A DNA stretch of 64,000 nt from Aliiruegeria lutimaris (GTDB taxonomy: Bacteria; Pseudomonadota; Alphaproteobacteria; Rhodobacterales; Rhodobacteraceae): positions 1 to 64,000 of the forward strand of contig NZ_FNEK01000015.1 in the NCBI RefSeq assembly GCF_900099935.1, read 5' to 3'. The notes under the pieces are model-generated. The model was not told where the DNA came from. It searched no databases and worked only from the letters and a program-made list of their open reading frames with translations. Each line of letters opens with the position of its first letter. Positions within the stretch are counted from its first letter, which is position 1. A program made the translations under genes and the position numbers. Shown here piece after piece: positions 1 to 64,000 of this stretch.

Positions 1-411
1 CAGGCCGAAATCGCGGAAGATCAGGTAGATCGGGATCAGCACGCCGACGGGCGGCAGCATCTTGGTCGAGAGCATCCACATCAGCACGTCCTTGGTCCGC
101 TTGGCGGGCACAAAAGCCATTGCCCAGGCGGCCGGGATCGCGATCAGCAACCCGAGGAGGGTCGAGCCGACCGAGATGGTCACCGAGTTCATGAAGTGCT
201 TGAAGTAGTCGGAGCGCGCCTGAACCGCGCCATAGCTCTCGGTGGTCCAGTCCGAGGAGAAGAGAACTTCGAGAGGCGCCCGGATCGCGTCCTCCTCGGT
301 TTTGAAGGACAGGATCAGGATCCACAGGATCGGGAAGAACATCAGGAAACCCAGTGTTCCGGCCGTTGCTGTGTTGAACATCTTGGATTTTGTCGAAACT
401 GCGCGTGCCAT
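1..411 (-). CDS. Carbohydrate ABC transporter permease (MalG/SmoG type), C-terminus cut by window edge
   Basis: Inner-membrane permease of a polyol/sugar ABC importer, partner of the permease that ends 14 bp upstream. The ATG at 411 follows a strong GGGGAGGG ribosome site. The visible part opens with MARAVSTKSKMFNTATAG, then a first membrane segment (LGFLMFFPILWILILSF), a periplasmic stretch and a second hydrophobic segment (SVTISVGSTLLGLLIAIPA), as in MalG-family permeases. The EAA loop lies beyond the window edge. It is the last visible gene of the minus-strand operon binding protein - permease - permease. Substrate (sorbitol/mannitol type) is inferred from the binding protein. Confidence 0.85.
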   Translation of the reverse strand, partial: MARAVSTKSKMFNTATAGTLGFLMFFPILWILILSFKTEEDAIRAPLEVLFSSDWTTESYGAVQARSDYFKHFMNSVTISVGSTLLGLLIAIPAAWAMAFVPAKRTKDVLMWMLSTKMLPPVGVLIPIYLIFRDFGL

Positions 412-425
412 TTTGTTCCCTCCCC

Positions 426-1298
426 TTAAGCGTCGAGGTTCTTGCCAATCATCCGCATCAGGAAGAATGCGACGATATTGGCGAGGATGATTGCGACGAC
501 ACCACCTGCGCTGCCGATGCCCACATCATATTGCAACAGCGACGAGACATAGATCAGATAGGTGAGGTTGGTTGTTGCGACGCCGGGGCCACCATTCGTG
601 GTGACGAGGATTTCGGCGAAGATCGAGAGCAGGAAGATCGTCTGGATCAGGATCACGACCGTGATGGCGCGCGCCATATGCGGCAGCATGATGAACCAGA
701 AGCGGTTCGGCCAGCTCGCCCCATCCATTTCCGCCGCTTCCAACTGCTCCTGGTCGAGCGACTGGAGCGCCGTCAGAAGGATCAGCGTGGCGAATGGCAG
801 CCACATCCAGGAAACGATGAGGATGATCGAGGCCATCGGGATCTGTCCGAAAAAATCGACCGGCTGCATCCCGAGCGCACCCGCGATCCGGCCGAAGATG
901 CCGTTCACCGGGTTCATGAACATGTTCTTCCAGACAAGGCCGGACACCGTCGGCATGACGAAGAAAGGCGCGATGACCATGATGCGGATAATGCCCTGTC
1001 CGAACATCGGTCGATCCAGCAGGAGCGCGAAGCAGATGCCACCGATGGTCGTGATCGTCAGCACACCTGTCACCAGCACCAGCGTGTTCACCATCGCCGC
1101 GCTGAAGCTGGGATCGGTGAAGAACCAGTAATAGTTTTCCCACCCTGCAAAAGGGGTACTTCCCGGTTGCAACAGGTTGTAGCGCAGGAACGAGAAGTAG
1201 ATCGTCATGCTCAAGGGAATGATCATCCAGCCCAGCAGCAGGATCACTGCCGGGGAGATCATCAATCGAGCAGAGGATCTGGAAGCCTTGGTCGCCAT
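426..1298 (-). CDS. Carbohydrate ABC transporter permease (MalF/SmoF type)
   Basis: Inner-membrane permease, 290 residues, usual for this family. A short cytoplasmic N-terminus (MATKASRSSARLMISPA) leads into the first of about six membrane helices. The C-terminal half carries an EAA-loop-like stretch (QEQLEAAEMDGASWPNRFW, about 180-200) that would contact the ATPase. The ATG at 1298 is preceded by GGGAGGG. It lies between the binding protein gene (a terminator-like hairpin in the gap) and the second permease. No ATPase is visible; it is presumably further downstream, outside the window. Family is clear; the polyol substrate is inferred. Confidence 0.9.
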   Translation of the reverse strand: MATKASRSSARLMISPAVILLLGWMIIPLSMTIYFSFLRYNLLQPGSTPFAGWENYYWFFTDPSFSAAMVNTLVLVTGVLTITTIGGICFALLLDRPMFGQGIIRIMVIAPFFVMPTVSGLVWKNMFMNPVNGIFGRIAGALGMQPVDFFGQIPMASIILIVSWMWLPFATLILLTALQSLDQEQLEAAEMDGASWPNRFWFIMLPHMARAITVVILIQTIFLLSIFAEILVTTNGGPGVATTNLTYLIYVSSLLQYDVGIGSAGGVVAIILANIVAFFLMRMIGKNLDA

Positions 1299-1387
1299 AC
1301 GGTTCGCCCTCCCTGCGAATTTACGTAAGCACTCGGGGAAAGACCGCTGTCAGGTCCTCGCCGGAATGCTTTCTGCCAGGCGGAGGT

Positions 1388-1420
1388 AAAAACGGGCCGA
1401 AACGCTTGGTTTCGGCCCGC
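1388..1420 (-). terminator. Terminator or attenuator hairpin behind the binding protein gene
   Basis: Perfect 11-bp inverted repeat CGGGCCGAAAC (1393-1403) and GTTTCGGCCCG (1409-1419) with a 5-nt loop, followed on the minus strand by TTTTT. It sits 13 nt after the stop of the binding protein gene and about 90 nt before the permease, a usual place for a partial terminator that makes binding protein more abundant than permeases. Confidence 0.85.
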
Positions 1421-1432
1421 TTCGGGAGGAGG

Positions 1433-2752
1433 TTACTTGATGTAACCCGCTTTGGTCATTTCGCGGACGGCGAACTTCTGGCTGTTTGCCAGCGCCTCTT
1501 CAACCGTCGCCTGACCGGTCAGGGCCGCGGAGATCTGCTGACCCACATAGTTGCCGATGCCCTGGAACTCGGGGATCGCCACGAACTGGACGCCGGTATA
1601 GGGAACCGGATCCCTGGTCGGGTTCGCCGGGTCAACCGAGAAGATCGCATTCTTGATGGTCTCGGCAAAGGGCGCAGCTTCCAGAAGACGCGGATCTTCG
1701 TGGACCGATGCGCGGGTTCCGCTCGGCACGGCGACCCAACCTTCGGTTTCGCCGACCATTTCGTAGTACTCTTTCGAAGTGCCCCATTTCAGGAAGTCCT
1801 TCGCAACGTCGGCTTTCTGAGAGCTTGCCGGGATGGCAAGAGCCCAGGACCAGAACCAGCCGGTACCGTTCGACGTCACCTGCTTCGGTGCCTGGAAGAA
1901 GTCCGTCACGTCGGCAACGGTGGAGGTTTTCGGGTTGCGAACGTCATTGGCGGCCGAAGTGGCGTCGACCCAGGTTGCGCATTTGCCGTCCTTGAACAGG
2001 GCGCGGTTCTCGTTGTGGCCATTGGCGGACGCACCCGGAGGACCGTAATTGTTCATCAGGTCGACATAGTAGGTGATCGCGTTGTTCCACTCTTCGCTGT
2101 CGAGCTGCGGCTGCCAGTCCATGTCGAACCATTTGGCGCCGAAGGCGTTGGCGAGCGGGCCGATGAACGCCATGTTCTCACCCCAGCCGGCCTTGCCGCG
2201 CTGGCAGGTGCCGTAGACGCCATTGTCGGGGTCGTGGACCTTGGCGACAAGCTCGGCAAACGCGTCATAGGTGATCTGCTCGGTCGGGGCCTCGACACCG
2301 GCCTTCTCGAACACGTCGGTGCGATAGAAGGTGAAGGACGTCTCGGAGTAGAGCGGAACGGCATAGAGGTGACCGTCGGCCGACAGGCCGTTGCGCACCA
2401 GCTGGAAGATGTCTTCCAGGTCGTAATCGGCGTCATCTGCGAAATCGTCCAGCGGCGTAAGCCAGCCCTTGGCGCCCCAGATCGGCGTCTCATAGGCGCC
2501 AATGAACATGATATCGAACGAGCCGCCACCGGTGGCGATATCCGTCGTCGTGCGCTGGCGCAGGACGTTCTCCTCCAGAACGACCCAGTTGATCGTGTTG
2601 CCCGTGGCTTCTTCCCACTTCGGAGCGAGCTTCTGCATGACGATCATGTCAGCGTTGTTCACGGTCGCAATGGTAATCTCTTCGGCGGTGGCTGCGGTGC
2701 ACAGGGCGGCCGCGGCGCAAGCGCCGAGCAAGGTGGAAACCTTGATGTTCAT
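1433..2752 (-). CDS. smoE: Periplasmic polyol-binding protein of an ABC transporter (SmoE-like)
   Basis: Family 1 extracellular solute-binding protein, 439 residues, resembling sorbitol/mannitol-binding SmoE/MtlE of Rhodobacter and rhizobia. The ATG at 2752 has an excellent AGGAGGAG site, and the product starts MNIKVSTLLGACAAAA with a typical Sec signal peptide cleaved near ATAEE. An in-frame ATG at 2806 would begin inside the operator and has no ribosome site, so I reject it. Two aromatic-rich stretches (GWFWSWALAIPASS and SETSFTFYRTDVF) are typical of polyol/sugar-binding proteins. First gene of the transport operon. Exact ligand not proven by sequence. Confidence 0.88.
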   Translation of the reverse strand: MNIKVSTLLGACAAAALCTAATAEEITIATVNNADMIVMQKLAPKWEEATGNTINWVVLEENVLRQRTTTDIATGGGSFDIMFIGAYETPIWGAKGWLTPLDDFADDADYDLEDIFQLVRNGLSADGHLYAVPLYSETSFTFYRTDVFEKAGVEAPTEQITYDAFAELVAKVHDPDNGVYGTCQRGKAGWGENMAFIGPLANAFGAKWFDMDWQPQLDSEEWNNAITYYVDLMNNYGPPGASANGHNENRALFKDGKCATWVDATSAANDVRNPKTSTVADVTDFFQAPKQVTSNGTGWFWSWALAIPASSQKADVAKDFLKWGTSKEYYEMVGETEGWVAVPSGTRASVHEDPRLLEAAPFAETIKNAIFSVDPANPTRDPVPYTGVQFVAIPEFQGIGNYVGQQISAALTGQATVEEALANSQKFAVREMTKAGYIK

Positions 2753-2772
2753 GCTTCTCCTCCTAAGCAATT

Positions 2773-2806
2773 TGAGCATATGCTCATGTAGTGGGTATAT
2801 GCTCAC
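2773..2806. promoter_or_regulatory. Tandem operator in front of the polyol-binding protein gene
   Basis: A perfect 14-bp palindrome TGAGCATATGCTCA (2773-2786) is followed by an imperfect copy GTGGGTATATGCTCAC (2791-2806). The shared TATGCTCA half-sites are 20 bp apart, about two helical turns. The pair lies just upstream of the start codon at 2752 and beside the SorC-type regulator gene, the likely binder (inference). Confidence 0.7.
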
Positions 2807-2862
2807 TCATGGGCGTGATTCTGTCAACTCCCGAGTCGTCTATTTCTCAATTATCTTTAGTA

Positions 2863-3825
2863 TTATGGGTTGAGGAGCGCCTGGGCCGTCGGTTCATCCG
2901 TGACCAAGCCGTTGATTAGGTTTCCGGAAAGTGCCGCGCGCAGAGCCGGAACCTTGTTGTTTCCGGCCGCCACGGCCACGACCATATTCTCCTCGGGCGG
3001 CAGAACCCGGACCCCGGCATTCCGAAGGTTGGAGCCGAAATTCAGGTATCGCCCCGACTCGTCATAGATCCAGCCGACGATTTCTCCGGCCGCTCCAGCG
3101 TTACGCATGGCTTCCAGTTCTTCCTGGGTGATGAACCCGTCCAGCCGTATCGGGGCGGTGTCGTCCATCTGCCCGACGCCCACGAATGTCACGTTGGCGG
3201 AGCGGGCAAGTTCCATCGTCCGCCGCATCGGATCGAGCGCGTGGAACATGTCTCGTTCTTTTGGCGAATCCGCGAAAACCGGCAGGGGCATCGGGTAATG
3301 CGCGGCATGGACCCGGTCGGCAAGCCGCATGATCACGTCATAGAAGGATGCCGATCCGTCGGGAGAGATGTTGCCGATCAGCGAGACCAGCTTGTGGCGT
3401 TCGCATTGCATGGTCTGGATCTGCTCGACGGCAGCACGAAGGGTTCGGCCCGTCCCGACCGCCATCACAAGAGGTTCGGCAGAGGCCAGAACCCGCTCGA
3501 TTTCCACCGCCGCGATCGGGGCGATGCTTTTCGTGGGGTCGGCTCCCGCTCCGAGGCCCGGCGCCACACGGACCAGTTTCAGCGCATATTTGCGCTTTAG
3601 TGTTGCTTCCAGAGCCATGCAGGAGGACAGGCTGTGTTCCAGTCGGAAATGGATCAGCCCTTCGGAGACGGCGCGCGAGACCAGCCTTTGGGCCCTTTGC
3701 CGGGACATACCCAGCTCCCGGGCAATCTGGTCCTGTGTCTTGCCTCCCACGTAGTAGAGCCACGCCGCGCGTGCCGCCTCGTCCAGCGGTGTTGCGTCCG
3801 GGTCGTGCTGCTTGGGAAGGTTCAT
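2863..3825 (-). CDS. Sugar-binding transcriptional regulator, SorC/DeoR family
   Basis: Cytoplasmic regulator of 320 residues. The N-terminal helix-turn-helix is visible at about 22-60 (YVGGKTQDQIARELGMSRQR), followed by a sugar-phosphate-binding SorC domain (VGTGRTLRAAVEQI about 120; VAAGNNKVPALRAAL near the C-terminus). It starts 3 bp after the stop of the HAD phosphatase gene and ends 110 bp before the binding protein gene, where the tandem palindromes lie. It probably controls the polyol operon in response to a phosphorylated or free polyol. Family strong; effector unknown. Confidence 0.9.
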   Translation of the reverse strand: MNLPKQHDPDATPLDEAARAAWLYYVGGKTQDQIARELGMSRQRAQRLVSRAVSEGLIHFRLEHSLSSCMALEATLKRKYALKLVRVAPGLGAGADPTKSIAPIAAVEIERVLASAEPLVMAVGTGRTLRAAVEQIQTMQCERHKLVSLIGNISPDGSASFYDVIMRLADRVHAAHYPMPLPVFADSPKERDMFHALDPMRRTMELARSANVTFVGVGQMDDTAPIRLDGFITQEELEAMRNAGAAGEIVGWIYDESGRYLNFGSNLRNAGVRVLPPEENMVVAVAAGNNKVPALRAALSGNLINGLVTDEPTAQALLNP

Positions 3826-3828
3826 GAG

Positions 3829-4506
3829 TCAGGTGCCGGTCTTCTGGAGGGTAGGAGCAGGGTGATAGAAATTCGCGAAGGATGCAAATCGGCGGTGCGG
3901 CCGGGGAATGTCGGGGCCATCGAAAGACACGCCCTGCATATGGCTGCCGCCGGTGAATTGCCAGACGGTCATGTTGGCGGCGAGCCCGGAGCGGACGCCG
4001 TTGAGGCTGTCCTCGATGACAAGGCAGCGTTCCGGGGCCGTCTGCATTTTTGCGGCGACATGCAGGAACAGGTCGGGTGCGGGCTTGCCACGTTCCACCT
4101 CCGAGGCGGTCCAGACCCGGTCCTCGAAAAGCGCGGACATGCCGACGATTTCAAGCGCCCGTTCCACGCGCGGCGGGCTGGAGCTGGTGGCGACGCAGAA
4201 GGGGACAGAAAGAACCTCGATCACCGCGCGCGCGCCCGGCATCTCTTCCAGTTCCGCGTCGAAGGCCGCGAGAAGGCGGGCGCGGTAGTCAGCTTCGAAC
4301 TCCGGGGGCAATTCGAGCCCGAACTCCTTGCGGATCTGCGAAATCACCACCGGGTAGCTGCGGCCAAGGAAGTGCCGGGCCACGTAGGGCAAATCGACAT
4401 TCACGCCCCATTTGGCCAGTTCGGCCACGAGCATGCGGGCCGAGATCAGTTCGCTGTCGATCAGAACCCCGTCGCAGTCGAAGATGACGAGATCGAATTC
4501 CGGCAT
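3829..4506 (-). CDS. HAD-superfamily phosphatase (beta-phosphoglucomutase/GPH-like)
   Basis: Haloacid-dehalogenase-type phosphatase of about 225 residues. Motif I FDCDGVLIDSE near residue 10 contains the nucleophile Asp and general acid Asp; motif II is ATSSSPPRVE, the lysine is in ERGKPAPDLF and motif III is VIEDSLNGV. A cap domain lies between motifs I and II. Two starts are possible: ATG 4512, or ATG 4506, better spaced from the GAGGGGGG run; I chose 4506. It begins the minus-strand unit leading into the regulator and transporter, so it may hydrolyse a polyol or sugar phosphate formed after uptake (inference). Confidence 0.85.
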   Translation of the reverse strand: MPEFDLVIFDCDGVLIDSELISARMLVAELAKWGVNVDLPYVARHFLGRSYPVVISQIRKEFGLELPPEFEADYRARLLAAFDAELEEMPGARAVIEVLSVPFCVATSSSPPRVERALEIVGMSALFEDRVWTASEVERGKPAPDLFLHVAAKMQTAPERCLVIEDSLNGVRSGLAANMTVWQFTGGSHMQGVSFDGPDIPRPHRRFASFANFYHPAPTLQKTGT

Positions 4507-4627
4507 TGCCATCCCCCCTCAGAGCGCGTCCCGGGGCACAGGGCCCCGGAGGCGTACTCAACGTCCGCGCGTGGCGGAGGTCAATGGGCGGCCGCCGCTT
4601 TTTGCCCGGGCGGAGCGCGGAAGGAGA

Positions 4628-4848
4628 TCAGGCGGAGCAGTTCAGCGAGGCTTCTGGAAGGTGCTTGGAATAGTCCTGCCCGGGGGCATGGCGCGCATGG
4701 TCTCGATATCCATCACCTCGACCCCCTCGCACACATGCCCGACCACCGATAGGTCGTGCGAGACCATGACGAAGGTCAGCTTGTGCTCGGCGCGCAGGTC
4801 GTTCTGCAGGTTGAGGATCTCGGCCTGCACAGAGACGTCGAGCGACGA
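4628..4848 (-). pseudogene. Remnant of an oligopeptide/dipeptide ABC transporter ATPase (C-terminal stub)
   Basis: On the minus strand the translation SSLDVSVQAEILNLQNDL followed by LTFVMVSHDLSVVGHVCEG matches the Walker B / D-loop and H-loop region of Dpp/Opp ATPases. Everything before the D-loop is missing. Near 4680 the frame must change to continue into the typical C-terminal end (QDYSKHLPEASLNCSA, stop at 4628). It is therefore a truncated, frameshifted fragment and cannot hydrolyse ATP. It abuts the broken cytochrome gene on the opposite strand, so a deletion or inversion breakpoint lies near 4850-4890. Confidence 0.75.
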
Positions 4849-4888
4849 GGCGGGGCGCAAGCCGCCGCAGGACAAGCTGCGAGATGTC

Positions 4889-6267
4889 AGCACGACGGAT
4901 CATGCCCAACTGAAGCCATTGCAAAAGGAGTTTACCTCCGGGCCGGAAGTGACGGCCGCCTGCCTCGTTTGCCATGACACGACGGGCACCTACGCCAAGG
5001 TCGCCATGATGGCCGGCCATCCGCCGCTCGATCCAGTGCCGGGGGGCGCCCAGACAATTACCGGCGGCGATAACGTGAAGCACGGGGACCTGTCCTCGGC
5101 GCTCTACACGCCCGACAAGGCGGTCGATGTGCACATGGCCGCGGACGGGATGAACTTCACCTGTTCGACCTGTCACAGCTAGCAGGAACACAACTGTGCC
5201 GGTTCGCGCTACAATACCGCGGCCAAGGATCTGGGCGGCACCGGCAAGCCGGGCAGCGACCGTTTCACCGCGAGCTGCGAGGGCTGCCACACAGCGACCC
5301 CGCACGAGACCGCATCGTCGGGCTCAAGCTCAACGATCACACCCACAAGGTGGCCTGCCAGACCTGCCATATCCCCGAATATGCCAGGAGCGGCGTTGCC
5401 ACCAAGAGCTACTGGGACTGGTCGACGGCGGGCAAGATTAACGCGGAGGGCAAGCCCTATTCGGAGGAGAACTACACGCAAGGCAACGGCAAGCACCAGC
5501 ACACCTACATGTCCCAGAAAGGCGATTTCGAGTGGGCGGAGAATACAGAGCCCGCCTACGCCTGGTTCAAAGGCGTCGTGGAATACGTCAATGACGAGAA
5601 AGTGCTCGACCCCGAGGGCATCGCGCCCGTGAACGCGATCCGGGGCGATCCCGCGTCAGATGACAGCCGGATCTGGCCGTTCAAGATCATGAAGGGGCGG
5701 CAGGCCTGTGACAGCGTCAACAACACGCTGGTTTAAACCCATGTCTACGGGCCGCAGACCGACACCGCCTTTTGGAAGAACTACGACTGAGCCAAGGCGA
5801 TGCGGGCCTGGATGGAGGCGGCGGGCAAGGCCGACAGCTATTCCGGAGAGTTCGGTTTCGTCGATACCGAGATGTACTGGCCGATCACCCACATGGTCGC
5901 TCCGGCAAAGCAGGCCATGGAATGCGAGGAATGCCACGCGCGCAACGGACGTCTGGCCAATATCGCCGGCGTGTTCATGCCGGGTACCGAGGACGACCGG
6001 CTGGTCGGGCTTCTGGGCAAGCTGATGGTCCTGGCGGTGATCGCCGATTTCCATGTGCTCGCGGCCTACGCGATCGGGGCCTTTGTCATCACCCATGTCT
6101 ACCTTCTGACACTGGGTCATGGCTTCCGCGCGCATGTCAGACCAATGATCGACGGCTACGAGGATACCGATCTGACCCCCGAGCAGGAGGCCTATCTGGA
6201 GTCGAACGAGCCGAAGCGGTTGAAAAAGGGTGGGTGTATTCATCAGGGCGTCCAGGCAGCCGAATAG
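4889..6267 (+). pseudogene. Broken octaheme cytochrome c (tetrathionate reductase/OTR family) joined to a cytochrome b tail
   Basis: The reading frame shows multiheme motifs CLVCH (4961-4975), CSTCH (ending 5176), CEGCH, CQTCH and CEECH, with wording typical of octaheme tetrathionate/nitrite/hydroxylamine reductases (LKPLQKEFTSGPEVTAACL). It is inactivated: no signal peptide or start, TAG at 5180-5182, a frameshift near 5305-5310, TAA at 5734-5736 and TGA at 5788-5790. The family normally has eight hemes; about five remain, suggesting internal deletion. After about 6010 the sequence switches to a membrane cytochrome b C-terminus (FHVLAAYAIGAFVITHVYLL), normally a separate partner protein, so two genes appear fused by deletion. 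Confidence 0.8.
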
Positions 6268-6375
6268 AGCCCCGCCTGCCGGGAGAGGGCCGGTTCACGG
6301 GGTGAAACTCCCTTCGGGCGACCTGGAGACAGCGTGTGCGCTGCGACGTTACAGGGCCGGATCCGGTCGTGGAAA

Positions 6376-6401
6376 CGCCCCGCCTGTGGGAAGGCGGGGC
6401 G
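6376..6401 (-). terminator. Hairpin terminator for the EF-hand gene
   Basis: Perfect 9-bp inverted repeat CGCCCCGCC (6376-6384) and GGCGGGGCG (6393-6401), followed on the minus strand by TTTCC. It lies 60 bp beyond the stop of the minus-strand EF-hand gene. Confidence 0.6.
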
Positions 6402-6461
6402 TGTTGCATACGGGCCCGGTGAACCGGCCCCGTTTTCACCGAGGCCGGTACATTCTGGACG

Positions 6462-7370
6462 TCAATTTCCGATTTTCGCTTCGAGGCAAACCGGAACGAA
6501 ACCGGCCGGAGCGGTGCTGTCGACCACGGATTTGCACAGCAGGATGTCGCCCGTGCGTCCATCGACAATCCAGAGGCCATCCTCTGTCGTGAAGCCTTCA
6601 AAGGCGATGGCCGGCTGGCGTTGGCCCTTGCCGGAACCCCGGAACTGGTCCTGTCCGCCCATCTGGCCCGGTCCCTTACCCTGACGCTGCATGCCCGGCT
6701 GGTGGCCATAGCCGCCGCCCTGCACCTGCATCTGAGGTTGGTTGCCCTGGGCGGCCCAGCCTTGGCCTTGTCCACGCCCTTGTCCGGGCCCCTGGCCCTG
6801 ACCCTGGCCACGGCCCATGCCTTGACCGTTGCCCTGACCCTGACCGTTGCCACGGCCTTGACCGTTGCCGCGCCCCATGCCCTGGCCATTGCCTTGGCCC
6901 TGTCCACGGCCGCCATTGGCGAAATCGCGGTCCGAGACGACGCCGTCGCCGTCGCGGTCCATCACCTGCAACCAGGCGCGCGAGGCGGCCTCGAATTCCT
7001 CGACAGAGACGGAGGCGCTGTTGTCTCGGTCCGTCGCCTCGAAGGTCAGGGCCTGCTCGGCGCGTCCGGTGCCGTTACCCCGGCCACCGGGGCGCTGCAT
7101 GGAGCCGGCGCGGGCCTCGTCCAGAAGTTTGTACTCCTCGGCCGAGAGCTGCCCGTCCTCGTCCTCGTCAAAGGCGGAGAAGACGTCGTTGCGCCGCTCT
7201 ATGAGCTCTTCGAGGGTAACGGTCCCGTCTTCATTCGCGTCCCAGTTCGACAGGAAATTCACGCCGGGGACGAAATCGGGATCTGCCTGTTGTGCCGACA
7301 GGGGCGCGACCAGCATGGCCGAGGCAGCGATGGCTGAGAATGCCGTAACGGAGATCAGGGTCGGTTTCAT
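6462..7370 (-). CDS. Secreted EF-hand calcium-binding protein with a Gly/Gln-rich repeat
   Basis: 302 residues. A Sec signal peptide (MKPTLISVTAFSAIAASAML, cleaved after LSA near 26) is followed by EF-hand loops DANEDGTVTLEE (44-55), DEDEDGQLSAEE (68-79), a degenerate DRDNSASVSVEE (114-125) and DRDGDGVVSDRD (138-149). Residues 153-204 are a low-complexity tract of Gly-Gln-Gly-Asn/Arg units. The C-terminal 50 residues have two cysteines (LLCKS and PVCLE) that could form a disulfide. Likely periplasmic or extracellular calcium binding. A shorter paralog without the repeat lies at 38707-39162. No enzyme domain is visible; function unknown. Confidence 0.85.
   Translation of the reverse strand: MKPTLISVTAFSAIAASAMLVAPLSAQQADPDFVPGVNFLSNWDANEDGTVTLEELIERRNDVFSAFDEDEDGQLSAEEYKLLDEARAGSMQRPGGRGNGTGRAEQALTFEATDRDNSASVSVEEFEAASRAWLQVMDRDGDGVVSDRDFANGGRGQGQGNGQGMGRGNGQGRGNGQGQGNGQGMGRGQGQGQGPGQGRGQGQGWAAQGNQPQMQVQGGGYGHQPGMQRQGKGPGQMGGQDQFRGSGKGQRQPAIAFEGFTTEDGLWIVDGRTGDILLCKSVVDSTAPAGFVPVCLEAKIGN
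6759..6914. repeat. Short tandem repeats inside the EF-hand gene
   Basis: Coding low-complexity tract built from variants of a 12-18 bp unit such as CCTTGACCGTTGCC, translated on the minus strand as GQGNGQGMGRG-type units. Such tracts can expand or contract by slippage; the length being a multiple of three keeps the frame. Confidence 0.75.
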
Positions 7371-7482
7371 CGGGATGATCCTCTTGGGTTCTTGTATGCC
7401 TTGTCATTTCATACGCAGCGCCCCGAAAGATCCGTCGCGGCGAAGTGCATTTTCCCGATATTTCTTTCTGACCCCGAAATGG

Positions 7483-7507
7483 AAAAGACGCGCGGTTTCC
7501 CGCGCGC
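7483..7507 (-). terminator. Hairpin terminator for the small secreted protein
   Basis: Inverted repeat CGCGCGG (7489-7495) and CCGCGCG (7500-7506) with a 4-nt loop; on the minus strand it is followed by TCTTTTCC. It lies about 40 bp after the stop at 7546. Confidence 0.7.
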
Positions 7508-7545
7508 CTTCTCTGCTGACAGGGTTGGCCCGGCCGATTCCCAAG

Positions 7546-7791
7546 TCACTCCATGCTGGGGCCGTGCGTCGAGAGGTGGGCGACGAGCGGTGCGCCCTTG
7601 GGATTGGCGAGGATACGTTCGATAGCCTGTGCATTGCCGCCCTCTTCGCGCAGTGAGACAAGCCGCACCAACTGGCTGGTGCTGTAGAGGCCGGGCTCGA
7701 CCCCAGCGGTTTGGGCAAGCTGCGTCTGGCTTGCGAGGGCCGGCATCGCCGTGATGGCGACGAGGGCGGCAAGAACGGCGGTTCTTCTCAT
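7546..7791 (-). CDS. Small secreted protein of unknown function
   Basis: 81 residues. I chose the ATG at 7791 because AGGAAAG lies at the proper distance and the product then opens with a clear signal peptide (MRRTAVLAALVAITAMPALA). The longer frame reaching to 7980 would run through the divergent regulator's promoter. The mature part (about 60 residues) contains LVRLVSLREEGGNAQAIERIL, probably helical, and no cysteines. It is divergent from the LysR gene at 7956 and has its own terminator. I do not recognise a family. Confidence 0.65.
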   Translation of the reverse strand: MRRTAVLAALVAITAMPALASQTQLAQTAGVEPGLYSTSQLVRLVSLREEGGNAQAIERILANPKGAPLVAHLSTHGPSME

Positions 7792-7918
7792 CGTCGTGCC
7801 TTTCCTAAGCAAAATCGGCGCCGCCCCGATTGGGGATGTGGGACGGCGCCCAGGGGAGAACTGAGTCTCATGTGGGAAGGCATCGGGCAAAAAACACCTT
7901 TTGAAAATTGAGCGGAAC

Positions 7919-7934
7919 TGTTCATATATGCACA
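7919..7934. promoter_or_regulatory. Near-palindrome between divergent genes, possible LysR operator
   Basis: TGTTCATATATGCACA is a 16-bp palindrome with one mismatched pair, 22 bp before the LysR start and 128 bp before the divergent secreted-protein start. Location fits autoregulation; no binding data. Confidence 0.4.
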
Positions 7935-7955
7935 ACACAATGACGATATGCGGGT

Positions 7956-8849
7956 GTGAGTGGAATGACAGTTGAGGCATGGGATGAAATCAGGACATCC
8001 TTTCACGTGGCCAAGATGGGAACGGTGTCCGGGGCAGCCGAGGCGCTCGGCGTTCACCATGCGACGGTGATCCGCCATGTCGATGCGCTGGAAGCGCGGC
8101 TCGGCACCAAGCTGTTTCAGCGCCATGCGCGCGGCTACACCCCGACCGAGGCCGGGATGGACCTGCTGCAGGTGGCGGCGGCCACCGAGGATCAGTTCAC
8201 CCAGCTTGTGGGCCGGATTCGCGGGCGCGGCTCGGATGTGTCGGGCGAGTTGATCGTGACCTCCATTCCCGTTCTGTCGCCGCGCCTGTCGCCGCTTCTT
8301 GTGGAATTTTCCGAAGCGCACCCGGAAATCCGGATACGTTTCCTGACCGATCAAAGGCTGTTCAAGCTCGAATACGGCGAGGCGCATGTGGCGATCCGAG
8401 CCGGAACGAAGCCGGACCAGCCGGACAATATCGTCCAGCATCTGGCGGATGAGGACATGGCGCTCTATGCGACCCGCGCTTACGTGGAGAGCCACGGCCC
8501 GTTGGTGGAGGGCGAATGGGACGGGCACCGCTTCGTTACGACCGACGAGATGAACAGCCGCGTGCCCTTCTATCGCTGGATGTTCGAAAATGTGCCCGGC
8601 GACCTGATTACCTTTCGTGCCTCGGAACAGCGGTCTGTGCATGACGGCATCCTGGCCGGCGCCGGGATCGGCTTCGTCCTTGTGAAGGATGCGGAGACGA
8701 ATCCCGACCTCGTGCAGATGATGCCGCCCAAGCCAGAGTGGAACAGCCGCCTGTGGCTGGTAACACATGTCGATCTGCACCGGACCGCGAAGGTGCAGAC
8801 GATGGTGAAGTTCCTCAAGGAGAGGATCCGAAACGAGATGGCTGCGTGA
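7956..8849 (+). CDS. LysR-family transcriptional regulator
   Basis: 297 residues (ATG at 7956; an in-frame ATG at 7965 is also possible). The N-terminal winged helix-turn-helix is typical (VSGAAEALGVHHATVIRHVDALEARLG about 23-50). It is followed by a substrate-binding LysR domain (SGELIVTSIPVLSPRLSPLL onward). The stop overlaps the GTG start of the exporter at 8846, so regulator and exporter are translationally coupled, and it may respond to the exported compound. Effector unknown. Confidence 0.9.
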   Translation: MSGMTVEAWDEIRTSFHVAKMGTVSGAAEALGVHHATVIRHVDALEARLGTKLFQRHARGYTPTEAGMDLLQVAAATEDQFTQLVGRIRGRGSDVSGELIVTSIPVLSPRLSPLLVEFSEAHPEIRIRFLTDQRLFKLEYGEAHVAIRAGTKPDQPDNIVQHLADEDMALYATRAYVESHGPLVEGEWDGHRFVTTDEMNSRVPFYRWMFENVPGDLITFRASEQRSVHDGILAGAGIGFVLVKDAETNPDLVQMMPPKPEWNSRLWLVTHVDLHRTAKVQTMVKFLKERIRNEMAA

Positions 8850-9742
8850 GTCGGGTGCGCGTGCCGGGGCAAGCCCGGCGCGGGCATATCGCAATGTTCG
8901 CCTTCTCCGCCCTCGTCGCGGGTTCGTTCAGCCTCGGCGGTATGGTCGCCAACGAGATCGAGCCCACAGCACTCAATGCCGCCCGGTTCGTCCTCGCGGC
9001 CGCCGTGATCGGCGCGGTGGTGCTGGCCCGCCGTCAAATGCAACGCGCCGCCTTTGTCGCGCCTTGGCGCTACCTGATCCTGGGCGGACTTTTTGCCATC
9101 TATTTCGTGACCATGTTCGAGGGGCTGAAGACGGCGCCGGCCGTCTCGGCATCGGCCGTGTTCACCCTGACGCCGCTGCTGGCGGCCGGGTTCGGTTGGT
9201 TCCTGCAACGGCAGGTTCTGACACCGCGTATGGCGTTGGCGCTGGCAATCGGTGCCTTCGGAGCGCTTTGGGTGATATTCCGGGCCGATTTCGCCGCGAT
9301 ACGCGCGTTCGAGATCGGCCGGGGCGAGTCGATCTTCTTCTGGGGCTGCGTCGCCCATGCTGCCTATGCGCCCATGGTGCCGCGTCTTAACCGGGGCGAG
9401 CGTCCGGTCGTGTTCACTTTCGGCACGCTGGTGGCCGCCGCGATTGTGATAATAATCTATGGCGCGGGAGATATTCTTGCGACCGACTGGACAGCGCTGT
9501 CGCCGCTGGTGTGGATCACCCTGTTCTATATCGCTATCCCGGCTTCCTCGGTGACCTTCGTTCTGGTGCAATTCGCCGCGCTGCGCCTGCCGGCCTCCAA
9601 GGTGATGGCCTATACCTATCTCGTTCCGAGCTGGGTCATCTGCTGGGAGAGCGCGTTCGGCGAACCTGTGCCCCCGGCGATGGTGATGATCGGCATCGCC
9701 ATGACCATGCTCGCGCTCTTGTTGTTGCTGAAAACCGAGTGA
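8846..9742 (+). CDS. EamA/DMT-family membrane transporter
   Basis: 298 residues from the GTG at 8846 (GTGA overlap with the LysR stop). About ten membrane helices in two EamA repeats: the first starts MFAFSALVAGSFSLGGMV, the second about TLVAAAIVIIIYGAG. Probable inner-membrane exporter of small metabolites or amino acids. Frames upstream of 8846 overlap the regulator fully and are rejected. It is convergent with the ArsR gene (10 bp apart). Confidence 0.85.
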   Translation: MSRVRVPGQARRGHIAMFAFSALVAGSFSLGGMVANEIEPTALNAARFVLAAAVIGAVVLARRQMQRAAFVAPWRYLILGGLFAIYFVTMFEGLKTAPAVSASAVFTLTPLLAAGFGWFLQRQVLTPRMALALAIGAFGALWVIFRADFAAIRAFEIGRGESIFFWGCVAHAAYAPMVPRLNRGERPVVFTFGTLVAAAIVIIIYGAGDILATDWTALSPLVWITLFYIAIPASSVTFVLVQFAALRLPASKVMAYTYLVPSWVICWESAFGEPVPPAMVMIGIAMTMLALLLLLKTE

Positions 9743-9751
9743 CGCGCCGCG

Positions 9752-10084
9752 TTACGGGCTATCTTCGTGCAATTCCTGCTCCAGAAAGCGCTCGAACGCA
9801 TCGAGATTGATCGCCTCGAACTGCCCGAAGCCCTGCATCCAGACCGAGGCATCGCGCAGCGCATCCGGCTCCAGCTTGCACCATTTCACCCGTCCGCGCT
9901 TCTCCTGGCTGATCAGGCCCGCTCGGGTAAGAATCACCAGGTGCTTGGAGATTGCGGCCAGCGACATCTCAAACGGTTCAGCGACATCGGTCACGGCCAT
10001 GTCGTCTTCGAGCAGCATCGTCAGGATCTGGCGGCGCGTCGGGTCCGAGAGGGCGGCAAAGACGGTGTCGAGCGTGGGCTGCAT
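9752..10084 (-). CDS. ArsR-family transcriptional regulator
   Basis: 110 residues, a single winged-helix domain (MQPTLDTVFAALSDPTRRQ, then LLEDDMAVTDVAEPFEMSLA as the helix-turn-helix, and ISKHLVILTRAGLI). No metal-binding cysteine pair is visible, so it belongs to the non-metal ArsR group (SdpR-like) rather than the arsenic sensors. It is divergent from the EamA exporter at 10191, with a short inverted repeat beside its own start. Probably represses itself and perhaps the exporter. Confidence 0.88.
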   Translation of the reverse strand: MQPTLDTVFAALSDPTRRQILTMLLEDDMAVTDVAEPFEMSLAAISKHLVILTRAGLISQEKRGRVKWCKLEPDALRDASVWMQGFGQFEAINLDAFERFLEQELHEDSP

Positions 10085-10093
10085 GAGGACGAG

Positions 10094-10108
10094 CCTACGC
10101 TGTGTAGG
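10094..10108. promoter_or_regulatory. Inverted repeat next to the ArsR start
   Basis: CCTAC GCTGT GTAGG, 5-bp arms, 10 bp upstream of the ArsR start codon and in the gap to the divergent exporter. Short, so it could be chance; position favours an operator. Confidence 0.35.
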
Positions 10109-10190
10109 GAGCGAGGAAAAGAGCGCGCAAGCGCAGGAAACGGGTCGCCTTTGGCGGTGCTACATGGCAGTGGAAGGGCCGGAGGTTCGC

Positions 10191-11087
10191 ATGGCACCAA
10201 AAGACTGGCTCTGGGTTATGCTGCTCGGCTTCGGCTGGGGCGCGTCGTTCATTTTCAACGCGGTTCTGCTGCGCGAGATTGGGCCGCTCTCGGTCTCCTT
10301 TCTGCGCATCGCGCTTGGCGCGTTGACCTGCTGGACCTGGGTGTTCGCAACCGGCAAGACGGTCCCCTGGAAGCCCGTTCTGGCCGGCCAGGTCCTGATT
10401 CTGGGGCTGAGCAATTATGCCATCCCCTTCGCGATCTATCCCTTCGCCCAGCAATTCGTAACCAGTGGCGTGGCCGGCATCGTCAATGCGATGATGCCAA
10501 TCATGGTCGTGATCGTCTCGCATTTCTGGCCCGGCGGCGAACGCGCAACCGTGCTGCGCAGCTTCGGGATTCTCTTCGGTTTTGCCGGCATCGTCGTGCT
10601 GACGCTGCCGGCGCTCGCCTCGGGCGCCGGCTCGCAGGCATGGGCGATCCTTTTCATGCTGCTCGCGCCGATCTGCTACGCGGTGGCCATGAATCTACTG
10701 CGCCGATTCCGCGGCATCGACCCGGCGGTAATTGCTGCCATGGCGCTGACGAGCGGAGCGCTCGCCATTGCCCCGGTAATGCTGGCCGTCGAAGGTATCC
10801 CGGCGATCGTCACGCCCGAGGGCTGGGGATCTCTGCTGGGTATCGGCGTGGTGCTCACCGGGCTGTCCTTCATCGCAATGTATGCGCTTGTCAGCCGAGT
10901 TGGAGCGACGAACGGCTCCACCGTCACCTTCATCGCGCCGGTTTCAGCCGTGCTGCTGGGGTGGTTGTTGCTCGGCGATCCGGTCAAACCTGAACATCTT
11001 TTCGGGATGGGACTGATTTTCTGCGGCTTGATTATAATCGATGGGCGACTTTTTCGTCGCCGGGCGTTAAACGTTAACGAATTTTAA
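10191..11087 (+). CDS. EamA/DMT-family membrane transporter (second copy)
   Basis: 298 residues. The ATG at 10191 is chosen because GGAGG lies five bases upstream; an in-frame ATG at 10164 would add nine residues. Ten predicted helices in two EamA repeats (WLWVMLLGFGWGASFIFNAV at the start; SFIAMYALVSRVGATNGS in the second repeat). Inner membrane. It is only distantly similar to the exporter at 8846 and pairs with the divergent ArsR gene. Substrate unknown. Confidence 0.85.
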   Translation: MAPKDWLWVMLLGFGWGASFIFNAVLLREIGPLSVSFLRIALGALTCWTWVFATGKTVPWKPVLAGQVLILGLSNYAIPFAIYPFAQQFVTSGVAGIVNAMMPIMVVIVSHFWPGGERATVLRSFGILFGFAGIVVLTLPALASGAGSQAWAILFMLLAPICYAVAMNLLRRFRGIDPAVIAAMALTSGALAIAPVMLAVEGIPAIVTPEGWGSLLGIGVVLTGLSFIAMYALVSRVGATNGSTVTFIAPVSAVLLGWLLLGDPVKPEHLFGMGLIFCGLIIIDGRLFRRRALNVNEF

Positions 11088-11113
11088 AAAGTATTCGAAA
11101 ATTGGTTACCCGT

Positions 11114-11614
11114 ATGAAGATAATGAGAAATACCTCCCGACAACTGGTTATGGAAAGCACACCATGGTTTCTGGCCATTGTTGCCAGTTTCATCATGCTT
11201 GCCTTCGTGGCCGCTGGCCTGCGCCTGGTCTTCTCAGGCAACCTGATGGGTTTTTTCATTTCGCTGTTCGGGGGCGGACTCGGTGTTACCTGCCTGGTGA
11301 TTTATGTCGAACGGCTTCAGGTTGTCCTGAATCGGGACAGCGAAACCGTTCATGTGCGCCGGCGCACCCTGACCAACCACGAGGAAGACCGCTTGTACCT
11401 TGGCGATCTGCTCGGAGCGGTGGTCGAGACCTCCTACAGCAAGAGCGGCGGGACGACCTGGAGACCGGTTCTGATGTTGCGCGGTTTGGCCGGTCCGGTC
11501 GCCTGTCCGATCACCGAGATCTTCACCGGCGACGACATGGCCCGTCTGGCCGCCGATGCCATCAACGACTGGCTGGGGGTCGAACGGACTCGCATGCCCG
11601 AGCTGGCGAGTTGA
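11114..11614 (+). CDS. Two-helix membrane protein of unknown function, tandem paralog 1
   Basis: 166 residues from the ATG at 11114; a TTG at 11102 is a weaker alternative. Two membrane segments (FLAIVASFIMLAFVAAGLRL and FFISLFGGGLGVTCLVIYV) form a hairpin, then ERLQVVLNRDSETVHVRRRT begins a soluble, probably cytoplasmic beta-rich domain ending in a helix (AADAINDWLG). It is closely related to the next gene: shared RNT..QL, PWF.A, VERLQVVLNRD and (A)INDWL. Preceded by an AT-rich promoter-like stretch (11075-11100). Family not recognised. Confidence 0.75.
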   Translation: MKIMRNTSRQLVMESTPWFLAIVASFIMLAFVAAGLRLVFSGNLMGFFISLFGGGLGVTCLVIYVERLQVVLNRDSETVHVRRRTLTNHEEDRLYLGDLLGAVVETSYSKSGGTTWRPVLMLRGLAGPVACPITEIFTGDDMARLAADAINDWLGVERTRMPELAS

Positions 11615-11697
11615 GCCCGCATCTGCGTCTTGGGTGACAATGCCGCACTTGCGGCTGCCGCGATGACAGCGCTGCGCGACAGGCGCAATATCGACGC

Positions 11698-12180
11698 ATG
11701 AAAACCAGCCGCAACACCCCGCAGCAGCTGATTCTGGACCATGTTCCCTGGTTCTGGGCCGTGGCGCTTGTTCTCTTCACGCTTGTTTTCGTCGCGATCG
11801 GCTCGTCCATTCTCATCGGTGGAGAGCTTTTCGGGCTTCTGTTCATCTTTATCGGTGGCGGGGTTGGGCTGATCTGCATTGCCGTCTTTGTCGAGCGTCT
11901 GCAGGTGGTGCTGAACCGCGATACGAACCTGCTGCGCATCCGCCGGCGCACTTTGCTGGGCTACCGCGAGGAAACCCATGCGCTGGATCGGCTGGAACGC
12001 GCTGTCGTCCAGTCCAGTTCGGGCGGCCAGAACAATTCGAAGACGTACCGTCCGGCGTTGGTGCTGGTGCCCGAACGGGGCGGCCCCGCCGAAGCGAAGC
12101 CGATCACGCATGTCTACAGTTCAGGCCGTGGCGCCGACCATGCGGAGCGGGCGATCAATGACTGGCTGCAAGCCCGCTAG
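11698..12180 (+). CDS. Two-helix membrane protein of unknown function, tandem paralog 2
   Basis: 160 residues, clear paralog of the preceding gene (83 bp gap). Same plan: N-terminal MKTSRNTPQQLILDHVPW, two membrane helices, the shared VERLQVVLNRD followed by RIRRRT, and a C-terminal AERAINDWLQAR. The soluble domain resembles a small membrane-anchored PH-like fold, but that is only an impression. Convergent with the diheme cytochrome c gene, 8 bp away. Tandem duplication with divergence suggests a hetero-oligomer or functional split. Confidence 0.75.
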   Translation: MKTSRNTPQQLILDHVPWFWAVALVLFTLVFVAIGSSILIGGELFGLLFIFIGGGVGLICIAVFVERLQVVLNRDTNLLRIRRRTLLGYREETHALDRLERAVVQSSSGGQNNSKTYRPALVLVPERGGPAEAKPITHVYSSGRGADHAERAINDWLQAR

Positions 12181-12188
12181 GGCTCCTA

Positions 12189-13028
12189 TCAGCCCTTGTT
12201 TGGCAAGGGCGGCAGGCTTCGCAGGAAAAGGATGATCGCGGCCAGATCGTCGTCGCTCATGCCGGCGAGATAACCATAAGGCATCGGCGGCAGCATCGGC
12301 GAACCGTCCGGGCGCATCCCCTTGGTGATCATCTGGGCTAGTTCTGCATCCGTATGCGCTGCCAGCCCGTCGTCGTGGGAGGTGATATTGCTGGAAACCG
12401 AGATGCCCCAGGGCCCCTTGAACTCGAACCCGCCGCGTCCGAGATCGGTCTCCAGCATCGGTCCGGTCGGCCCCATGGGCGTGTGACATTCCAGGCAATG
12501 GGCGACGGGCCCGGCAAGATAGGCGCCATACTCGACGCTGACGCCGCGCGGAATATCGGCGACCGTCTCGACCGGCGGGCCATAGGCCGGCGGCAGGGGG
12601 ATGTTGTAGACTGAACTGCCGGGATCGTTTTCGACGGCCGGAACAGTGCGCAGGAAGGCGACGATCGCGGCAAGATCGGTATCGGAAAGGCCGCGATACA
12701 TCGCGAAGGGCATGGGCGGGCCGATCAGGCTGCCATCGGGGCGGATGCCCTCGCGAATGGCGCGGGCAAGCTCCTCGTCCGACCAGTCGGCAATGTGACC
12801 CGCCGGAGTGATATTCGGCGCGATCGCGGTGAAGGCCTCGTTCTTCTCAACCAGCCGCCCGGCCAGTTCCTGCCCCGGGACCGGGCCGTCCGGACCAAGC
12901 GGCGTATGGCAATTGCCGCAGCCAGCGATGCCGCGCACGAGGTATTCCCCACGTTCCTCGGGTGTTTCGGCAACGGCGAGGGTGGCCCAGGCAATCGAGA
13001 GAACTCCGGCACTCAAAATCGTCTTCAT
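12189..13028 (-). CDS. Periplasmic diheme cytochrome c
   Basis: 279 residues with a Sec signal peptide (MKTILSAGVLSIAWATLAVA). Two homologous cytochrome c domains: heme sites CGNCH (about 37-41) and CLECH (about 178-182), each followed by TP(L/M)GP, with distal methionines in PPMPFAMY and PPMPYGYL. Such proteins hand electrons from alcohol, aldehyde or sulfur dehydrogenases to oxidases. No dehydrogenase partner lies next to it, so it is an orphan electron carrier here. Confidence 0.9.
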   Translation of the reverse strand: MKTILSAGVLSIAWATLAVAETPEERGEYLVRGIAGCGNCHTPLGPDGPVPGQELAGRLVEKNEAFTAIAPNITPAGHIADWSDEELARAIREGIRPDGSLIGPPMPFAMYRGLSDTDLAAIVAFLRTVPAVENDPGSSVYNIPLPPAYGPPVETVADIPRGVSVEYGAYLAGPVAHCLECHTPMGPTGPMLETDLGRGGFEFKGPWGISVSSNITSHDDGLAAHTDAELAQMITKGMRPDGSPMLPPMPYGYLAGMSDDDLAAIILFLRSLPPLPNKG

Positions 13029-13218
13029 GGCAATCTCCAGGAAAATGGACTGAACTGATTAACGCAGCGTAACACAGCGTGGCGCATCGCCAAAGTCATC
13101 TTATGGTTGAACAAATTCGCACCACACAACCGTTGGATCGAGGCGAAGCCGCAGGAATCGGGTCGCGCCAGGTGCCGTCGCGGCCTAGGGTCGGGGCAGC
13201 AAACAGAACAGGTCCGAG

Positions 13219-14103
13219 ATGAACGCGCCCACTTCCGAATATCATTTCCACGTCATGCGCCGTGCGCTGGACGAGATCGACGCCGCGCAGGAGGCGGGCG
13301 AGCTTCTGTCATTGGAGGGGCTGGCCGACCGGATGCAAATGAGCCCGGCGCATTTTCAGCGGCTGTTCAGCCAATGGGTTGGCGTCTCGCCCAAGCGCTA
13401 CCAGCAATACCTGACGCTGGAACAGGCCAAGGTGTTGCTGCGAAACAGCTTCACCACGCTTGAAGTGTCCGACGCGGTGGGCCTGTCGGGCTCCAGCCGC
13501 CTGCATGACATGTTCCTGCGGTGGGAAGCGATGACGCCGGGGGAATATGCGCGCTCGGGGCACGGTCTTCGCATCTACTGGGGATGGTTCGACACGCCCT
13601 TTGGCGAGAGCCTTGCGATGGGGACGGAGAAGGGACTCTGCGGGCTGGCTTTCACTTCCGAAACCGGTCGCAATGCGGCGATGCAGGACATGGTCAGCCG
13701 CTGGCCGGAGGCAGAGTTCCGCGAAGACCCCGCCCGATTGGCGCAATGGATGCAAGCCGCCGTCGGCGAGGGTGGCGAAGCCCGTCTGCACCTGATCGGC
13801 GCGCCGTTCCAGATCAAGGTCTGGGAGGCGCTGCTGCAGATCCCGACCGGCCACGTGACCACCTATTCCGAGATCGCCGGTGCCATCGGCCACCCGCGCG
13901 CCGTGCGGGCCGTGGGAACCGCCGTGGGCCGCAACCCGGTCAGCTGGCTGATCCCTTGCCACAGGGCGATCCGCAAATCGGGCGGCCTGGGGGGGTATCA
14001 CTGGGGGCTGCCCGTGAAACGCGCTCTTCTGGCCTGGGAATCTGCCCGGGCCGATGCTGCGCTCGATGGCCGCATCGCAGGCGGCGAAACCTCGCCCGGC
14101 TAA
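13219..14103 (+). CDS. Ada-like methylated-DNA-cysteine S-methyltransferase with AraC helix-turn-helix
   Basis: 294 residues. Residues about 10-110 are an AraC-type DNA-binding domain (LSLEGLADRMQMSPAHFQRL; SPKRYQQYLTLEQAKVLL). The C-terminal half is an O6-alkylguanine transferase with the acceptor cysteine in PCHRAIRKSGGLGGYHWG and the helix RAVGTAVGRNPVSWLI. The N-terminal zinc/phosphotriester domain of classical Ada is missing, so methyl sensing at a zinc cysteine is not possible. It repairs alkylated guanine and may still bind DNA. The ATG at 13219 follows GGTCCGAG. Confidence 0.9.
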   Translation: MNAPTSEYHFHVMRRALDEIDAAQEAGELLSLEGLADRMQMSPAHFQRLFSQWVGVSPKRYQQYLTLEQAKVLLRNSFTTLEVSDAVGLSGSSRLHDMFLRWEAMTPGEYARSGHGLRIYWGWFDTPFGESLAMGTEKGLCGLAFTSETGRNAAMQDMVSRWPEAEFREDPARLAQWMQAAVGEGGEARLHLIGAPFQIKVWEALLQIPTGHVTTYSEIAGAIGHPRAVRAVGTAVGRNPVSWLIPCHRAIRKSGGLGGYHWGLPVKRALLAWESARADAALDGRIAGGETSPG

Positions 14104-14177
14104 GCAATCGGGGGCTGCCAAAGCGGCGTAACTGCCGTATCACGGGGCCAGAAAAAAACGTCGAAGAGGCTGAGAGC

Positions 14178-14831
14178 ATGATCCCCCGTCTTTCCCTGAT
14201 CGTCCTTGGTGGCGCCGCCCTGACCCTGTCTGCCTGTACCGATCCTTCGCGGCTCGACCCGAACGCCAATTATACCCGCGACACCGCCATCGCTGGCGGT
14301 GCCTTCGGTGCCATCGCGGGGCTCGCCGCGAGCGGCGGACAGGCCAAGCAGGCCGTGATCGGAGCGGCCGTCGGGGCCGGGGCCGGCGCGCTGATCGGCA
14401 GCCGGATGGACGCCCAAGCAGCCGCGTTGCGGCAATCGATCTCCAACCCCAATATCACCGTCACCCAGGAGGGTGACATGCTGCGGGTGACCATGCCGCA
14501 GGACATCCTCTTTGCCATCGACAGCACCGAGGTGGGGGGCGCCTTGCAGGGTGACCTGGCCGCTCTGGCCGGCAATCTCAACCAATACCCGGACACCACC
14601 GCCCAGATCGTCGGACATACGGACAACACGGGCGATGCCGCCTACAATCAGGATCTTTCGGTCCGGCGGGCACAGTCGGTTTCGGCCGTTCTGGCGTCGA
14701 ACGGCGTCGCCGCAAGCCGGCTGTCGGCGAGCGGTCAGGGCGAGGACAACCCGGTCGCTTCCAACCTGACTGAAGAAGGGCGCGCCCGAAACCGTCGGGT
14801 CGACATCCTCATTCGCCCGGCCAACAGCTGA
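14178..14831 (+). CDS. OmpA-family outer-membrane lipoprotein (YiaD-like)
   Basis: 217 residues. Lipobox: signal peptide MIPRLSLIVLGGAALTLSAC, lipidated Cys20. Next come glycine-zipper segments (GGAFGAIAGLAASGG and GAAVGAGAGALIGS), then a C-terminal OmpA peptidoglycan-binding domain (about 100-217) with GHTDNTGDAAYNQDLSVRRA and the C-terminal NRRVDI. It anchors the outer membrane to the cell wall. It stands alone between the Ada-like gene and a FadR-type regulator. Confidence 0.9.
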   Translation: MIPRLSLIVLGGAALTLSACTDPSRLDPNANYTRDTAIAGGAFGAIAGLAASGGQAKQAVIGAAVGAGAGALIGSRMDAQAAALRQSISNPNITVTQEGDMLRVTMPQDILFAIDSTEVGGALQGDLAALAGNLNQYPDTTAQIVGHTDNTGDAAYNQDLSVRRAQSVSAVLASNGVAASRLSASGQGEDNPVASNLTEEGRARNRRVDILIRPANS

Positions 14832-14900
14832 TCCCATCCGGCGGGGTTGGGGCTTGCGGGCCGGTCAATTCGGCCCCCTCTTGCCTCCGATCTGTATTGG

Positions 14901-14919
14901 TGGTCAAGTATTCTGACCA
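14901..14919. promoter_or_regulatory. Candidate operator of the FadR-type regulator
   Basis: TGGTCA-AGTATTC-TGACCA: perfect 6-bp arms with a 7-bp spacer, flanked by ATTGG and AATT, ending 17 bp before the regulator's ATG. FadR-subfamily operators often carry TGGT/ACCA arms, so autoregulation is plausible. Confidence 0.55.
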
Positions 14920-14936
14920 ATTCAGGTGTTTCAGAG

Positions 14937-15704
14937 ATGCCCTTCACAGCGATTCAGTCGGAAAAGCTCAGCGGAGCGGTTATTGAGCAGATCGAAAAGC
15001 TCATCCTGCGCGGCATCCTGCAGCCCGGGGAGCGCCTGCCGGCCGAGCGCGACCTGGCCGAACGGCTCGCCGTGTCCCGTCCCTCCCTGCGCGAGGCGCT
15101 GGCCGAGTTGGAAGAGCGTGGCCTGATCCACCGCAAGGCCGGTGCGGGGATCTTCGTCGCCGAGATCATCGGCGCTGCCTTTTCGGACCCCCTGATCGAT
15201 CTTTTCTCCCGGCATGACGAGGCGGTTTTTGACTACCTCTCCTTTCGGCGGGACATGGAAGGCCTTGCGGCGGAGCGGGCCGCACGTGTCGGCTCCGATA
15301 CCGACATTGCGGTGATCAAGGAGATCTTCGCGCAGATGGAGCGGGCCCACAGCAATCGATCCGGCGCGGAAGAGGCGCGGCTGGATGCCGATTTCCATCT
15401 CGCGATCGTCGAGGCCGGCCACAACATCGTCATGTTGCACATGATGCGCGCGATGTACCGCCTGCTCCGCGAAGGGGTCTTCTACAACCGGCAGGCGCTC
15501 TTTCGTCAGCGGGTGACGCGCAGCGCGCTGCTGGACCAGCACAGGGCGATCCGCGATGCCATCGCGGACCGCAATCCAGAAGGCGCGCGATCCGCGGTCG
15601 AGGCGCATCTGGACTATGTCGAAGCGGCAATGCTCGACCTGCGGCGCTCGGAGCGGAACGAGGCTGTCGCACGCCAGCGATTGCAGCATACCAGGGGCAG
15701 TTGA
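14937..15704 (+). CDS. GntR-family (FadR subfamily) transcriptional regulator
   Basis: 255 residues from the ATG at 14937. The winged helix (QPGERLPAERDLAERLAVSR followed by PSLREALAELEERGLI, about 25-65) is canonical. The C-terminal FCD domain has the metal-ligand pattern (DADFHLAIVEAGHN; LDQHRAIRDAIADRN; EAHLDYVEAAM). It may sense an organic acid such as lactate or pyruvate, as PdhR/LldR relatives do; the target genes are not adjacent. A palindrome at 14901-14919 suggests self-control. Confidence 0.9.
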   Translation: MPFTAIQSEKLSGAVIEQIEKLILRGILQPGERLPAERDLAERLAVSRPSLREALAELEERGLIHRKAGAGIFVAEIIGAAFSDPLIDLFSRHDEAVFDYLSFRRDMEGLAAERAARVGSDTDIAVIKEIFAQMERAHSNRSGAEEARLDADFHLAIVEAGHNIVMLHMMRAMYRLLREGVFYNRQALFRQRVTRSALLDQHRAIRDAIADRNPEGARSAVEAHLDYVEAAMLDLRRSERNEAVARQRLQHTRGS

Positions 15705-15822
15705 GCGCCTGTCGCGCGACCCTGGCTGGGCGCGCATTCGGAGATTTTGTTTAATTATGCTACCTTTCCCTTGGGTCAGTCGACCTTCCGTCCAGTGACG
15801 GATCATTCCAGGGAGGACAAAA

Positions 15823-16110
15823 ATGTTTGCCAGAGTAACCAATTACAAGATGAAACCGGGTTCGCGCGCGGCCGCAACCGAGATCATGAACAGCCTGAAG
15901 GCCGATATCCTGGCGCTGCCCGGAATGACCCGGTTCATCAACGTGATGAATGACGATGGTAATGGATACGTCATTGCGCTTTCGACCGAAGAGGCAATGG
16001 ACTCGGACACCGCGAACAAGGTCAACCAACTCTGGGGAGCCTTCAGCGAGCATCTCGAGGGACCGCCGGACCGCGCTTCGTTCCACGTGATTGCGGATTG
16101 GGCCGCCTGA
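15823..16110 (+). CDS. Small dimeric alpha-beta-barrel protein (ABM/EthD-like)
   Basis: 95 residues. MFARVTNYKMKPGSRAAATE, then LPGMTRFINVMNDDGNGYVI and ASFHVIADW, has the beta-alpha-beta pattern of the dimeric ferredoxin-like barrel found in antibiotic-biosynthesis monooxygenases and related stress proteins. GGAGGACAAAA precedes the ATG. It stands alone, with an AT-rich promoter-like stretch upstream (15745-15775). Enzyme activity cannot be told from sequence. Confidence 0.7.
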   Translation: MFARVTNYKMKPGSRAAATEIMNSLKADILALPGMTRFINVMNDDGNGYVIALSTEEAMDSDTANKVNQLWGAFSEHLEGPPDRASFHVIADWAA

Positions 16111-16160
16111 CGAATCGAACGCCCCGGTCCGACTTCCCCCAATGCCCCGGTGATCGCGCC

Positions 16161-16211
16161 AGTCTTCTTCTGACGTCAAATATCCTGGGGGTTTGGGGGT
16201 GAAACCCCCAA
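16161..16211. repeat. Dispersed intergenic repeat with C-rich hairpin, copy 1 (reverse)
   Basis: Read on the minus strand this holds GGATATTTGACGTCAGAAGAAG, nearly the same as the copy at 21793-21814 (GGATATTTGGAGTCAGAAGAAG). Next to it is TTGGGGGT-GAA-ACCCCCAA (16193-16211), a hairpin with 8-bp arms. Confidence 0.6.
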
Positions 16212-16267
16212 GGGACGCGACGCGCGAGGCACACCTCCGGGCGCTGCAAATGACCAGCACAACGAAA

Positions 16268-16292
16268 AAGGGCCGGCGCGAGGCCGGCCCTT
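16268..16292 (-). terminator. Terminator of the F0 ATP synthase operon
   Basis: Perfect 10-bp inverted repeat AAGGGCCGGC (16268-16277) and GCCGGCCCTT (16283-16292), 5-nt loop, followed on the minus strand by TTTTTC. It lies 25 bp after the stop of the b subunit gene. Confidence 0.9.
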
Positions 16293-16316
16293 GTCCATTT
16301 CTCCGAAGTCCCAGGC

Positions 16317-16877
16317 TCAGTGGAGCTTGGCATCCACGACCTTGATGCTCTCGTCGATCAGAGCGGCGGCGTCGCTTTCGGTCATGCCCTTGGCAACGAC
16401 TTCGCCGGCAGCGGCGATCGCCACGTTGATGGCGCTGTCCCGCACTTCCTTGACGGCACTCGCTTCGGCAGAGGCTATCTGGTCCTCGGCGGCTTGCAGG
16501 CGGCGGGCGATGGACTTCTCCAGCTCCAGCTTGGCCTGCTTGGCGGCTTCCTCGGCATCCGCCTTGGCATGCTGCACGATAAGAGCGGCCTGCTCGGAAA
16601 CCTCACGCTGCTTGCGCTCGAACTGAGCCAGAACGGTCTGGGCTTCTTCGCGCAAGGCACGGGCCTCGTCCAGCTCGCTGCGGATCGTGTCGGCCCGATT
16701 GTCCAGCATCTTGCCAAGCATGCTCGGCACGTTGAAGTGAAGCAATACGCCAACGAAGACGATGAAGGCGATCAGGACGACGAAGTTGGTGTTGCCGAGG
16801 CTGAAGAACGCACCGGACGCGGCAAAGGCCGGCGCGGCAGCGCCCGCGAGGGCCGCACTCAGGATGAGCTTGCGCAT
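16317..16877 (-). CDS. atpF: F0F1 ATP synthase subunit b
   Basis: 186 residues. Signal-like N-terminus [20 protein letters not shown], one membrane helix (FVVLIAFIVFVGVLLHFNV, about 32-50), then a long charged coiled coil (IRSELDEARALREEAQTVLA onward) forming the peripheral stalk that holds F1. Its ATG overlaps the stop of the b' gene by one base (TGATG), so the two are translated in step. Last gene of the operon; a strong terminator follows. Confidence 0.95.
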   Translation of the reverse strand: MRKLILSAALAGAAAPAFAASGAFFSLGNTNFVVLIAFIVFVGVLLHFNVPSMLGKMLDNRADTIRSELDEARALREEAQTVLAQFERKQREVSEQAALIVQHAKADAEEAAKQAKLELEKSIARRLQAAEDQIASAEASAVKEVRDSAINVAIAAAGEVVAKGMTESDAAALIDESIKVVDAKLH

Positions 16878-17482
16878 CAGGCGTCTCCCTTGATCTGGGC
16901 TTCGACAGCTGCGGCCACGGCGCCGGCATCGACCGGACGGCCAAGGCTCGCCACGATCTCGGCAGCGGCTTCCTTGGCCACGGCATCAACCGCTTCGATC
17001 GCGCTGTCGCGGATCTCGGCGATATGGGCTGCGGATTCGGCCGATTTGGCAGAAATCTCCGCATCCGCCTTGGCGGTGGCAACGCCCAGTTCTTCCTTGA
17101 TCGCGGCGCGGGTTTCCGCAGCGATCTTCTGGGCTTCGGCGCGTGCCTCTGCCAGAGCCTTTTCATAGGCCTTTTCAGCCTCGACCGCCTTGAGCTTCAG
17201 CTCTTCGGCCGCGGCAATATCATTGGTGATCGTCCCCTTCCGCTCGGCGAGAACGCCGGCGATGCGGGGCAACGCGATCTTGGTCAGGATAAAGTAAATC
17301 GCCAGGATCGTGATGATTAGCCAGAAAATCTGGTTCGGGAACGTCGAGAAGTCCAGCTGCGGCATGCCGGCAGACTCGGCCCCATGGGCCATGTCGGCGG
17401 CGCCGTGAGCTGCGTCGGCGGCCCCGTGCGCGGCATCCGTCGCGTGTTCCGTTACTGTGGTTGCGTGGCTGTCGCCTGCCAT
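16877..17482 (-). CDS. atpF2: F0F1 ATP synthase subunit b'
   Basis: 201 residues from the ATG at 17482 (CCAGGAGG upstream). Second stalk subunit, as in phototrophic and related alphaproteobacteria. The first 50 residues are an unusual Ala/His-rich extension with three AHGA units ([20 protein letters not shown]), then the membrane helix ([20 protein letters not shown]) and a coiled coil. It pairs with b to form the b-b' heterodimer. Translational coupling with b through TGATG. Confidence 0.93.
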
Positions 17483-17510
17483 GCTGTCCTCCTGGATCTG
17501 AAGATTCACC

Positions 17511-17546
17511 AAGGGGGCCGGTTCAGGCCCGCCCCCCTGGCGGCAA
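17511..17546 (-). terminator. GC-rich imperfect hairpin between atpE and the b' gene
   Basis: Minus-strand stretch AGGGGGGCGGGCC-TGAA-CCGGCCCCC can fold into a strong imperfect stem in the 82-bp gap after atpE. It could protect or attenuate the message so that subunit c is made in excess. No T-run follows, so simple termination is unlikely. Confidence 0.4.
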
Positions 17547-17564
17547 GGATCTCAGAAGTGTCTC

Positions 17565-17789
17565 TTAGACGGCGAACATCAGCAGAAGCGCGACCAGGAA
17601 CGAGAAGATGCCCAGGGCTTCGGCGAATGCGATACCGATGAAGAGAGTGGCGGTCTGGCTGGCAGCCGCGGTGGGGTTGCGCAGGGCGCCGGCGAGGAAG
17701 TTGCCGGCCACGTGGCCAACACCGATGGCGGCAGCGCCGGAACCGATAGCTGCGAGGCCTGCGCCGATATGTGCGAGATCGCCTTCCAT
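17565..17789 (-). CDS. atpE: F0F1 ATP synthase subunit c
   Basis: 74 residues from the ATG at 17789 (AAGGAGAAATCATC upstream). Two membrane helices: the first glycine-rich ([20 protein letters not shown]), then the polar loop ALRNPTAA and the second helix with the proton-carrying Glu in [13 protein letters not shown]. Forms the rotor ring. The longer frame up to 17873 overlaps atpB and lacks a ribosome site, so I reject it. Confidence 0.96.
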
Positions 17790-17850
17790 GATGATTTCTC
17801 CTTGCGATTGGAAGTTGATGTATTTGGTATTCGGGACCTTTGCGCCGCCC

Positions 17851-18687
17851 TTAGTGGGACGGGTGCAGCGCATCCTTGAGATAGACGCAGGTCAGAATTG
17901 TGAAGACGTAGGCCTGGACGAAGGCCACCAGCAGCTCGAGCCCGTACATGGCGGTGATCGCCAGGATCGAGAAGGGGGCGACGGCCATCAGGCCGGCAAA
18001 GCCCGCGAAGACCTTGATCACAGCGTGGCCGGCCATCATGTTGCCGCCAAGACGAATGGAGTGGCTGACCGGACGGACGAAGTAGGAAATCAGCTCGATG
18101 ATCGCCAGCACGGGGCGCAGCGGCAGCGGTGCCGAACTGACCCAGAAGAGGCCCAGAAACTTGGTGCCGTTTTTCCAGAAGCCGACGAAAGTCACGGTCA
18201 GGAACACGGCCAGCGCCAACACCGCGGTGACCGCGATATGCGACGTCGTGGTGAAGGAGAAGGGCAGAAGGCCCAGCATGTTGGCGGATGCCACGAACAT
18301 GAACAGCGTCATGATGTAGGGGAAGAAGGCGACGGCATCCTTGCCAGCCACTTCTTCCACCATCTTGTAGACGAAACCGTAGGCAAGTTCGGCAATCGAT
18401 TGGGCGCGGCTGGGGATGATCGCGCGGCCGCGGGTGCCGACAACGAGCAGAAGCGTGATCGCGAGCACCGACATTGCCAGCCAGAAGGTGACGTTGGTGA
18501 TCGTCAGCATCCCGACATGGTCACCGCCGAAAAGCGGCTTGACCGTGAACTGGTCCATCGGGTGGATGGCGGTGGTTCCGGTATTCAGGAAGAGCGCCGA
18601 GAGCACGGCCAGACCGATTGCACCACCAAGAAACAGCTTGCCGCCATTACCGGATTTTTGCGCAGTGGAAGCCTTCGATTCTGCCAC
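17851..18687 (-). CDS. atpB: F0F1 ATP synthase subunit a
   Basis: 278 residues, GTG start at 18687. About six helices; the essential stator arginine is in [14 protein letters not shown] (about 212-225), and the C-terminal helix ends [16 protein letters not shown]. It forms the proton half-channels against the c-ring. It begins 3 bp after the atpI stop. Confidence 0.95.
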
Positions 18688-18690
18688 GTC

Positions 18691-19077
18691 TCAGTCCCTC
18701 TCTTCCTCGACAGCGTCCGCCGTCTTCGTTTCCTGTTCAGCGGCCTTGGCCAACTGTTTCTCCTGAACATTCGCGGCGGTTCGCATCATCACGCGCACAC
18801 CAGCCACGAAGCCCAGCAATATGAACAGCACCAGCATGAAGGGTTTTGTGCCCAACAAGGCGTCGAATCCCAAGCCGATGCCAAGGCCGATCACGATGCC
18901 GGCCACAAGCTCTGTCACCATCTGCCAGGCAATATTCGCCTGTGAGATGTCTCCCGTCGAAGGGGCGTCAGTCTTCCCGCCTTTGGCGCGCGCGATTTTC
19001 TCTTCGAGCTGCCTGAGCCGCTCTCGCTCGCTAGTTTCCGCCAATGGGGGGCACCCTCCAACCTTTGCGTCGGACAC
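18691..19077 (-). CDS. atpI: ATP synthase assembly/ancillary protein AtpI
   Basis: 128 residues. A charged N-terminal coil (ERERLRQLEEKIARAK) is followed by two membrane helices (MVTELVAGIVIGLGIGLGFD; PFMLVLFILLGFVAGVRVMM) and a charged tail. AtpI proteins help assemble the c-ring. First gene of the F0 operon; the promoter region upstream has an FNR-like box at 19139-19152. Confidence 0.92.
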   Translation of the reverse strand: MSDAKVGGCPPLAETSERERLRQLEEKIARAKGGKTDAPSTGDISQANIAWQMVTELVAGIVIGLGIGLGFDALLGTKPFMLVLFILLGFVAGVRVMMRTAANVQEKQLAKAAEQETKTADAVEEERD

Positions 19078-19138
19078 TATGCCGGGGTTGTGCTCAGAGT
19101 CAATCAGCTATGCTGCATGTGCATTGGCGTTTAGTGTG

Positions 19139-19152
19139 TTGATAAATATCAA
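19139..19152. promoter_or_regulatory. FNR/FnrL-type box upstream of the F0 operon
   Basis: TTGAT-AAAT-ATCAA matches the FNR consensus TTGAT-N4-ATCAA in every arm position. It is centred about 69 bp before the atpI start and about 205 bp before the nth start. It suggests oxygen-dependent control by an FnrL-type regulator (inference). Confidence 0.7.
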
Positions 19153-19215
19153 TAAAAATTGAAGCCGTGGATTCGGTTTCGGCCGTTAGCGCATGACATA
19201 CCCGCCAGGGCAAAT

Positions 19216-19231
19216 TCAACCAATCGGTTGA
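19216..19231. promoter_or_regulatory. Second palindrome between atpI and nth
   Basis: TCAACC-AATC-GGTTGA: perfect 6-bp arms, 120 bp before nth and about 140 bp before atpI. No known consensus matched; could be an operator for either gene. Confidence 0.4.
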
Positions 19232-19350
19232 TGGTTTTATTATCGGGACTGTCCCGAGGCGGGCGTTCCCCCACGTGAAGGCGTCATCGGCCGCTGAAGG
19301 CACGCCTTGCAGGTCTTGCGCCCGGCGGCACGCGCGGGCAAGACCGGGTC

Positions 19351-19992
19351 ATGAGCAAACAACTTCATTACAATGTTCTGCGGCAGATCTTCGAACGCTT
19401 CCGCGAGAGCGAGCCGGAGCCCAAGGGAGAGTTGGAACATACCAACGCCTACACGCTGCTGGTGGCCGTGGCGCTTTCTGCACAGGCAACGGACAAGGGC
19501 GTGAACCGCGCGACGCGCGCGCTGTTCGCGAAGGTCTCGACCCCGCAGGAGATGGTCGATCTCGGCGAGGAAACCTTGATCGAGCACATCAAGACGATCG
19601 GCCTCTATCGCAACAAGGCGAAGAACGTGATGAAGCTGTCGCGCATCCTCGTGGAGGAGTTCGGTGGCGAGGTGCCCAATTCGCGCGCCGCGCTGGAGAG
19701 CCTGCCGGGTGTGGGGCGCAAGACGGCTAATGTGGTGCTCAATATGTGGTGGGGTATGCCGACGCAGGCGGTGGACACGCATATTTTTCGGGTCGCCAAT
19801 CGGACCGGTATAGCGCCCGGCAAGGATGTGGTCGCGGTAGAGCGCGCCATCGAGGACAACATCCCCGCCGATTTTCAGCATCACGCACATCACTGGTTGA
19901 TCCTGCACGGCCGCTATGTATGCAAGGCGCGCAAACCCAATTGCGGTGTCTGCGTGATCGAGGAATTCTGCCAGAAGGACGGCGTCGAGTGA
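19351..19992 (+). CDS. nth: Endonuclease III (DNA glycosylase/AP lyase)
   Basis: 213 residues. Removes oxidised pyrimidines and cuts the abasic site. The helix-hairpin-helix LPGVGRKTA carries catalytic Lys124, the second catalytic residue Asp142 is in VDTHIFRV, and the [4Fe-4S] cluster is formed by Cys191, 198, 201 and 207 (C-x6-C-x2-C-x5-C). Complete. Its stop overlaps the GTG start of the sugar kinase gene, suggesting a two-gene operon. Confidence 0.96.
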   Translation: MSKQLHYNVLRQIFERFRESEPEPKGELEHTNAYTLLVAVALSAQATDKGVNRATRALFAKVSTPQEMVDLGEETLIEHIKTIGLYRNKAKNVMKLSRILVEEFGGEVPNSRAALESLPGVGRKTANVVLNMWWGMPTQAVDTHIFRVANRTGIAPGKDVVAVERAIEDNIPADFQHHAHHWLILHGRYVCKARKPNCGVCVIEEFCQKDGVE

Positions 19993-20981
19993 GTGCAAAA
20001 TACCAAGTTGTCGGCATCGGCAACGCCATTGTGGACGTGCTGTCCCATTCCGATGACAACTTTCTCGATATCATGGGGATCGAGAAGGGGATCATGCAGC
20101 TCATCGAGAAGGAACGCGCCGAGATCCTTTTTGCCGCGATGGATGAACGCCAACAGGCACCGGGCGGCTCGGTGGCCAACACGCTGGCCGGTCTCGGCCA
20201 TCTCGGGTTGAAGACCGCCTTCATGGGCCGGGTGCATGATGACCACCTGGGGCAGTATTATGCCGACGCACTGACCAAGGACGGGACGGATTTCGTCAAT
20301 CCGCCAGTGCCGAACGGTGAGTTGCCGACCTCGCGCTCGATGATCTTCGTCTCGCCGGACGGGGAGCGCTCGATGAACACCTATCTGGGCGTCTCGGCCG
20401 AGCTTGGTCCCGAGGATGTTCCGGAACAGGTTGCCAGCAGCAGCGAGATCCTGTTCCTCGAAGGCTACCTTTTCGACAAGGACAAGGGGAAGGAAGCCTT
20501 CCTGAAGGCGGCGCGCCTTTGCAAGGCCAGTGGTGGCAAGGCGGGGATCGCACTTTCCGACCCGTTCTGCGTCGACCGTCACCGCGACGATTTCCGTTCG
20601 CTGGTGTCGGAAGAAATGGATTACGTCATCGGTAACAGCCATGAGTGGTGTTCGCTCTACGAGACCGAGGACTTGGAGAAAGCCCTCGCCCGGGCGGCAG
20701 TGGATTGCGATCTGGTCGTCTGTACCCGTTCCGGCGACGATGTCGTCCTGGTCCGGGGCGAGGAGCGGGTAGAGGTCCCGGTGCACAGGGTGATCCCTGT
20801 GGATGCGACCGGCGCGGGCGACCAGTTCGCCGCCGGATTCCTCTACGGGCTGAGCACCGGGCGGGATCTTGAGACCTGTGGCCGAATGGGCGTGATCTGT
20901 GCGGCCGAGGTGATTTCCCACATGGGACCGCGTCCGCAGACGGATACGCACGATCTGTTCCACGCGGCGGGGCTTCTCTGA
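19989..20981 (+). CDS. PfkB-family carbohydrate/nucleoside kinase (adenosine kinase-like)
   Basis: 330 residues from the GTG at 19989, which overlaps the nth stop (GTGA). PfkB signatures: substrate site GGSVANTLAGLGHLG, and the ATP/anion hole with catalytic Asp in PVDATGAGDQFAAGFLYG near the C-terminus. Alphaproteobacterial relatives are called adenosine kinase. Its coupling to nth is a common alphaproteobacterial arrangement; a link in function (purine salvage versus repair) is not evident. Confidence 0.9.
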   Translation: MSAKYQVVGIGNAIVDVLSHSDDNFLDIMGIEKGIMQLIEKERAEILFAAMDERQQAPGGSVANTLAGLGHLGLKTAFMGRVHDDHLGQYYADALTKDGTDFVNPPVPNGELPTSRSMIFVSPDGERSMNTYLGVSAELGPEDVPEQVASSSEILFLEGYLFDKDKGKEAFLKAARLCKASGGKAGIALSDPFCVDRHRDDFRSLVSEEMDYVIGNSHEWCSLYETEDLEKALARAAVDCDLVVCTRSGDDVVLVRGEERVEVPVHRVIPVDATGAGDQFAAGFLYGLSTGRDLETCGRMGVICAAEVISHMGPRPQTDTHDLFHAAGLL

Positions 20982-20985
20982 CCGC

Positions 20986-21378
20986 TTATTTCTCGCATTG
21001 CTGGCTGGGAACCAGCCGGCTGCGGGCGCCTTTGGGCTCCAACGCGCGGTAACGTCCTTCCGAAAAACGCTCGCAATCGAGCGCATGTCCGCTGGCCACC
21101 ATGGCCGCGGCAATGTCCTCGCCATTCGCCGTGCAGGTTCCGATCCGCTGATGTCCGATCCGCTTGTCCGAAATACCGCAGGTCACGAAGCTGCCCTCAA
21201 TAATTCGCTGCATCTGTTGACGTGCGGTTTCAGCCTCTTTGCGCGAGTTCTGAGGGCGCTCTATTCCGTGCAAGCGGATGGGGGTTCCGGATATGACGAG
21301 CGTGTCGCCGCGCGCCACGTAAACCTCCCCCTGCGAAGCGGCCAGGAGCAGGGCAAAACCGGTAGCGAATACAATCAT
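20986..21378 (-). CDS. Secreted thermonuclease-like protein with altered active site
   Basis: 130 residues. I chose the ATG at 21378 because AAGGAA lies eight bases upstream and the product then starts with a signal peptide (MIVFATGFALLLAASQG). ARGDTLVISGTPIRLHGIER is the start of an SNase-like OB fold. In active nucleases Arg is followed eight residues later by a catalytic Glu; here the aligned stretch RLHGIERPQ has Gln, and the metal-ligand Asp is Glu. The later DKRIG may hold the second Arg. It may be a binding protein rather than a nuclease. Convergent with the kinase gene, 4 bp apart. Confidence 0.7.
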   Translation of the reverse strand: MIVFATGFALLLAASQGEVYVARGDTLVISGTPIRLHGIERPQNSRKEAETARQQMQRIIEGSFVTCGISDKRIGHQRIGTCTANGEDIAAAMVASGHALDCERFSEGRYRALEPKGARSRLVPSQQCEK

Positions 21379-21497
21379 TGCGAATTTTCCTTGAAACATT
21401 AGAACTTACTATGGTTTCAGAATGACAAAATATACCGCAGGTAGCAATTCTGGTAAGCAGGGTTGATTTCTTCATTCCCAAGTGCGATGCGGCGCGC

Positions 21498-21731
21498 ATG
21501 AAAATCGGCGAAGTGATATCCCGCGCGCGGCGCGCGGCTGGCTTGAAGCAAAAGGAGCTGGCTGCGGCGGCCGGTGTCCATGTTCAGACACTCAAGCGGC
21601 TGGAAGGCGGCGCTGGCGCCGGGTATTCGACGGTCCGGGCCTTGGAGAAGGCTTTGGGCAAGGCGGGCGCCACCTGGACCGAGACCGAGGACGGCTATGA
21701 GCTGCACGTTTTGTTGAAGTCGATGAAATAG
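21498..21731 (+). CDS. Small XRE-type helix-turn-helix protein
   Basis: 77 residues, almost only the DNA-binding domain: IGEVISRARRAAGLKQKELA followed by AAAGVHVQTLKRLEGG, then a helix (STVRALEKALGKAG) and a short beta tail (TWTETEDGYELHVLL). No ligand domain. Divergent from the nuclease-like gene. Could be a solo repressor or half of an antitoxin-type pair, but no toxin gene is adjacent. Confidence 0.8.
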   Translation: MKIGEVISRARRAAGLKQKELAAAAGVHVQTLKRLEGGAGAGYSTVRALEKALGKAGATWTETEDGYELHVLLKSMK

Positions 21732-21780
21732 AAAAATCTCTGACGACGTGTTCTGCACCAATGAAGGTCGCTGCGCGGCC

Positions 21781-21815
21781 TGCCTCCGGCGGGGATATTT
21801 GGAGTCAGAAGAAGT
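21781..21815. repeat. Dispersed intergenic repeat, copy 2
   Basis: TGCCTCCGGCGGGGATATTT then GGAGTCAGAAGAAGTCC. Shares its core with the copies at 16161-16190 (reverse), 27291-27325 and 27339-27366. Lies between the XRE gene and the sulfotransferase stop. Confidence 0.65.
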
Positions 21816-21906
21816 CCTGGGCGAGGCGAGTGGCGATGTGCGCCCCCCCAAACGGCGGGCTGCGCGTGAGCGCCAAAGCCGGAGGGCAGGCCCCCGTAGG
21901 GCCGGA

Positions 21907-22725
21907 TCAGCGGCCGAGCTTGGCGTGCACCTCGTCGAGGTCGATTTCTCCGGTCGGCATCTTGTTGGCCGGGTTTTCGAAATCGTAGCGGAACAGCTCG
22001 AAGTCGCGGTGGTAGATCTCGTAGACGAGATGCATTGACAGGTCGTCGAAATAGTCCTCGACGGGGTGCGCACGTTTCGGACCGTGCCCTTCGCTCTCGT
22101 TGAAACGCGGGATTGTGCTCAGGTCGACCGGATGCGGAAGGGGGAGCCCGTCAAGGACCTGCGCCATGCCATCGTTGAATTTCTCCGTCCACACGATGCG
22201 GTCATAGCGGCCGCCGTTGACGATGAAGGTGGAGATATGGCCCGACATGGCCGACCAGTGAATGTCGGGGTCCATCGGGCGACGAAAACGGATCGTGTCG
22301 CGGGCAAATAGCAGGAAACGGCGGAAGCTCTTCACCTGGTCGAAATCGAAATTATCTTCGGGCGAGCCGACCGTCACACCGTATTGTTGCGCGAGCTTGG
22401 GCACGAGGTTGCCGCGATAGCGCCGGCCATTGCGCTGGATGCCAGCGATCTTGTCGAAAAACGAGGACAAGATGCGCGTATAAGGGTTGCGAACGCAGGT
22501 GAAGGTGCGCGAGCGATGCGCCGAGACGTTCGCCTCGATCAGCGGCTGGCTTTCCTCCTGCGCCCATTTGTGCAGCCCTTCGGCGGAATCGTGTATGTCC
22601 CCGTCGAAAAAACGGCCATGATCGGAATAGAACATGATCTGGCCGATGGTCGAGCAGGCGCATTTCGGCACCACGCGATAGACTATGCTTTCGCTTTCCG
22701 TCATCCAGGTGCCGGGATATCCCAT
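21907..22725 (-). CDS. Sulfotransferase-family protein
   Basis: 272 residues. PAPS-binding signatures: the 5'-phosphosulfate loop PKCACSTIGQ (about 19-28) and the 3'-phosphate site CVRNPYTRILSSFFDKI (about 77-93), as in carbohydrate sulfotransferases (sulfotransfer family 2). No membrane anchor is seen, so it is probably cytoplasmic. It is divergent from the branching glycosyltransferase at 22870, with a shared 144-bp promoter region, suggesting both decorate the same surface glycan. Acceptor unknown. Confidence 0.85.
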   Translation of the reverse strand: MGYPGTWMTESESIVYRVVPKCACSTIGQIMFYSDHGRFFDGDIHDSAEGLHKWAQEESQPLIEANVSAHRSRTFTCVRNPYTRILSSFFDKIAGIQRNGRRYRGNLVPKLAQQYGVTVGSPEDNFDFDQVKSFRRFLLFARDTIRFRRPMDPDIHWSAMSGHISTFIVNGGRYDRIVWTEKFNDGMAQVLDGLPLPHPVDLSTIPRFNESEGHGPKRAHPVEDYFDDLSMHLVYEIYHRDFELFRYDFENPANKMPTGEIDLDEVHAKLGR

Positions 22726-22869
22726 GGAATTTGTCCTAATTTTGGGCTGACTGTTCTGCTCTCTTTTCAGAGATACTCATAAAAAAGCAAACAAACCCTG
22801 TCATTTCAATTGGCGTTCGGGCTATCTGGCTTGAACAATGCCGCGCAAGCCCCGAAGATTGTTCTCGAA

Positions 22870-24447
22870 ATGGTACAGATCGCCTATATCCTGCTCTGTC
22901 ACAAGGATCCCGACGCGATCGTCGCGCAGGCCCGGCGGCTGACAGCGGCGGGCGATTGCCTGTCCATTCATTTCGATGCACGCGCTTCCGCGGCCGATTT
23001 TGCGAAGATTCGCAGTGAACTGGCCGACAATCCCAATGTCACCTTTGCGGCAAGGCGCCGGAAATGCGGCTGGGGCGAATGGAGCCTTGTCGCGGCATCG
23101 CTGGAGGCGATCCGGGCTGCCACTGCCGCCTTTCCGCGTGCCACCCATTTCTACATGCTTTCGGGCGACTGCATGCCGGTGAAATCGGCCGAATATGCCC
23201 ATGCCTTCCTGGCGGCGGAGGATGTGGATTACATCGAATCCGTCGATTATTTCGATGGCGGCTGGATCAAGACGGGCTTCGTGGAGGAGCGCCTGATCTA
23301 CCGGCATTTCTTCAATGAGCGCCAGCGCAAATGGCTGTTCTACCGCAGCTTCGAGATGCAAAAGTGGCTCGGCCTGAAGCGCAAGGTGCCGCAAGACCTG
23401 CAGATGATGATCGGCAGCCAATGGTGGTGCCTGCGCCGGCGAACCATCGAGGCGGTGCTGGATTTCGCGGACACGCGGCGCGATGTCATGCGATTCTTCG
23501 CGACGACGTGGATTCCCGACGAGACCTTTTTCCAGACCATCGTGCGCCACCTCATCCCGCGGCAAGAGATCCGCTCGCGCACGCTGACCTTCCTGATGTT
23601 TTCCGATTACGGAATGCCGATCAATTTCTACAACGACCACCACGATTTGTTGCTGGCGCAGGACGCGCTTTTCGCCCGCAAGATCAGCCCCGAGGCAGCG
23701 GAGCTGAAGACGCGGCTCGGCAAACTCTATTCCGCCAAGGGGAAGGAATTCCGGATATCGGACGAGGGGCGCAATCTCTTTCACTACCTCACCAGGCGCG
23801 GCCGGGAAGGGCGGCGCTTTTCCCCGCGTTTCTGGGAGGAAGGTGGGGGATTGGAGCGCGACAAGGAACTGCTCCTTGTCGTTTGCAAGAAGTGGCATAT
23901 CGCCAAGCGTCTCATCGGCGAGGTGCGTCGGCAGACCGGCCTGCACGCGGTGGAGTACCTGTTTGCGGAACAGGACGCCGGTTTGCCCGATCTCGGCGGG
24001 ATTGAAACCAGCATCTACAAGCGCATGCGGCACCGGCGCGTGCTCGTATCGATGCTTTTCGGCTACCATGACACCGCGAAGCTGGCGCTCTGCCTGGACC
24101 CGTCCATGTTCGACATCATCAGCGATTTCGCCGGAGACCGGGCGACGGTGCGTATCCTCGATGTCCGCTGCAACTTCTCCGATGCGGATCTGCTCGGCCA
24201 TGCCGAGCGTGTGGGGCTGGCAGGGGCCGGCGGCAATGCCGAGACTCTGGCGGAATTGATCGACACCTTGCGCCGGGATTTCACGCAGGAAACAGACCGG
24301 ATCCGCGATGCCGGATTCCAGCATCATCATGTGATCGCGCAAGATGCGACGCCGGAACAGAATGCGCTGTCGCTGGCGGCGTTTCTGTCTATACCGGAGG
24401 AGACAGCGCTGAAGATTGCGGCGTGTGAGAACCTGTTTGACGACTGA
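22870..24447 (+). CDS. Core-2/I-branching-type glycosyltransferase (GT14-like) with extra C-terminal domain
   Basis: 525 residues from the ATG at 22870. The N-terminal 250 residues match the branching beta-1,6-N-acetylglucosaminyltransferase fold: MVQIAYILLCHKDPDAIVAQ, SIHFDARAS, CGWGEWSLVAASLEAIRAA, YMLSGDCMPVKS, GSQWWCLRRRT and PDETFFQTI. The remaining 270 residues are a second domain (about 325-525) with FRISDEGRNLFHYL and LLVVCKKWHIAKRLIGEVRR, seen in Rhodobacteraceae proteins and of unknown role. Likely builds a surface polysaccharide with the divergent sulfotransferase. It runs into the HIT gene after 22 bp. Confidence 0.85.
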   Translation: MVQIAYILLCHKDPDAIVAQARRLTAAGDCLSIHFDARASAADFAKIRSELADNPNVTFAARRRKCGWGEWSLVAASLEAIRAATAAFPRATHFYMLSGDCMPVKSAEYAHAFLAAEDVDYIESVDYFDGGWIKTGFVEERLIYRHFFNERQRKWLFYRSFEMQKWLGLKRKVPQDLQMMIGSQWWCLRRRTIEAVLDFADTRRDVMRFFATTWIPDETFFQTIVRHLIPRQEIRSRTLTFLMFSDYGMPINFYNDHHDLLLAQDALFARKISPEAAELKTRLGKLYSAKGKEFRISDEGRNLFHYLTRRGREGRRFSPRFWEEGGGLERDKELLLVVCKKWHIAKRLIGEVRRQTGLHAVEYLFAEQDAGLPDLGGIETSIYKRMRHRRVLVSMLFGYHDTAKLALCLDPSMFDIISDFAGDRATVRILDVRCNFSDADLLGHAERVGLAGAGGNAETLAELIDTLRRDFTQETDRIRDAGFQHHHVIAQDATPEQNALSLAAFLSIPEETALKIAACENLFDD

Positions 24448-24469
24448 ACGGAAGGAGAAGGGTAGGAAA

Positions 24470-24853
24470 ATGGCATATGTGTATGACGACCAGAATATCT
24501 TTGCCAAAATTCTGCGCGGCGAGATCCCCAACAGCCCCGTGCTGGAGACGGAGCATTCGCTGGCCTTCAACGACATCAACCCGCAAGCGCCCGTGCATGT
24601 TCTGGTGATCCCGAAAGGGCCCTATGTCTGCTACGATCATTTCGCTCTCGAAGCCTCCGATGCGGAGATCGTCGATTTCACCCGCACTGTCGGGCGGATC
24701 TGCAAGATGCTTGGCGTGCAAGCCGATGCGGCCGGCGACGGTTGCCGCCTGATCGCAAATGCCGGCGCGCATGGCGTGCAGGAGGTTCCCCATCTGCATG
24801 TCCACATACTTGGTGGACGGATGCTCGGACGGATGCTGGCACCCGCGAAGTGA
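24470..24853 (+). CDS. HIT-family nucleotide hydrolase
   Basis: 127 residues. IFAKILRGEIPNSPVLETEH at the N-terminus and the histidine triad HLHVHILGGR (about 111-120) place it in the HINT branch, which hydrolyses adenosine phosphoramidates or AMP-lysine. Strong GGAAGGAG site region; the ATG at 24470 follows GGTAGGAAA. Probably cotranscribed with the glycosyltransferase, without an obvious functional link. Confidence 0.93.
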   Translation: MAYVYDDQNIFAKILRGEIPNSPVLETEHSLAFNDINPQAPVHVLVIPKGPYVCYDHFALEASDAEIVDFTRTVGRICKMLGVQADAAGDGCRLIANAGAHGVQEVPHLHVHILGGRMLGRMLAPAK

Positions 24854-24886
24854 TCGCGGCGCCGGCTCGAACGGGCAGGGGGCGCC

Positions 24887-25942
24887 TCAGCCCTCGCCAA
24901 TCCGCAGCCGGAGCATTTCCGTTACGATAGATCGGGCGCGTGACCAGTTCTTCGGCGTGGCGGTGGCGAAATAGTCGAGCCCCGGCGCCGAATTGACCTC
25001 GAGAATGGTTGCACCCTCCATGGCCTCTTCGAGGGCCGGGGCCAGTATGTCCACCCCGGCAAGGCGCAGGCCGAGACTGTCGGCCGCCCGGATTGCGAGG
25101 GCTTCGGTTTCGGGGGGAAGCTCGCCTGTCCAGTCGCGCAGGGTACCGCCGGTGGATAGATTGGCATTGTCCAGCAATCTCTGGCTTTCGCCTTTGGGTA
25201 GAATCGTTTCGAAGTTACGGCCATCGGCGGCAAGGCGGTGATGCAGGCGCGGGTCCTCGACGGAGATCTTGGCACCGCGATGCCGTTCCCGCAGCTCCGC
25301 GAGTGCCTTGTCGACAAGCTTCGCCAATCGCGTGGTGCCGTCGCCGATGACCGAGAGAGGGATGCGCTCGTAGGTCAGAACGACACGCCCGTCCAGAACC
25401 AGCAACCGGTAGTCGCGACCGGGAACATGGCGTTCGACGCGCAGGATGTCGTCGCTGGCAAAAGCCAATCGAAGGTCGGCAAGCAGGTGCTCGCGGTCCG
25501 TGCACAGGCGGATATCCCGCCCTTCGGAGCCCGTATTCGGTTTGACGATCACCGGCCAGCCCTGCGCCTCGGCGAACGCGACGGCGGCTTCCGGGCCGGG
25601 CAGGCGGGCTGCGGTGTCGGCATTCCGCAACGTCATGCGGTCCTGGTAGGCGGGGCTGAATACGATCCTGCCAGCGGGCGTCTGCAGATTGTCTGCCGCA
25701 AGCCAGCGGGCGGTGTAATCCTTGTCGGCCGCGATATGGGCGGCGGCATCGGTATTCAGACCGATGGATTTTCCGAAGATCGGATGGCGCCGGCCTTTCG
25801 TATCGACGATCCGTCCAACGAAACCATATTCGCTGTCCATTTCCAGCGAGACACCGAGCGCTTCCGCCGCCTCGGACAGCATGCGAACGAAGGGCGCCGT
25901 GCGCGCCATCAGCTTGCTGTCGGGACGCGACAAGGACAGCAC
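24887..25942 (-). CDS. ATP-grasp ligase (RimK/cyanophycin-synthetase-like), substrate unknown
   Basis: 351 residues from GTG 25942 (ATG 25909 is an alternative). The ATP-grasp core is visible: WPVIVKPNTGSEGRDIRL (nucleotide-binding Lys, about 130-147), VERHVPGRDYRLLVLDGRVV, and the metal-binding end EVNSAPGLDYF (about 318-328). GGTLRDWTGELPPE resembles the cyanophycin synthetase/glutathione synthetase group, but there is no Mur-ligase half, so it is not a full CphA. It should join an amino group to a carboxylate. It starts 3 bp after the ABC ATPase stop, so they form an operon. Confidence 0.8.
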   Translation of the reverse strand: MLSLSRPDSKLMARTAPFVRMLSEAAEALGVSLEMDSEYGFVGRIVDTKGRRHPIFGKSIGLNTDAAAHIAADKDYTARWLAADNLQTPAGRIVFSPAYQDRMTLRNADTAARLPGPEAAVAFAEAQGWPVIVKPNTGSEGRDIRLCTDREHLLADLRLAFASDDILRVERHVPGRDYRLLVLDGRVVLTYERIPLSVIGDGTTRLAKLVDKALAELRERHRGAKISVEDPRLHHRLAADGRNFETILPKGESQRLLDNANLSTGGTLRDWTGELPPETEALAIRAADSLGLRLAGVDILAPALEEAMEGATILEVNSAPGLDYFATATPKNWSRARSIVTEMLRLRIGEG

Positions 25943-25945
25943 GGG

Positions 25946-26890
25946 TCAGGCGGCCCTGTGCGCGCCAGCGGTGAGCGCGAGGAAAATGTCCTCCAGCCGG
26001 GGATCCTCGGAAGCGACGTCCGAAATCCGGATGCCGGCCGCGCGCACGGCGTCAAGCACATCCTCGGCCGATGTCGCCCCGCGCCGATAGGAGAGCGCAA
26101 TGGCTCCGCCGGGGCGGCGTTCGCAGGTCACATCCGTTGGCAGGGGAAACTCCGCAGGCACCGGTCCCTCGGGCTGGATGACCAGCGTTTTTGCGTCGAG
26201 GCGGCCGATCAGGCGATCTGTGCGGTCATGCGCGATCTTCTCGCCATTATGGATGATGGCGATCTGGTCGCACATCTGCTCGGCCTCTTCGAGGTAATGC
26301 GTCGTCAGGATGATCGTCATCCCCTGCTCGTTGAGCTTTCGGACATTGTTCCAAAGCATCTGGCGCAGCTCGATATCGACGCCGGCCGTCGGTTCGTCGA
26401 GCACCAGCACATGCGGGTTGTGCACCAGCGCCTTGCCTAGCAGCAGTCGCCGCCGCATCCCCCCTGAGAGGGTGCGCGAATAGGCATCTGCCTTGTCCGT
26501 CAGCCCGATCATCTCGAGGATCTCGTCCGTGCGCCGCTCGCGTTTCGGAACCCCGTAGAGCCCGGCCTGCACGTCGAGTGCGGCGCGGGCGGTAAAGAAC
26601 GGGTCGAGATTGAGTTCCTGCGGCATCACGCCGATGGCCGCGCGGCTCTGGCGCGGGTTCACATCGTGATCGAAGCCCCAGATTCGGACATTCCCGGCGC
26701 TTTTACGCACCAACCCGGCAAGGATATTGATGAGAGTCGATTTCCCGGCCCCATTCGGACCCAGCAGGCCGAAAATGGACCCCTGAGGCACCTGCAGGTC
26801 CACCCCTTTGAGCGCTTCCTTTGGCGGTTCGCCCTTGTGGGCGGCGTAGGTCTTTGCCAGTCCTTCGATTTCGATGGCGAATTGGCTCAT
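25946..26890 (-). CDS. ABC transporter ATP-binding protein (ABC-2 exporter type) without adjacent permease
   Basis: 314 residues. Walker A GLLGPNGAGKSTLINIL (about 38-54), Q-loop GVMPQELNLDPF, signature LSGGMRRRLLLGKALVHNP, Walker B VLVLDEPTAGVD, H-loop TTHYLEEAEQ. The C-terminal 90 residues form the small accessory domain of CcmA/YadG-like ATPases. Normally an ABC-2 permease lies next door; here the downstream neighbour is the ATP-grasp gene and no permease is seen either side. The partner is probably encoded elsewhere. Confidence 0.9.
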   Translation of the reverse strand: MSQFAIEIEGLAKTYAAHKGEPPKEALKGVDLQVPQGSIFGLLGPNGAGKSTLINILAGLVRKSAGNVRIWGFDHDVNPRQSRAAIGVMPQELNLDPFFTARAALDVQAGLYGVPKRERRTDEILEMIGLTDKADAYSRTLSGGMRRRLLLGKALVHNPHVLVLDEPTAGVDIELRQMLWNNVRKLNEQGMTIILTTHYLEEAEQMCDQIAIIHNGEKIAHDRTDRLIGRLDAKTLVIQPEGPVPAEFPLPTDVTCERRPGGAIALSYRRGATSAEDVLDAVRAAGIRISDVASEDPRLEDIFLALTAGAHRAA

Positions 26891-27004
26891 ATGCGGCGCT
26901 CCGGCACTTGCCCGCGCACGGGCGTTCCCTATGATGCTGCGAACCTATTCCGAGCCGAGCGGCGCCACAAGCAGCCGCCGGACCAGATTGCCAGGAGCCT
27001 GTTC

Positions 27005-27184
27005 ATGTCCGTGATCCCCCAGCCTCCCGAAACCGAGGTCGTAACCGCCAAGCGCGTCTGCTGTGATGGCGGCGAGGGAGCTTTGGGCCACCCAAGGGTC
27101 TGGTTGAGCCTGGGCGAGGATGGTGAAGTCGAGTGCCCTTACTGCGACAAGAAATTTGTCCTGGAAGGTAAATCCAAGACCTGA
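27005..27184 (+). CDS. Zinc-finger protein related to complex I subunit NDUFS6 (zf-CHCC)
   Basis: 59 residues from the ATG at 27005. The zinc site Cys-x8-His and Cys-x2-Cys is visible in CCDGGEGALGHPRVWLSL and ECPYCDKKFVL. In alphaproteobacteria this small protein is an accessory subunit of NADH dehydrogenase. Stands alone here, divergent from the ABC ATPase gene. Confidence 0.82.
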   Translation: MSVIPQPPETEVVTAKRVCCDGGEGALGHPRVWLSLGEDGEVECPYCDKKFVLEGKSKT

Positions 27185-27555
27185 TCCAAAAGCGATCGTT
27201 GGTGTCGTTCGCAATTCTGTCGGTCAACTTTGCGAACCAGGCTGCCAATCGGTGGCACGCGCTTCGCGCGCGCAAACGATCCTTTGGATTGTGCCTCCGG
27301 CGGAGGTATTTGGGGATAGATGAAGCCCAGAAGGGTATCTCTTCATTTTTCATCAAATACCTTGGGGGGAGCGCTCTCAAGAGCGCGTGGGGGGCAAAGC
27401 CCCCGACTTTTGCCAAGCCCTGCCATAACGTTCGGCCGGTGGACCATGCTTCGCCTGCGCACAGCCCCGGCGCCACTTCGGGTCGTGCCTGGCGGGCTGG
27501 TTCTCCCGCGCAGAACATGTCACCAAAGGCGAAGCATTGTTTCAGGGAGCGCGGA
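27185..27555. repeat. Gene-free 371-bp gap with an inverted pair of dispersed repeats
   Basis: No gene is visible. Forward copy at 27291-27325 (GTGCCTCCGGCGGAGGTATT then TGGGGATAGATGAA) and reverse copy at 27339-27366 (TCTTCATTTTTCATCAAATACC). They face each other across 13 bp and are followed by GCGCTCTCAAGAGCGC (27371-27386), a short hairpin, and a GGGGGC-AAA-GCCCCC hairpin (27391-27405). The polA ribosome site (AGGGAGC) is at 27544. Confidence 0.65.
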
Positions 27556-30351
27556 ATGGCATTCGGCAAGGGACATCACCTGCATCTCATCGACGGCTCG
27601 GCCTTTATTTTCCGGGCCTATCACGCGCTGCCGCCGCTGACGCGCAAGTCCGACGGGTTGCCGGTGGGCGCCGTGGCGGGATTCTGCAACATGTTGCACC
27701 GCTATATCGAGGGTAATACCGGGCCGGATGCGCCGACGCACGCCGCGGTGATCTTCGATTACTCGGGCAAGACTTTCCGCAACGAGATCTATGATCTCTA
27801 CAAGGCCAACCGTCCGCCCGCTCCGGAGGATCTTGTGCCGCAATTCCCGCTGACGCGGGAAGCGACGCGCGCATTCAACGTCGCTTGCGAGGAGATCGAG
27901 GGCTACGAGGCCGACGACATCATCGCCACGCTGGCCTGTCAGGCGCGCGAGGCCGGTGGGCGCTGCACGATCATCAGTTCCGACAAGGACCTGATGCAGC
28001 TTATCGGGGGCGGCGTCGAGATGCTCGACGCGATGAAGAACAAGCGGATCGGCATCGAGGAAGTCGAGGAAAAGTTCGGCGTCGGCCCGGAGCGGGTGGT
28101 CGATGTGCAGGCGCTGGCGGGCGACTCGGTGGATAATGTTCCCGGCGCACCGGGGATCGGCATCAAGACCGCCGCGCAACTCATTCAGGAATATGGCGAT
28201 CTCGAAACGCTGCTGGACCGCGCCGAGGAAATCAAGCAGCCTAAGCGCCGCCAGACCCTGATGGAAAAGCGCGAGCAGATCGAAATGTCCAAGCGGCTCG
28301 TCACGCTGGATTGCGCCACCCCGCTCGCTTTTACCCTCGACGATCTGGAAGTGCGGGATCCGGAGCCGGAGGCGCTTCTGGGGTTCCTGGGAAAAATGGA
28401 ATTCCGGACGCTTTCCAAGCGGATCGCCGATCAACTTGGCGTCGAGGCGCCGGCAATTGCGGAGGCGCCCGCGGCGACGACCGAAGCCGATGCCCCGGAA
28501 GCGCTGCCCTTCGATCACGCGAAATACGAGATCGTTCGCGATGCCGCGGCGCTCCAGGCTTGGATCGACCGGATCAACGCCATGGGTCGCGTCGCCGTAG
28601 ATACGGAAACGACAGGGCTGGACGAGATGACCGTCGATCTGGTCGGGATCTGCCTTTGCGTTGAGGCGGGCGCGGCTTGTTACATCCCGCTCGGGCACAA
28701 GGCGGGCGGGGGCGAAGGCCTGTTTGCAGAGGAGGCATTGGCCGAAGGGCAGATGGCGCTCGAGGAGGCGCTCGCGCTCCTGAAGCCGGTTCTGGAAGAT
28801 GAGGCCGTCCTTAAGATCGGCCAGAACATGAAATACGACGCCAAGATCCTGTCGCGCTATGGCATCGAAGTCATGCCTTATGACGACACGATGCTGCTCT
28901 CCTACGCCATGCATTCGGGGATGCATGGCCACGGGATGGACGCGCTTTCGGAGCGCTACCTCTCGCATGTTCCCATCCCGATCAAGGAACTGATCGGAAG
29001 TGGGAAAAGTGCAATCACCTTTGACAAGGTCGAAGTGGAAACGGCTGCAAAATATGCAGCCGAAGATGCTGACGTGACGCTCAGATTATGGAAATTGTTC
29101 AAGCCGCAATTGCACCTGAACAAGGTCACGACCGTCTACGAAACGCTGGAGCGGCCGCTTTCGCCGGTTCTGGCGCGGATGGAGATGGCCGGCGTGAAGG
29201 TCGACCGTGATACGCTCAGCCGCATGTCCAACGCGTTTGCGCAGAAGATGGCGGGGCTGGAGGCCGAGATTCACGAATTGGCGGGCGAGAGCTTCAATGT
29301 CGGCTCGCCCAAGCAGCTTGGCGAGATCCTCTTCGACAAGATGGGGCTGGAGGGCGGCAAGAAGGGCAAGACGGGCGCATGGTCGACCCCGGCGCAGGTT
29401 CTGGAAGACCTCGCCACGGAGCACGAGCTTCCGGCGCGGGTGCTGGACTGGCGCCAGCTTTCCAAGCTGAAATCGACCTATACGGACGCGCTGCAGGACC
29501 ATATCAACCCTGAGACCGGCCGGGTGCACACCTCCTATATCCAGTCGGGCGCCAATACCGGCCGCCTCGCTTCGACCGATCCGAACCTGCAGAACATTCC
29601 CGTGCGCAGCGAGGAAGGCCGCCGTATCCGGGAGGCTTTCGTGGCCGAGCCGGGCAAGCTGTTGGTCAGTCTCGACTATTCCCAGATCGAACTGCGCATT
29701 CTTGCTCATGTGGCAGGGATCGATGCGCTGAAACAGGCCTTCCGCGAAGGGCAGGACATTCACGCCATGACGGCGTCGGAAATGTTCGATGTACCGCTGG
29801 ACGAGATGACGCCCGATATCCGTCGACAGGCCAAGGCGATCAATTTCGGCGTGATCTATGGCATTTCGGGCTTTGGGCTGGCGCGGAACCTGCGGATTCC
29901 GCGCTCAGAGGCGCAGGGCTTCATCGACCGCTATTTCGAGCGCTTCCCCGGGATCCGGACTTACATGGACGACACGGTTGCCTTCGCCAAGGAGCATGGC
30001 CGGGTCGAAACGCTGTTCGGCCGCCGCATCCACACGCCGGAGATCAATGCCAAGGGGCCGGGCGCGGGCTTTGCCAAGCGAGCGGCGATCAACGCGCCAA
30101 TCCAGGGCACGGCGGCGGACATCATCCGCCGGGCGATGATCCGGATGGAGGACGCAATCGCCGGTTTGCCAGCCAAGATGCTGTTGCAGGTGCATGACGA
30201 ACTGATCTTTGAGGTGGCCGAGGACGCTGTGGACCAAACCATTGCGCGTGTCCGCGAGGTGATGGAGACCGCCGCCGAGCCGGCGGTGAGGATCGACGTG
30301 CCGCTTGTTGTCGATGCCGGGCAGGGGGCGAACTGGGCCGAGGCGCATTGA
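27556..30351 (+). CDS. polA: DNA polymerase I
   Basis: 931 residues from the ATG at 27556. Three domains: 5'-nuclease (about 1-300; LHLIDGSAFIFRAYHALPPL, DNVPGAPGIGIKTA), an intact 3'-5' proofreading domain (VAVDTETTGLDEM near 347, D-x-E present), and the polymerase domain (about 550-931; LLVSLDYSQIELRILAHVAG near 706, RRQAKAINFGVIYGISGFGL, LQVHDELIFEVAED near 878). Complete. The frame is open upstream to 27199 but lacks homology and a ribosome site there. Repairs gaps and removes Okazaki primers. Confidence 0.97.
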   Translation: MAFGKGHHLHLIDGSAFIFRAYHALPPLTRKSDGLPVGAVAGFCNMLHRYIEGNTGPDAPTHAAVIFDYSGKTFRNEIYDLYKANRPPAPEDLVPQFPLTREATRAFNVACEEIEGYEADDIIATLACQAREAGGRCTIISSDKDLMQLIGGGVEMLDAMKNKRIGIEEVEEKFGVGPERVVDVQALAGDSVDNVPGAPGIGIKTAAQLIQEYGDLETLLDRAEEIKQPKRRQTLMEKREQIEMSKRLVTLDCATPLAFTLDDLEVRDPEPEALLGFLGKMEFRTLSKRIADQLGVEAPAIAEAPAATTEADAPEALPFDHAKYEIVRDAAALQAWIDRINAMGRVAVDTETTGLDEMTVDLVGICLCVEAGAACYIPLGHKAGGGEGLFAEEALAEGQMALEEALALLKPVLEDEAVLKIGQNMKYDAKILSRYGIEVMPYDDTMLLSYAMHSGMHGHGMDALSERYLSHVPIPIKELIGSGKSAITFDKVEVETAAKYAAEDADVTLRLWKLFKPQLHLNKVTTVYETLERPLSPVLARMEMAGVKVDRDTLSRMSNAFAQKMAGLEAEIHELAGESFNVGSPKQLGEILFDKMGLEGGKKGKTGAWSTPAQVLEDLATEHELPARVLDWRQLSKLKSTYTDALQDHINPETGRVHTSYIQSGANTGRLASTDPNLQNIPVRSEEGRRIREAFVAEPGKLLVSLDYSQIELRILAHVAGIDALKQAFREGQDIHAMTASEMFDVPLDEMTPDIRRQAKAINFGVIYGISGFGLARNLRIPRSEAQGFIDRYFERFPGIRTYMDDTVAFAKEHGRVETLFGRRIHTPEINAKGPGAGFAKRAAINAPIQGTAADIIRRAMIRMEDAIAGLPAKMLLQVHDELIFEVAEDAVDQTIARVREVMETAAEPAVRIDVPLVVDAGQGANWAEAH

Positions 30352-30355
30352 GTGC

Positions 30356-30379
30356 TCCGTCACCGCGCGCGGTGACGGA
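30356..30379. terminator. Perfect 24-bp palindrome between convergent polA and a membrane protein gene
   Basis: TCCGTCACCGCG followed by its exact reverse complement. It begins 4 bp after the polA stop and ends 8 bp before the end of the minus-strand gene, so it probably ends transcription from both sides, although no T-run is present. Confidence 0.55.
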
Positions 30380-30387
30380 AGTCCGTC

Positions 30388-30765
30388 TCAACTTGCCTGC
30401 TCGCGGATTGCCCGTGGTGCGCCTTCACAGGTCAATGCCGCGGGACGTTCGTAGCGGAGCGGCGTCGATCTCGTTGGGGTCTCCTTACGGTCGGCGGAAG
30501 TGCCGGTGCGGCGGGCGAGCCCCCAGAGGCCGAATCCGATGAAACCTATCTGGATCAGGAAGGCCGCGAGATTGAACGAGTCGATCAGGCTCAAAAGGAC
30601 GAGGGCTGCGGCAATGATCTTGAAGACCGAATAGGCCGTTCCATTACCGCAGGCGATGTCGCACTGGACCAGCACGAAACCGCCGACATAGACAATCGAC
30701 CCTATTACGCCACAGATTTGAAGGAGGAGGGGCAAGTTGTCTTGAATCGGGACAGGGTTGAACAT
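30388..30765 (-). CDS. Small membrane protein (CBU_0592-like), function unknown
   Basis: About 125 residues from the ATG at 30765; an upstream ATG (30804) would add 13 residues and has no better site. Three hydrophobic helices: LPLLLQICGVIGSIVYVGGF, FKIIAAALVLLSLIDSFNLA and FLIQIGFIGFGLWGL, then a basic hydrophilic tail (about 45 residues). Resembles small integral proteins annotated after Coxiella CBU_0592. Convergent with polA. Confidence 0.65.
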   Translation of the reverse strand: MFNPVPIQDNLPLLLQICGVIGSIVYVGGFVLVQCDIACGNGTAYSVFKIIAAALVLLSLIDSFNLAAFLIQIGFIGFGLWGLARRTGTSADRKETPTRSTPLRYERPAALTCEGAPRAIREQAS

Positions 30766-31054
30766 TGTTAAAGGTCCATAAAAAAAGGCACATGCCAAAC
30801 GCAAACGATCCGGTTAATGCCGGAAATCAAACAAAATAGGGTCCAGAAAATCGACCCGTCACCGCTTTCTGTTCACCCTGGAGAAGGACCCGAATGGGAG
30901 TGCCGACTTTTCAGGTGATCAGCGACGACGGGGTTTATTCTACAGGAATTCGTCCTTCAGGGCACGCCAAATAAATCGACCGAAACCCGTAGCTTCTATG
31001 TCCATGGACCGATCGTGCCACCTAGATCTCCGGCGGCGAGAGAGGTAGCCCGGG
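30766..31054. other. Intergenic region before the cation transporter
   Basis: 289 bp with no clear gene. A 26-codon frame MGVPTFQVISDDGVYSTGI... at 30894-30974 lacks a convincing ribosome site. Nothing else recognised. Confidence 0.4.
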
Positions 31055-31999
31055 ATGGAAGAAACAGGTGTGAGGGACCCGATGCCGCACGACCATCATC
31101 ATGACCATCACCACGGTCTCGATCCCGAGAGCGGCGACCGCCGGGTCTTTGTCGCCATCGCGGTGAACTTCCTGTTGACCTTCGTGCAGATCGTTGCCGG
31201 GGTCATTTCCGGCTCGCTCGCCCTGGTGGCTGATGCCATCCACAACCTGAGCGATGCGCTCTCGCTGGTAATCGCGTTTGCCGCCCGCAAGATCGCGCGC
31301 CGGCCGGCAGACGAGAAAATGACCTTCGGCTATGGCCGGGCCGAGGTCGTCGCGGCGCTGATCAACTATACCGTGTTGATCGTGATCGCCTTTTACCTCG
31401 CGGTTGAGGGCATCAATCGCTTGCTGGATCCGCCACAGGTGCAGGGCTGGCTGGTCGTTGTCGTGGCCGCTGTCGCGTTGGTGATCGACGCCGTGACAGC
31501 GTTGCTGATTTTCCGGATGTCGAAGGACAGCGTGAACATGCGCGCGGCCTTTCTTCACAACCTCATGGATGCCCTGGGCTCGGTGGCGGTCATCATCGGG
31601 GGCACGTTGATCCTGCTCTATGACTGGCGGCTGGTTGACCCGATCGTGACGCTGATGATCGCGGGCTATATCCTGTGGCATACGGCGCGCGAAATCGGCC
31701 CGGTCATTCGCATTCTCATGCTGGCCAGCCCGGGCTCGCCAACGGTCGAGGACGCGATCGCGAGTATGGAGGAATGCCCCGACGTGGTGGAGATTCACCA
31801 CCTCCATCTGTGGCAGATGGGCGAACACGAGATTTCGCTGGAGGCCCATGTGGTGCTCGCACCCGGAGCGGCGGCCGCACCGGTCAAGGCGGCGCTCAAG
31901 ACCCTTCTGGCAGACCGTTTCGGCATACGCCATTCGGTTCTGGAAATGGAAAGCGCCGCGGACCGTTGCGTGGACGCCAAACCGGTCGGTCACGCCTGA
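31055..31999 (+). CDS. Cation diffusion facilitator (zinc/cobalt/cadmium efflux, CzcD-like)
   Basis: 314 residues. The His-rich start (PHDHHHDHHHGLDPES) is typical of metal-exporting CDFs. Six helices with metal-site motifs HNLSD (helix II) and HNLMD (helix V), GYGRAEVVAALIN between, and a C-terminal cytoplasmic metal-sensing domain (VVEIHHLHLWQMGEHEISLE). The inner-membrane proton antiporter protects against excess divalent metal. Start ATG 31055, or ATG 31082 in frame. No regulator adjacent. Confidence 0.92.
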   Translation: MEETGVRDPMPHDHHHDHHHGLDPESGDRRVFVAIAVNFLLTFVQIVAGVISGSLALVADAIHNLSDALSLVIAFAARKIARRPADEKMTFGYGRAEVVAALINYTVLIVIAFYLAVEGINRLLDPPQVQGWLVVVVAAVALVIDAVTALLIFRMSKDSVNMRAAFLHNLMDALGSVAVIIGGTLILLYDWRLVDPIVTLMIAGYILWHTAREIGPVIRILMLASPGSPTVEDAIASMEECPDVVEIHHLHLWQMGEHEISLEAHVVLAPGAAAAPVKAALKTLLADRFGIRHSVLEMESAADRCVDAKPVGHA

Positions 32000-32076
32000 G
32001 CCGAAAGGACCCTCCGTCAAGCTTGACCTCAGCGTAACCTCTGGCCTTTGTTGCGCAAGGGACGGAGGAGAGCAGG

Positions 32077-32880
32077 ATGTCACAGGAATTCGTGGAACTT
32101 ATCGGGGCCGACGAGGCAATTGCCGAGGTGCGCCTGAACAGGCCCGAGAAGAAGAACGCGCTGACGCTCGAAATGCTGGATGCGCTGGTCGCCGCCGGTA
32201 AGGAATTGGCGAGCAAGCCAGGGCTGCGGGCGGTGATCCTGTCCGGCGAAGGGGGCGATTTCTCGGCCGGGCTCGACACCGGGGCGCTCATGGCGATGGC
32301 GGGCAAGATGGATGCGATCAAGCAGGAAATGCTCAGCCCGCCCGAGTGTGAGATCGCCAACCGCTTCCAGCTTCCGGCCGTGGTGTGGAGCCAGCTTGCC
32401 GTGCCGGTCATCGCTGCGCTGGAAGGGGTCTGTTTCGGCGGCGGCGCGCAAATCGCGCTCGGGGCGGATTTCCGTGTCGCCCGGCCGGACATGCGGTTTT
32501 CGATCATGGAAGGAAAATGGGGGCTGATCCCGGATATGGGCATCTCGCAGAGCCTGCCGAAGCTGCTGCCGGCCGACCGGGCGAAAGAGCTTATCATGAC
32601 TGCCCGCGTGATCACGGGTGCGGAGGCGCATGCGCTTGGCCTTGTGACCCGGCTGTCGGACGCCCCGCGCCAGGAGGCCCGCGCCTTTGCCGAGGCCCTT
32701 GCCGGGCGTTCTCCCGACGCGATCCGTTCCGGCAAGCAATTGGTGGACGCGATCTATGCCGGCCAACCCGCCGAGCATCTGCGGCTGGAGGCCGTTCTGC
32801 AGGCGGAACTGATGGGGGCACCCAACCAGGTCGAGACAATCATGGCAAATATGCAGAAACGCCCGCCGGTCTATAGGTAA
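32077..32880 (+). CDS. Enoyl-CoA hydratase/isomerase family protein (crotonase)
   Basis: 267 residues; GGAGGAGAGCAGG before the ATG. Crotonase fold: VRLNRPEKKNALTLEMLDAL, oxyanion hole 1 LSGEGGDFSAGLDTG, oxyanion hole 2 ALEGVCFGGGAQIALGADFR. The catalytic-Glu position after FGGG is shifted in this subgroup, so the reaction (hydration versus isomerisation) is uncertain. It ends convergent to the GntR gene and is probably separate from the island beyond. Confidence 0.88.
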   Translation: MSQEFVELIGADEAIAEVRLNRPEKKNALTLEMLDALVAAGKELASKPGLRAVILSGEGGDFSAGLDTGALMAMAGKMDAIKQEMLSPPECEIANRFQLPAVVWSQLAVPVIAALEGVCFGGGAQIALGADFRVARPDMRFSIMEGKWGLIPDMGISQSLPKLLPADRAKELIMTARVITGAEAHALGLVTRLSDAPRQEARAFAEALAGRSPDAIRSGKQLVDAIYAGQPAEHLRLEAVLQAELMGAPNQVETIMANMQKRPPVYR

Positions 32881-32934
32881 AGCTGCGCGGCCCGCGGCGC
32901 AGGACAAAGCTCTCCAACTGTAGCGACCCTTCCG

Positions 32935-33609
32935 TCAGGCGACTTCCTTCATCGCCTCCAGCGTGTGGGCCAGCCCTCCGCGGATGTGGGCTTCGAGGAT
33001 TTCACTGGCTTTCGCCGCGTCCCGCGCGAGGGCGGCGTCGAGCATTGCGCGGTGTTCACGTACAGCGGTTTCGCCCCGATTGGTCAGCACGAGCATCTGG
33101 TAGCGCAGGTACTTGTCGTAAAGCAGCGCGTGCAGCGAGAGCAGGTTCCTGGAGTTGCAGGCCTGGATCAGGGCTAGGTGGAACTCCCAGTCATAGCGCT
33201 TCCACGCCTCTACCTCGGAGTGGTCTCCCTGCAGCATGCGCTGTTCCATGAGGTGCAGCTTGTGATGGGCGGCAACGAGATTGCCCTCCCATTCGGTATC
33301 TCCGTTCGAGATCGACAATTCCAGCGCGTGGCATTCCAACAATACCCGCAGGTTCGACACTTCGATGAGATCCTCGCGGGAGACGGGCGTTACGAAGAAG
33401 CCGCGCTGCTCGGGCGCATCGACGAAACCCTCGCTGGCCAGTCGGTTGAGCGTTTCGCGCAGCGTCGAGAGGCTCGCCGAGTACCGGTCCTTGAGTGGCT
33501 CCAGCTTGAGCTTCTCGCCTGGCGCGAGGACGCCGAAGATGATGTCGTGCTTGATCCGTTGGTAGGTGCTCGTCCCTACCGTCTTATGTGCTTTTGTCAT
33601 CTTGGGCAT
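32935..33609 (-). CDS. GntR-family transcriptional regulator
   Basis: 224 residues. Winged helix at about 12-70 (STYQRIKHDIIFGVLAPGEK; YSASLSTLRETLNRLASEGF), FCD effector domain after it (LRVLLECHALELSI; DWEFHLALIQACNSRNLLSL; EHRAMLDAALARDAAKASE). Divergent from the Gfo/Idh gene across a 245-bp AT-rich gap containing an AAAATATC site. The likely regulator of the island at 33.8-38.6 kb. Confidence 0.9.
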   Translation of the reverse strand: MPKMTKAHKTVGTSTYQRIKHDIIFGVLAPGEKLKLEPLKDRYSASLSTLRETLNRLASEGFVDAPEQRGFFVTPVSREDLIEVSNLRVLLECHALELSISNGDTEWEGNLVAAHHKLHLMEQRMLQGDHSEVEAWKRYDWEFHLALIQACNSRNLLSLHALLYDKYLRYQMLVLTNRGETAVREHRAMLDAALARDAAKASEILEAHIRGGLAHTLEAMKEVA

Positions 33610-33691
33610 TCATCAGATTTTTCAGATTTTGTCATGAATATAGACAGGCAGCAAAGTTGGCTCAACGAAAATTTAACAACCTATAAATTAT

Positions 33692-33708
33692 AAAATATCA
33701 GAAATTAT
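33692..33708. promoter_or_regulatory. Candidate GntR operator, site 1
   Basis: AAAATATC-A-GAAATTATT: imperfect copy of the perfect palindrome at 35064-35080. Located 83 bp before the GntR start and upstream of the Gfo/Idh gene, in a very AT-rich stretch, so chance cannot be excluded. Confidence 0.4.
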
Positions 33709-33795
33709 TGAAGGTTGTTGGCCTATACCCTAATCTCTCCGAAACAGTCGCGAGTCGCCGGAGGTGGCACCGCGCCGTTTTGGGAGGGAGAATTC

Positions 33796-33858
33796 ATGTT
33801 CATTGGAAGCGAGAGACGAAAGGCGCGGGTTCGCTTTTCCGGGTGGGGTACGGCATGA
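33796..33858 (+). CDS. Possible 20-residue leader peptide coupled to the Gfo/Idh gene
   Basis: ATG at 33796 has one of the strongest ribosome sites in the window (GGGAGGGAG, five bases away). It encodes MFIGSERRKARVRFSGWGTA and stops at 33856-33858, overlapping the ATG of the oxidoreductase (ATGA). The oxidoreductase itself has only a poor site, so its translation may depend on this leader. Highly basic, no homology recognised. Confidence 0.45.
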   Translation: MFIGSERRKARVRFSGWGTA

Positions 33859-34901
33859 CGGCGGAAATTCGTATTGCTGTTGCAGGCGTCGGCCTTGTCG
33901 GGCGGCGCCATGTCGATGCGATCGCGAGAACGGCTGGGGCAGTCCTTGCCGGGGTCGTCGATCCCAGCGAGGAGGGACGCGCCTATGCGGACGCGAACGG
34001 GCTTCGCCATTTCGATACGCTCGAAGAGCTTTTGCGTGCGCAGGTCACGGACGGAGTCATCCTGTCGACACCGACGCCCCTGCATGTCGAACAGGCGCAG
34101 GCTTGCGTCGCGCAGGGGCTGCCCGTGCTGGTAGAAAAACCGCTGGCAACCTCGGCGGAGGCGGCCGCTGTGCTGGTCGCGGAGGCCGAACGCAAGGAAG
34201 TGCCGATCCTCGTCGGCCACCACCGGCGGCACAACCCGTTGATCCGGAAGGCCTGGGAGTTGATCGACGCCGGCGAGATCGGCCAGGTTCGAGCAGTTCA
34301 GGCAACCTCCTGGTTCTACAAGCCGGACGGGTATTTCGAGGTCGCGCCCTGGCGCAAACAGAAAGGCGCGGGGCCGATCTCGGTCAACCTCGTCCACGAT
34401 GTGGACCTGATGCGCCATCTCTGCGGCGAGGTGATAAGCGTGCAGGCGCAGGCGACGCCCTCGCTGCGCGGTTTCGAGAACGAGGACGTCGCCGCGGCGG
34501 TATTTCGCTTCGAGAATGGCGGCATCGGCACGATCACCGTCTCCGATTCCATCGTCGCGCCATGGAGTTGGGAGCTGACCTCGCAGGAATACCCGATCTA
34601 CCCGCGTACCTCCGAGAGCTGCTACCTGATCGGCGGGTCGCATGGTGCGCTCTCGCTGCCCGACCTCCGGCTCTGGCGTCACGGAGGTGAACGCGATTGG
34701 TGGAGCCCGATCAGCGCGACCTCGATGGTGCGGGAGTCCTCGGACCCGCTTCTGAATCAGATCACCCATTTCGCCGCCGTGATTCGAGGTGAGGAGGCGC
34801 CGTTGGTCAGCGGGCGCGAAGGGCTGCGCACGCTCAGGGTGGTCGAGGCGATTCAGGCTTCGGCCGAAACAGGAACGACCGTCACGATCTCTCGGGACTA
34901 A
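33855..34901 (+). CDS. Gfo/Idh/MocA-family NAD(P)-dependent oxidoreductase
   Basis: 348 residues from the ATG at 33855. Rossmann N-terminus IRIAVAGVGLVGRRHVDAIA, catalytic-type EKPLATS (about 96-102), and the C-terminal sheet domain with GHHRRHNPLIRKAWELIDAG and NLVHDVDLMRHLCGEV. Oxidises or reduces a sugar, inositol-like or aldonate compound. Last residues DGTTVTISRD-like. Placed between the GntR regulator and the dehydrogenase/ThDP genes, so probably the first step of the same pathway (inference). Confidence 0.88.
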   Translation: MTAEIRIAVAGVGLVGRRHVDAIARTAGAVLAGVVDPSEEGRAYADANGLRHFDTLEELLRAQVTDGVILSTPTPLHVEQAQACVAQGLPVLVEKPLATSAEAAAVLVAEAERKEVPILVGHHRRHNPLIRKAWELIDAGEIGQVRAVQATSWFYKPDGYFEVAPWRKQKGAGPISVNLVHDVDLMRHLCGEVISVQAQATPSLRGFENEDVAAAVFRFENGGIGTITVSDSIVAPWSWELTSQEYPIYPRTSESCYLIGGSHGALSLPDLRLWRHGGERDWWSPISATSMVRESSDPLLNQITHFAAVIRGEEAPLVSGREGLRTLRVVEAIQASAETGTTVTISRD

Positions 34902-35063
34902 GATCCCGTAAAACGGGTCGCTCGGCGGAAAATCCAGATACCGATACCAGGGAGGGCAACGCGTTCGCGTAGCCCTTCCTTTGTCATCGACCTTGGCGGA
35001 TGCAGCTTGGATCGGGCCTCCGGCAGAAGATCGTGCTCTCAAACTTCATAGTTGATAATTTAA

Positions 35064-35080
35064 AAAATATCGGATATTTT
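35064..35080. promoter_or_regulatory. Candidate GntR operator, site 2
   Basis: AAAATATC-G-GATATTTT: perfect palindrome, 8-bp arms. Located in the gap between the Gfo/Idh gene and the dehydrogenase/ThDP operon, where the promoter of the latter should lie. Confidence 0.5.
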
Positions 35081-35132
35081 GAGAATCAAATGATTATTAA
35101 TGCTGGCAATGCAAGTCCGAAAGGAACCCCAA

Positions 35133-35267
35133 ATGTCCCATGAATTCAGGAATAACGGCGGCAGGTCGCTCCTTGCGCGGGCGATTCTTGCGTTGATCAA
35201 GGCGGCCACCCGGGAGCTGGTCCATTTCACCGCGCGCGAGGGCATTTCACCGCGCGCGAGGGCATGA
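35133..35267 (+). CDS. Small ORF (44 codons) altered by a 20-bp tandem duplication
   Basis: MSHEFRNNGGRSLLARAILA... starts at 35133 after AAGGAACCCC. The duplication at 35224-35263 shifts the frame and ends the product at 35267. With one copy removed the frame reads on through MIQLSRDARLNSGES to a stop at 35309-35311 (52 residues), just before the dehydrogenase operon. No family recognised; may be a decayed small gene or leader. Confidence 0.4.
   Translation: MSHEFRNNGGRSLLARAILALIKAATRELVHFTAREGISPRARA
35224..35263. repeat. Perfect 20-bp tandem duplication
   Basis: Two exact copies of ATTTCACCGCGCGCGAGGGC with no spacer, at 35224-35243 and 35244-35263. The exact identity suggests a recent slippage event. 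Confidence 0.95.
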
Positions 35268-35387
35268 TCCAGCTCTCCCGCGACGCGCGGCTCAATTCAG
35301 GCGAGAGCTAAATCGACCTGGCAGGGAATGCGCGGTCCCGCCACCGCATGCCGGAGATGGCTGCCATTCAGGGAGACGAGGAACATT

Positions 35388-36797
35388 ATGGCCAAAGAAC
35401 TCACGGAACAAGAAGCGGCGCTGGCTGCGGAAATGCTGTCGCGCGCACGTGCGGCGATGGCCGAGATCGAGGATTGGAGCCAGGCCGACCTGGACCGCCT
35501 CTCGCAGGCCATTGCCTGGTACGCGGGCAACGCAAAGACTTTCACCCGACTGGCACAGCGCGGCGTGGATGAAAGCGGCATTGGCGACCGCGACGGTCGC
35601 CCGGGCAAGCGCTTCAAGATCCACATGGTTCTTCGCGACGTGCTGCGCACGCCTTCGACCGGTATTGTCGAAGTGGACGAGGCGAAAGGGTTGGTGAAAT
35701 ACGCCAAACCCGCCGGCGTGATCGCCTCGCTGATCCCGATGACCAACCCGGCCATGACGCCGCCGGTCACGGGCGTCTCCTCGGCCAACGCGCGCAACGC
35801 GGTGATCTTCTCACCGCATCCGCGCACCGCGGGGACGACCTATGAGATGGTCGAGGTGATGCGTGCGGCCTGCCGGGCCGTGGGCGCGCCGGAAGACTTG
35901 TTCCAGTCGATCCAGAAACCGTCGATCCCGCTGACGCAGCATTTGATGGAGATCTGCGACCTGACTCTGGCCACCGGTGGCAAGCCAATGGTCAAGGCTG
36001 CTTATTCCTCCGGCAAGCCGGCCTATGGCGTGGGCGCGGGCAACTCCTCCATCGTCATCGACGAGACGGCGGATATCGAGATCGCGGCCCAGAACACCCG
36101 CATATCCAAGACCTCCGATTTCGGCTCGGGCTGCTCGGCGGATGGCAATATCATCATCCAGCGTTCGATCTATGACCGCATGGTGAAGGCGCTGGAGGCC
36201 GAGGGCGGATACCTTTGCTCCGCTGTAGAGAAAGCGCTGCTGGAGAAAGCGATGTGGGACGAGAAGGGCAACCGCACCTTCCCGACTATCGCCTGCCGTC
36301 CGCAACAGACGGCGGATGTGGCCGGCTTTTCCATCCCCGAGGACCGCAAGTTCCTGATGGTCGAGAACCAGGGCCAGATCGGTCCTGAGCACAAGTTCTC
36401 CAAGGAGAAGCTGACCACGCTCATGGCGCTCTACCATTTCGAGACCTTCGACGACGCGCTGGAGACCGTCCGCCAGATCTACGAGACCGGCGGCAAGGGC
36501 CATTCCTGCGGGATCTACTCGCATGATGACGCGAATATCGACGCGCTCGCCCGTCTCGCGCCGGTCAGCCGGATGATGGTCCGTCAGCCGCAATCCAAGG
36601 CGAATGCCGGTGCCTGGACCAACGGTATGCCGATGACCTCATCCCTCGGCTGCGGGATCTGGGGCGGCAATATCACCAATGAGAACGTCACCATGAAACA
36701 CATGATGAACTACACTTGGGTGAGCCGTCCGATCCCGGAGGACCGGCCCTCCGAAGAAGAGCTGTTCGGTGAGTTCTACGGCAAGGAAGCGCTGTGA
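35388..36797 (+). CDS. CoA-acylating aldehyde dehydrogenase (sulfoacetaldehyde dehydrogenase SauS-like)
   Basis: 469 residues from the ATG at 35388 (GGGAGACGAGGAAC upstream). Aldehyde dehydrogenase superfamily, acylating branch: AKPAGVIASLIPMTNPAMTP, NARNAVIFSPHPRTAGTTYE, the catalytic Cys249 in DFGSGCSADGN, and TNGMPMTSSLGCGIWGGN near the end. Resembles acylating sulfoacetaldehyde dehydrogenases (SauS) and acetaldehyde/propionaldehyde relatives. Converts an aldehyde, NAD(P) and CoA to acyl-CoA or the reverse. Its stop overlaps the ATG of the ThDP enzyme (TGATG), so the two are made together. Confidence 0.85.
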   Translation: MAKELTEQEAALAAEMLSRARAAMAEIEDWSQADLDRLSQAIAWYAGNAKTFTRLAQRGVDESGIGDRDGRPGKRFKIHMVLRDVLRTPSTGIVEVDEAKGLVKYAKPAGVIASLIPMTNPAMTPPVTGVSSANARNAVIFSPHPRTAGTTYEMVEVMRAACRAVGAPEDLFQSIQKPSIPLTQHLMEICDLTLATGGKPMVKAAYSSGKPAYGVGAGNSSIVIDETADIEIAAQNTRISKTSDFGSGCSADGNIIIQRSIYDRMVKALEAEGGYLCSAVEKALLEKAMWDEKGNRTFPTIACRPQQTADVAGFSIPEDRKFLMVENQGQIGPEHKFSKEKLTTLMALYHFETFDDALETVRQIYETGGKGHSCGIYSHDDANIDALARLAPVSRMMVRQPQSKANAGAWTNGMPMTSSLGCGIWGGNITNENVTMKHMMNYTWVSRPIPEDRPSEEELFGEFYGKEAL

Positions 36798-38578
36798 TGG
36801 CGAACGACAAGACCGTCGCTGAACATATCGTCGATTTCCTTGAGCGGCGGGAGATCACCCACGTCTTCGGCCTCTGCGGTCATACCAATATCGCCGTGCT
36901 GGCGGCATTGGCCGGGAGCCCGATCGCGTTTGTGAACGTACGCCATGAACAGATCGCCAGCCACGCCGCCGATGCCTATGCACGCGTGCAGGGCAGGGCG
37001 TCTGTCGTGCTCTCGCATCTGAGCCCCGGCCTCACCAACTGTGCGACCGGCGTCGCCAATGCCGCGCTGGACTGCATCCCGATGGTGGTGATCGCGGGCG
37101 ATATTCCGACCCATTACTACGGCAAGCACCCGCACCAGGAGGTGAACCTGCACGCGGATGCCCAGCAATACGAGATCTACCGTCCTTTCGTTAAACGCGC
37201 CTGGCGCGTGGACCGGGCGGAGCTGATGGCGGAGATCCTCGAAAAGGCCTTTCACCTGGCCGAGAGCGGGCAGCCAGGGCCGGTGCTGGTTAACGTGCCG
37301 ATGGATATCTTCTCGGAGGTGATCCCGTCGGACAGCTTCGAACGCATCGCCGGCAATACCCGCGCGCTGGTGAAGCCGTCGTTGGATGATGAGACCGCGC
37401 GCGCCATCGTGCGGAAACTGGCCGAGGCCGAGAAGCCGGTGATCTATGGCGGCGGCGGCATCCTGCTGGCGAAGGCCTCCGAGGAGCTGCGCGACTTTGT
37501 CGATCAAATGCAGATCCCGGTGGCGCATTCGTTGATGGGCAAGGGCCTGCTGCGCGACGACCACCCGCTCGTGCTCGGCATGACCGGTTTCTGGGGAACC
37601 TCGCTCACGAACAATGCTTGCCTTGAGGCGGATGTCGTCTTTGCCATCGGTACCCGGTTCAAGGAGGCGGACTGCTCCTCCTGGTATCCCGGCTACACCT
37701 TCAATATCGGCGGCAAGGGGGACAAGACGAAGGTCATCCATATCGATATCGAACCGCAGGAGATCGGTCGTAACTACCCGACCGAGATCGGCGCGGTGGC
37801 CGATGCAAAAGCGGCGCTCAGGGTGCTGATCCGGGTGGCGAAGGAGATGTATCCGGACGGCTTCCAGCGGCCCGAAATGGTCGGCAAGATCGCAGCGTTT
37901 CGCGTGGCCTTCAAGGAAAGCAACCGCGAGTTGGCAACCTCCAGCGCCTTCCCGATGATGCCGGAGCGCATCCTTGCCGATACCCGCGCGGCCCTGCCGG
38001 AGGACGCGATCATTACCACCGATGTTGGCTGGAACAAGAACGGCGTCGGCCAGCAATTCGACATCCTGACCCCCGGCTCGATCCTGACCCCGGGCGGCTT
38101 CGCCACCATGGGTTTCGGCCCGCCGGGGGCCATCGGGGCCAAGCTCGCCGCACCCGACCGGGTGGTGCTCAGCCTCGTCGGTGACGGTGGATTCGGCCAG
38201 AACCCGGCCATGCTCGCCACGGCGGTGGAACTGGATCTTGCCATCATCTGGCTGGTGATGAACAACAACGCCTTCGGCACCATCGCTGGACTGCAGAAGG
38301 CGCATTACGGCCTGACCTATGGCACAACTTTCGCCGGCTCCGTCGAGGCCCCCACCAACGGGCCGGGCTATGCGGAGATCGCGAGGGCCTATGGCGCCGA
38401 AGGGCTGCGGATCAGTTCGGCCGACGCGCTTCTGCCCGCGCTCAAAGCGGCGATTGCCAGTGGTCGTCCGACCGTTCTGGACGTGCCGATGATCAACAAT
38501 CCGACGCCCACGACCGGGCATTGGAACATCCTCGACATCTATTCGCCCGGCAAGGATGTCTCCCACGTGGCCACCTGA
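36797..38578 (+). CDS. Thiamine-diphosphate-dependent enzyme (acetolactate synthase/2-oxoacid decarboxylase fold)
   Basis: 593 residues. Pyr domain with the cofactor-activating Glu51 in VRHEQIASHAADAYARVQG, a central domain (EKPVIYGGGGILLAKASEEL), and a PP domain with the ThDP/Mg motif GDGGFGQNP (about 461) and MNNNAFG (about 488). It is not sulfoacetaldehyde acetyltransferase (Xsc) by its N-terminal wording. Paired with a CoA-acylating dehydrogenase it could decarboxylate a 2-oxoacid to the aldehyde used by the dehydrogenase (inference). An in-frame GTG at 36794 is also possible. Confidence 0.85.
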   Translation: MANDKTVAEHIVDFLERREITHVFGLCGHTNIAVLAALAGSPIAFVNVRHEQIASHAADAYARVQGRASVVLSHLSPGLTNCATGVANAALDCIPMVVIAGDIPTHYYGKHPHQEVNLHADAQQYEIYRPFVKRAWRVDRAELMAEILEKAFHLAESGQPGPVLVNVPMDIFSEVIPSDSFERIAGNTRALVKPSLDDETARAIVRKLAEAEKPVIYGGGGILLAKASEELRDFVDQMQIPVAHSLMGKGLLRDDHPLVLGMTGFWGTSLTNNACLEADVVFAIGTRFKEADCSSWYPGYTFNIGGKGDKTKVIHIDIEPQEIGRNYPTEIGAVADAKAALRVLIRVAKEMYPDGFQRPEMVGKIAAFRVAFKESNRELATSSAFPMMPERILADTRAALPEDAIITTDVGWNKNGVGQQFDILTPGSILTPGGFATMGFGPPGAIGAKLAAPDRVVLSLVGDGGFGQNPAMLATAVELDLAIIWLVMNNNAFGTIAGLQKAHYGLTYGTTFAGSVEAPTNGPGYAEIARAYGAEGLRISSADALLPALKAAIASGRPTVLDVPMINNPTPTTGHWNILDIYSPGKDVSHVAT

Positions 38579-38706
38579 CGGCTGCGTGGGTTCGTCGGGC
38601 AGGGCGCGCGTCGACGGCGCGCGCCCATGATCCTGCTGACAAGCGACGGAAACAGGCGCAGACTGCGTATCAGAAATGCGCGACGATGATTCATTGGGAG
38701 GAGTTC

Positions 38707-39162
38707 ATGACTCGCTTCGCATTTCCGATTGCAATGGCCCTCGTTCTGTTCGGCAGCTCTGCCATGGCGCAGCAATTCGTGCCGGGTGGAAACATGCTGA
38801 CCCGGTGGGACGCGAACAATGATGGCAGGGTAACCCTTGCCGAGATCCAGTCCGGACGTGCCGCCTATTTCGACGCCTATGACACGAACCGGGATGGCGC
38901 GCTTTCCTCTGCCGAGTTCGATCGCATCTCGCCGCAATCCAATGGCGGGCGTCAGGCGAACGGCCTGCGCGGGACAGCCGGCGTTCTGCGCAGCCAGATA
39001 GACACCAATCGTGACGGCTACATTTCCCGCAAGGAATACGTGGACGGTGCGCGGCTCTGGCGGGACCGGATGGACCTGAACGGGGACGGCGTGCTGACCT
39101 CTGCGGATTTCGGACGCTCGCAGGGTGGCAAAGGGCGCGGCATGCGCTGGAACAACGGCTGA
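38707..39162 (+). CDS. Secreted EF-hand calcium-binding protein (short paralog)
   Basis: 151 residues from the ATG at 38707 (GGGAGGAG upstream). Signal peptide MTRFAFPIAMALVLFGSSAM, then FVPGGNMLTRWDANNDGRVT, the same opening as the EF-hand protein at 6462-7370. EF-hand loops DANNDGRVTLAE, DTNRDGALSSAE, DTNRDGYISRKE and DLNGDGVLTSAD; all four look able to bind calcium. A basic C-terminal tail (GKGRGMRWNNG). Function unknown; periplasmic or secreted. Confidence 0.88.
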   Translation: MTRFAFPIAMALVLFGSSAMAQQFVPGGNMLTRWDANNDGRVTLAEIQSGRAAYFDAYDTNRDGALSSAEFDRISPQSNGGRQANGLRGTAGVLRSQIDTNRDGYISRKEYVDGARLWRDRMDLNGDGVLTSADFGRSQGGKGRGMRWNNG

Positions 39163-39184
39163 CGCATCCTTATCCCGGCAACTT

Positions 39185-41297
39185 TTACCTGCGGCCGTCC
39201 GGGAATATCTCGGAAGGTCGTCCTGTTTGTTGTGGCGGATGAAACGAGCAGGGCTCGTAGTAGACGTCTCTCTGGTAGCGGTGCTCCGAAGACAGGCGGT
39301 CCAGATAGCGAGACGCCTCTTCGCTCGACAGGCCGCCATGCCGGGCGATCACGTCCAGCAATGTCCTTTCCACGCCCACGTCCACGTCCGCGGCCATGCG
39401 CGTGGCGTCGCCGCAGATATAGATCGCCGCGCCTTGTTCCAACCAGCGGAAAGCCTCCGCCCCGTCCTGCTCCAGCAGGGTCTGGACATAGATCTTCTCG
39501 GTCCCGTCGCGGGACCATGCGAGACTGGTCCGGTTCAGCAATCCACTTTGCTGCCAGCGCCCGATCTGGTCGCGATAGAGTTAATCGCAGGCTTCGTGCT
39601 GATCGCCGAAAAAGAGCCAGTTCGGCCCTTCCGCCCCGCGTGCGTCACGCTCTTCGAGGAAGGCGCGGAGAGGGGCGATGCCGGTGCCCGGGCCGATCAT
39701 GATCAGCGGGCGCGTGTCGTCCTCGGGCAGGTGAAAATGCGCCGAGCGCTGGATATAGACGCCGACCATGCTGCCGGGAGCCAACCGCTCGCCGAGATAG
39801 GTGGAGGCGCCGCCCTGCCGGTCCGAACCGAACAACTGGTAGCGAACCTCGCCCACCGTCAGGTGCTCCTCGCCGGGATGCGTCTTCGGACTTGGGGAGA
39901 TCGAGTAGAGCCGCGGCTGCAGCGGGCGCAGCCCGTCCACCTGCACTTGCGCCTCCGGCGTGAAATCCGGCCGTCGCAACAAGTCGATGACCTGCATGTC
40001 CTCGGGCCGCGCCTCCACCGCCCAGGCCTCCAGCGTTTTCGGCGTGACCGTGCTCAGGTCCAGCCAGGTCAGCAGCGCCGAGCGCAATGCCGCGGGGCCG
40101 GTTTTCAGCTGGACGGTCTCGGGGCCCTTGAGCCCGGTTACTTCCGGGATCGCCGCCACCTCGTCGGGGGCATTTACCGGCAAGACGCCAAGCGCATCGC
40201 CGATCGCGTAGTCGAGATCCGCGCCGCCACCGGCCAGTAGAAAGCTCGATATGGTTGACGGATTTTGCCGACTCCGCGCCACTCAACCGCTCGGAGGCTA
40301 TAAGCGAGGCCATGAACGGGCGGTTCTTGTCGAAAGCCGGACCGGCCTCGACCGGCTCGGGCGCTGCGGCGCCCGCCAGCCCGATATCGCCGATATAATG
40401 CTGGGCGCAGGAATCTGCGCAGCCGGTGAAATGGATGTTGATCGGGCTGTCCAGCGTGAAGCGTGCCTCCAGGTGGCGCACCAGCGCGGTCGCATCCTGC
40501 TTGCTATAGGCCGAGGCCAGCGTGCAGCCCGATTTGCCGGTGCAGGCGACAGCGCCGGCGGCAAAGGCGGTGGCCCTCGTGCTCAGCCCGAGCGCTTCGA
40601 TCTCGGCGCAGACCGCATCCACATGCGAATCGGCCACACCCACGATCAACGGGTTCTGCCAGACGGCGAGCCGGATATCGTTGCTGCGAAATCGCGCCGC
40701 GATCCGGCCAAGCCCGCGCATCTGCTCCGGTGACATCCTCCCCAGCTCCAGCGCCACGCTGATAAAGTTCTACCCCGGCTGTTTTCGCGGATGCACCCCG
40801 ATATGTCCCTGCCGCTTGATCGCCGGGCGCGGCGCATCATGCGCGGGCGCGAGCGGGGTCAGCCGCACGCCGGTTCCGAAAGCGTCGAGCTTCTCCTGCG
40901 TCCGGGCGCAGAGCCACTCGAAGCCCTTGTCGTCCAGCAGGTATTTCAGCTGCGCCTTGGCACGCCTTGCCGCGATTGGAGCGGTCTCCACGCCCTGACC
41001 GTTTGCCCGCACCTCCACGGCGAGAGAGCCGATATCGTTGGTGTTGGAGACGCAAGAGATGGAGCCGGCATTGTCGAAGGCGATACTGAACTTGCGCGGG
41101 ATGCCCTGCGGCTCGCGGGTGCGCAGGATGTTGGCGGGCGTGCGCAGGCGCATCATGTAGCCGGGGCTGTTCGGCTCGACATTGAAGAAGCCGAGATGGC
41201 GCAGCAGCAACTGGTCGAGCCCGGTGGCCAACTGCCCGTCGGCCTCCGACTGCTCCAGCTGGCGCAACATGTCGAGCGGGTGCAGCTTGTGCTTGGC
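39185..41297 (-). pseudogene. Broken siroheme nitrite/sulfite reductase fused to a CysJ-type flavoprotein (nirA-like)
   Basis: The minus strand shows, in order, the N-terminal part of a siroheme reductase (MLRQLEQSEADGQLATGLDQ; PRKFSIAFDNAGSISCVSNT), the cluster/siroheme cysteines (CTGKSGC and CADSC in HFTGCADSCAQHYIGDIG), a CysJ FAD-domain linker (ASERLSGAESAKSVNHIEL), the FAD/NADPH domain (QPRLYSISPSPKTHPGEEHL; GPGTGIAPLRAFLEERDARG) and the C-terminal RYQRDVYYEP. It is inactivated by TAG at 40770-40772, a frameshift near 40243 and TAA at 39581-39583. Internal deletions are inferred because family segments are missing (after NILRT, and after GSLAVEVR). No start codon region remains. Confidence 0.85.
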
Positions 41298-41837
41298 GCG
41301 CTGCTCTTCCCGGTCGGTTTCTGTACCCTCTGCCTGCTGGGCTTAAACCTGCTGACCGGCGTGTTCACCCTCGTGCCGCTGGCCTATTCGGACAAGCGCC
41401 CGGGCATCGACTTCAAGGCGCTGCTGTGCAACTGGGGCCTTGTCTTTGTCGGCAATTTCGTCGGCGCCTCGGGGATGCTGACGCTCTTCATCCGTGCCGT
41501 GATGCGCGACTGGATGGTCTCCACCGGCGTTTTCGCCGCGATGATATCCACCTCCGTCTCCGGCAAGGTCATCGCCATGTCGATGCCGAACCTGATCTTC
41601 TTCTATCTCGACTTCGAGCATTCCATCGTAAACATGTTCCTCTTCCCCTCGGGGCTGCTGCTGGGCGGTGAGTTCACCATCATGGACTACCTGCTCTGGA
41701 ACGAGATCCCGACCGTTATCGGCAACCCGGTGGGCGGGGTAACCTTCGTCGGCGCGATGATCTACTCCACGCATTACAAGACCGCGCCCTCACGCAAGGT
41801 TGAGAGCGACGACTCCGTGGGCGTGCCCGCCGAGTAA
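41285..41837 (+). pseudogene. Truncated formate/nitrite transporter (FNT/NirC-like)
   Basis: FNT-type helices LFPVGFCTLCLLGLNLLTGV, the soluble loop YSDKRPGIDFKALLCNWGLV, and the C-terminal half (SGKVIAMSMPNLIFFYLDFE HSIVNMFLFPSGLL; GNPVGGVTFVGAMIYS). The N-terminal helices and start are absent, and a central stretch before RDWMVSTGVF seems deleted. It begins head to head with the broken nirA-like gene, so a deletion removed both 5' ends and the shared promoter region. Nitrite uptake fits the neighbouring reductase. Confidence 0.75.
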
Positions 41838-41867
41838 TCCGCAATCCACCGGAAGCCCAGCCCGTGT

Positions 41868-42376
41868 GCGGGGTTTCCTCCTTTCCGGAGCGCCAAGATG
41901 CCACGAGACAGTGCCACGCCACCGCGCCGAACGGCCAGCGGGTCGCGCTCAAGATTCTTTCCACCGAGGCCAAGGAAGACAGCGCCTGGCTGCGCCGCTT
42001 CCTGATGGAGGAATGGATCGCCCGCCGGCTCGACTCGTCGAATGAGCTCAAACCCGCGCCCGCGCCGGAGAGCCGGTCGAGCCTCTACGTGCTTACCGAG
42101 TTCGTCGAGAGGCAGACCCTGCGCCAGTGGATGGCGGATCAGGAGAGCGTCAGCCTGATACAGTTCCGCGGAATTATGGGGCAGGCGATCGGCGGGTTGC
42201 GCGCCTTTCACCGCAAGCAGATGCTGCATCAGGATCTGCGTCCAGAAAACCTGATGATCGACGCCGATGGCACGGTGAAGATCATCGATTGCGGCGTCAC
42301 CCGCGTCGAACATCCCAAGGGCGACCGGGCGAAGGTCGAGATGTCGGGCAAGTATCTCTCTTACAACGCCTGGTAA
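41868..42376 (+). pseudogene. Protein kinase fragment of a nitrate/nitrite assimilation cluster
   Basis: Homology runs from GQRVALKILSTEAKEDSAWL (ATP-binding Lys) through LRAFHRKQMLHQDLRPENLM (catalytic loop HxDxxPxN as HQDLRPEN) to VKIIDCGVTRV (DFG replaced by DCG) and ends GKYLSYNAW, stop at 42374-42376. Nitrate assimilation clusters often encode a bifunctional kinase/phosphatase; here only a kinase-domain piece survives, without the phosphatase half, C-lobe end or a start with ribosome site. Confidence 0.7.
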
Positions 42377-42663
42377 GCACGAGGTCGGGCGCGTTTGCCC
42401 TCTGGCTCTTTCAGCCGGTGCCGGGGCTTCCCGACGCCGGCTGTTTGGTATCGGCGAGTGTGGCGGTTAATCGGCATCGCTCCCCTTGGTGGTGAAACCG
42501 GTGCGAAAGAGCTCGGAGCCGAAGGACGCCGCGCCCGGCGCCTTTTCATCCAGGGGCAAGAATCCCCTGTGGCACAGGGCTGAGCTGTGTTAGGAGCCCG
42601 CTTGATCTCAAGACGAACCCATAGATTTTTGACCAGATTTTCTGGATGAACAGGAGCCTTCCA
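42377..42663. other. Gap between kinase fragment and SHOCT protein gene
   Basis: 287 bp. No gene recognised; it may hold further eroded cluster DNA. The last 30 bp contain the AGGAG site of the next gene. Confidence 0.4.
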
Positions 42664-43512
42664 ATGTCGCACCTCAGCCCTGAGGGGCAAGCCGTCGTAA
42701 ACGACGTATCCGTACGCCATGGGTTCAGCCCGGATGCTGTCACCCATGTGCTGATCGCGCTGGATCAGGGCGGCGGCAGCCAGGCACAGTTCAACCATTT
42801 CGAACTGGGAGGCATGGGCCAGTGGTCGATAGGTGGGATGACCATGATCGGCGACATGTTCAACAACGGTCTCAAGGCCCGGGTCGACGGCCTGTGCTCG
42901 GAATTGTCGAACGCGCTGATGAACACGCAGGTGTTTCAACCGCCCGCGCCGCAGCCGGTGTCCTATCAGGGCCAGTCCCAGAGCAGCGGCGGCATGCAGA
43001 TGCAAGGCTCTGGCGGCATGGGCCAGTCGAGCCTGTTCGTGCCGGGGCCGGGGTCCAGCAACTGGTGGCCGCAGGATCTGGGTCAGCCCGGATCGACGGG
43101 CGCACAGAATGACCTGCGCTACGCCTATTTCCCGATGATGTCCCGGCTGGCGATCCAGCAGGGCGGCCATGTGACCGTCTATGACACCGGTCAGCATCAG
43201 ATCGGGGGCTTTGGCCAGCAACAAAGCGGCGACCAGTCGCTGACCTTCACCAGCCAGTTCGGGCTCGTGCGGGTTGCCGACCTGCCAGTCGTGCCGATGG
43301 GCGGTGCCGCGCCGGCAGCGAACCCGGAGCCCACGCCCGCGGAAATGCCTGCCAGTGTTGTCGAACCGGCGCAGCCGGTGACAAGCGCACCGGCGGTCGA
43401 CAGCAATGCGATATTCGACAGCCTCGAAAAGCTGGGCCAGCTGCGCGACAGAGGCATCCTGACCGATGCCGAGTTCGACCAGAAGAAAATGGAACTTCTG
43501 TCGCGGCTCTGA
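42664..43512 (+). CDS. SHOCT-domain protein of unknown function
   Basis: 282 residues from the ATG at 42664, seven bases after AGGAG; an ATG at 42646 lacks a site. N-terminus MSHLSPEGQAVVNDVSVRHG FSPDAVTHVLIALDQGGG, then a Gln/Gly/Ser-rich middle (about 100-150), a SYFPMMSRLAIQQGG-like core, a proline/alanine linker, and a C-terminal SHOCT helix pair (LEKLGQLRDRGILTDAEFDQ KKMELLSRL). SHOCT domains bind and oligomerise. No signal peptide or membrane helix. A bidirectional terminator follows. Confidence 0.8.
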   Translation: MSHLSPEGQAVVNDVSVRHGFSPDAVTHVLIALDQGGGSQAQFNHFELGGMGQWSIGGMTMIGDMFNNGLKARVDGLCSELSNALMNTQVFQPPAPQPVSYQGQSQSSGGMQMQGSGGMGQSSLFVPGPGSSNWWPQDLGQPGSTGAQNDLRYAYFPMMSRLAIQQGGHVTVYDTGQHQIGGFGQQQSGDQSLTFTSQFGLVRVADLPVVPMGGAAPAANPEPTPAEMPASVVEPAQPVTSAPAVDSNAIFDSLEKLGQLRDRGILTDAEFDQKKMELLSRL

Positions 43513-43583
43513 TCGCACCAAGCGAGCCGGTGCGAAGAATTCGTTTCGGTTCATGGGAATAGTCGCATTCGCCTGAAAAAAAG

Positions 43584-43611
43584 GCGGGCCGCGGAGCACG
43601 CGGCCCGCTTT
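43584..43611 (+). terminator. Strong bidirectional hairpin terminator
   Basis: GCGGGCCGCG (43584-43593) and CGCGGCCCGC (43599-43608), 5-nt loop, TTT after and AAAAAAA before, so it can stop transcription in either direction. It follows the SHOCT gene by 70 bp. Confidence 0.85.
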
Positions 43612-43984
43612 GAAAGACCCATCACGTCCGCCTCTTTTGCGGGTTTTCTGGAATGAGCTCGTCCATCTATATCGTGGCCTTCGATTCTCCCGAAGATTCA
43701 CTCGCGGCCCCGCGCTACGGTGCAGCAAATGCGCGTCGCAGCTTGCTGTCGAGCCGTCATCCTCGCCGATGGCGTATAGGGCATTGCGGAATGTGTCCGG
43801 TCCCGAGACGGGGTTTGGGCCTGCCAAGCCGGATTGATGCCCAGCGAGGCAAGCGTCTGTGCATATTCCTTACGCTGACATGTCAGATTTCGGCGGGATA
43901 GCGCGGTTGGATCGGGCTATTATGCTTGACCTTTGACGTACAGCGGCCGAACGCTTTGCTGAAAAACCACGCAAGAGGCTCGAA
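43612..43984. other. Gene-free region before the polyamine genes
   Basis: 373 bp. Short frames are present but show no homology, codon signal or ribosome site. The promoter of the acetylpolyamine amidohydrolase gene should be near 43910-43960 (a TTGACC is at 43928-43933). Confidence 0.45.
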
Positions 43985-45008
43985 GTGAAGGTATTTTTCA
44001 GCGAGGAACACCGACGACATTTCCCGCAGGCGGAACTGTGTGGCGGCGAGTTCGTCACCCCGTTCGAACGGCCGAGCCGGGTGGAATACGTGCTCGGGCG
44101 GCTTAAGGAACAAGGGCTCACCGACATCGTCGCCCCCGGTCCGGTGGACATGGCGCCGATCCGGACGCTGTGCGATCCGGGCTATCTCGACTTCCTCGAA
44201 AACGCCTGGGACGAGTGGAAGGCCGAAGGCTTCGCAGGCGAGGTGATCGCCGCGAATTTCCCGGCGCGGCGCATGCAGATATCCCGCCCGCCGCGCAATA
44301 TCGACGGCAAGGTTGGTTATTACTCGCTGGCCTCGGAGACCGCGCTCACCAACGGCACATGGGCGGCGGCGCTCTCCTCGGCGGCATCCGCGCAAGCCGC
44401 GCAGGCCCATGTCGCCGCCGGCGCGAAATCGGCGTTCGCGCTGTGCCGCCCGCCGGGGCACCATGCCACCGCCGACATGTTCGGCGGCTATTGCTTCCTC
44501 AACAACGCGGCGCTGGTGGCCGAGGCCTTCCGCCGTGACGGTGCAGGGCGGGTGGCAATCCTCGATATCGACTTCCACCACGGCAATGGCACGCAGGACA
44601 TCTTCTACGGGCGCGGCGATGTCTTCTTTGCCTCGTTGCACGGCGCGCCGGAGGACGCCTTTCCCTATTTCCTCGGCTATGCGGACGAGACCGGCATCGG
44701 TGCCGGTGAGGGGGCGAATGCGAATTACCCGATGCTGCCGGGCACGGCCTATGATGTCTGGTCCGGCGCGCTCGACACGGCGCTGGCGCGAATCCGTGCG
44801 TTTGGCGCCGAGGCGCTGGTGATCTCTCTGGGCACGGATGCCTACAAGGACGACCCGATCAGCTTCTTCAAGCTCGACTGCCCCGATTTCCTCGATGCCG
44901 GGCGTCGGATCGGCTCGCACGGCCTACCAACCGTCTTCTGCATGGAAGGTGGCTATGCCATCCAGCAGGTTGGCATCAATACCGTGAACGTTCTGGAAGG
45001 ATTCCTTG

Positions 45009-45016
<8 letters not shown>
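43985..45016 (+). CDS. Histone-deacetylase-family acetylpolyamine amidohydrolase
   Basis: 343 residues. Zinc hydrolase: RPPGHHATADMFGGYCFLNN (tandem catalytic His), DIDFHHGNGTQDIFY (zinc Asp and His), and the second zinc Asp in SLGTDAYKDDPISFFK. It removes acetyl groups from acetylated polyamines, releasing them for breakdown. Its C-terminus overlaps the next gene (N-carbamoylputrescine amidase) by 8 bp, so both belong to one operon. Confidence 0.92.
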
Positions 45017-45872
<856 letters not shown>

Positions 45873-45876
45873 CGGA

Positions 45877-47280
45877 TCAGAGCGGCGGCGGGCGGCGCCC
45901 CGGCCAGTCCGTCGCCGCGTGATAGGCATCCCCCATGGCGAGGATCGGGGCATCGGCCCCGGTCGGGCCAAAGAGTTGCATCCCCATCGGCAGGCCGCCC
46001 TCCGAGAAGCCCGCCGGCAGCCCGAGGCAGGGCAACCCGGCGAGGCTGACCGGCACAACCACTTCCATCCAGCGGTGATAGGTGTCCATCTGGCGGCCGG
46101 CGATGGTTTCGGGCCAGCGCCGGTCGACGGGGAATGGCCAGACCTGCGCCGAGGGCAGGGCGAGCGCGTCGTAGCTTGCGAAAAGCTCCGAGGTGCGTTT
46201 GTACCAGCGCGAACGGGTCATGCTGGCAGCGTAGAACTCGGCAGCGGTCAGGGTTGCGCCCTGCTCGATCTCCCAGAGAGTTTCAGGCTTGGTGAGCGCC
46301 CGCTTGGCGGGATCGCTCGCATAATCGCCCTTCGCGCCGGCGTTGAGGCCCGCGCGGAGTGTTGTCCACGAGGCCCACAGCTCCTCGGCGGGAAAGGGCG
46401 GCGCGAGCGGCTCGACCGTGGCGCCGAGACTCTCGAAGACCGTCAGCGCGGCTTCGCAGGTCTCAAGGATACCGGACTCCATTGGGTAAGCGCCGCCCCA
46501 ATCGGCGAGCCAACCGATGCGCTTGCCGGAAAGGGGAACGCCGAAATGGGCGGTGAAATCTTCCGGTGCGCGGCAGAAGGGCACCTCCGGGTTCGGACCG
46601 GCGAGAACGGAGAGAAGGAGCGCAATGTCGCGCGGGCTGCGGGCCATCGGGCCTTCGGTTGCGATCGTATGCAGGAAGGTCTCGCCGCCGGCATCCTGCG
46701 GCACCAGCCCCCAGGAGGGGCGGAAGCCGTAGACATTGTTGAAGGCGGCGGGGTTGCGCAGCGAGCCCATCATGTCGGAGCCGTCGGCAAGCGGCAGCAT
46801 CCGCGCGGCCAGCGCGGCGCCTGCGCCGCCCGAGGAACCGCCGGCGCTGCGGGAGAGGTCATAGGGGTTTCGCGTCGGCCCGAAGACCGGGTTGAACGTA
46901 TGCGAGCCGTGGCCCCATTCGGGCGTGTTGGTCTTGCCGATGAGGATCGCGCCGGCCGCTTTCAGCCGGGCTGCGACCAACTCGTCCGCCTCGGGGACAT
47001 GATCGGCGAAGAGGGGCGAGCCGAAGGTGGTGCGGATGCCCTTCGTCGCCACCAGATCCTTCACCGCGATGGGCAGGCCCGCGAGCGGGCCATTGCGAGG
47101 TTGCGCGGCCTCGGCGAGCAGTTCCGCGCGCGGGCGCAGGGTGACGATGGCGTTGACCTTGTCATTGACCGCCTCGATGCGTTCGAGAAAAGCGGCCATC
47201 ACATCGGGCGGCGAAAGCGTTCCCGCGCGCATTTCCGCGAGAAGACGGGTTGCGGTGAAATCGATGAGCTGTTCCGGCAT
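45877..47280 (-). CDS. Amidase-signature-family amidohydrolase (1)
   Basis: 467 residues from the ATG at 47280 (GGAGGGCAGG upstream). Ser-cisSer-Lys triad: Lys in AGLPIAVKDLVATKGIRT, cis-Ser and nucleophile in RSAGGSSGGAGAALAA. Cleaves an amide. Last gene of the pot operon on the minus strand (behind a hairpin) and convergent with aguB, 4 bp apart. Substrate probably a polyamine amide or a released nitrogen compound (inference from neighbours). Confidence 0.88.
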   Translation of the reverse strand: MPEQLIDFTATRLLAEMRAGTLSPPDVMAAFLERIEAVNDKVNAIVTLRPRAELLAEAAQPRNGPLAGLPIAVKDLVATKGIRTTFGSPLFADHVPEADELVAARLKAAGAILIGKTNTPEWGHGSHTFNPVFGPTRNPYDLSRSAGGSSGGAGAALAARMLPLADGSDMMGSLRNPAAFNNVYGFRPSWGLVPQDAGGETFLHTIATEGPMARSPRDIALLLSVLAGPNPEVPFCRAPEDFTAHFGVPLSGKRIGWLADWGGAYPMESGILETCEAALTVFESLGATVEPLAPPFPAEELWASWTTLRAGLNAGAKGDYASDPAKRALTKPETLWEIEQGATLTAAEFYAASMTRSRWYKRTSELFASYDALALPSAQVWPFPVDRRWPETIAGRQMDTYHRWMEVVVPVSLAGLPCLGLPAGFSEGGLPMGMQLFGPTGADAPILAMGDAYHAATDWPGRRPPPL

Positions 47281-47295
47281 CCTGCCCTCCAAATG

Positions 47296-47325
47296 AAGAC
47301 GGGCGCCGAAGCGCCCGCCCGTCTT
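47296..47325 (-). terminator. Hairpin between the polyamine-binding protein gene and amidase 1
   Basis: AAGACGGGCG (47296-47305) pairs with CGCCCGTCTT (47316-47325); an inner alternative stem GGGCGC-CGAA-GCGCCC also exists. Likely attenuates transcription into the amidase. Confidence 0.65.
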
Positions 47326-47340
47326 GCATCGTGATTTCGC

Positions 47341-48366
47341 TTACTTCTGAAGTTCGGTCCAGATGGCGGTGTAATATTCCTGCGCCTTGGGCGAGCAGGT
47401 GGGCAGGAAGTGGCCGGCGGATTTCAGCTCCTCCGGAACGATGATTTCCGGCGCGGTCTTCATGTCCTCGGGCATGAACGCATCCGAGCCGGCGATGCCG
47501 TTGGCATAACGCGCGAAGGAGGAGATCATCGCCGCGTTCTCGGGCACCATGATGAAATTGAGGAACTGGTGGGCTTCCTCGACGTTCTTGGCACCCGCGA
47601 GCAGCATCACCTGGTCCATCCAGAGCGGGAAGCCTTCCTTCGGGTAGCCATAGACCACGTCCGGGTTCTTCAGCCGGGCTCGGAAAATGGCACCGCTCCA
47701 GTAGACCGAGGCCATGACGTCATTGGCGGCCATCTTCTCGGTCATGCCGTAATCCATCGACATCCAGTTGGGCTTGGCGGCCATCAGCGCATCACGCGCC
47801 TTCTTCAGAACTTCGGTATCCTCGGTGCAGGGCTCACCGCCGACATACCACAGAGCGAGCGACATCACGTCGTTCATCTCGGGCGTGACGTTGATCTTGC
47901 CGACCAGCGCCTCGGGCGTGTCCATGAAGATCGCGGAGGTGTTGATATCCCCGTCATAGGCCGTCTTGTTGACCGCGACGCCCGTCGATCCCCATTGCCA
48001 CGGCACAGAGTATTTCCGGCCCGGATCGTATTCGGATTCCAGCCATTCGGGGGCGATATTGCCGTGGTTGGACAGCTTGGACATGTCGAACTCCTGCACC
48101 AGGCCCTTCTCGACATAGATCGGAACCCAGGAGTTCGACGGCACGACGAGGTCGTAGCCATGTCCGCCGGCCTCGATCTTGGCCATCGCGGTTTCGTTGC
48201 TGTCATAGTCGGTGACCGTCACCTTGATGCCGGTCTCGGCCTCGAATTTCTCGAGCAGTTCAGGGCTGGTGTAGTCGCCCCAGTTGAACAGCTGCAGCTC
48301 GCCCTCGGCCTGCGCCATCGAGGCGGCAACGAGGGTCATCGCCGTGGTCAGGAGTATCTTCTTCAT
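47341..48366 (-). CDS. potF: Polyamine ABC transporter periplasmic binding protein (PotD/PotF type)
   Basis: 341 residues; CCCGGAGG before the ATG. Signal peptide MKKILLTTAMTLVAASMAQA, then the PotD/F family opening LQLFNWGDYTSPELLEKFEA. Other family stretches include GYDLVVPSNSWVPIYVEKGL and PWQWGSTGVAVNKTAYDGDI. Acidic and aromatic residues for the amine groups are expected in the ligand cleft; the exact polyamine is not readable. It follows the two permease genes, an order (ATPase-permease-permease-binding protein) usual for alphaproteobacteria. Confidence 0.92.
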   Translation of the reverse strand: MKKILLTTAMTLVAASMAQAEGELQLFNWGDYTSPELLEKFEAETGIKVTVTDYDSNETAMAKIEAGGHGYDLVVPSNSWVPIYVEKGLVQEFDMSKLSNHGNIAPEWLESEYDPGRKYSVPWQWGSTGVAVNKTAYDGDINTSAIFMDTPEALVGKINVTPEMNDVMSLALWYVGGEPCTEDTEVLKKARDALMAAKPNWMSMDYGMTEKMAANDVMASVYWSGAIFRARLKNPDVVYGYPKEGFPLWMDQVMLLAGAKNVEEAHQFLNFIMVPENAAMISSFARYANGIAGSDAFMPEDMKTAPEIIVPEELKSAGHFLPTCSPKAQEYYTAIWTELQK

Positions 48367-48402
48367 AATTACCTCCGGGTTGGTATCTGGTTTTTCGCGG
48401 GT

Positions 48403-49206
48403 TCAGTCCCGCTTTCGCGTGAGTAGAAAGAAGGCGGTGAGCAAAAGCACCGTCAACAAGAGCAGCAAGGTCGAGATCGCGTTGACCTCGGCCGAAACGG
48501 ACCGGCGTATCTGTGCCAGCATGTAGGTCGGCAGCGTATCCTGCCCGGCCGATTTCACGAAGAGGGTAATCACAACGTCATCGAGCGAAGTGACGAAGGC
48601 CAGCATCATGCCCGCGCCGATACCGGGCGCGAGAAGGGGCAGGGTAACATGGCGGAAGGTCTGCCAGGAGGAGGCGTAGAGGTCGCCGGCGGCGATCTCC
48701 AGCGTCAGGTCCATCCCTTCCAGGCGTGCGCGGATCGGCAGGTAGGCGAAGGGAATGCAGAAGGCGGTATGGGCGGCGATCAAGTAGCCGAGCCCCTGGT
48801 AGCCGGTGGCGACCTTGATCGAGGCGAAGAAGATCAGCAGCGCCACGGCGGTCACGATCTCGGGCACCATCAGCGGCTGGTTGATCAGCAGGTAGATGAA
48901 GGTCTGGCCGCGGGTCTGGCGGCGGCGGGTGGTACCGAGGGCGGCCATCGTGGCGACGGTGGTCGAGAGAACGGAGGCCGTTGCCGCGATGGTCAGCGAG
49001 CGCAGCGTGACCTCGCGCACCTCGGCATTGTTCCAGGCGACAGGATACCATTTGAGCGAGAAGCCTTCCCAGATCGCGATGCTGTCGCCGGCATTGAAGG
49101 AATAGGCCACGAGCATCAGGATCGGCGCGTAAAGCGCGACGAAGACGGTGATGGCAATGGTGGCGAAGCCCGGCAGGCGGGCGGCGGAAAAGTCGCGTCT
49201 AGCCAT
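48403..49206 (-). CDS. potI: Polyamine ABC transporter permease (PotC/PotI type)
   Basis: 267 residues from the ATG at 49206, overlapping the previous gene by 8 bp. Six helices; EAA-type loop RLEGMDLTLEIAAGDLYASS, then SLDDVVITLFVKSAGQDTLP characteristic of PotC/PotI. Inner-membrane half of the channel with PotH. Confidence 0.92.
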   Translation of the reverse strand: MARRDFSAARLPGFATIAITVFVALYAPILMLVAYSFNAGDSIAIWEGFSLKWYPVAWNNAEVREVTLRSLTIAATASVLSTTVATMAALGTTRRRQTRGQTFIYLLINQPLMVPEIVTAVALLIFFASIKVATGYQGLGYLIAAHTAFCIPFAYLPIRARLEGMDLTLEIAAGDLYASSWQTFRHVTLPLLAPGIGAGMMLAFVTSLDDVVITLFVKSAGQDTLPTYMLAQIRRSVSAEVNAISTLLLLLTVLLLTAFFLLTRKRD

Positions 49207-50107
49207 GGGGACCCTCCTTCGTTGCCGCCCGCGTATAGACAATGAGCGCGGCCGCGACGATCACGAGGAGCAGCACCGAGAGCGCCGCGCCGAGCGGCCA
49301 GTTGCGGCCAGGGCCGAACTGCATCTCGATGAAATTGCCGATCATCATGTTGCGTCCACCGCCGAGGATCCGCGGCGTGACATAGGCACCCAGCGAGGGG
49401 ATGAAGACAAGGATCGAGCCGGCGATGATGCCGGGCTTGACGATCGGCAAGATCACCTTGCGCAGAACCTGCCAGCGCGAGGCATAGAGGTCGTAGGCGG
49501 CCTCGATCAGCCGCATGTCGAAACGGTCGATGGCGGCGAAGAGCGGCAGCACCATCAGCGGCAGGTAGACATAGGTCATGCCAATGAAGACGGCGAAATC
49601 GGTGTAGAGCAGGATCAGCGGTTCGTCGATCACGCCCAGCCACAGAAGGAAGGTGTTGAGCATACCTTCGGTGCGGATGATCTGGTTGATCGCGAAGGTG
49701 CGGATCAGCAGGTTGGTCCAGAACGGGATAGTGATCAGGAACAGCAGTGCGGCGCGGGAACGTTCCTGACGCGTGGCGATGAACCATGCGGTTGGAAAGC
49801 CCACGAGGAACGTAAAGAACGTCGTGATCAACGACAGTTTCACCGAGCGCCAGAAGATCTTCAGATGCGCATCCGCGAGGCTCAGCGTGCCATCGAAGAT
49901 GTCGCGCGTGAGCACCGTTGAGACCCAGGCATCTGTCGAGAATTCCCAGACGACATTGCCGTATTTGCCGGGTGCCAGAAAGGAATAGACCAACATGATC
50001 AGGAGCGGTCCGGCGGCGGCGAAGATCAGGATGATCAGCGCCGGCGAGGAGAGCAGCCACATGCTGCGGGTCTCGCCCCGGGCGGTTTTTTCTTCGCCTG
50101 CGCTCAT
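49199..50107 (-). CDS. potH: Polyamine ABC transporter permease (PotB/PotH type)
   Basis: 302 residues. Six helices; first ALIILIFAAAGPLLIMLVYS, and the EAA loop IDRFDMRLIEAAYDLYASRW followed by PIVKPGIIAGSILVFIPSLG. Starts 4 bp after the ATPase gene ends and overlaps the next permease by 8 bp. Confidence 0.92.
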   Translation of the reverse strand: MSAGEEKTARGETRSMWLLSSPALIILIFAAAGPLLIMLVYSFLAPGKYGNVVWEFSTDAWVSTVLTRDIFDGTLSLADAHLKIFWRSVKLSLITTFFTFLVGFPTAWFIATRQERSRAALLFLITIPFWTNLLIRTFAINQIIRTEGMLNTFLLWLGVIDEPLILLYTDFAVFIGMTYVYLPLMVLPLFAAIDRFDMRLIEAAYDLYASRWQVLRKVILPIVKPGIIAGSILVFIPSLGAYVTPRILGGGRNMMIGNFIEMQFGPGRNWPLGAALSVLLLVIVAAALIVYTRAATKEGPHG

Positions 50108-50111
50108 CGGC

Positions 50112-51176
50112 TCAATCCTCTAGGACCTGAAGCGCGCCGGGAGCGAAGATCAGCCCGACCTCGGTATCCACGGGCGGCGCGTCGCCGCCGGCCTCGTCGG
50201 ACTGGAAGCGGGCGACGAGTTCGATGTCGTTGGCCAGCCGCAGCCGGACATGGCTGTCGGTGCCGAAATAGACTGACTCGGTGATAAGCGCCCGAAGCGT
50301 CGCTTCCGCGCCCGATGGGACGATGCGGATATGTTCGGGACGCACCGCGAGCGTGTGAGAGCCTTGGGGAGAAGCGGGATCGACGGGCAAGGCGATGTCG
50401 CCGCCTATGGTTGCCGTTGTGCCCGCGACCTGCGCGGGAATGAAATTCGTCTCGCCGATGAAATCCGCGACGAAGCGGTTCACCGGGTGGTTGTAGATCT
50501 CCTTCGGCGTGCCGACCTGGAGCAGGTTGCCGGAACTCATCACCGCGATCCGGTCGGACATGGTGAGCGCTTCTTCCTGGTCATGCGTGACGAAGATGAA
50601 GGTGATGCCAAGTTCGAGCTGGAGCCGCTTGAGCTCTGTCTGCATTTCCTTGCGCAGTTTCAGGTCCAGCGCCGAGAGCGGCTCGTCGAGCAGCAGAACC
50701 TCGGGCGAGGGCGCCAGTGCACGGGCCAGAGCCACGCGCTGCTGCTGACCGCCCGAGAGTTGCTGCGGCTTGCGGTCGGCCATGGCTTCGAGCTTCACCA
50801 GCCCAAGCGCGCGGTTCACCACCTCATCGATTTCGGCTGCTGGCCGGCCCAGCATGCTCAGCCCGAAGCCGACATTCTGGCGCACGGTAAGATGGGGAAA
50901 CAGCGCATAGCTCTGGAAAACCGTGTTCACCGGACGCCGGTTCGGCGGCTGCTCGGTAATGTCATGGCCGTTGAGCAGGATATTGCCCTCGCTCGGCGTC
51001 TCGAAGCCGGCGATCATCTTCAGAAGCGTGGTCTTGCCGCAACCAGACGGACCCAGAAGGGTGAAGAACTCGCCTTTCCTGATGCTGATCGATACGTCGT
51101 CGAGCGCTACGACGGCATGTTGGTCCGTGCCATAGACCTTGCGAAGTGAAACTGCCTCGATTGCGACGTCCCGCAC
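50112..51176 (-). CDS. potG: Polyamine ABC transporter ATP-binding protein (PotA/PotG type)
   Basis: 354 residues from the GTG at 51176, which has GGAGG at the proper spacing. Walker [20 protein letters not shown]-loop [13 protein letters not shown], signature [19 protein letters not shown], Walker [14 protein letters not shown]-loop [10 protein letters not shown], and a C-terminal TOBE domain (about 275-354). The frame is open far upstream (to 51746) over the amidase gene, with no homology there. First gene of the pot operon after amidase 2. Confidence 0.93.
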
Positions 51177-51288
51177 CTGTGCCTCCGGGTGTTCGATGAA
51201 TATGATCAAATCCTTTCCACAAGCTGGACAGATGCAACTCTGCCTTTTGATAAAATTATCGGCGCCCTTACGGGAGGTTGGGCGTTGC

Positions 51289-52746
51289 CTAAGAGATGGG
51301 CGTTTGCGCCTTCGATATGGGCGGTCGGCGATGAAACCAGGGGCGGGCGCGTTCAATTTCCGCGCAAAGCGACAGCAGCAATGTGTCCGCACCGAACCGC
51401 GCCGCGAGATGAACACCCACCGGAAGTCCCTCTGCCGTCCAGTGGAGCGGAACGGTCGCGGCGGGCTGGCCGGTGGCGTTGAAGGCCGCGGTGAACGGGG
51501 AATAGGTGAAGACGCCGTCGGGGCCGGTGCGGTAATCCACATAGTCGGCGCGGTGATGGCCGAAGCGGCCGATCTTCGCCGGCGGCTCGCCCATGGTTGG
51601 CGAGAGCAGGATGTCGTATCCGCACATGAAGCCCTCCATAGCACGGCCATAGGCATGGACGATGTTGACGCATTCCAGGTAGCGGTCGCCGCTGACCGTC
51701 GCGGCATGAGCGACTGCGCTTTGCATGACCGGTTCGATCTCACCATCCTCCAGCGGCCGGCCGCGGGCCGTCACCGCGCGGCGGACAGAAAGTGCCGCCC
51801 CGCAAGCGACGATATCGGTCCAGGCGCGCATCATGCCGGCGGTATCCGCCTCGGCCGGAAGGGCGGGGGTGACGTGATGGCCCATCTCTTCCAGCAGTTT
51901 TGCCGCATCGTGGACCGCCGCCACGCAGTCCGGATGCACCGTGGCACCAGTGAAGCTGGTCTCGCACAGCGCGATGCGCAGACCTTTGGGCGCGCGTTCC
52001 ATGGCCTCGACGAAGCTCTCCTCCAGCGGCGGCGCGCGGTAGGGCGCGCCGAGATCCGCCCCCTGGCAGCCGTCGAGCAGGATCGCCGTGTCGCGGACCG
52101 AGCGGGTCAGGAAGCCGTCGATGGCCATGCCCGCCCAGCCTTCGCCGACATAAGGTCCATCCGGCAGGCGCGCCCGCGTCGCCTTGAGCCCGAATAGGCC
52201 GCAATTGGAGGCCGGGATGCGGACCGAGCCGCCGCCGTCGGACCCATGGGCCGCCGGCACGATGCCCGCCGCCACGGCCGCCGCCGAGCCGCCCGAGGAG
52301 CCGCCGGGCGTGCGCGAGAGGTCCCAGGGGTTGCGGGTCGGCCCGCCATAGACAGCGGCTTCCGTCGCCGGGCCAATGCCGCCTTCGGGCGAGGTGGTGC
52401 GGCCGAAAACCACCAGCCCCATCGCTTCCAGCCGCGCATAGATCGCCGAATCCTGCGCGTAACGCATATTGGCGAAGAGCCGCGAGCCGTTATTGGTCGG
52501 ATAATCTACCGCTTCGGCGCCGAGATCCTTGAGCAGAAAGGGCACCCCCCTGAGCGGCCCGTCGGGCAAACCCTCGGCGATCTTTTTCCGCGCGACGTCC
52601 TCGGCGAGCATGACGACGGCATTCAATTCGCCGTTAACCGCCCGAACCCTTTCCAGAGCAAGATCAAGCAGTTCGCCGGGATTGACCTCGCCGTTGGCAA
52701 CACGCCCTGCAAGCGCGGTTGCGTCCAGCGAATCGTAATCGATCAT
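51289..52746 (-). CDS. Amidase-signature-family amidohydrolase (2)
   Basis: 485 residues from the ATG at 52746 (CGGGAGACGC upstream). Lys in [20 protein letters not shown], cis-Ser/nucleophile in [22 protein letters not shown]-family end [20 protein letters not shown]. Resembles 6-aminohexanoate-cyclic-dimer hydrolase-like amidases. It precedes potG in the same direction with a 112-bp gap, so amidases flank the transporter genes at both ends. Substrate unknown. Confidence 0.87.
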
Positions 52747-53055
52747 ATCGTGCGTCTCCCGGCGACTTTCCTGATGCAACCCTAGCCGTGCTCCGGTCGG
52801 TCGGGAAGTCTCATATGTGCAGCCTGCAACTGGGCGCAACGCGTGGCCAATCGAAGGGCGGAACGAATTCCGGGAACAAGTGGTCGTGAAGGCAGCCCAA
52901 AGCCAACCGGACCGGGCCGAAGCATTCGCAGGAAACAGGGAAAAACGCCCGGAACCGGGAGGCGGCGCGGTGGATTGGGGATCCTTGCGCTCCGTGGGAG
53001 CCCGAGAACTACCTTCCTGGCCTGGGGGGCGTTACCTGAGGTTTGCGCGGTTCGA
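52747..53055. other. Gene-free region between amidase 2 and the M24 peptidase
   Basis: 309 bp. No homology, RNA gene or strong hairpin seen. It should hold the minus-strand promoter of amidase 2 and the 3' end of the peptidase message. Confidence 0.45.
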
Positions 53056-54165
53056 TCAGGCCGGGACGACCGAACAGGAATCGGAGAGCGCCTCGACGCC
53101 CGTGTCGGACAGAACGTAATCGTTCTCGATACGGACGCCGGCGCGCAACTCGGCGTCGTAGAGGCCCGGCTCAAGCGTGAACACATCGCCTGCCGCGAAC
53201 CGGTCGTCCCAGTGCGGATTGATGCGGGGCGTTTCAACGGGGCGCAAACCGATGCCGTGCCCCAGATGCGTCCCGAAGCTCCAGCCGCGATAGCCGTCGA
53301 GGAAACGCGACACCTCCTGGTAGACGGAGCGGCAGGAGACCCCCGGTGCGATCATCGACAGCGCGAGATCATGCGCCTGCGCGACCCGGCGGGCGGCGTC
53401 GCGTTGTGCCGGGGCCCATACCCCGCTGACCGGATATGTGCGGCAAAGGTCGGAATAGTAGCCACGGATCATGACACCTGTGTCGATCGGGACGAGGTCT
53501 CCCGCCCGAAGCGGGGCGGTGCGTGGCGCGCCGCCCATCGCGCAGCCGCGAAAATCGTTTCCCAATTCGCCGATCGGCTGGCCCGCTGCCGCCACCGCCG
53601 CCGCCTGATAAGCCGCGAAAAGGTCGATCTCGCGGGTGCCGTCGACCAGCAACGGCTCGATGGCGGCAAAGGCGGATTCTCCGGCCGCGGCACCCGCCGC
53701 GATCAGCGCGATTTCGTCGCGATCCTTGGCGCGGCTCAACCGGTCGATGTCCATGCGCATGTCCACGGGCTCTACCTGTTCCCAGAGCGCGAGCGGCAGA
53801 TTGCCTTCGACGCCAAGGCGACCGCCGCGAGGTAACAGGTCGCGCAGCTGGTCCAGCGCCAGATCCCGCAACTGTGGGCGCAGCGAAGACATCTGCGCGC
53901 CTTCGAACGCCCGCACTTCGTCGGCAAACGGGGTGCTATCGCCAGGGGTCATGCAACACAGCACGGCGGGGCCGTCGGCCTGGATCAGCCCGAGGGCCGG
54001 GAAGACATCCCGTGCCCAGTAGTTGAACAGCCGGCACAGCTGACCACGGTCCGCGACGAGAAGCGCGGCGCAGCCTGCGGACCGCAGGGTTTCGCGCAGC
54101 GCCTCCTGACGGCGGCGGCAAAAGGCTTCCTCCAATTGATGGCCGACCAAGATTGCAGACGTCAT
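53056..54165 (-). CDS. M24-family metallopeptidase (Xaa-Pro aminopeptidase/creatinase-like)
   Basis: 369 residues from the ATG at 54165 (GGGAG eight bases upstream). N-terminal creatinase-like domain (about 1-150), then the pita-bread fold with metal ligands: Asp in VPIDTGVMIRGYYSDLCRTY, His in GTHLGHGIGL, Glu in FTLEPGLYD and Glu in VRIENDYVL. Cuts Xaa-Pro bonds or hydrolyses creatine-like amidines. Lies between the polyamine region and the LysR/TRAP island, so it could feed proline-type or guanidino substrates to either. Confidence 0.88.
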   Translation of the reverse strand: MTSAILVGHQLEEAFCRRRQEALRETLRSAGCAALLVADRGQLCRLFNYWARDVFPALGLIQADGPAVLCCMTPGDSTPFADEVRAFEGAQMSSLRPQLRDLALDQLRDLLPRGGRLGVEGNLPLALWEQVEPVDMRMDIDRLSRAKDRDEIALIAAGAAAGESAFAAIEPLLVDGTREIDLFAAYQAAAVAAAGQPIGELGNDFRGCAMGGAPRTAPLRAGDLVPIDTGVMIRGYYSDLCRTYPVSGVWAPAQRDAARRVAQAHDLALSMIAPGVSCRSVYQEVSRFLDGYRGWSFGTHLGHGIGLRPVETPRINPHWDDRFAAGDVFTLEPGLYDAELRAGVRIENDYVLSDTGVEALSDSCSVVPA

Positions 54166-54473
54166 CCCGGATTCTCCCTTCACCTGGCAGTGTAGTCCCT
54201 AGAACGGCGGAACAAGGTTCGAGCCGTTGGTTTCAAGCGCAATAGGCCAGATTGAAGCGGGCACTGCTCGTCCCGATGACGCCATGCCAGGCCCTGGACG
54301 GTCCCTTTGTCCGTTTTGTTCATTCGAACACGGGGACGGTGCTGCAGAGATTGGGTAACGGCGCCCGAAAACCGGCCTATGACCTGAGCCCGGATCGACC
54401 TGCCTCCACCAATTCGGAATGCATCTCAGCATGTGAGAGAAGCCATGCCAAATATCCTTGTCGCGCGGCGATC
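54166..54473. other. Gene-free region between the M24 peptidase and LysR gene
   Basis: 308 bp. Short frames only; no homology or hairpin terminator that I trust. The peptidase promoter is expected here. Confidence 0.4.
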
Positions 54474-55448
54474 TCAATCCGCGTCGGCGGTCGTGCTTTC
54501 GATACCTGCGATCGGACCTTTCATCAGGTGAGCCTCCGTTTTCGCCTGCATTTCCTGAATGGCGTCGGTCAGATATGAAGAGAATGCCTGTTCCAGCCGG
54601 GCGCTGCCTGCATAGGCTGGCCGGAGGATGGAAACACTGTTGCTGATGCGTGGCCGAAATCGCCTGATGACAAGTCCTCGTTGATCAGACCCCAGAAAGA
54701 CATGACTGTAGGCCGTGATCATGTCGCAGACCATGTAGCAGAAACCCTCCGCCACGAACTCCAGGCCCGGAAGGGATGTTCTCAATTCGAGGCGCTTGTT
54801 GAAGCGAGCCCCCGCGGAAACGAAGGCCGCCTCGGTCTGCGTGGCCGTCGTATGGTCTTCGAATAGAACGGCCATCGGTTTGCCGTCGAGGTCTCCAGGC
54901 GTGATTTCCATGCGCTGGGCAAGCGGGTCAGCAGCCGGCAAGACGCAGACGCATTCGAGGTCGAAGTCCACCTGATTCACCGAAGCTCGCCGCACCGGCG
55001 TTTCGGCGAAGCCGATATCGAACTGTTGGGACGCCACCAGATCCTCGATGATGTCGGAGGAGCGCATGATCAGCGACAGATCCACACCGCTCTTTCCGGC
55101 AAGGAATTCGGCCAGGAGACGCGGCATGAACAGGCCGGAGGCGGCCGGATGACAGGCGACGCGAAGCCGACCGGTTTCGAGAGATCCGATCCTGCTGAGT
55201 GTCTGTTTGGTGCGTTCAATTCGTGCAAGGATGGCCTCGGCCTCCTCGAGAAGATAATGCGCCTCTGGGGTCGCTGTCAGCTTGCCATGCTCCCGGATGA
55301 ACAGGGCAAAGCCAAGCTCTGCCTCCAGCGTGGCAATCATCGTGCTTACTGCGGGCTGGGTTCGCCCAACCGTCTTTGCTGCCCGCGAAATCGATCCGCT
55401 TCGCATGACTTCCCGGAAGGTGCTGAGTTGTCGGATCGAAAGGTTCAT
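54474..55448 (-). CDS. LysR-family transcriptional regulator
   Basis: 324 residues from the ATG at 55448; a TTG at 55466 would add six residues. Helix-turn-helix SGSISRAAKTVGRTQPAVST followed by MIATLEAELGFALF, then a type 2 periplasmic-binding-like effector domain. Divergent from the TRAP transporter genes across 117 AT-rich bp that include ATCAAATTGAT (55488-55498). Likely activates the TRAP/dehydrogenase operon with its substrate as effector. Confidence 0.9.
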   Translation of the reverse strand: MNLSIRQLSTFREVMRSGSISRAAKTVGRTQPAVSTMIATLEAELGFALFIREHGKLTATPEAHYLLEEAEAILARIERTKQTLSRIGSLETGRLRVACHPAASGLFMPRLLAEFLAGKSGVDLSLIMRSSDIIEDLVASQQFDIGFAETPVRRASVNQVDFDLECVCVLPAADPLAQRMEITPGDLDGKPMAVLFEDHTTATQTEAAFVSAGARFNKRLELRTSLPGLEFVAEGFCYMVCDMITAYSHVFLGSDQRGLVIRRFRPRISNSVSILRPAYAGSARLEQAFSSYLTDAIQEMQAKTEAHLMKGPIAGIESTTADAD

Positions 55449-55565
55449 AGCGTGAGTATAAAGCAATTTTATGATTTCACAAAAATTATCAAATTGATTT
55501 AATGGGCGCTGTCCAGTGAAATCCTACGAAAGCCGCGCCGGGAGAGCGCCGCACTAGGGGACACC

Positions 55566-56036
55566 ATGGACACTTTCTCGAAATACCTGCTCACGTGCCT
55601 GATCGGCGTTGTCGCGCTCGGTCAGTTCGTGCAGGTGATCACACGCTACGTTCTCCAGATTCCCGTCATGGGGCTGGAAGAGACGATGCTTTATCCGACG
55701 GTCTGGCTCTACATGCTGGGCGCGGTGAACGCCTCGCGCGAGAACACTCATATCCGCGCGAATGTCCTTGAAATCTGGCTGACCACCAAGCGCCAGCACA
55801 CGGTACTTGCCATTGTCGGCGAGATCATAAGCCTGATTGTCGGCCTGTGGCTTCTGAGTTGGGCGTGGGACTTCACGCGCTACTCCTGGCGCGTCTGGAA
55901 GGAGAGCCCGACCCTCTACATCCCGACCTTCTATTCCGATATCTCGCTCTTCATCGGGCTGGCGCTGATGATGCTCTACACCGCTTTGCACCTGCTGAGA
56001 CACATCCGCACCCTTTCCCGGGAGACAGCCCGATGA
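55566..56036 (+). CDS. TRAP transporter small membrane subunit (DctQ)
   Basis: 156 residues, four membrane helices: YLLTCLIGVVALGQFVQVIT, TVWLYMLGAVNASRENTHIR, AIVGEIISLIVGLWLLSWAW and ISLFIGLALMMLYTALHLLR. Typical DctQ family. Its stop overlaps the DctM start (ATGA). Order Q-M-P, with the binding protein last. Confidence 0.9.
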   Translation: MDTFSKYLLTCLIGVVALGQFVQVITRYVLQIPVMGLEETMLYPTVWLYMLGAVNASRENTHIRANVLEIWLTTKRQHTVLAIVGEIISLIVGLWLLSWAWDFTRYSWRVWKESPTLYIPTFYSDISLFIGLALMMLYTALHLLRHIRTLSRETAR

Positions 56037-57331
56037 TCGAGATTGCGCTCCTTGCCATCGCCGTCCTTGTTCTGACGCTCACACTTGGGGTTCCGCTGCC
56101 CTACTGCTTCGGCGCTGCCCTCATGGTGATGTATTTCATCGGCGACGTGACGATGAAAGGCATGATGATCTGGGGATTCCAGCAGCTCGGCAACCCGGTC
56201 CTGCTGGCTATCCCACTCTTCGTCCTCGCCGGTACGATCATGTCGGAAAGCGGTATCGCGGCCTCGCTGCTCCGCTTCGTCAACGCCTTCATCGGCCATA
56301 TTCGCGGTGGTCTGGGCGTCGTCGCGGCCGTGTCCTGCGCGGTGATCGGCGCCATCTCCGGCTCCGGCCTCACCGGCATTGCCGCGATCGGCCCGCTGCT
56401 CATCCCCGAGATGGAAAAGCGCGGATACCCGCGCGAATACGCCACCGCGCTCATCGCCAATTCCTCGATCCTGGGCCTGCTGATCCCACCTTCCGTCACC
56501 ATGATCGTCTATGGATGGGTGACCGACACCTCGATCCTCGCCTGCTTTCTTGCCACGCTGGGGCCGGGCCTGCTGATCATGTTCAACTTCTCGGTCGTAA
56601 ACCTCTGGATGAGCCGCAAGTTCGACCTGAAGCTCGACGAAAAACCGACTTTCAGCGAGCTGTCTAGCGAGGTCGTCAAGCGCGGTTTCAACGCGACGCC
56701 CGCGCTGCTCATGCCGGTAATGATCCTCGGCGGTATCTATGGCGGCATCATGACGCCCACCGAGGCGGCCGCCCTCGCCGTGATCTACGCCGTTCCCGTC
56801 GGCTTCTTCGTCTACAAGGGGCTGCGCTGGGAGAATTTCCTCAGCGCCGGGAGCGAAGCCGCGACCGCCGTCGGTGCGATCATGATCATGATCCTGTTCT
56901 CGATGATCCTCGGCCAGATGTATGTCTACGAGAGCATCCCGCAGCAGCTTGTCAGCGCGATCTTCGGCATCACCGAGAACAAGGTGATCCTGCTGATCCT
57001 GATCAACATCCTGCTGTTCCTGGTGGGGATGGTGGTGAACGACGTCACCGCCATCATCCTGATCGCCCCGCTGCTGCTGCCGCTGATGAACGCCATCGGC
57101 GTCACCCCGGTGCAGTTTGCCGCGATCATGGGGGTCAATACCGCGATGGGCGGCGTGACGCCGCCTTATGCCTCGATCCTCTATCTCGGTGCTCGGATCG
57201 GCAACGTGAAGGTCACCAAGGTGATCCCGCCCGCCATGGTCCTGATCGTCACGGGCTATGTGCCCGTGGTCTTCCTGACCTCGCTCTGGCCAGACCTGTC
57301 GCTCTACCTGCCGAGGCTCTTCGGCTACTGA
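56033..57331 (+). CDS. TRAP transporter large membrane subunit (DctM)
   Basis: 432 residues, about twelve helices. Family stretches PLFVLAGTIMSESGIAASLL, AISGSGLTGIAAIGPLLIPE, NSSILGLLIPPSVTMIVYGW and NDVTAIILIAPLLLPLMNAI. Inner-membrane sodium-coupled channel of the importer. ATGA overlap with DctQ. Confidence 0.93.
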   Translation: MIEIALLAIAVLVLTLTLGVPLPYCFGAALMVMYFIGDVTMKGMMIWGFQQLGNPVLLAIPLFVLAGTIMSESGIAASLLRFVNAFIGHIRGGLGVVAAVSCAVIGAISGSGLTGIAAIGPLLIPEMEKRGYPREYATALIANSSILGLLIPPSVTMIVYGWVTDTSILACFLATLGPGLLIMFNFSVVNLWMSRKFDLKLDEKPTFSELSSEVVKRGFNATPALLMPVMILGGIYGGIMTPTEAAALAVIYAVPVGFFVYKGLRWENFLSAGSEAATAVGAIMIMILFSMILGQMYVYESIPQQLVSAIFGITENKVILLILINILLFLVGMVVNDVTAIILIAPLLLPLMNAIGVTPVQFAAIMGVNTAMGGVTPPYASILYLGARIGNVKVTKVIPPAMVLIVTGYVPVVFLTSLWPDLSLYLPRLFGY

Positions 57332-57374
57332 CTACCTCAACGATAACCTATTGATATCCAACGGAGGACTACCC

Positions 57375-58367
57375 ATGAAACGCTTTCTGATCGGAACGGC
57401 TGCCACCGCCCTGATGGCGCTCTCGAGCGTCGCCACTGCGGCGGATCTCAAGATGAGCCACGTGCGACCGCAGGACGCCACCATTGACGTCGAACTGCGC
57501 GCCTTCTCGGAGGCTGTCGCCGAGGCCACCGGTGGCGACGTGACAATAAACATCTTCCCGGCCTCCGCGCTCGGCGACTACACCACCGTGCAGGAGCGGG
57601 TCAGCGTCGGTGCCATCGACATGGCCACCCAGCCCGCCGCCACCGCCGCCGACCGGCGGATGCAGATCAGCTCCTTCCCCTACCTCGCGAACAGCTGGGA
57701 AGACGCCCGCGCGATCTACGGCCCCAACGGCCCGGTCCGCAATGTCATGGCCGACCTCTATGCCGAGCAGGACATCACCATGCTCGCCGCATACCCGGTC
57801 TATTTCGGTGGCATCTCGCTCAACACCGATCCGGTGAACCCGGGCGATCCGAGCCAGTCGAACGGCATCAAGGTGCGCGTGCCCGGCATCAAGTCCTTCC
57901 AGCTGACCGGCGAGGCGCTCGGCTACATTCCTTCGCCGATCCCGTTCTCCGAAGCCTTCACCGCCATCCAGACCGGCGTTGTCGACGGCGTGATCGGCTC
58001 CGGTGCCGAGGGCTACTACGCCTCGTTCCGCGACGTGACGAAGGCCTATGTGCCGGCCAACACGCATTTCGAAGTCTGGTACATGATCATCTCGAACGGC
58101 TCGATGGCCGAGCTTGACGCCGAGGATCAGGAGGCCCTGAAGGCCGCCGCTACCGAGTTCGAAGCACAGCGCTGGACGGTCGCCGAGCAAGACCAGGGCA
58201 AGTGGGAGCAACGCCTCGTCGATGAGCTTGGCACCAAGCTTGTGGAACTCTCCGACGACGAACTGGCCGCCATGGCCGCCAAGGTCCGCGAACAGGTCTG
58301 GCCGATCGTCCTCGAAGATGTCGGCGCCGAGTGGGGGCAGGGGATCCTCGACCAGATCGGCAAGTAA
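57375..58367 (+). CDS. TRAP transporter periplasmic substrate-binding protein (DctP)
   Basis: 330 residues; GGAGG before the ATG at 57375. Signal peptide MKRFLIGTAATALMALSSVA, DctP fold with MSHVRPQDATIDVELRAFSE, and the carboxylate-anchoring Arg region GIKVRVPGIKSFQLTGEALG. A hairpin follows at 58376-58398. Ligand probably carries a carboxylate; the downstream dehydrogenase suggests an N-substituted or cyclic amino acid. Confidence 0.92.
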   Translation: MKRFLIGTAATALMALSSVATAADLKMSHVRPQDATIDVELRAFSEAVAEATGGDVTINIFPASALGDYTTVQERVSVGAIDMATQPAATAADRRMQISSFPYLANSWEDARAIYGPNGPVRNVMADLYAEQDITMLAAYPVYFGGISLNTDPVNPGDPSQSNGIKVRVPGIKSFQLTGEALGYIPSPIPFSEAFTAIQTGVVDGVIGSGAEGYYASFRDVTKAYVPANTHFEVWYMIISNGSMAELDAEDQEALKAAATEFEAQRWTVAEQDQGKWEQRLVDELGTKLVELSDDELAAMAAKVREQVWPIVLEDVGAEWGQGILDQIGK

Positions 58368-58375
58368 CGACAATC

Positions 58376-58398
58376 GGGGCGACGCCTGTCGTCGCCCC
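58376..58398 (+). terminator. Hairpin between the TRAP and dehydrogenase genes
   Basis: GGGGCGAC (58376-58383) and GTCGCCCC (58391-58398), 7-nt loop, followed by ATTT. Probably a partial terminator lowering expression of the enzyme genes relative to the binding protein. Confidence 0.6.
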
Positions 58399-58431
58399 AT
58401 TTCCCACCACATCTCGTCCAAGGACAAAACG

Positions 58432-59532
58432 ATGGAAGCAGACTATGCGATCATCGGAGGGGGAGTCGTCGGCCTGTCCGTGGCCTGGGGGCTTCTGAAA
58501 CGCGGCCATCGCGTCATCGTGCTCGATGGCGATGACGGGTCATTCCGCGCCAGCCGGGGGAATTTCGGCCTGGTCTGGGTGCAGTCCAAGGGCATGAACC
58601 AGCCGCGTTACGCGCGCTGGTCGCAGGAATCCGCCGCAATCTGGGCCGAGTTTGCCGCGGAACTGGGCCACAATACGGGCCGCGACGTGCCGCTGGAGCA
58701 GAAGGGCGGCTACGACCTGCATTTCTCCGAGGAGACCCTGCAGGCCACCGTCGAGAAATACGAGGTGCTCAAGGGGCAACTTGACGGCGACTACCCGTAC
58801 GAGGTTCTCGGTCACAACGCCCTTCGGAAGGAGGAGCCGCATATCGGCCCGAAGGTCGTCGGTGCGATCCTGCACTACCAGGACGGGCACGCGAACCCGC
58901 TCAAGCTGCTGATGGCGCTTGCCGACGACGTGCGCCGCATGGGCGGGCAGGCCCTCAACGGCAAGACCGTCACCGAGGTGTGCAAGCCGGACGGCTTCCG
59001 CGTGCGATGCAGTGACGGCACGATTGTCGAAGCGAGAAAAGTCATCCTCTCCGCCGGTCTCGGCGCTGCCAAACTTGGCCCGACGCTCGGCTTCAAGGCG
59101 CGGGTGCGCCCGCAACGCGGACAGGTGCTCATCACCGAGAAACTGCCGAAGATGATCAACCGCCCGTCCCTGATCGCGCGCCAGGTGGACGAAGGCGGCA
59201 TCCAGATCGGCGCCACCAACGAAGAAGTCGGCTTCAATGACGATGTGACCCAACCGGGCCTATCCGGTCTCGCCGCACAGGCGATCGCGGCCTACCCGGC
59301 GCTCGGCAAGGCGCAGCTTGTACGCAGCTGGGCGGCGCTCCGGGTGCTCTCGCCCGACGGGTTGCCGATCTACCACGAGAGCCCGGACATGCCCGGCTGC
59401 TATCTCGTCACCTGTCATAGCGGCATCACGCTCGCCGCCGCCCATGCCCGCTACCTGCCGGACTGGCTTGAGCGGACCGATGCCGCCCCGGATCTGGAGG
59501 TGTTCAGTGAAGACCGATTCACCGTTTCTTGA
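58432..59532 (+). CDS. FAD-dependent amino acid/imino acid dehydrogenase catalytic subunit (DAO family, HcnC/beta-subunit-like)
   Basis: 366 residues; AAGGACAAAACG before the ATG. Rossmann FAD motif YAIIGGGVVGLSVAWGLLKR, SRGNFGLVWVQSKGMNQPRY, and the C-terminal RSWAALRVLSPDGLPIYHES and TCHSGITLAAAHARYLPDWL typical of glycine/D-amino acid/hydroxyproline oxidases. With the two next genes it forms an alpha-beta-gamma dehydrogenase like hydroxyproline, opine or hydrogen-cyanide-type enzymes. Oxidises a secondary or alpha amine to an imine and passes electrons to the Fe-S subunit. Confidence 0.87.
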   Translation: MEADYAIIGGGVVGLSVAWGLLKRGHRVIVLDGDDGSFRASRGNFGLVWVQSKGMNQPRYARWSQESAAIWAEFAAELGHNTGRDVPLEQKGGYDLHFSEETLQATVEKYEVLKGQLDGDYPYEVLGHNALRKEEPHIGPKVVGAILHYQDGHANPLKLLMALADDVRRMGGQALNGKTVTEVCKPDGFRVRCSDGTIVEARKVILSAGLGAAKLGPTLGFKARVRPQRGQVLITEKLPKMINRPSLIARQVDEGGIQIGATNEEVGFNDDVTQPGLSGLAAQAIAAYPALGKAQLVRSWAALRVLSPDGLPIYHESPDMPGCYLVTCHSGITLAAAHARYLPDWLERTDAAPDLEVFSEDRFTVS

Positions 59533-59815
59533 ACTGGAGGACAGCCCGCTTGTCGCGGTCTGGTTCGACGGCGCGCCGCTGGAATTGCCCGACGGGGCGA
59601 ATCTTGCCGCCGCACTCCTCGCCGCGGGTGTTGGGGTGTTTCGCCACACGCCCGTCTCCGCCGCGCCCCGCGCCCCTTTCTGCATGATGGGCGCCTGTTT
59701 CGACTGTCTCGTCGAAATCGACGGCGTCGTGCGCCAGGCCTGCATGATGGAGGTTGTCGAAGGACTGCGGGTTTCCAAGCCGCATGAGACAGGGGGCAAG
59801 CATGAACCGGAGTGA
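59507..59815 (+). CDS. Small [2Fe-2S] ferredoxin-like subunit of the dehydrogenase (HcnA/gamma-like)
   Basis: 102 residues from the GTG at 59507, which has GGAGG at ideal spacing and overlaps the previous gene by 26 bp. Cys ligands are in FCMMGACFDCLVEIDGVVRQ ACMM (C-x4-C-x2-C and a later C), the pattern of HcnA-type plant-like ferredoxins. Transfers electrons between the two FAD subunits. Ends 14 bp inside the next gene. Confidence 0.87.
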   Translation: MKTDSPFLELEDSPLVAVWFDGAPLELPDGANLAAALLAAGVGVFRHTPVSAAPRAPFCMMGACFDCLVEIDGVVRQACMMEVVEGLRVSKPHETGGKHEPE

Positions 59816-61196
59816 TCTCGTCGTCATCGGCGCAGGCCCCGCCGGCATGGTGGCGGCCGCGACCGCCGCGGAAAAGGGCCTGAGCGTGACGCTTCTGGAT
59901 GAACAGTCCCGGCCGGGCGGGCAGATCTACCGGGATGTCGACCGCGCAGCCGGGAAGCGGGGCGATATCCTTGGTCCAGACTTCAAGCACGGCACGGCCC
60001 TGACCCGGGCACTCCGCGAGAGCGCGGTCGAACATGTTACCGGGGCGGTGGTTTGGGCCATCGAGGACGGATTCCGGATTTCCTACACGAAAGCAGGGCC
60101 CGCCTCGCAGGTTGCGGCCGACAGGATCCTCCTCGCGACAGGCGCACTCGAACGGCCGATGCCGGTTCCGGGCTGGACCCTGCCCGGGGTCATGACCGCC
60201 GGGGCGGCGCAGATCCTGCTCAAGCAGTCCGGCGTGATCGCACGCCGCGCCGTCATCGCCGGCTCCGGCCCGCTGCTTTATCTGATCGCCGCCCAGATGG
60301 TGCGGGCGGGCACGCCGCCCCTTGCGCTCGTCGAGACGCAGTCGCGTGCGGACCTCCGCCGCGCTGCCCGTCATGCCGGCGGCGCGCTGCGCGGCTGGCA
60401 GTACCTTGCAAAGGGGCTGAAGCTTATGGCGGAGATCGCCCGGGCACGGGTACCCCGCTACACAGGCGCAACGAACATCGCCATCGAGGGCGATGGCCGC
60501 GCAGAGGCCGTGAGCTTCCGGAGCAGGGGGCGCAACCAGCGTCTCGAATGTGAAACGGTTCTGCTGCATCACGGTGTCGTGCCCAACACGCAGGCCGCCC
60601 GATCGATCGGAGTTGCCCACCGCTGGAACGCGACACAAGCCGCATTCTCACCTGTGCTCGACCAATGGGGCGCGACCGAACTGGAGGGCGTCTACATTGC
60701 CGGAGATGGCGCCGGGATCGGTGGCGCCGAGGTTGCCGAGGTCGCGGGAAGGCTGGCCGCCCTGCAGATCGCCACGCAGGCCAAACGGCTTTCCGAGGCG
60801 GAGCGGGACAGGCTGGCCGCACCGCTCTTCAGCCGAAAGGCGCGGGACATGGCAATCCGTCCGTTCCTCGACACGGCCTATCCGCCGGCGGCCGAGGCGC
60901 TCTTGCCCGAGGACGCAACGATCATCTGCCGGTGCGAGGAAGTCACGGCGGGCGATGTCAGGCGCTACGCGGAAATGGGCTGCCTTGGCCCCAACCAGAC
61001 CAAGGCCTTCGGCCGGCCGGGAATGGGCCCATGCCAGGGCCGCTATTGCGGGCTGACCGTCACGGCCATACTGTCGGAGGCCCATGGGCAGACGCCGGAC
61101 GAGACAGGATATTTCCGGATCCGCCCGCCTTTGAAGCCGGTGACACTTGGCGAACTGGCGGCAATAGAAACGCCGGTACAGGGCGCAGCGGAATAG
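59802..61196 (+). CDS. FAD/NAD(P)-binding subunit of the dehydrogenase with BFD-type Fe-S domain (HcnB/alpha-like)
   Basis: 464 residues from the ATG at 59802. FAD motif DLVVIGAGPAGMVAAATAAE, second Rossmann AVIAGSGPLLYLIAAQMVRA, FAD end VYIAGDGAGIGGAEVAEVAG, and a C-terminal [2Fe-2S] BFD-like segment with Cys in ICRCEEVTAGD and PGMGPCQGRYCG. Accepts electrons from the gamma subunit. Overlaps the small subunit gene; followed by a RidA gene 15 bp later. Confidence 0.9.
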   Translation: MNRSDLVVIGAGPAGMVAAATAAEKGLSVTLLDEQSRPGGQIYRDVDRAAGKRGDILGPDFKHGTALTRALRESAVEHVTGAVVWAIEDGFRISYTKAGPASQVAADRILLATGALERPMPVPGWTLPGVMTAGAAQILLKQSGVIARRAVIAGSGPLLYLIAAQMVRAGTPPLALVETQSRADLRRAARHAGGALRGWQYLAKGLKLMAEIARARVPRYTGATNIAIEGDGRAEAVSFRSRGRNQRLECETVLLHHGVVPNTQAARSIGVAHRWNATQAAFSPVLDQWGATELEGVYIAGDGAGIGGAEVAEVAGRLAALQIATQAKRLSEAERDRLAAPLFSRKARDMAIRPFLDTAYPPAAEALLPEDATIICRCEEVTAGDVRRYAEMGCLGPNQTKAFGRPGMGPCQGRYCGLTVTAILSEAHGQTPDETGYFRIRPPLKPVTLGELAAIETPVQGAAE

Positions 61197-61211
61197 GAAC
61201 AGGAAAACGAG

Positions 61212-61550
61212 ATGATTGAACGGATCGAAACCGGCACCCGCATGAGCAAGATCGTGAAGCACAACGGGGTTGCCTACCTGTGCGGTCAGGTCGGCGACGG
61301 AGAAACGGTTGCCGAGCAGACGCGGGATTGCCTTTCGCGCGTGGAAGGGCTGCTGGAGACGGCCGGATCCTCGCCGGAGCGTATGCTCCAGGCGGTGATC
61401 TGGCTCGCCGACATGGCAGATTTCGACGAAATGAATTCGGTCTGGGACGCGTGGGTGCCTGCGGGCTACGCCCCGGCACGCGCCTGCTGCGAGGCAAGGT
61501 TGGCCCGTTCCGATCTCAAGGTGGAGATCATCGTGACCGCGGCCTGCTGA
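61212..61550 (+). CDS. RidA-family imine/enamine deaminase
   Basis: 112 residues; AGGAAAACGAG before the ATG. RidA fold: [40 protein letters not shown] (the family Arg is in [10 protein letters not shown]) and VEIIVTAAC. RidA speeds hydrolysis of reactive 2-imino acids, the expected product of the dehydrogenase encoded just upstream. Last gene of the operon. Confidence 0.9.
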
Positions 61551-61737
61551 CCGGATCGAATTAGCCGGCACCGCCGCGGCAACTGAACGAACCTCGCGGA
61601 ACAACTCGGGTGGAGAACACCGGGGGTGACCTCTGGCGCATCGGGTTCGGACAGGTTTTCGAAACCCGCTGGCGGCCCTTGACTCGAATGGGGCGAGGGC
61701 GTGCACTCTGGAGTGTGATGCATCCGGAGGCAACACG

Positions 61738-62916
61738 GTGACCAGACAAGATTATGGGATTGCCGCGAAGATCGTCGCGGTCTTGGTGGCGCTTTTCCTA
61801 GTAATGGGCTACGTCGCCGGGCTGATGAGCGGCGGCGAAAGGCCTGTATCGAGCGCGCCGCCCGAAGGACCGGTAACCTTCGAGGCGGGCAGCCAGGTCG
61901 ACGAGCGTGGCAACAACGGTACGCCGATTCCCGGTTATCGTGACGTCTATATCAACGACTACGCCGGTCTCCTTGAGGAGGCCGCCGAGGAGCGCATCCG
62001 GCTCGACCTCATCGAACTCTATGACCAGACCGGTATAGAAATGACCGTTTTGACCATCGGGTCGATGAAGGACTACGGCTACGACGGCACCATCGAGAGC
62101 TTTTCCACAAGGCTGTTCAACACCTGGGGCATCGGGAATGCGGACCAGAACAATGGCGTTCTGATCCTCGTTGCGCGCTATGATCGGCAGATGCGCATCG
62201 AGATCGGCGCCGGATATGCCGCTTCGCGCGATGAAGACATGCAACGCGTGATCGACAAGGTGTTTCTGCCAGCCTTTCGCCGTGACGCATACCAGGAGGG
62301 GATCGAAGCCGGCGTGGATGCCACCATCCGTGAAGTCGCCGGTGTGTATCCCGGCGGCTATGAGCATTCCACGCTTGAACGCGGATGGTCCGTTATCTGG
62401 CGGTCGCTTCAGAACTTGGGCGGATGGTTCCTTGGCATTGTTGCGGTGCCGCTCGGCGCGGCGCTGGTCTGGTTCCGCCGCTACCTTCGCAACCGTCCCC
62501 GTGCCTGCGGTCATTGCGGCACCATGATGCTCCGTGCCGGCGAAGAAGCCGACGACGAGCATCTCGACGGCGGCCAGAGGTTGGAGGAATTCCTCAAGTC
62601 GGTGGACTACGATGTTTGGCATTGCCCGGGTTGCGGGCACATGACGATCGAACGCTACCAGGGGTGGTTCACAACTTACTCGACCTGCCCTGAATGTGGC
62701 TACCGGACGCTCGAGACCACGTCGCATGTACTGAGCGCCGCAACCAAGACCAGCACCGGTCGCAAGCGCATCGACTATGACTGCAAGAACTGCAGTTATT
62801 CCGACAGCGAAACCCGCACGATTCCGAAGATTTCAGAGAGTTCTTCCTCCGGTTCCAGCCGCTCGTCCTTCGGCGGTGGCAGCTCATCCGGTGGCGGTGC
62901 CAGCGGCAGCTGGTAG
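61738..62916 (+). CDS. TPM-domain membrane protein with zinc ribbons
   Basis: 392 residues from the GTG at 61738 (CCGGAGG upstream). N-terminal membrane helix (IAAKIVAVLVALFLVMGYVA), extracytoplasmic TPM domain (about 70-200; VYINDYAGLLEEAAEERIRL; VLILVARYDRQMRIEIGAGY), a second helix (GGWFLGIVAVPLGAALVWFR), then zinc ribbons (CGHCG; CPGCG; CPECG; CKNC) and a Ser/Gly tail (SFGGGSSSGGGASGSW). TPM domains are phosphatase-like or membrane-protein stabilisers (YgcG/TPM). Separate from the operon before it. Confidence 0.85.
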   Translation: MTRQDYGIAAKIVAVLVALFLVMGYVAGLMSGGERPVSSAPPEGPVTFEAGSQVDERGNNGTPIPGYRDVYINDYAGLLEEAAEERIRLDLIELYDQTGIEMTVLTIGSMKDYGYDGTIESFSTRLFNTWGIGNADQNNGVLILVARYDRQMRIEIGAGYAASRDEDMQRVIDKVFLPAFRRDAYQEGIEAGVDATIREVAGVYPGGYEHSTLERGWSVIWRSLQNLGGWFLGIVAVPLGAALVWFRRYLRNRPRACGHCGTMMLRAGEEADDEHLDGGQRLEEFLKSVDYDVWHCPGCGHMTIERYQGWFTTYSTCPECGYRTLETTSHVLSAATKTSTGRKRIDYDCKNCSYSDSETRTIPKISESSSSGSSRSSFGGGSSSGGGASGSW

Positions 62917-63006
62917 TGCGCGGGCGTCCATCCTGCGCTCCTGTCGCGGGCACCAGAACTCGGGCAAGATGGGCGAGCCCAGTGTCCCGCCCGGACATTG
63001 GATGGA

Positions 63007-63975
63007 TCACAGGTTCATCAGCGCCACGGCATTGCCCCGGCAGACCTGGGCGCGCTCCGTGTCCTGAAGCGGCGCGGCCTCGATCCACTCACCGGCCTCG
63101 GCCGCGCGTTCAAACGGGTAGTCCACCGAGAACATCACCCGGTCCGACCCCAGCATGTCCAACGCACATCGCAACGTTGCATCCGAACACATTCCGGACG
63201 TGGTGACCCAGATATTTTCCCGGAAATAGTCCGACGGTTTCCGCGCAAGCCGCATCGCGCCCCGGTTGGAAATCTCCCACCGGCTGTCGAGCCGCCACAT
63301 CAGGTATGGCAGGGTCTCGCCCAGATGCCCGAAGATCAGCTTTGCGCCGGGGTAACGGTCGAAAGTGCCGGCGAAGACCAGCCTGAGGGCGTGGGTTGCC
63401 GTCTCAACAGTCCATGACCAGACCGGTCCCCAGAGTTCCGGGTGCTGGTGATACATATGGACCTGTTCGGGCGGGTTGTTGGGGTGGATGTAGACCGGGA
63501 CCTGCAGCGCCGACACCTGTTCCCAGAAGGGCGCGTAACGGTCGTCGTCGAGATAGGTGCCGCCGGTCTGGCCGTTGATCATCGCACCCTGCATGCCAAG
63601 CTGGGTAACGCAGCGCTCGAGCTCGTCCGCGGCGCTGGCAGGGTCCTGCATGGCAAGGTGTGCGAAGCCGCCATAGCGGTCGGGGCGTTTCGCCATCTCC
63701 GCCGCGAGGAAGTCATTCACCTCCCGGGCCAGACGGACGGCGGTTTCGGTACGTTTCTCGGCCTGAACACCGGGGCCGGCCAGCGACAGGATCGACTTTT
63801 CGACCCCGATGCTGTCCATCGCGCCCAGCCGCGCCTCGCCGAAATCCTCCAACGCCGCGCGGGCCTTGCCAAAGAGGTTCGGGCTGATATTCGGCGCCGT
63901 TGTCGCCCAGTAGTCGACGAAATCGGGATGCATGAAATGTTCTTCGAGAGCGATCTTGGGAGTGAGGTCCGGCAT
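63007..63975 (-). CDS. Amidohydrolase-family metal enzyme (2,3-dihydroxybenzoate/gamma-resorcylate decarboxylase-like)
   Basis: 322 residues. ACMSD-type amidohydrolase: N-terminal metal site IALEEHFMHPDF, His in VPVYIHPNNPPEQ, GHLGETLPYLMWRLDSR, and the C-terminal Asp in FSVDYPFE. Family members decarboxylate hydroxybenzoates or related ring acids. Isolated at the window end; its promoter would be beyond 63976. Confidence 0.85.
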   Translation of the reverse strand: MPDLTPKIALEEHFMHPDFVDYWATTAPNISPNLFGKARAALEDFGEARLGAMDSIGVEKSILSLAGPGVQAEKRTETAVRLAREVNDFLAAEMAKRPDRYGGFAHLAMQDPASAADELERCVTQLGMQGAMINGQTGGTYLDDDRYAPFWEQVSALQVPVYIHPNNPPEQVHMYHQHPELWGPVWSWTVETATHALRLVFAGTFDRYPGAKLIFGHLGETLPYLMWRLDSRWEISNRGAMRLARKPSDYFRENIWVTTSGMCSDATLRCALDMLGSDRVMFSVDYPFERAAEAGEWIEAAPLQDTERAQVCRGNAVALMNL

Positions 63976-64000
63976 CTTGCTTTCCTTGGCTGCGGCGGTG

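Follow-up and report, generated by a model that had tools for sequence, protein, structure and literature searches.

Two catabolic routes are among the known systems that come closest to the locus described here. The myo-inositol route, which uses a kinase/aldolase pair, has three superfamilies in common with it: Gfo/Idh dehydrogenases (IolG), TIM-barrel enzymes (IolE/IolI) and ThDP-dependent hydrolases (IolD). Quinate and shikimate are degraded via protocatechuate (QuiC/QsuB, QsuD), and a QuiC-like fusion protein and a QsuD-like dehydrogenase are likewise encoded in the operon or its sister operons. QuiC proteins carry an HPPD-like C-terminal domain, the role of which is unknown according to an excerpt of one report (PMC7442255). 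An excerpt of another describes the ThDP-dependent cyclohexane-1,2-dione hydrolase from Azoarcus, which breaks a C-C bond in a cyclic dione (PMC12247030). Among the titles and abstract openings listed, we found no paper on the operon itself or one that gives it a substrate.

Organization of the locus

We analysed a 64,000-nucleotide stretch of the Aliiruegeria lutimaris genome (the window), which encodes a CoA-acylating aldehyde dehydrogenase of the SauS/AdhE-N/EutE group (acALDH; 35388..36797, plus strand, 469 aa) adjoining a ThDP enzyme (36797..38578, plus strand). The ThDP reading frame is listed from a GTG at position 36794; a start at the ATG at 36797 yields a TGATG overlap at 36795-36799. 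Both reading frames and their overlap are as the original prediction had them, and so are the two genes that it placed upstream, a Gfo/Idh/MocA dehydrogenase (GfoA; 33855..34901, plus strand) and a GntR/FCD-family regulator (32935..33609, minus strand; Pfam GntR and FCD), the latter divergent from the remaining genes of the locus. GfoA resembles IolG, with a score against the inositol 2-dehydrogenase model (TIGR04380) of 139.6 bits that is below the curated cut-off of 355. Its identity to the GfoA proteins of four relatives is 58-66%, with pN/pS values of 0.37-0.44. For acALDH and the ThDP protein, each compared with five relatives, the values are 0.11-0.19 and 0.15-0.18, respectively; GfoA is thus under weaker constraint than the pair.

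A remnant of a TIM-barrel gene (PF01261), which we call TIM6, lies at 35133..35398 on the plus strand, and was recognized by tblastn/blastx and nucleotide matches to relatives. It comprises the start region, a large central loss, an internal stop, a second loss and a tail that crosses the acALDH start. In tblastn/blastx, TIM6 of relatives aligns to positions 35252-35398, interrupted by a stop and a gap, and positions 35051-35243 match the relative locus L009 at 67% over 198 bp. The gene is a truncated pseudogene. The transporter, QuiC-like and lyase genes found in relatives are missing, with GntR, GfoA, acALDH and the ThDP gene left, and the locus is thus a decayed remnant of a longer operon. 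A fuller, paralogous operon with an HMG-CoA lyase is present in the same genome on contig C153, and the genome holds no close homologue of the citryl-CoA lyase (32% identity at best).

Conservation of the operon in relatives

Of the 80 named relative loci retained, 79 extend for more than 1500 bp beyond the ThDP gene on its upstream side. In all 79, acALDH adjoins the ThDP gene on the same strand; the two are not chance neighbours. For the overlap, 78 loci had both genes, with a placeable start in 75; of these, 67 show the same one-base overlap and four more an overlap of 4 bases. The genes that precede the pair were counted in the 73 loci for which 9 kb or more of upstream sequence was available. 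TIM6 is present in all 73, a citrate-synthase-type citryl-CoA lyase in 71, the TRAP transporter gene DctM in 70 and a QuiC-like gene in 69, and less frequent are a quinate/shikimate-dehydrogenase (SDH)-type gene (26) and an HpaI-type aldolase (12). In two loci, L024 and L049, the flank examined contains none of the citryl-CoA lyase, QuiC-like and TRAP genes. A lyase of either type together with TIM6, acALDH and the ThDP enzyme at one locus, by which we define the operon, occurs in 71 of the 73 named loci and on C153, and many roseobacter genomes carry the operon; the window locus, with no lyase and a broken TIM6, falls outside the definition. A stand-alone route consisting of the pair, GfoA and the GntR regulator, as originally proposed, was rejected, since relatives carry a longer operon of which the window keeps remains. 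The window by itself would mislead, because the pair is what is left of a broken operon. A 223-aa protein, u223, is matched by none of the NCBIfam and Pfam models, and proteins of similar size from the Aminobacter and Antarctobacter loci show no significant similarity to it.

A representative of the operon citryl-CoA lyases passes the NCBIfam model NF004864 (433.6 bits, cut-off 261) and has the citryl-CoA lyase 6hxp as its nearest solved chain; its substrate in the operon would be an analogue of citryl-CoA. Six sister operons have an HMG-CoA lyase in its place (303 against a cut-off of 246 for the C153 copy, which the other five match at 70-86%). The same ThDP family occurs in Streptomyces and Nonomuraea together with an ordinary aldehyde dehydrogenase (ALDH), a CoA transferase and a citryl-CoA lyase. 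Both substitutions keep the succession of aldehyde, acyl-CoA and retro-Claisen cleavage, with ALDH and CoA transferase accounting for the same net step as acALDH. Of the original prediction, the coupling of the two enzymes is supported, and conversion of an aldehyde from the ThDP enzyme to an acyl-CoA agrees well with the gene content.

Enzymes of the quinate/shikimate type recur in these loci. The SDH-type enzyme of C153 is nearest to 2nlo and to the quinate/shikimate dehydrogenase of C. glutamicum, 3jyo (248 bits each). The Azoarcus locus encodes a 3-dehydroquinate dehydratase, and the Antarctobacter locus, from the sister clade, has a match to this enzyme on the other strand that scores under the curated cut-offs.

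Family placement of the pair and of TIM6

The ThDP protein is a single chain of 594 aa carrying all three TPP domains (Pfam TPP_enzyme N, M and C); the sulfopyruvate decarboxylase ComDE consists of two short subunits. In a tree with references that included E. coli gcl, ilvB and poxB, its family groups with the IolD ring hydrolases (support 99/98), apart from the Xsc, acetolactate synthase and PDC-type rows. A GH(G/T)N motif, GHTN in the window protein, is common to the family and IolD, and neither GHTN nor GHGN was found in the aligned rows of Xsc, ALS, Gcl, PoxB, OXC and PDC. This grouping favours ring opening over decarboxylation of a 2-oxoacid. The 2-oxoacid reaction suggested at first is hence less likely without being refuted, as AU tests rejected none of the alternative groupings (ALS/IlvB/Gcl, p 0.06; Xsc, 0.132; OXC, 0.185; PDC, 0.245).

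The protein scores below the curated cut-offs of three models: 232.8 bits for IolD (TIGR04377, cut-off 715), 278.1 for Xsc (TIGR03457, cut-off 676.4) and, as the top score among the models listed, 400.6 for acetolactate synthase (TIGR00118, cut-off 538.35). Pairwise similarity is likewise higher to a plant AHAS (248 bits) than to cyclohexane-1,2-dione hydrolase (159 bits). In terms of plain similarity, the protein is closest to the acetolactate synthases, which counts against a ring-opening function. A predicted structure of low confidence (pLDDT 66.4) matched the general superfamily in Foldseek, with AHAS and Gcl ranked first. In a sample of the phylum, 5 of 398 genomes, the window's own included, have a match at E 1e-120, all of one family; at a strict E-value of 1e-250, 0 of 58 genomes of the class yielded a glyoxylate carboligase reference.

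For acALDH, the SauS model NF047625 is the best-scoring NCBIfam model at 421.8 bits, under the curated cut-off of 600. The description "SauS-like" holds as a resemblance and fails as membership. The Cys249 motif is matched in 84 of 90 loci, a count that includes three second copies of named loci; in the other six the pattern is unmatched. The original prediction was also right that Xsc is absent from the locus and that this is not the Xsc route; a true Xsc (924 bits, cut-off 676) is encoded on contig C97 of the same genome.

In TIM6, the metal ligands E, D and E are kept in all 86 rows, and H is kept in 85 of them (the rows include three second copies of named loci, and five have a stop in the translated stretch). 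The nearest solved chain, a weak match, is IolI (39 bits), and no match to the IolE model was obtained at E 0.001.

Proposed route

We tentatively propose, at somewhat below even chances, that acALDH and the ThDP enzyme account for ring opening and thioester formation, one half of the work of an operon that degrades a quinate-like ring acid (a cyclohexane hydroxy-carboxylic acid) along the lines of inositol catabolism. The content and order of the genes, their conservation, their family placement and the decay are observed; the substrate and every reaction are inferred, as follows. The TRAP transporter would import the ring acid, the hydroxyls of which would be oxidized by the Gfo/Idh and/or SDH-type enzymes. 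The metal-dependent TIM6 may then generate a 1,2-dicarbonyl, in which the ThDP enzyme would split a C-C bond in the manner of IolD, producing an aldehyde. This would be converted by acALDH to a citryl-/homocitryl-type acyl-CoA, CoA-CO-CH2-C(OH)(COOH)-R, to be cut into acetyl-CoA and a 2-oxoacid by the citryl-CoA lyase or, in the sister operons, the HMG-CoA lyase. From 3-dehydroquinate, one dehydration would lead to homocitryl-CoA and on to acetyl-CoA and 2-oxoglutarate; without dehydration the products would be acetyl-CoA and 4-hydroxy-2-oxoglutarate, and the HpaI-type aldolase could split the latter.

In contrast to myo-inositol catabolism, the product would be channelled into a CoA thioester and cleaved by a lyase, and the operon has no kinase/aldolase pair. 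In contrast to the protocatechuate route, the operon adds the ThDP enzyme, acALDH and the CoA lyase, and the metal site of the QuiC-like dehydratase is lost, with all four ligands kept in 0 of 71 roseobacter rows. We further speculate, with more doubt, that this is a widespread, undescribed, non-aromatic quinate-type route of marine Rhodobacterales and others, which combines ThDP-dependent hydrolytic ring opening, direct CoA-acylation and retro-Claisen cleavage and bypasses protocatechuate and ring-cleaving dioxygenases. If so, inositol-style ring opening would be joined to citrate-style C-C cleavage, and the carbon of a cyclic hydroxyacid, of plant or algal source, would reach acetyl-CoA and a 2-oxoacid with no aromatic intermediate. 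Several further observations count against the proposed route: an ALDH annotation is missing from the Azoarcus stretch, no lyase is seen in the flanks of L024 and L049, TIM6 falls short of the IolE model, and the HPPD-type metal triad of the QuiC-like protein, intact in the rows counted, is hard to place in a route that needs no O2. The operon bears on the role of this domain, as the triad is kept and the dehydratase site is lost.

Alternative readings

The ThDP fold family also includes decarboxylases, and conversion of 4-carboxy-4-hydroxy-2-oxoadipate to citrate semialdehyde, citryl-CoA and finally acetyl-CoA and oxaloacetate would deliver exactly the substrate of the citryl-CoA lyase present in 71 of 73 loci. 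The oxoadipate could come from cleavage of protocatechuate or gallate, perhaps by the HPPD-like domain with its intact triad. In the operons with HMG-CoA lyase, 5 of 6 QuiC proteins have retained all four metal ligands of the dehydratase, so protocatechuate could form there. We consider this 2-oxoacid decarboxylation, a concrete form of the original prediction, unlikely: the ThDP family groups with IolD and away from the PDC-type rows, although the AU test leaves the PDC grouping, the roseobacter QuiC-like proteins have lost the protocatechuate-forming site, and neither a hydrolase nor a hydratase of 4,5-cleavage is recognized among ten annotated operon-cluster representatives. Moreover, the Streptomyces stretch has no QuiC/HPPD-like match, and in Nonomuraea there is one (32%), at a distance of some 9 kb from the ThDP gene. 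An acyloin (alpha-hydroxyketone) cleavage of a dehydroquinate-type hydroxyketone, yielding a dialdehyde with subsequent acylation at one end, would require one oxidation fewer than dione hydrolysis. ThDP lyases of this fold catalyse such chemistry, and the matches include 2-hydroxyacyl-CoA lyase and benzaldehyde lyase. It is nevertheless quite improbable, as the IolD grouping and the presence of TIM6 in 73 of 73 loci suggest a prior isomerase or dehydratase step.

The substrate itself may be a 3-deoxy-2-ulosonic acid, for example KDO derived from LPS or algal walls, with the pyranose acid oxidized and opened, or decarboxylated, and the acylated fragment ending as acetyl-CoA. The operon TRAP binding protein (DctP) is 72% identical to 4pf6 (R. 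denitrificans RD1_0742; 490 bits), the ligand of which we take to be KDO, not quinate; sialic-acid binders are its next relatives, with a predicted structure (pLDDT 63.2) used for structural matches. This likeness would count against a quinate-like substrate. An excerpt of PMC5788505 treats KDO only as a biosynthesis benchmark. HpaI-type aldolases, found in 12 of 73 loci, act on 2-keto-3-deoxy acids. On the other hand, KDO and quinate have the segment C(OH)(COOH)-CH2-CHOH-CHOH in common and may thus stand in for each other, a KDO fragment offers nothing evident for a citrate-synthase-type lyase to act on, and quinate/shikimate-type enzymes recur in related loci, which makes KDO rather unlikely. 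A sulfonate route, from sulfopyruvate or sulfoacetaldehyde, is very improbable. It would account for the SauS resemblance of acALDH and for the TauE/SafE-family exporter and putative sulfate exporter genes near the ThDP gene of the Azoarcus stretch, but acALDH scores below the SauS cut-off and the ThDP protein far below that of Xsc, none of the ten annotated representatives is a sulfonate enzyme, and the citryl-/HMG-CoA lyase would have no role.

Operator-like sites

The 485-bp gap upstream of the pair contains the decayed gene and a perfect operator-like palindrome (35064..35080), neither of which was noted in the original prediction. The palindrome occupies the position of a site upstream of TIM6 in relatives, and its region has a 31-bp match (93.5%) to the DNA upstream of TIM6 in several of them. 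A second palindrome, AAAATATCNGATATTTT (33692..33708, 2 mismatches), precedes the GfoA gene. In relatives, where the GntR gene is likewise divergent from GfoA, a comparable palindrome with at most 4 mismatches is present in 21 of 22 GntR-GfoA intergenic regions.

Conservation of the gene pair and the full operon

In the window, taken from contig C125 in a draft genome of 5.8 Mb, a GntR/FCD regulator gene (32935-33609, minus strand) is followed by a gene for a Gfo/Idh dehydrogenase (GfoA; 33855-34901, plus strand) and, after a 485-bp gap, by the genes for the CoA-acylating aldehyde dehydrogenase (acALDH; 35388-36797, plus strand) and the ThDP enzyme (36797-38578, plus strand), which overlap as TGATG. 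We scanned named genomes with the ThDP protein and retained the best 80 of 244 confirmed relatives (78-90% identity), the titles of which are mostly Rhodobacteraceae or kin. Among these, acALDH adjoins the ThDP gene on the same strand in all 79 loci with more than 1500 bp upstream, with a one-base overlap in 67 of the 75 loci measured. The predicted coupling of the two genes is therefore real and conserved. The set of GntR, Gfo/Idh, acALDH and ThDP genes, originally taken as the route, is not the unit, and relatives have a longer operon.

Operon content was determined by neighbour-gene clustering, NCBIfam searches on ten representatives and tblastn counts (E 1e-20) in the 73 loci having at least 9 kb upstream. 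A TIM-barrel gene (PF01261; TIM6) and acALDH are present in all 73, and most loci contain citryl-CoA lyase (71), the TRAP large subunit (70), a QuiC-like protein (69) and the TRAP small subunit (53). Less frequent are a second Gfo/Idh gene (40), a third (39), a shikimate-dehydrogenase family gene (26) and an HpaI aldolase gene (12). The counts for the TRAP binding protein DctP (32), GfoA (31) and GntR (24) are probably too low, because the examined flank stops 10 kb upstream. In L024 and L049 just TIM6, acALDH, ThDP and HpaI were found. Located between two Gfo/Idh genes (L009:4545-5216, in an uncultured Tropicimonas sp.) is a conserved 223-aa protein, present in 39 of the 73 loci and without a match in Pfam or NCBIfam. 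Directly 3' of the ThDP gene in the window lies an EF-hand protein (38704-39162), which resembles lanmodulin weakly, at 37.1 bits against a cut-off of 135.

Placement of the ThDP enzyme

In a tree of 44 rows with long branches, the 17 family rows form a single clade (100/100), which joins IolD and three Aminobacter/Antarctobacter relatives (support 99/98); the Xsc, ALS/IlvB, Gcl, PoxB, oxalyl-CoA decarboxylase (OXC) and PDC-type rows fall outside this grouping. The motif GHTN in the family, and GHGN in IolD and the three relatives, is confined to such rows within the tree set. Against this placement, AU tests leave unrejected a family held with ALS/IlvB/Gcl (p 0.06), Xsc (0.132), OXC (0.185) or PDC (0.245). 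Also against it, the window protein is in plain similarity closest to acetolactate synthases. When an IolD model was searched across 60 genomes, identifiable family members scored 223-239 bits, against at least 752 for true IolD. These scores are near the top of the non-IolD matches, a range shared with a relative that has only 36% identity to the family but scores 248 bits, and with a partial match (243.5) and another protein (224.5); the acetolactate synthase of the window's genome scored 180. A true sulfoacetaldehyde acetyltransferase (Xsc) is encoded elsewhere in this genome (contig C97, L005:1390-3210).

Decay of the window copy

The window copy of the operon is decayed. A perfect 17-bp palindrome (35064-35080), resembling one before GfoA (33692-33708), lies within the 485-bp gap; two such sites occurred in none of 100 shuffles of the window. 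Genome-wide, the pattern is found at 13 places with up to three mismatches, and with up to two only at the two window sites and on contig C139. The C139 match (19887-19903) lies inside a predicted ORF and may be due to chance. With up to four mismatches, a loose threshold at which each locus has 1 to 11 additional sites further along, 21 of 22 relatives have a site in the GntR-GfoA interval, and 19 have one ahead of DctP among the 20 for which that interval could be placed. Downstream of the palindrome in the gap, sequence matches to relatives reveal a remnant of TIM6 (35133-35398): the start, 67% to L009 over 198 bp, is followed by a central loss, an in-frame stop, another loss and then a tail that runs across the acALDH start. 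At the window locus, tblastn found no TRAP, QuiC-like, shikimate-dehydrogenase-type or citryl-CoA lyase gene, and no Gfo/Idh gene besides GfoA. The sole QuiC-like protein of the genome is encoded on contig C153, and a close citryl-CoA lyase was not found in the genome (best match 32%).

The window acALDH and ThDP genes appear to remain under constraint (pN/pS 0.11-0.19), GfoA less so (0.37-0.44), and the ThDP end branch is similar to that of L009 (0.073 versus 0.075). Because these pN/pS values are pairwise against relatives and cover the time before the loss, either the genes may have been lost recently or the pair, alongside the C153 operon, may remain in use.

Sister operons

The C153 operon (L108:641-9457) is a second, intact-looking operon in the window's own genome, comprising genes for TetR, a shikimate-dehydrogenase type protein, HMG-CoA lyase, a TIM barrel, acALDH (70%), ThDP (72%) and QuiC. 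It belongs to the sister ARRANGEMENTS of six loci (L108, L129-L132 and L135), all with the order HMG-CoA lyase, TIM6, acALDH, ThDP and QuiC or QuiC-like; a shikimate-dehydrogenase-type gene, or TRAP, GntR and Gfo/Idh genes, lie near some of them. The C153 lyase scores above the HMG-CoA lyase cut-off (303 versus 246; next model, homocitrate synthase NifV, 106), and the lyases of the other five loci match it at 70-86%.

Further exchanges are seen in Streptomyces and Nonomuraea replicons, where ThDP is accompanied by an ordinary ALDH, a type III CoA transferase, citryl-CoA lyase and a PQQ-type dehydrogenase, with in Streptomyces also a shikimate-dehydrogenase-type gene and, at greater distance, an HMG-CoA lyase gene. 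The Azoarcus KH32C locus encodes an HPPD-like protein, a TIM barrel, CoA transferase, citryl-CoA lyase, ThDP, shikimate dehydrogenase and 3-dehydroquinate dehydratase; a TauE/SafE-family exporter gene lies further out, and no ALDH was found within the annotated stretch. One chemistry survives all swaps: conversion of an aldehyde to an acyl-CoA, followed by retro-Claisen cleavage.

The QuiC-like protein

QuiC-like proteins are fusions of a dehydroshikimate-dehydratase domain and a C-terminal HPPD-type domain. With the QuiC1/QsuB active-site residues set out in passages of PMC7442255 as reference, the dehydratase metal site is lost in the roseobacter proteins (E134, D165, Q191 and E239 all present in 0 of 71 rows), as in L034:4806-6698. 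All four ligands are present in five of the six QuiC proteins of the HMG-CoA-lyase operons, including that of C153; L135 has two changed. The HPPD-type H-H-E triad is intact in all 74 roseobacter-type rows, three of which are second copies of named loci, and in all six QuiC proteins. The HPPD-type domain seems to be the part of the QuiC-like protein under selection. Its role in QuiC is stated as unknown in passages of PMC7442255, and the roseobacter proteins may help to find it.

Probable substrate and proposed route

Our best reading of the operon is ring opening by an inositol-type logic, ending in citryl-type CoA cleavage. The lyases would need CoA-CO-CH2-C(OH)(COOH)-R, and from known chemistry a C3-C4 cut of quinate would provide this skeleton from C1-C2-C3. 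A clue to a different substrate, KDO, comes from the DctP of the operon, which matches 4pf6 (RD1_0742; 490 bits, 72% identity), the ligand of which we take to be KDO. Several clues are of the quinate type: the operon protein related to QuiC, the 3-dehydroquinate dehydratase gene of the Azoarcus locus, and one in the Antarctobacter locus of the sister clade, which scores under its curated cut-offs and lies on the opposite strand. The nearest matches of the C153 dehydrogenase are 2nlo and 3jyo (248 bits each), the latter named quinate/shikimate dehydrogenase. A quinate-like compound would be the most likely substrate.

Sister-clade ThDP enzymes with the GHGN motif lie beside Gfo/Idh, cupin and ALDH genes in Aminobacter pUSP3 (L092) and Antarctobacter pSMS3-1 (L093), where the dehydratase gene is annotated as type II; these loci perhaps encode a related cyclitol-acid route.
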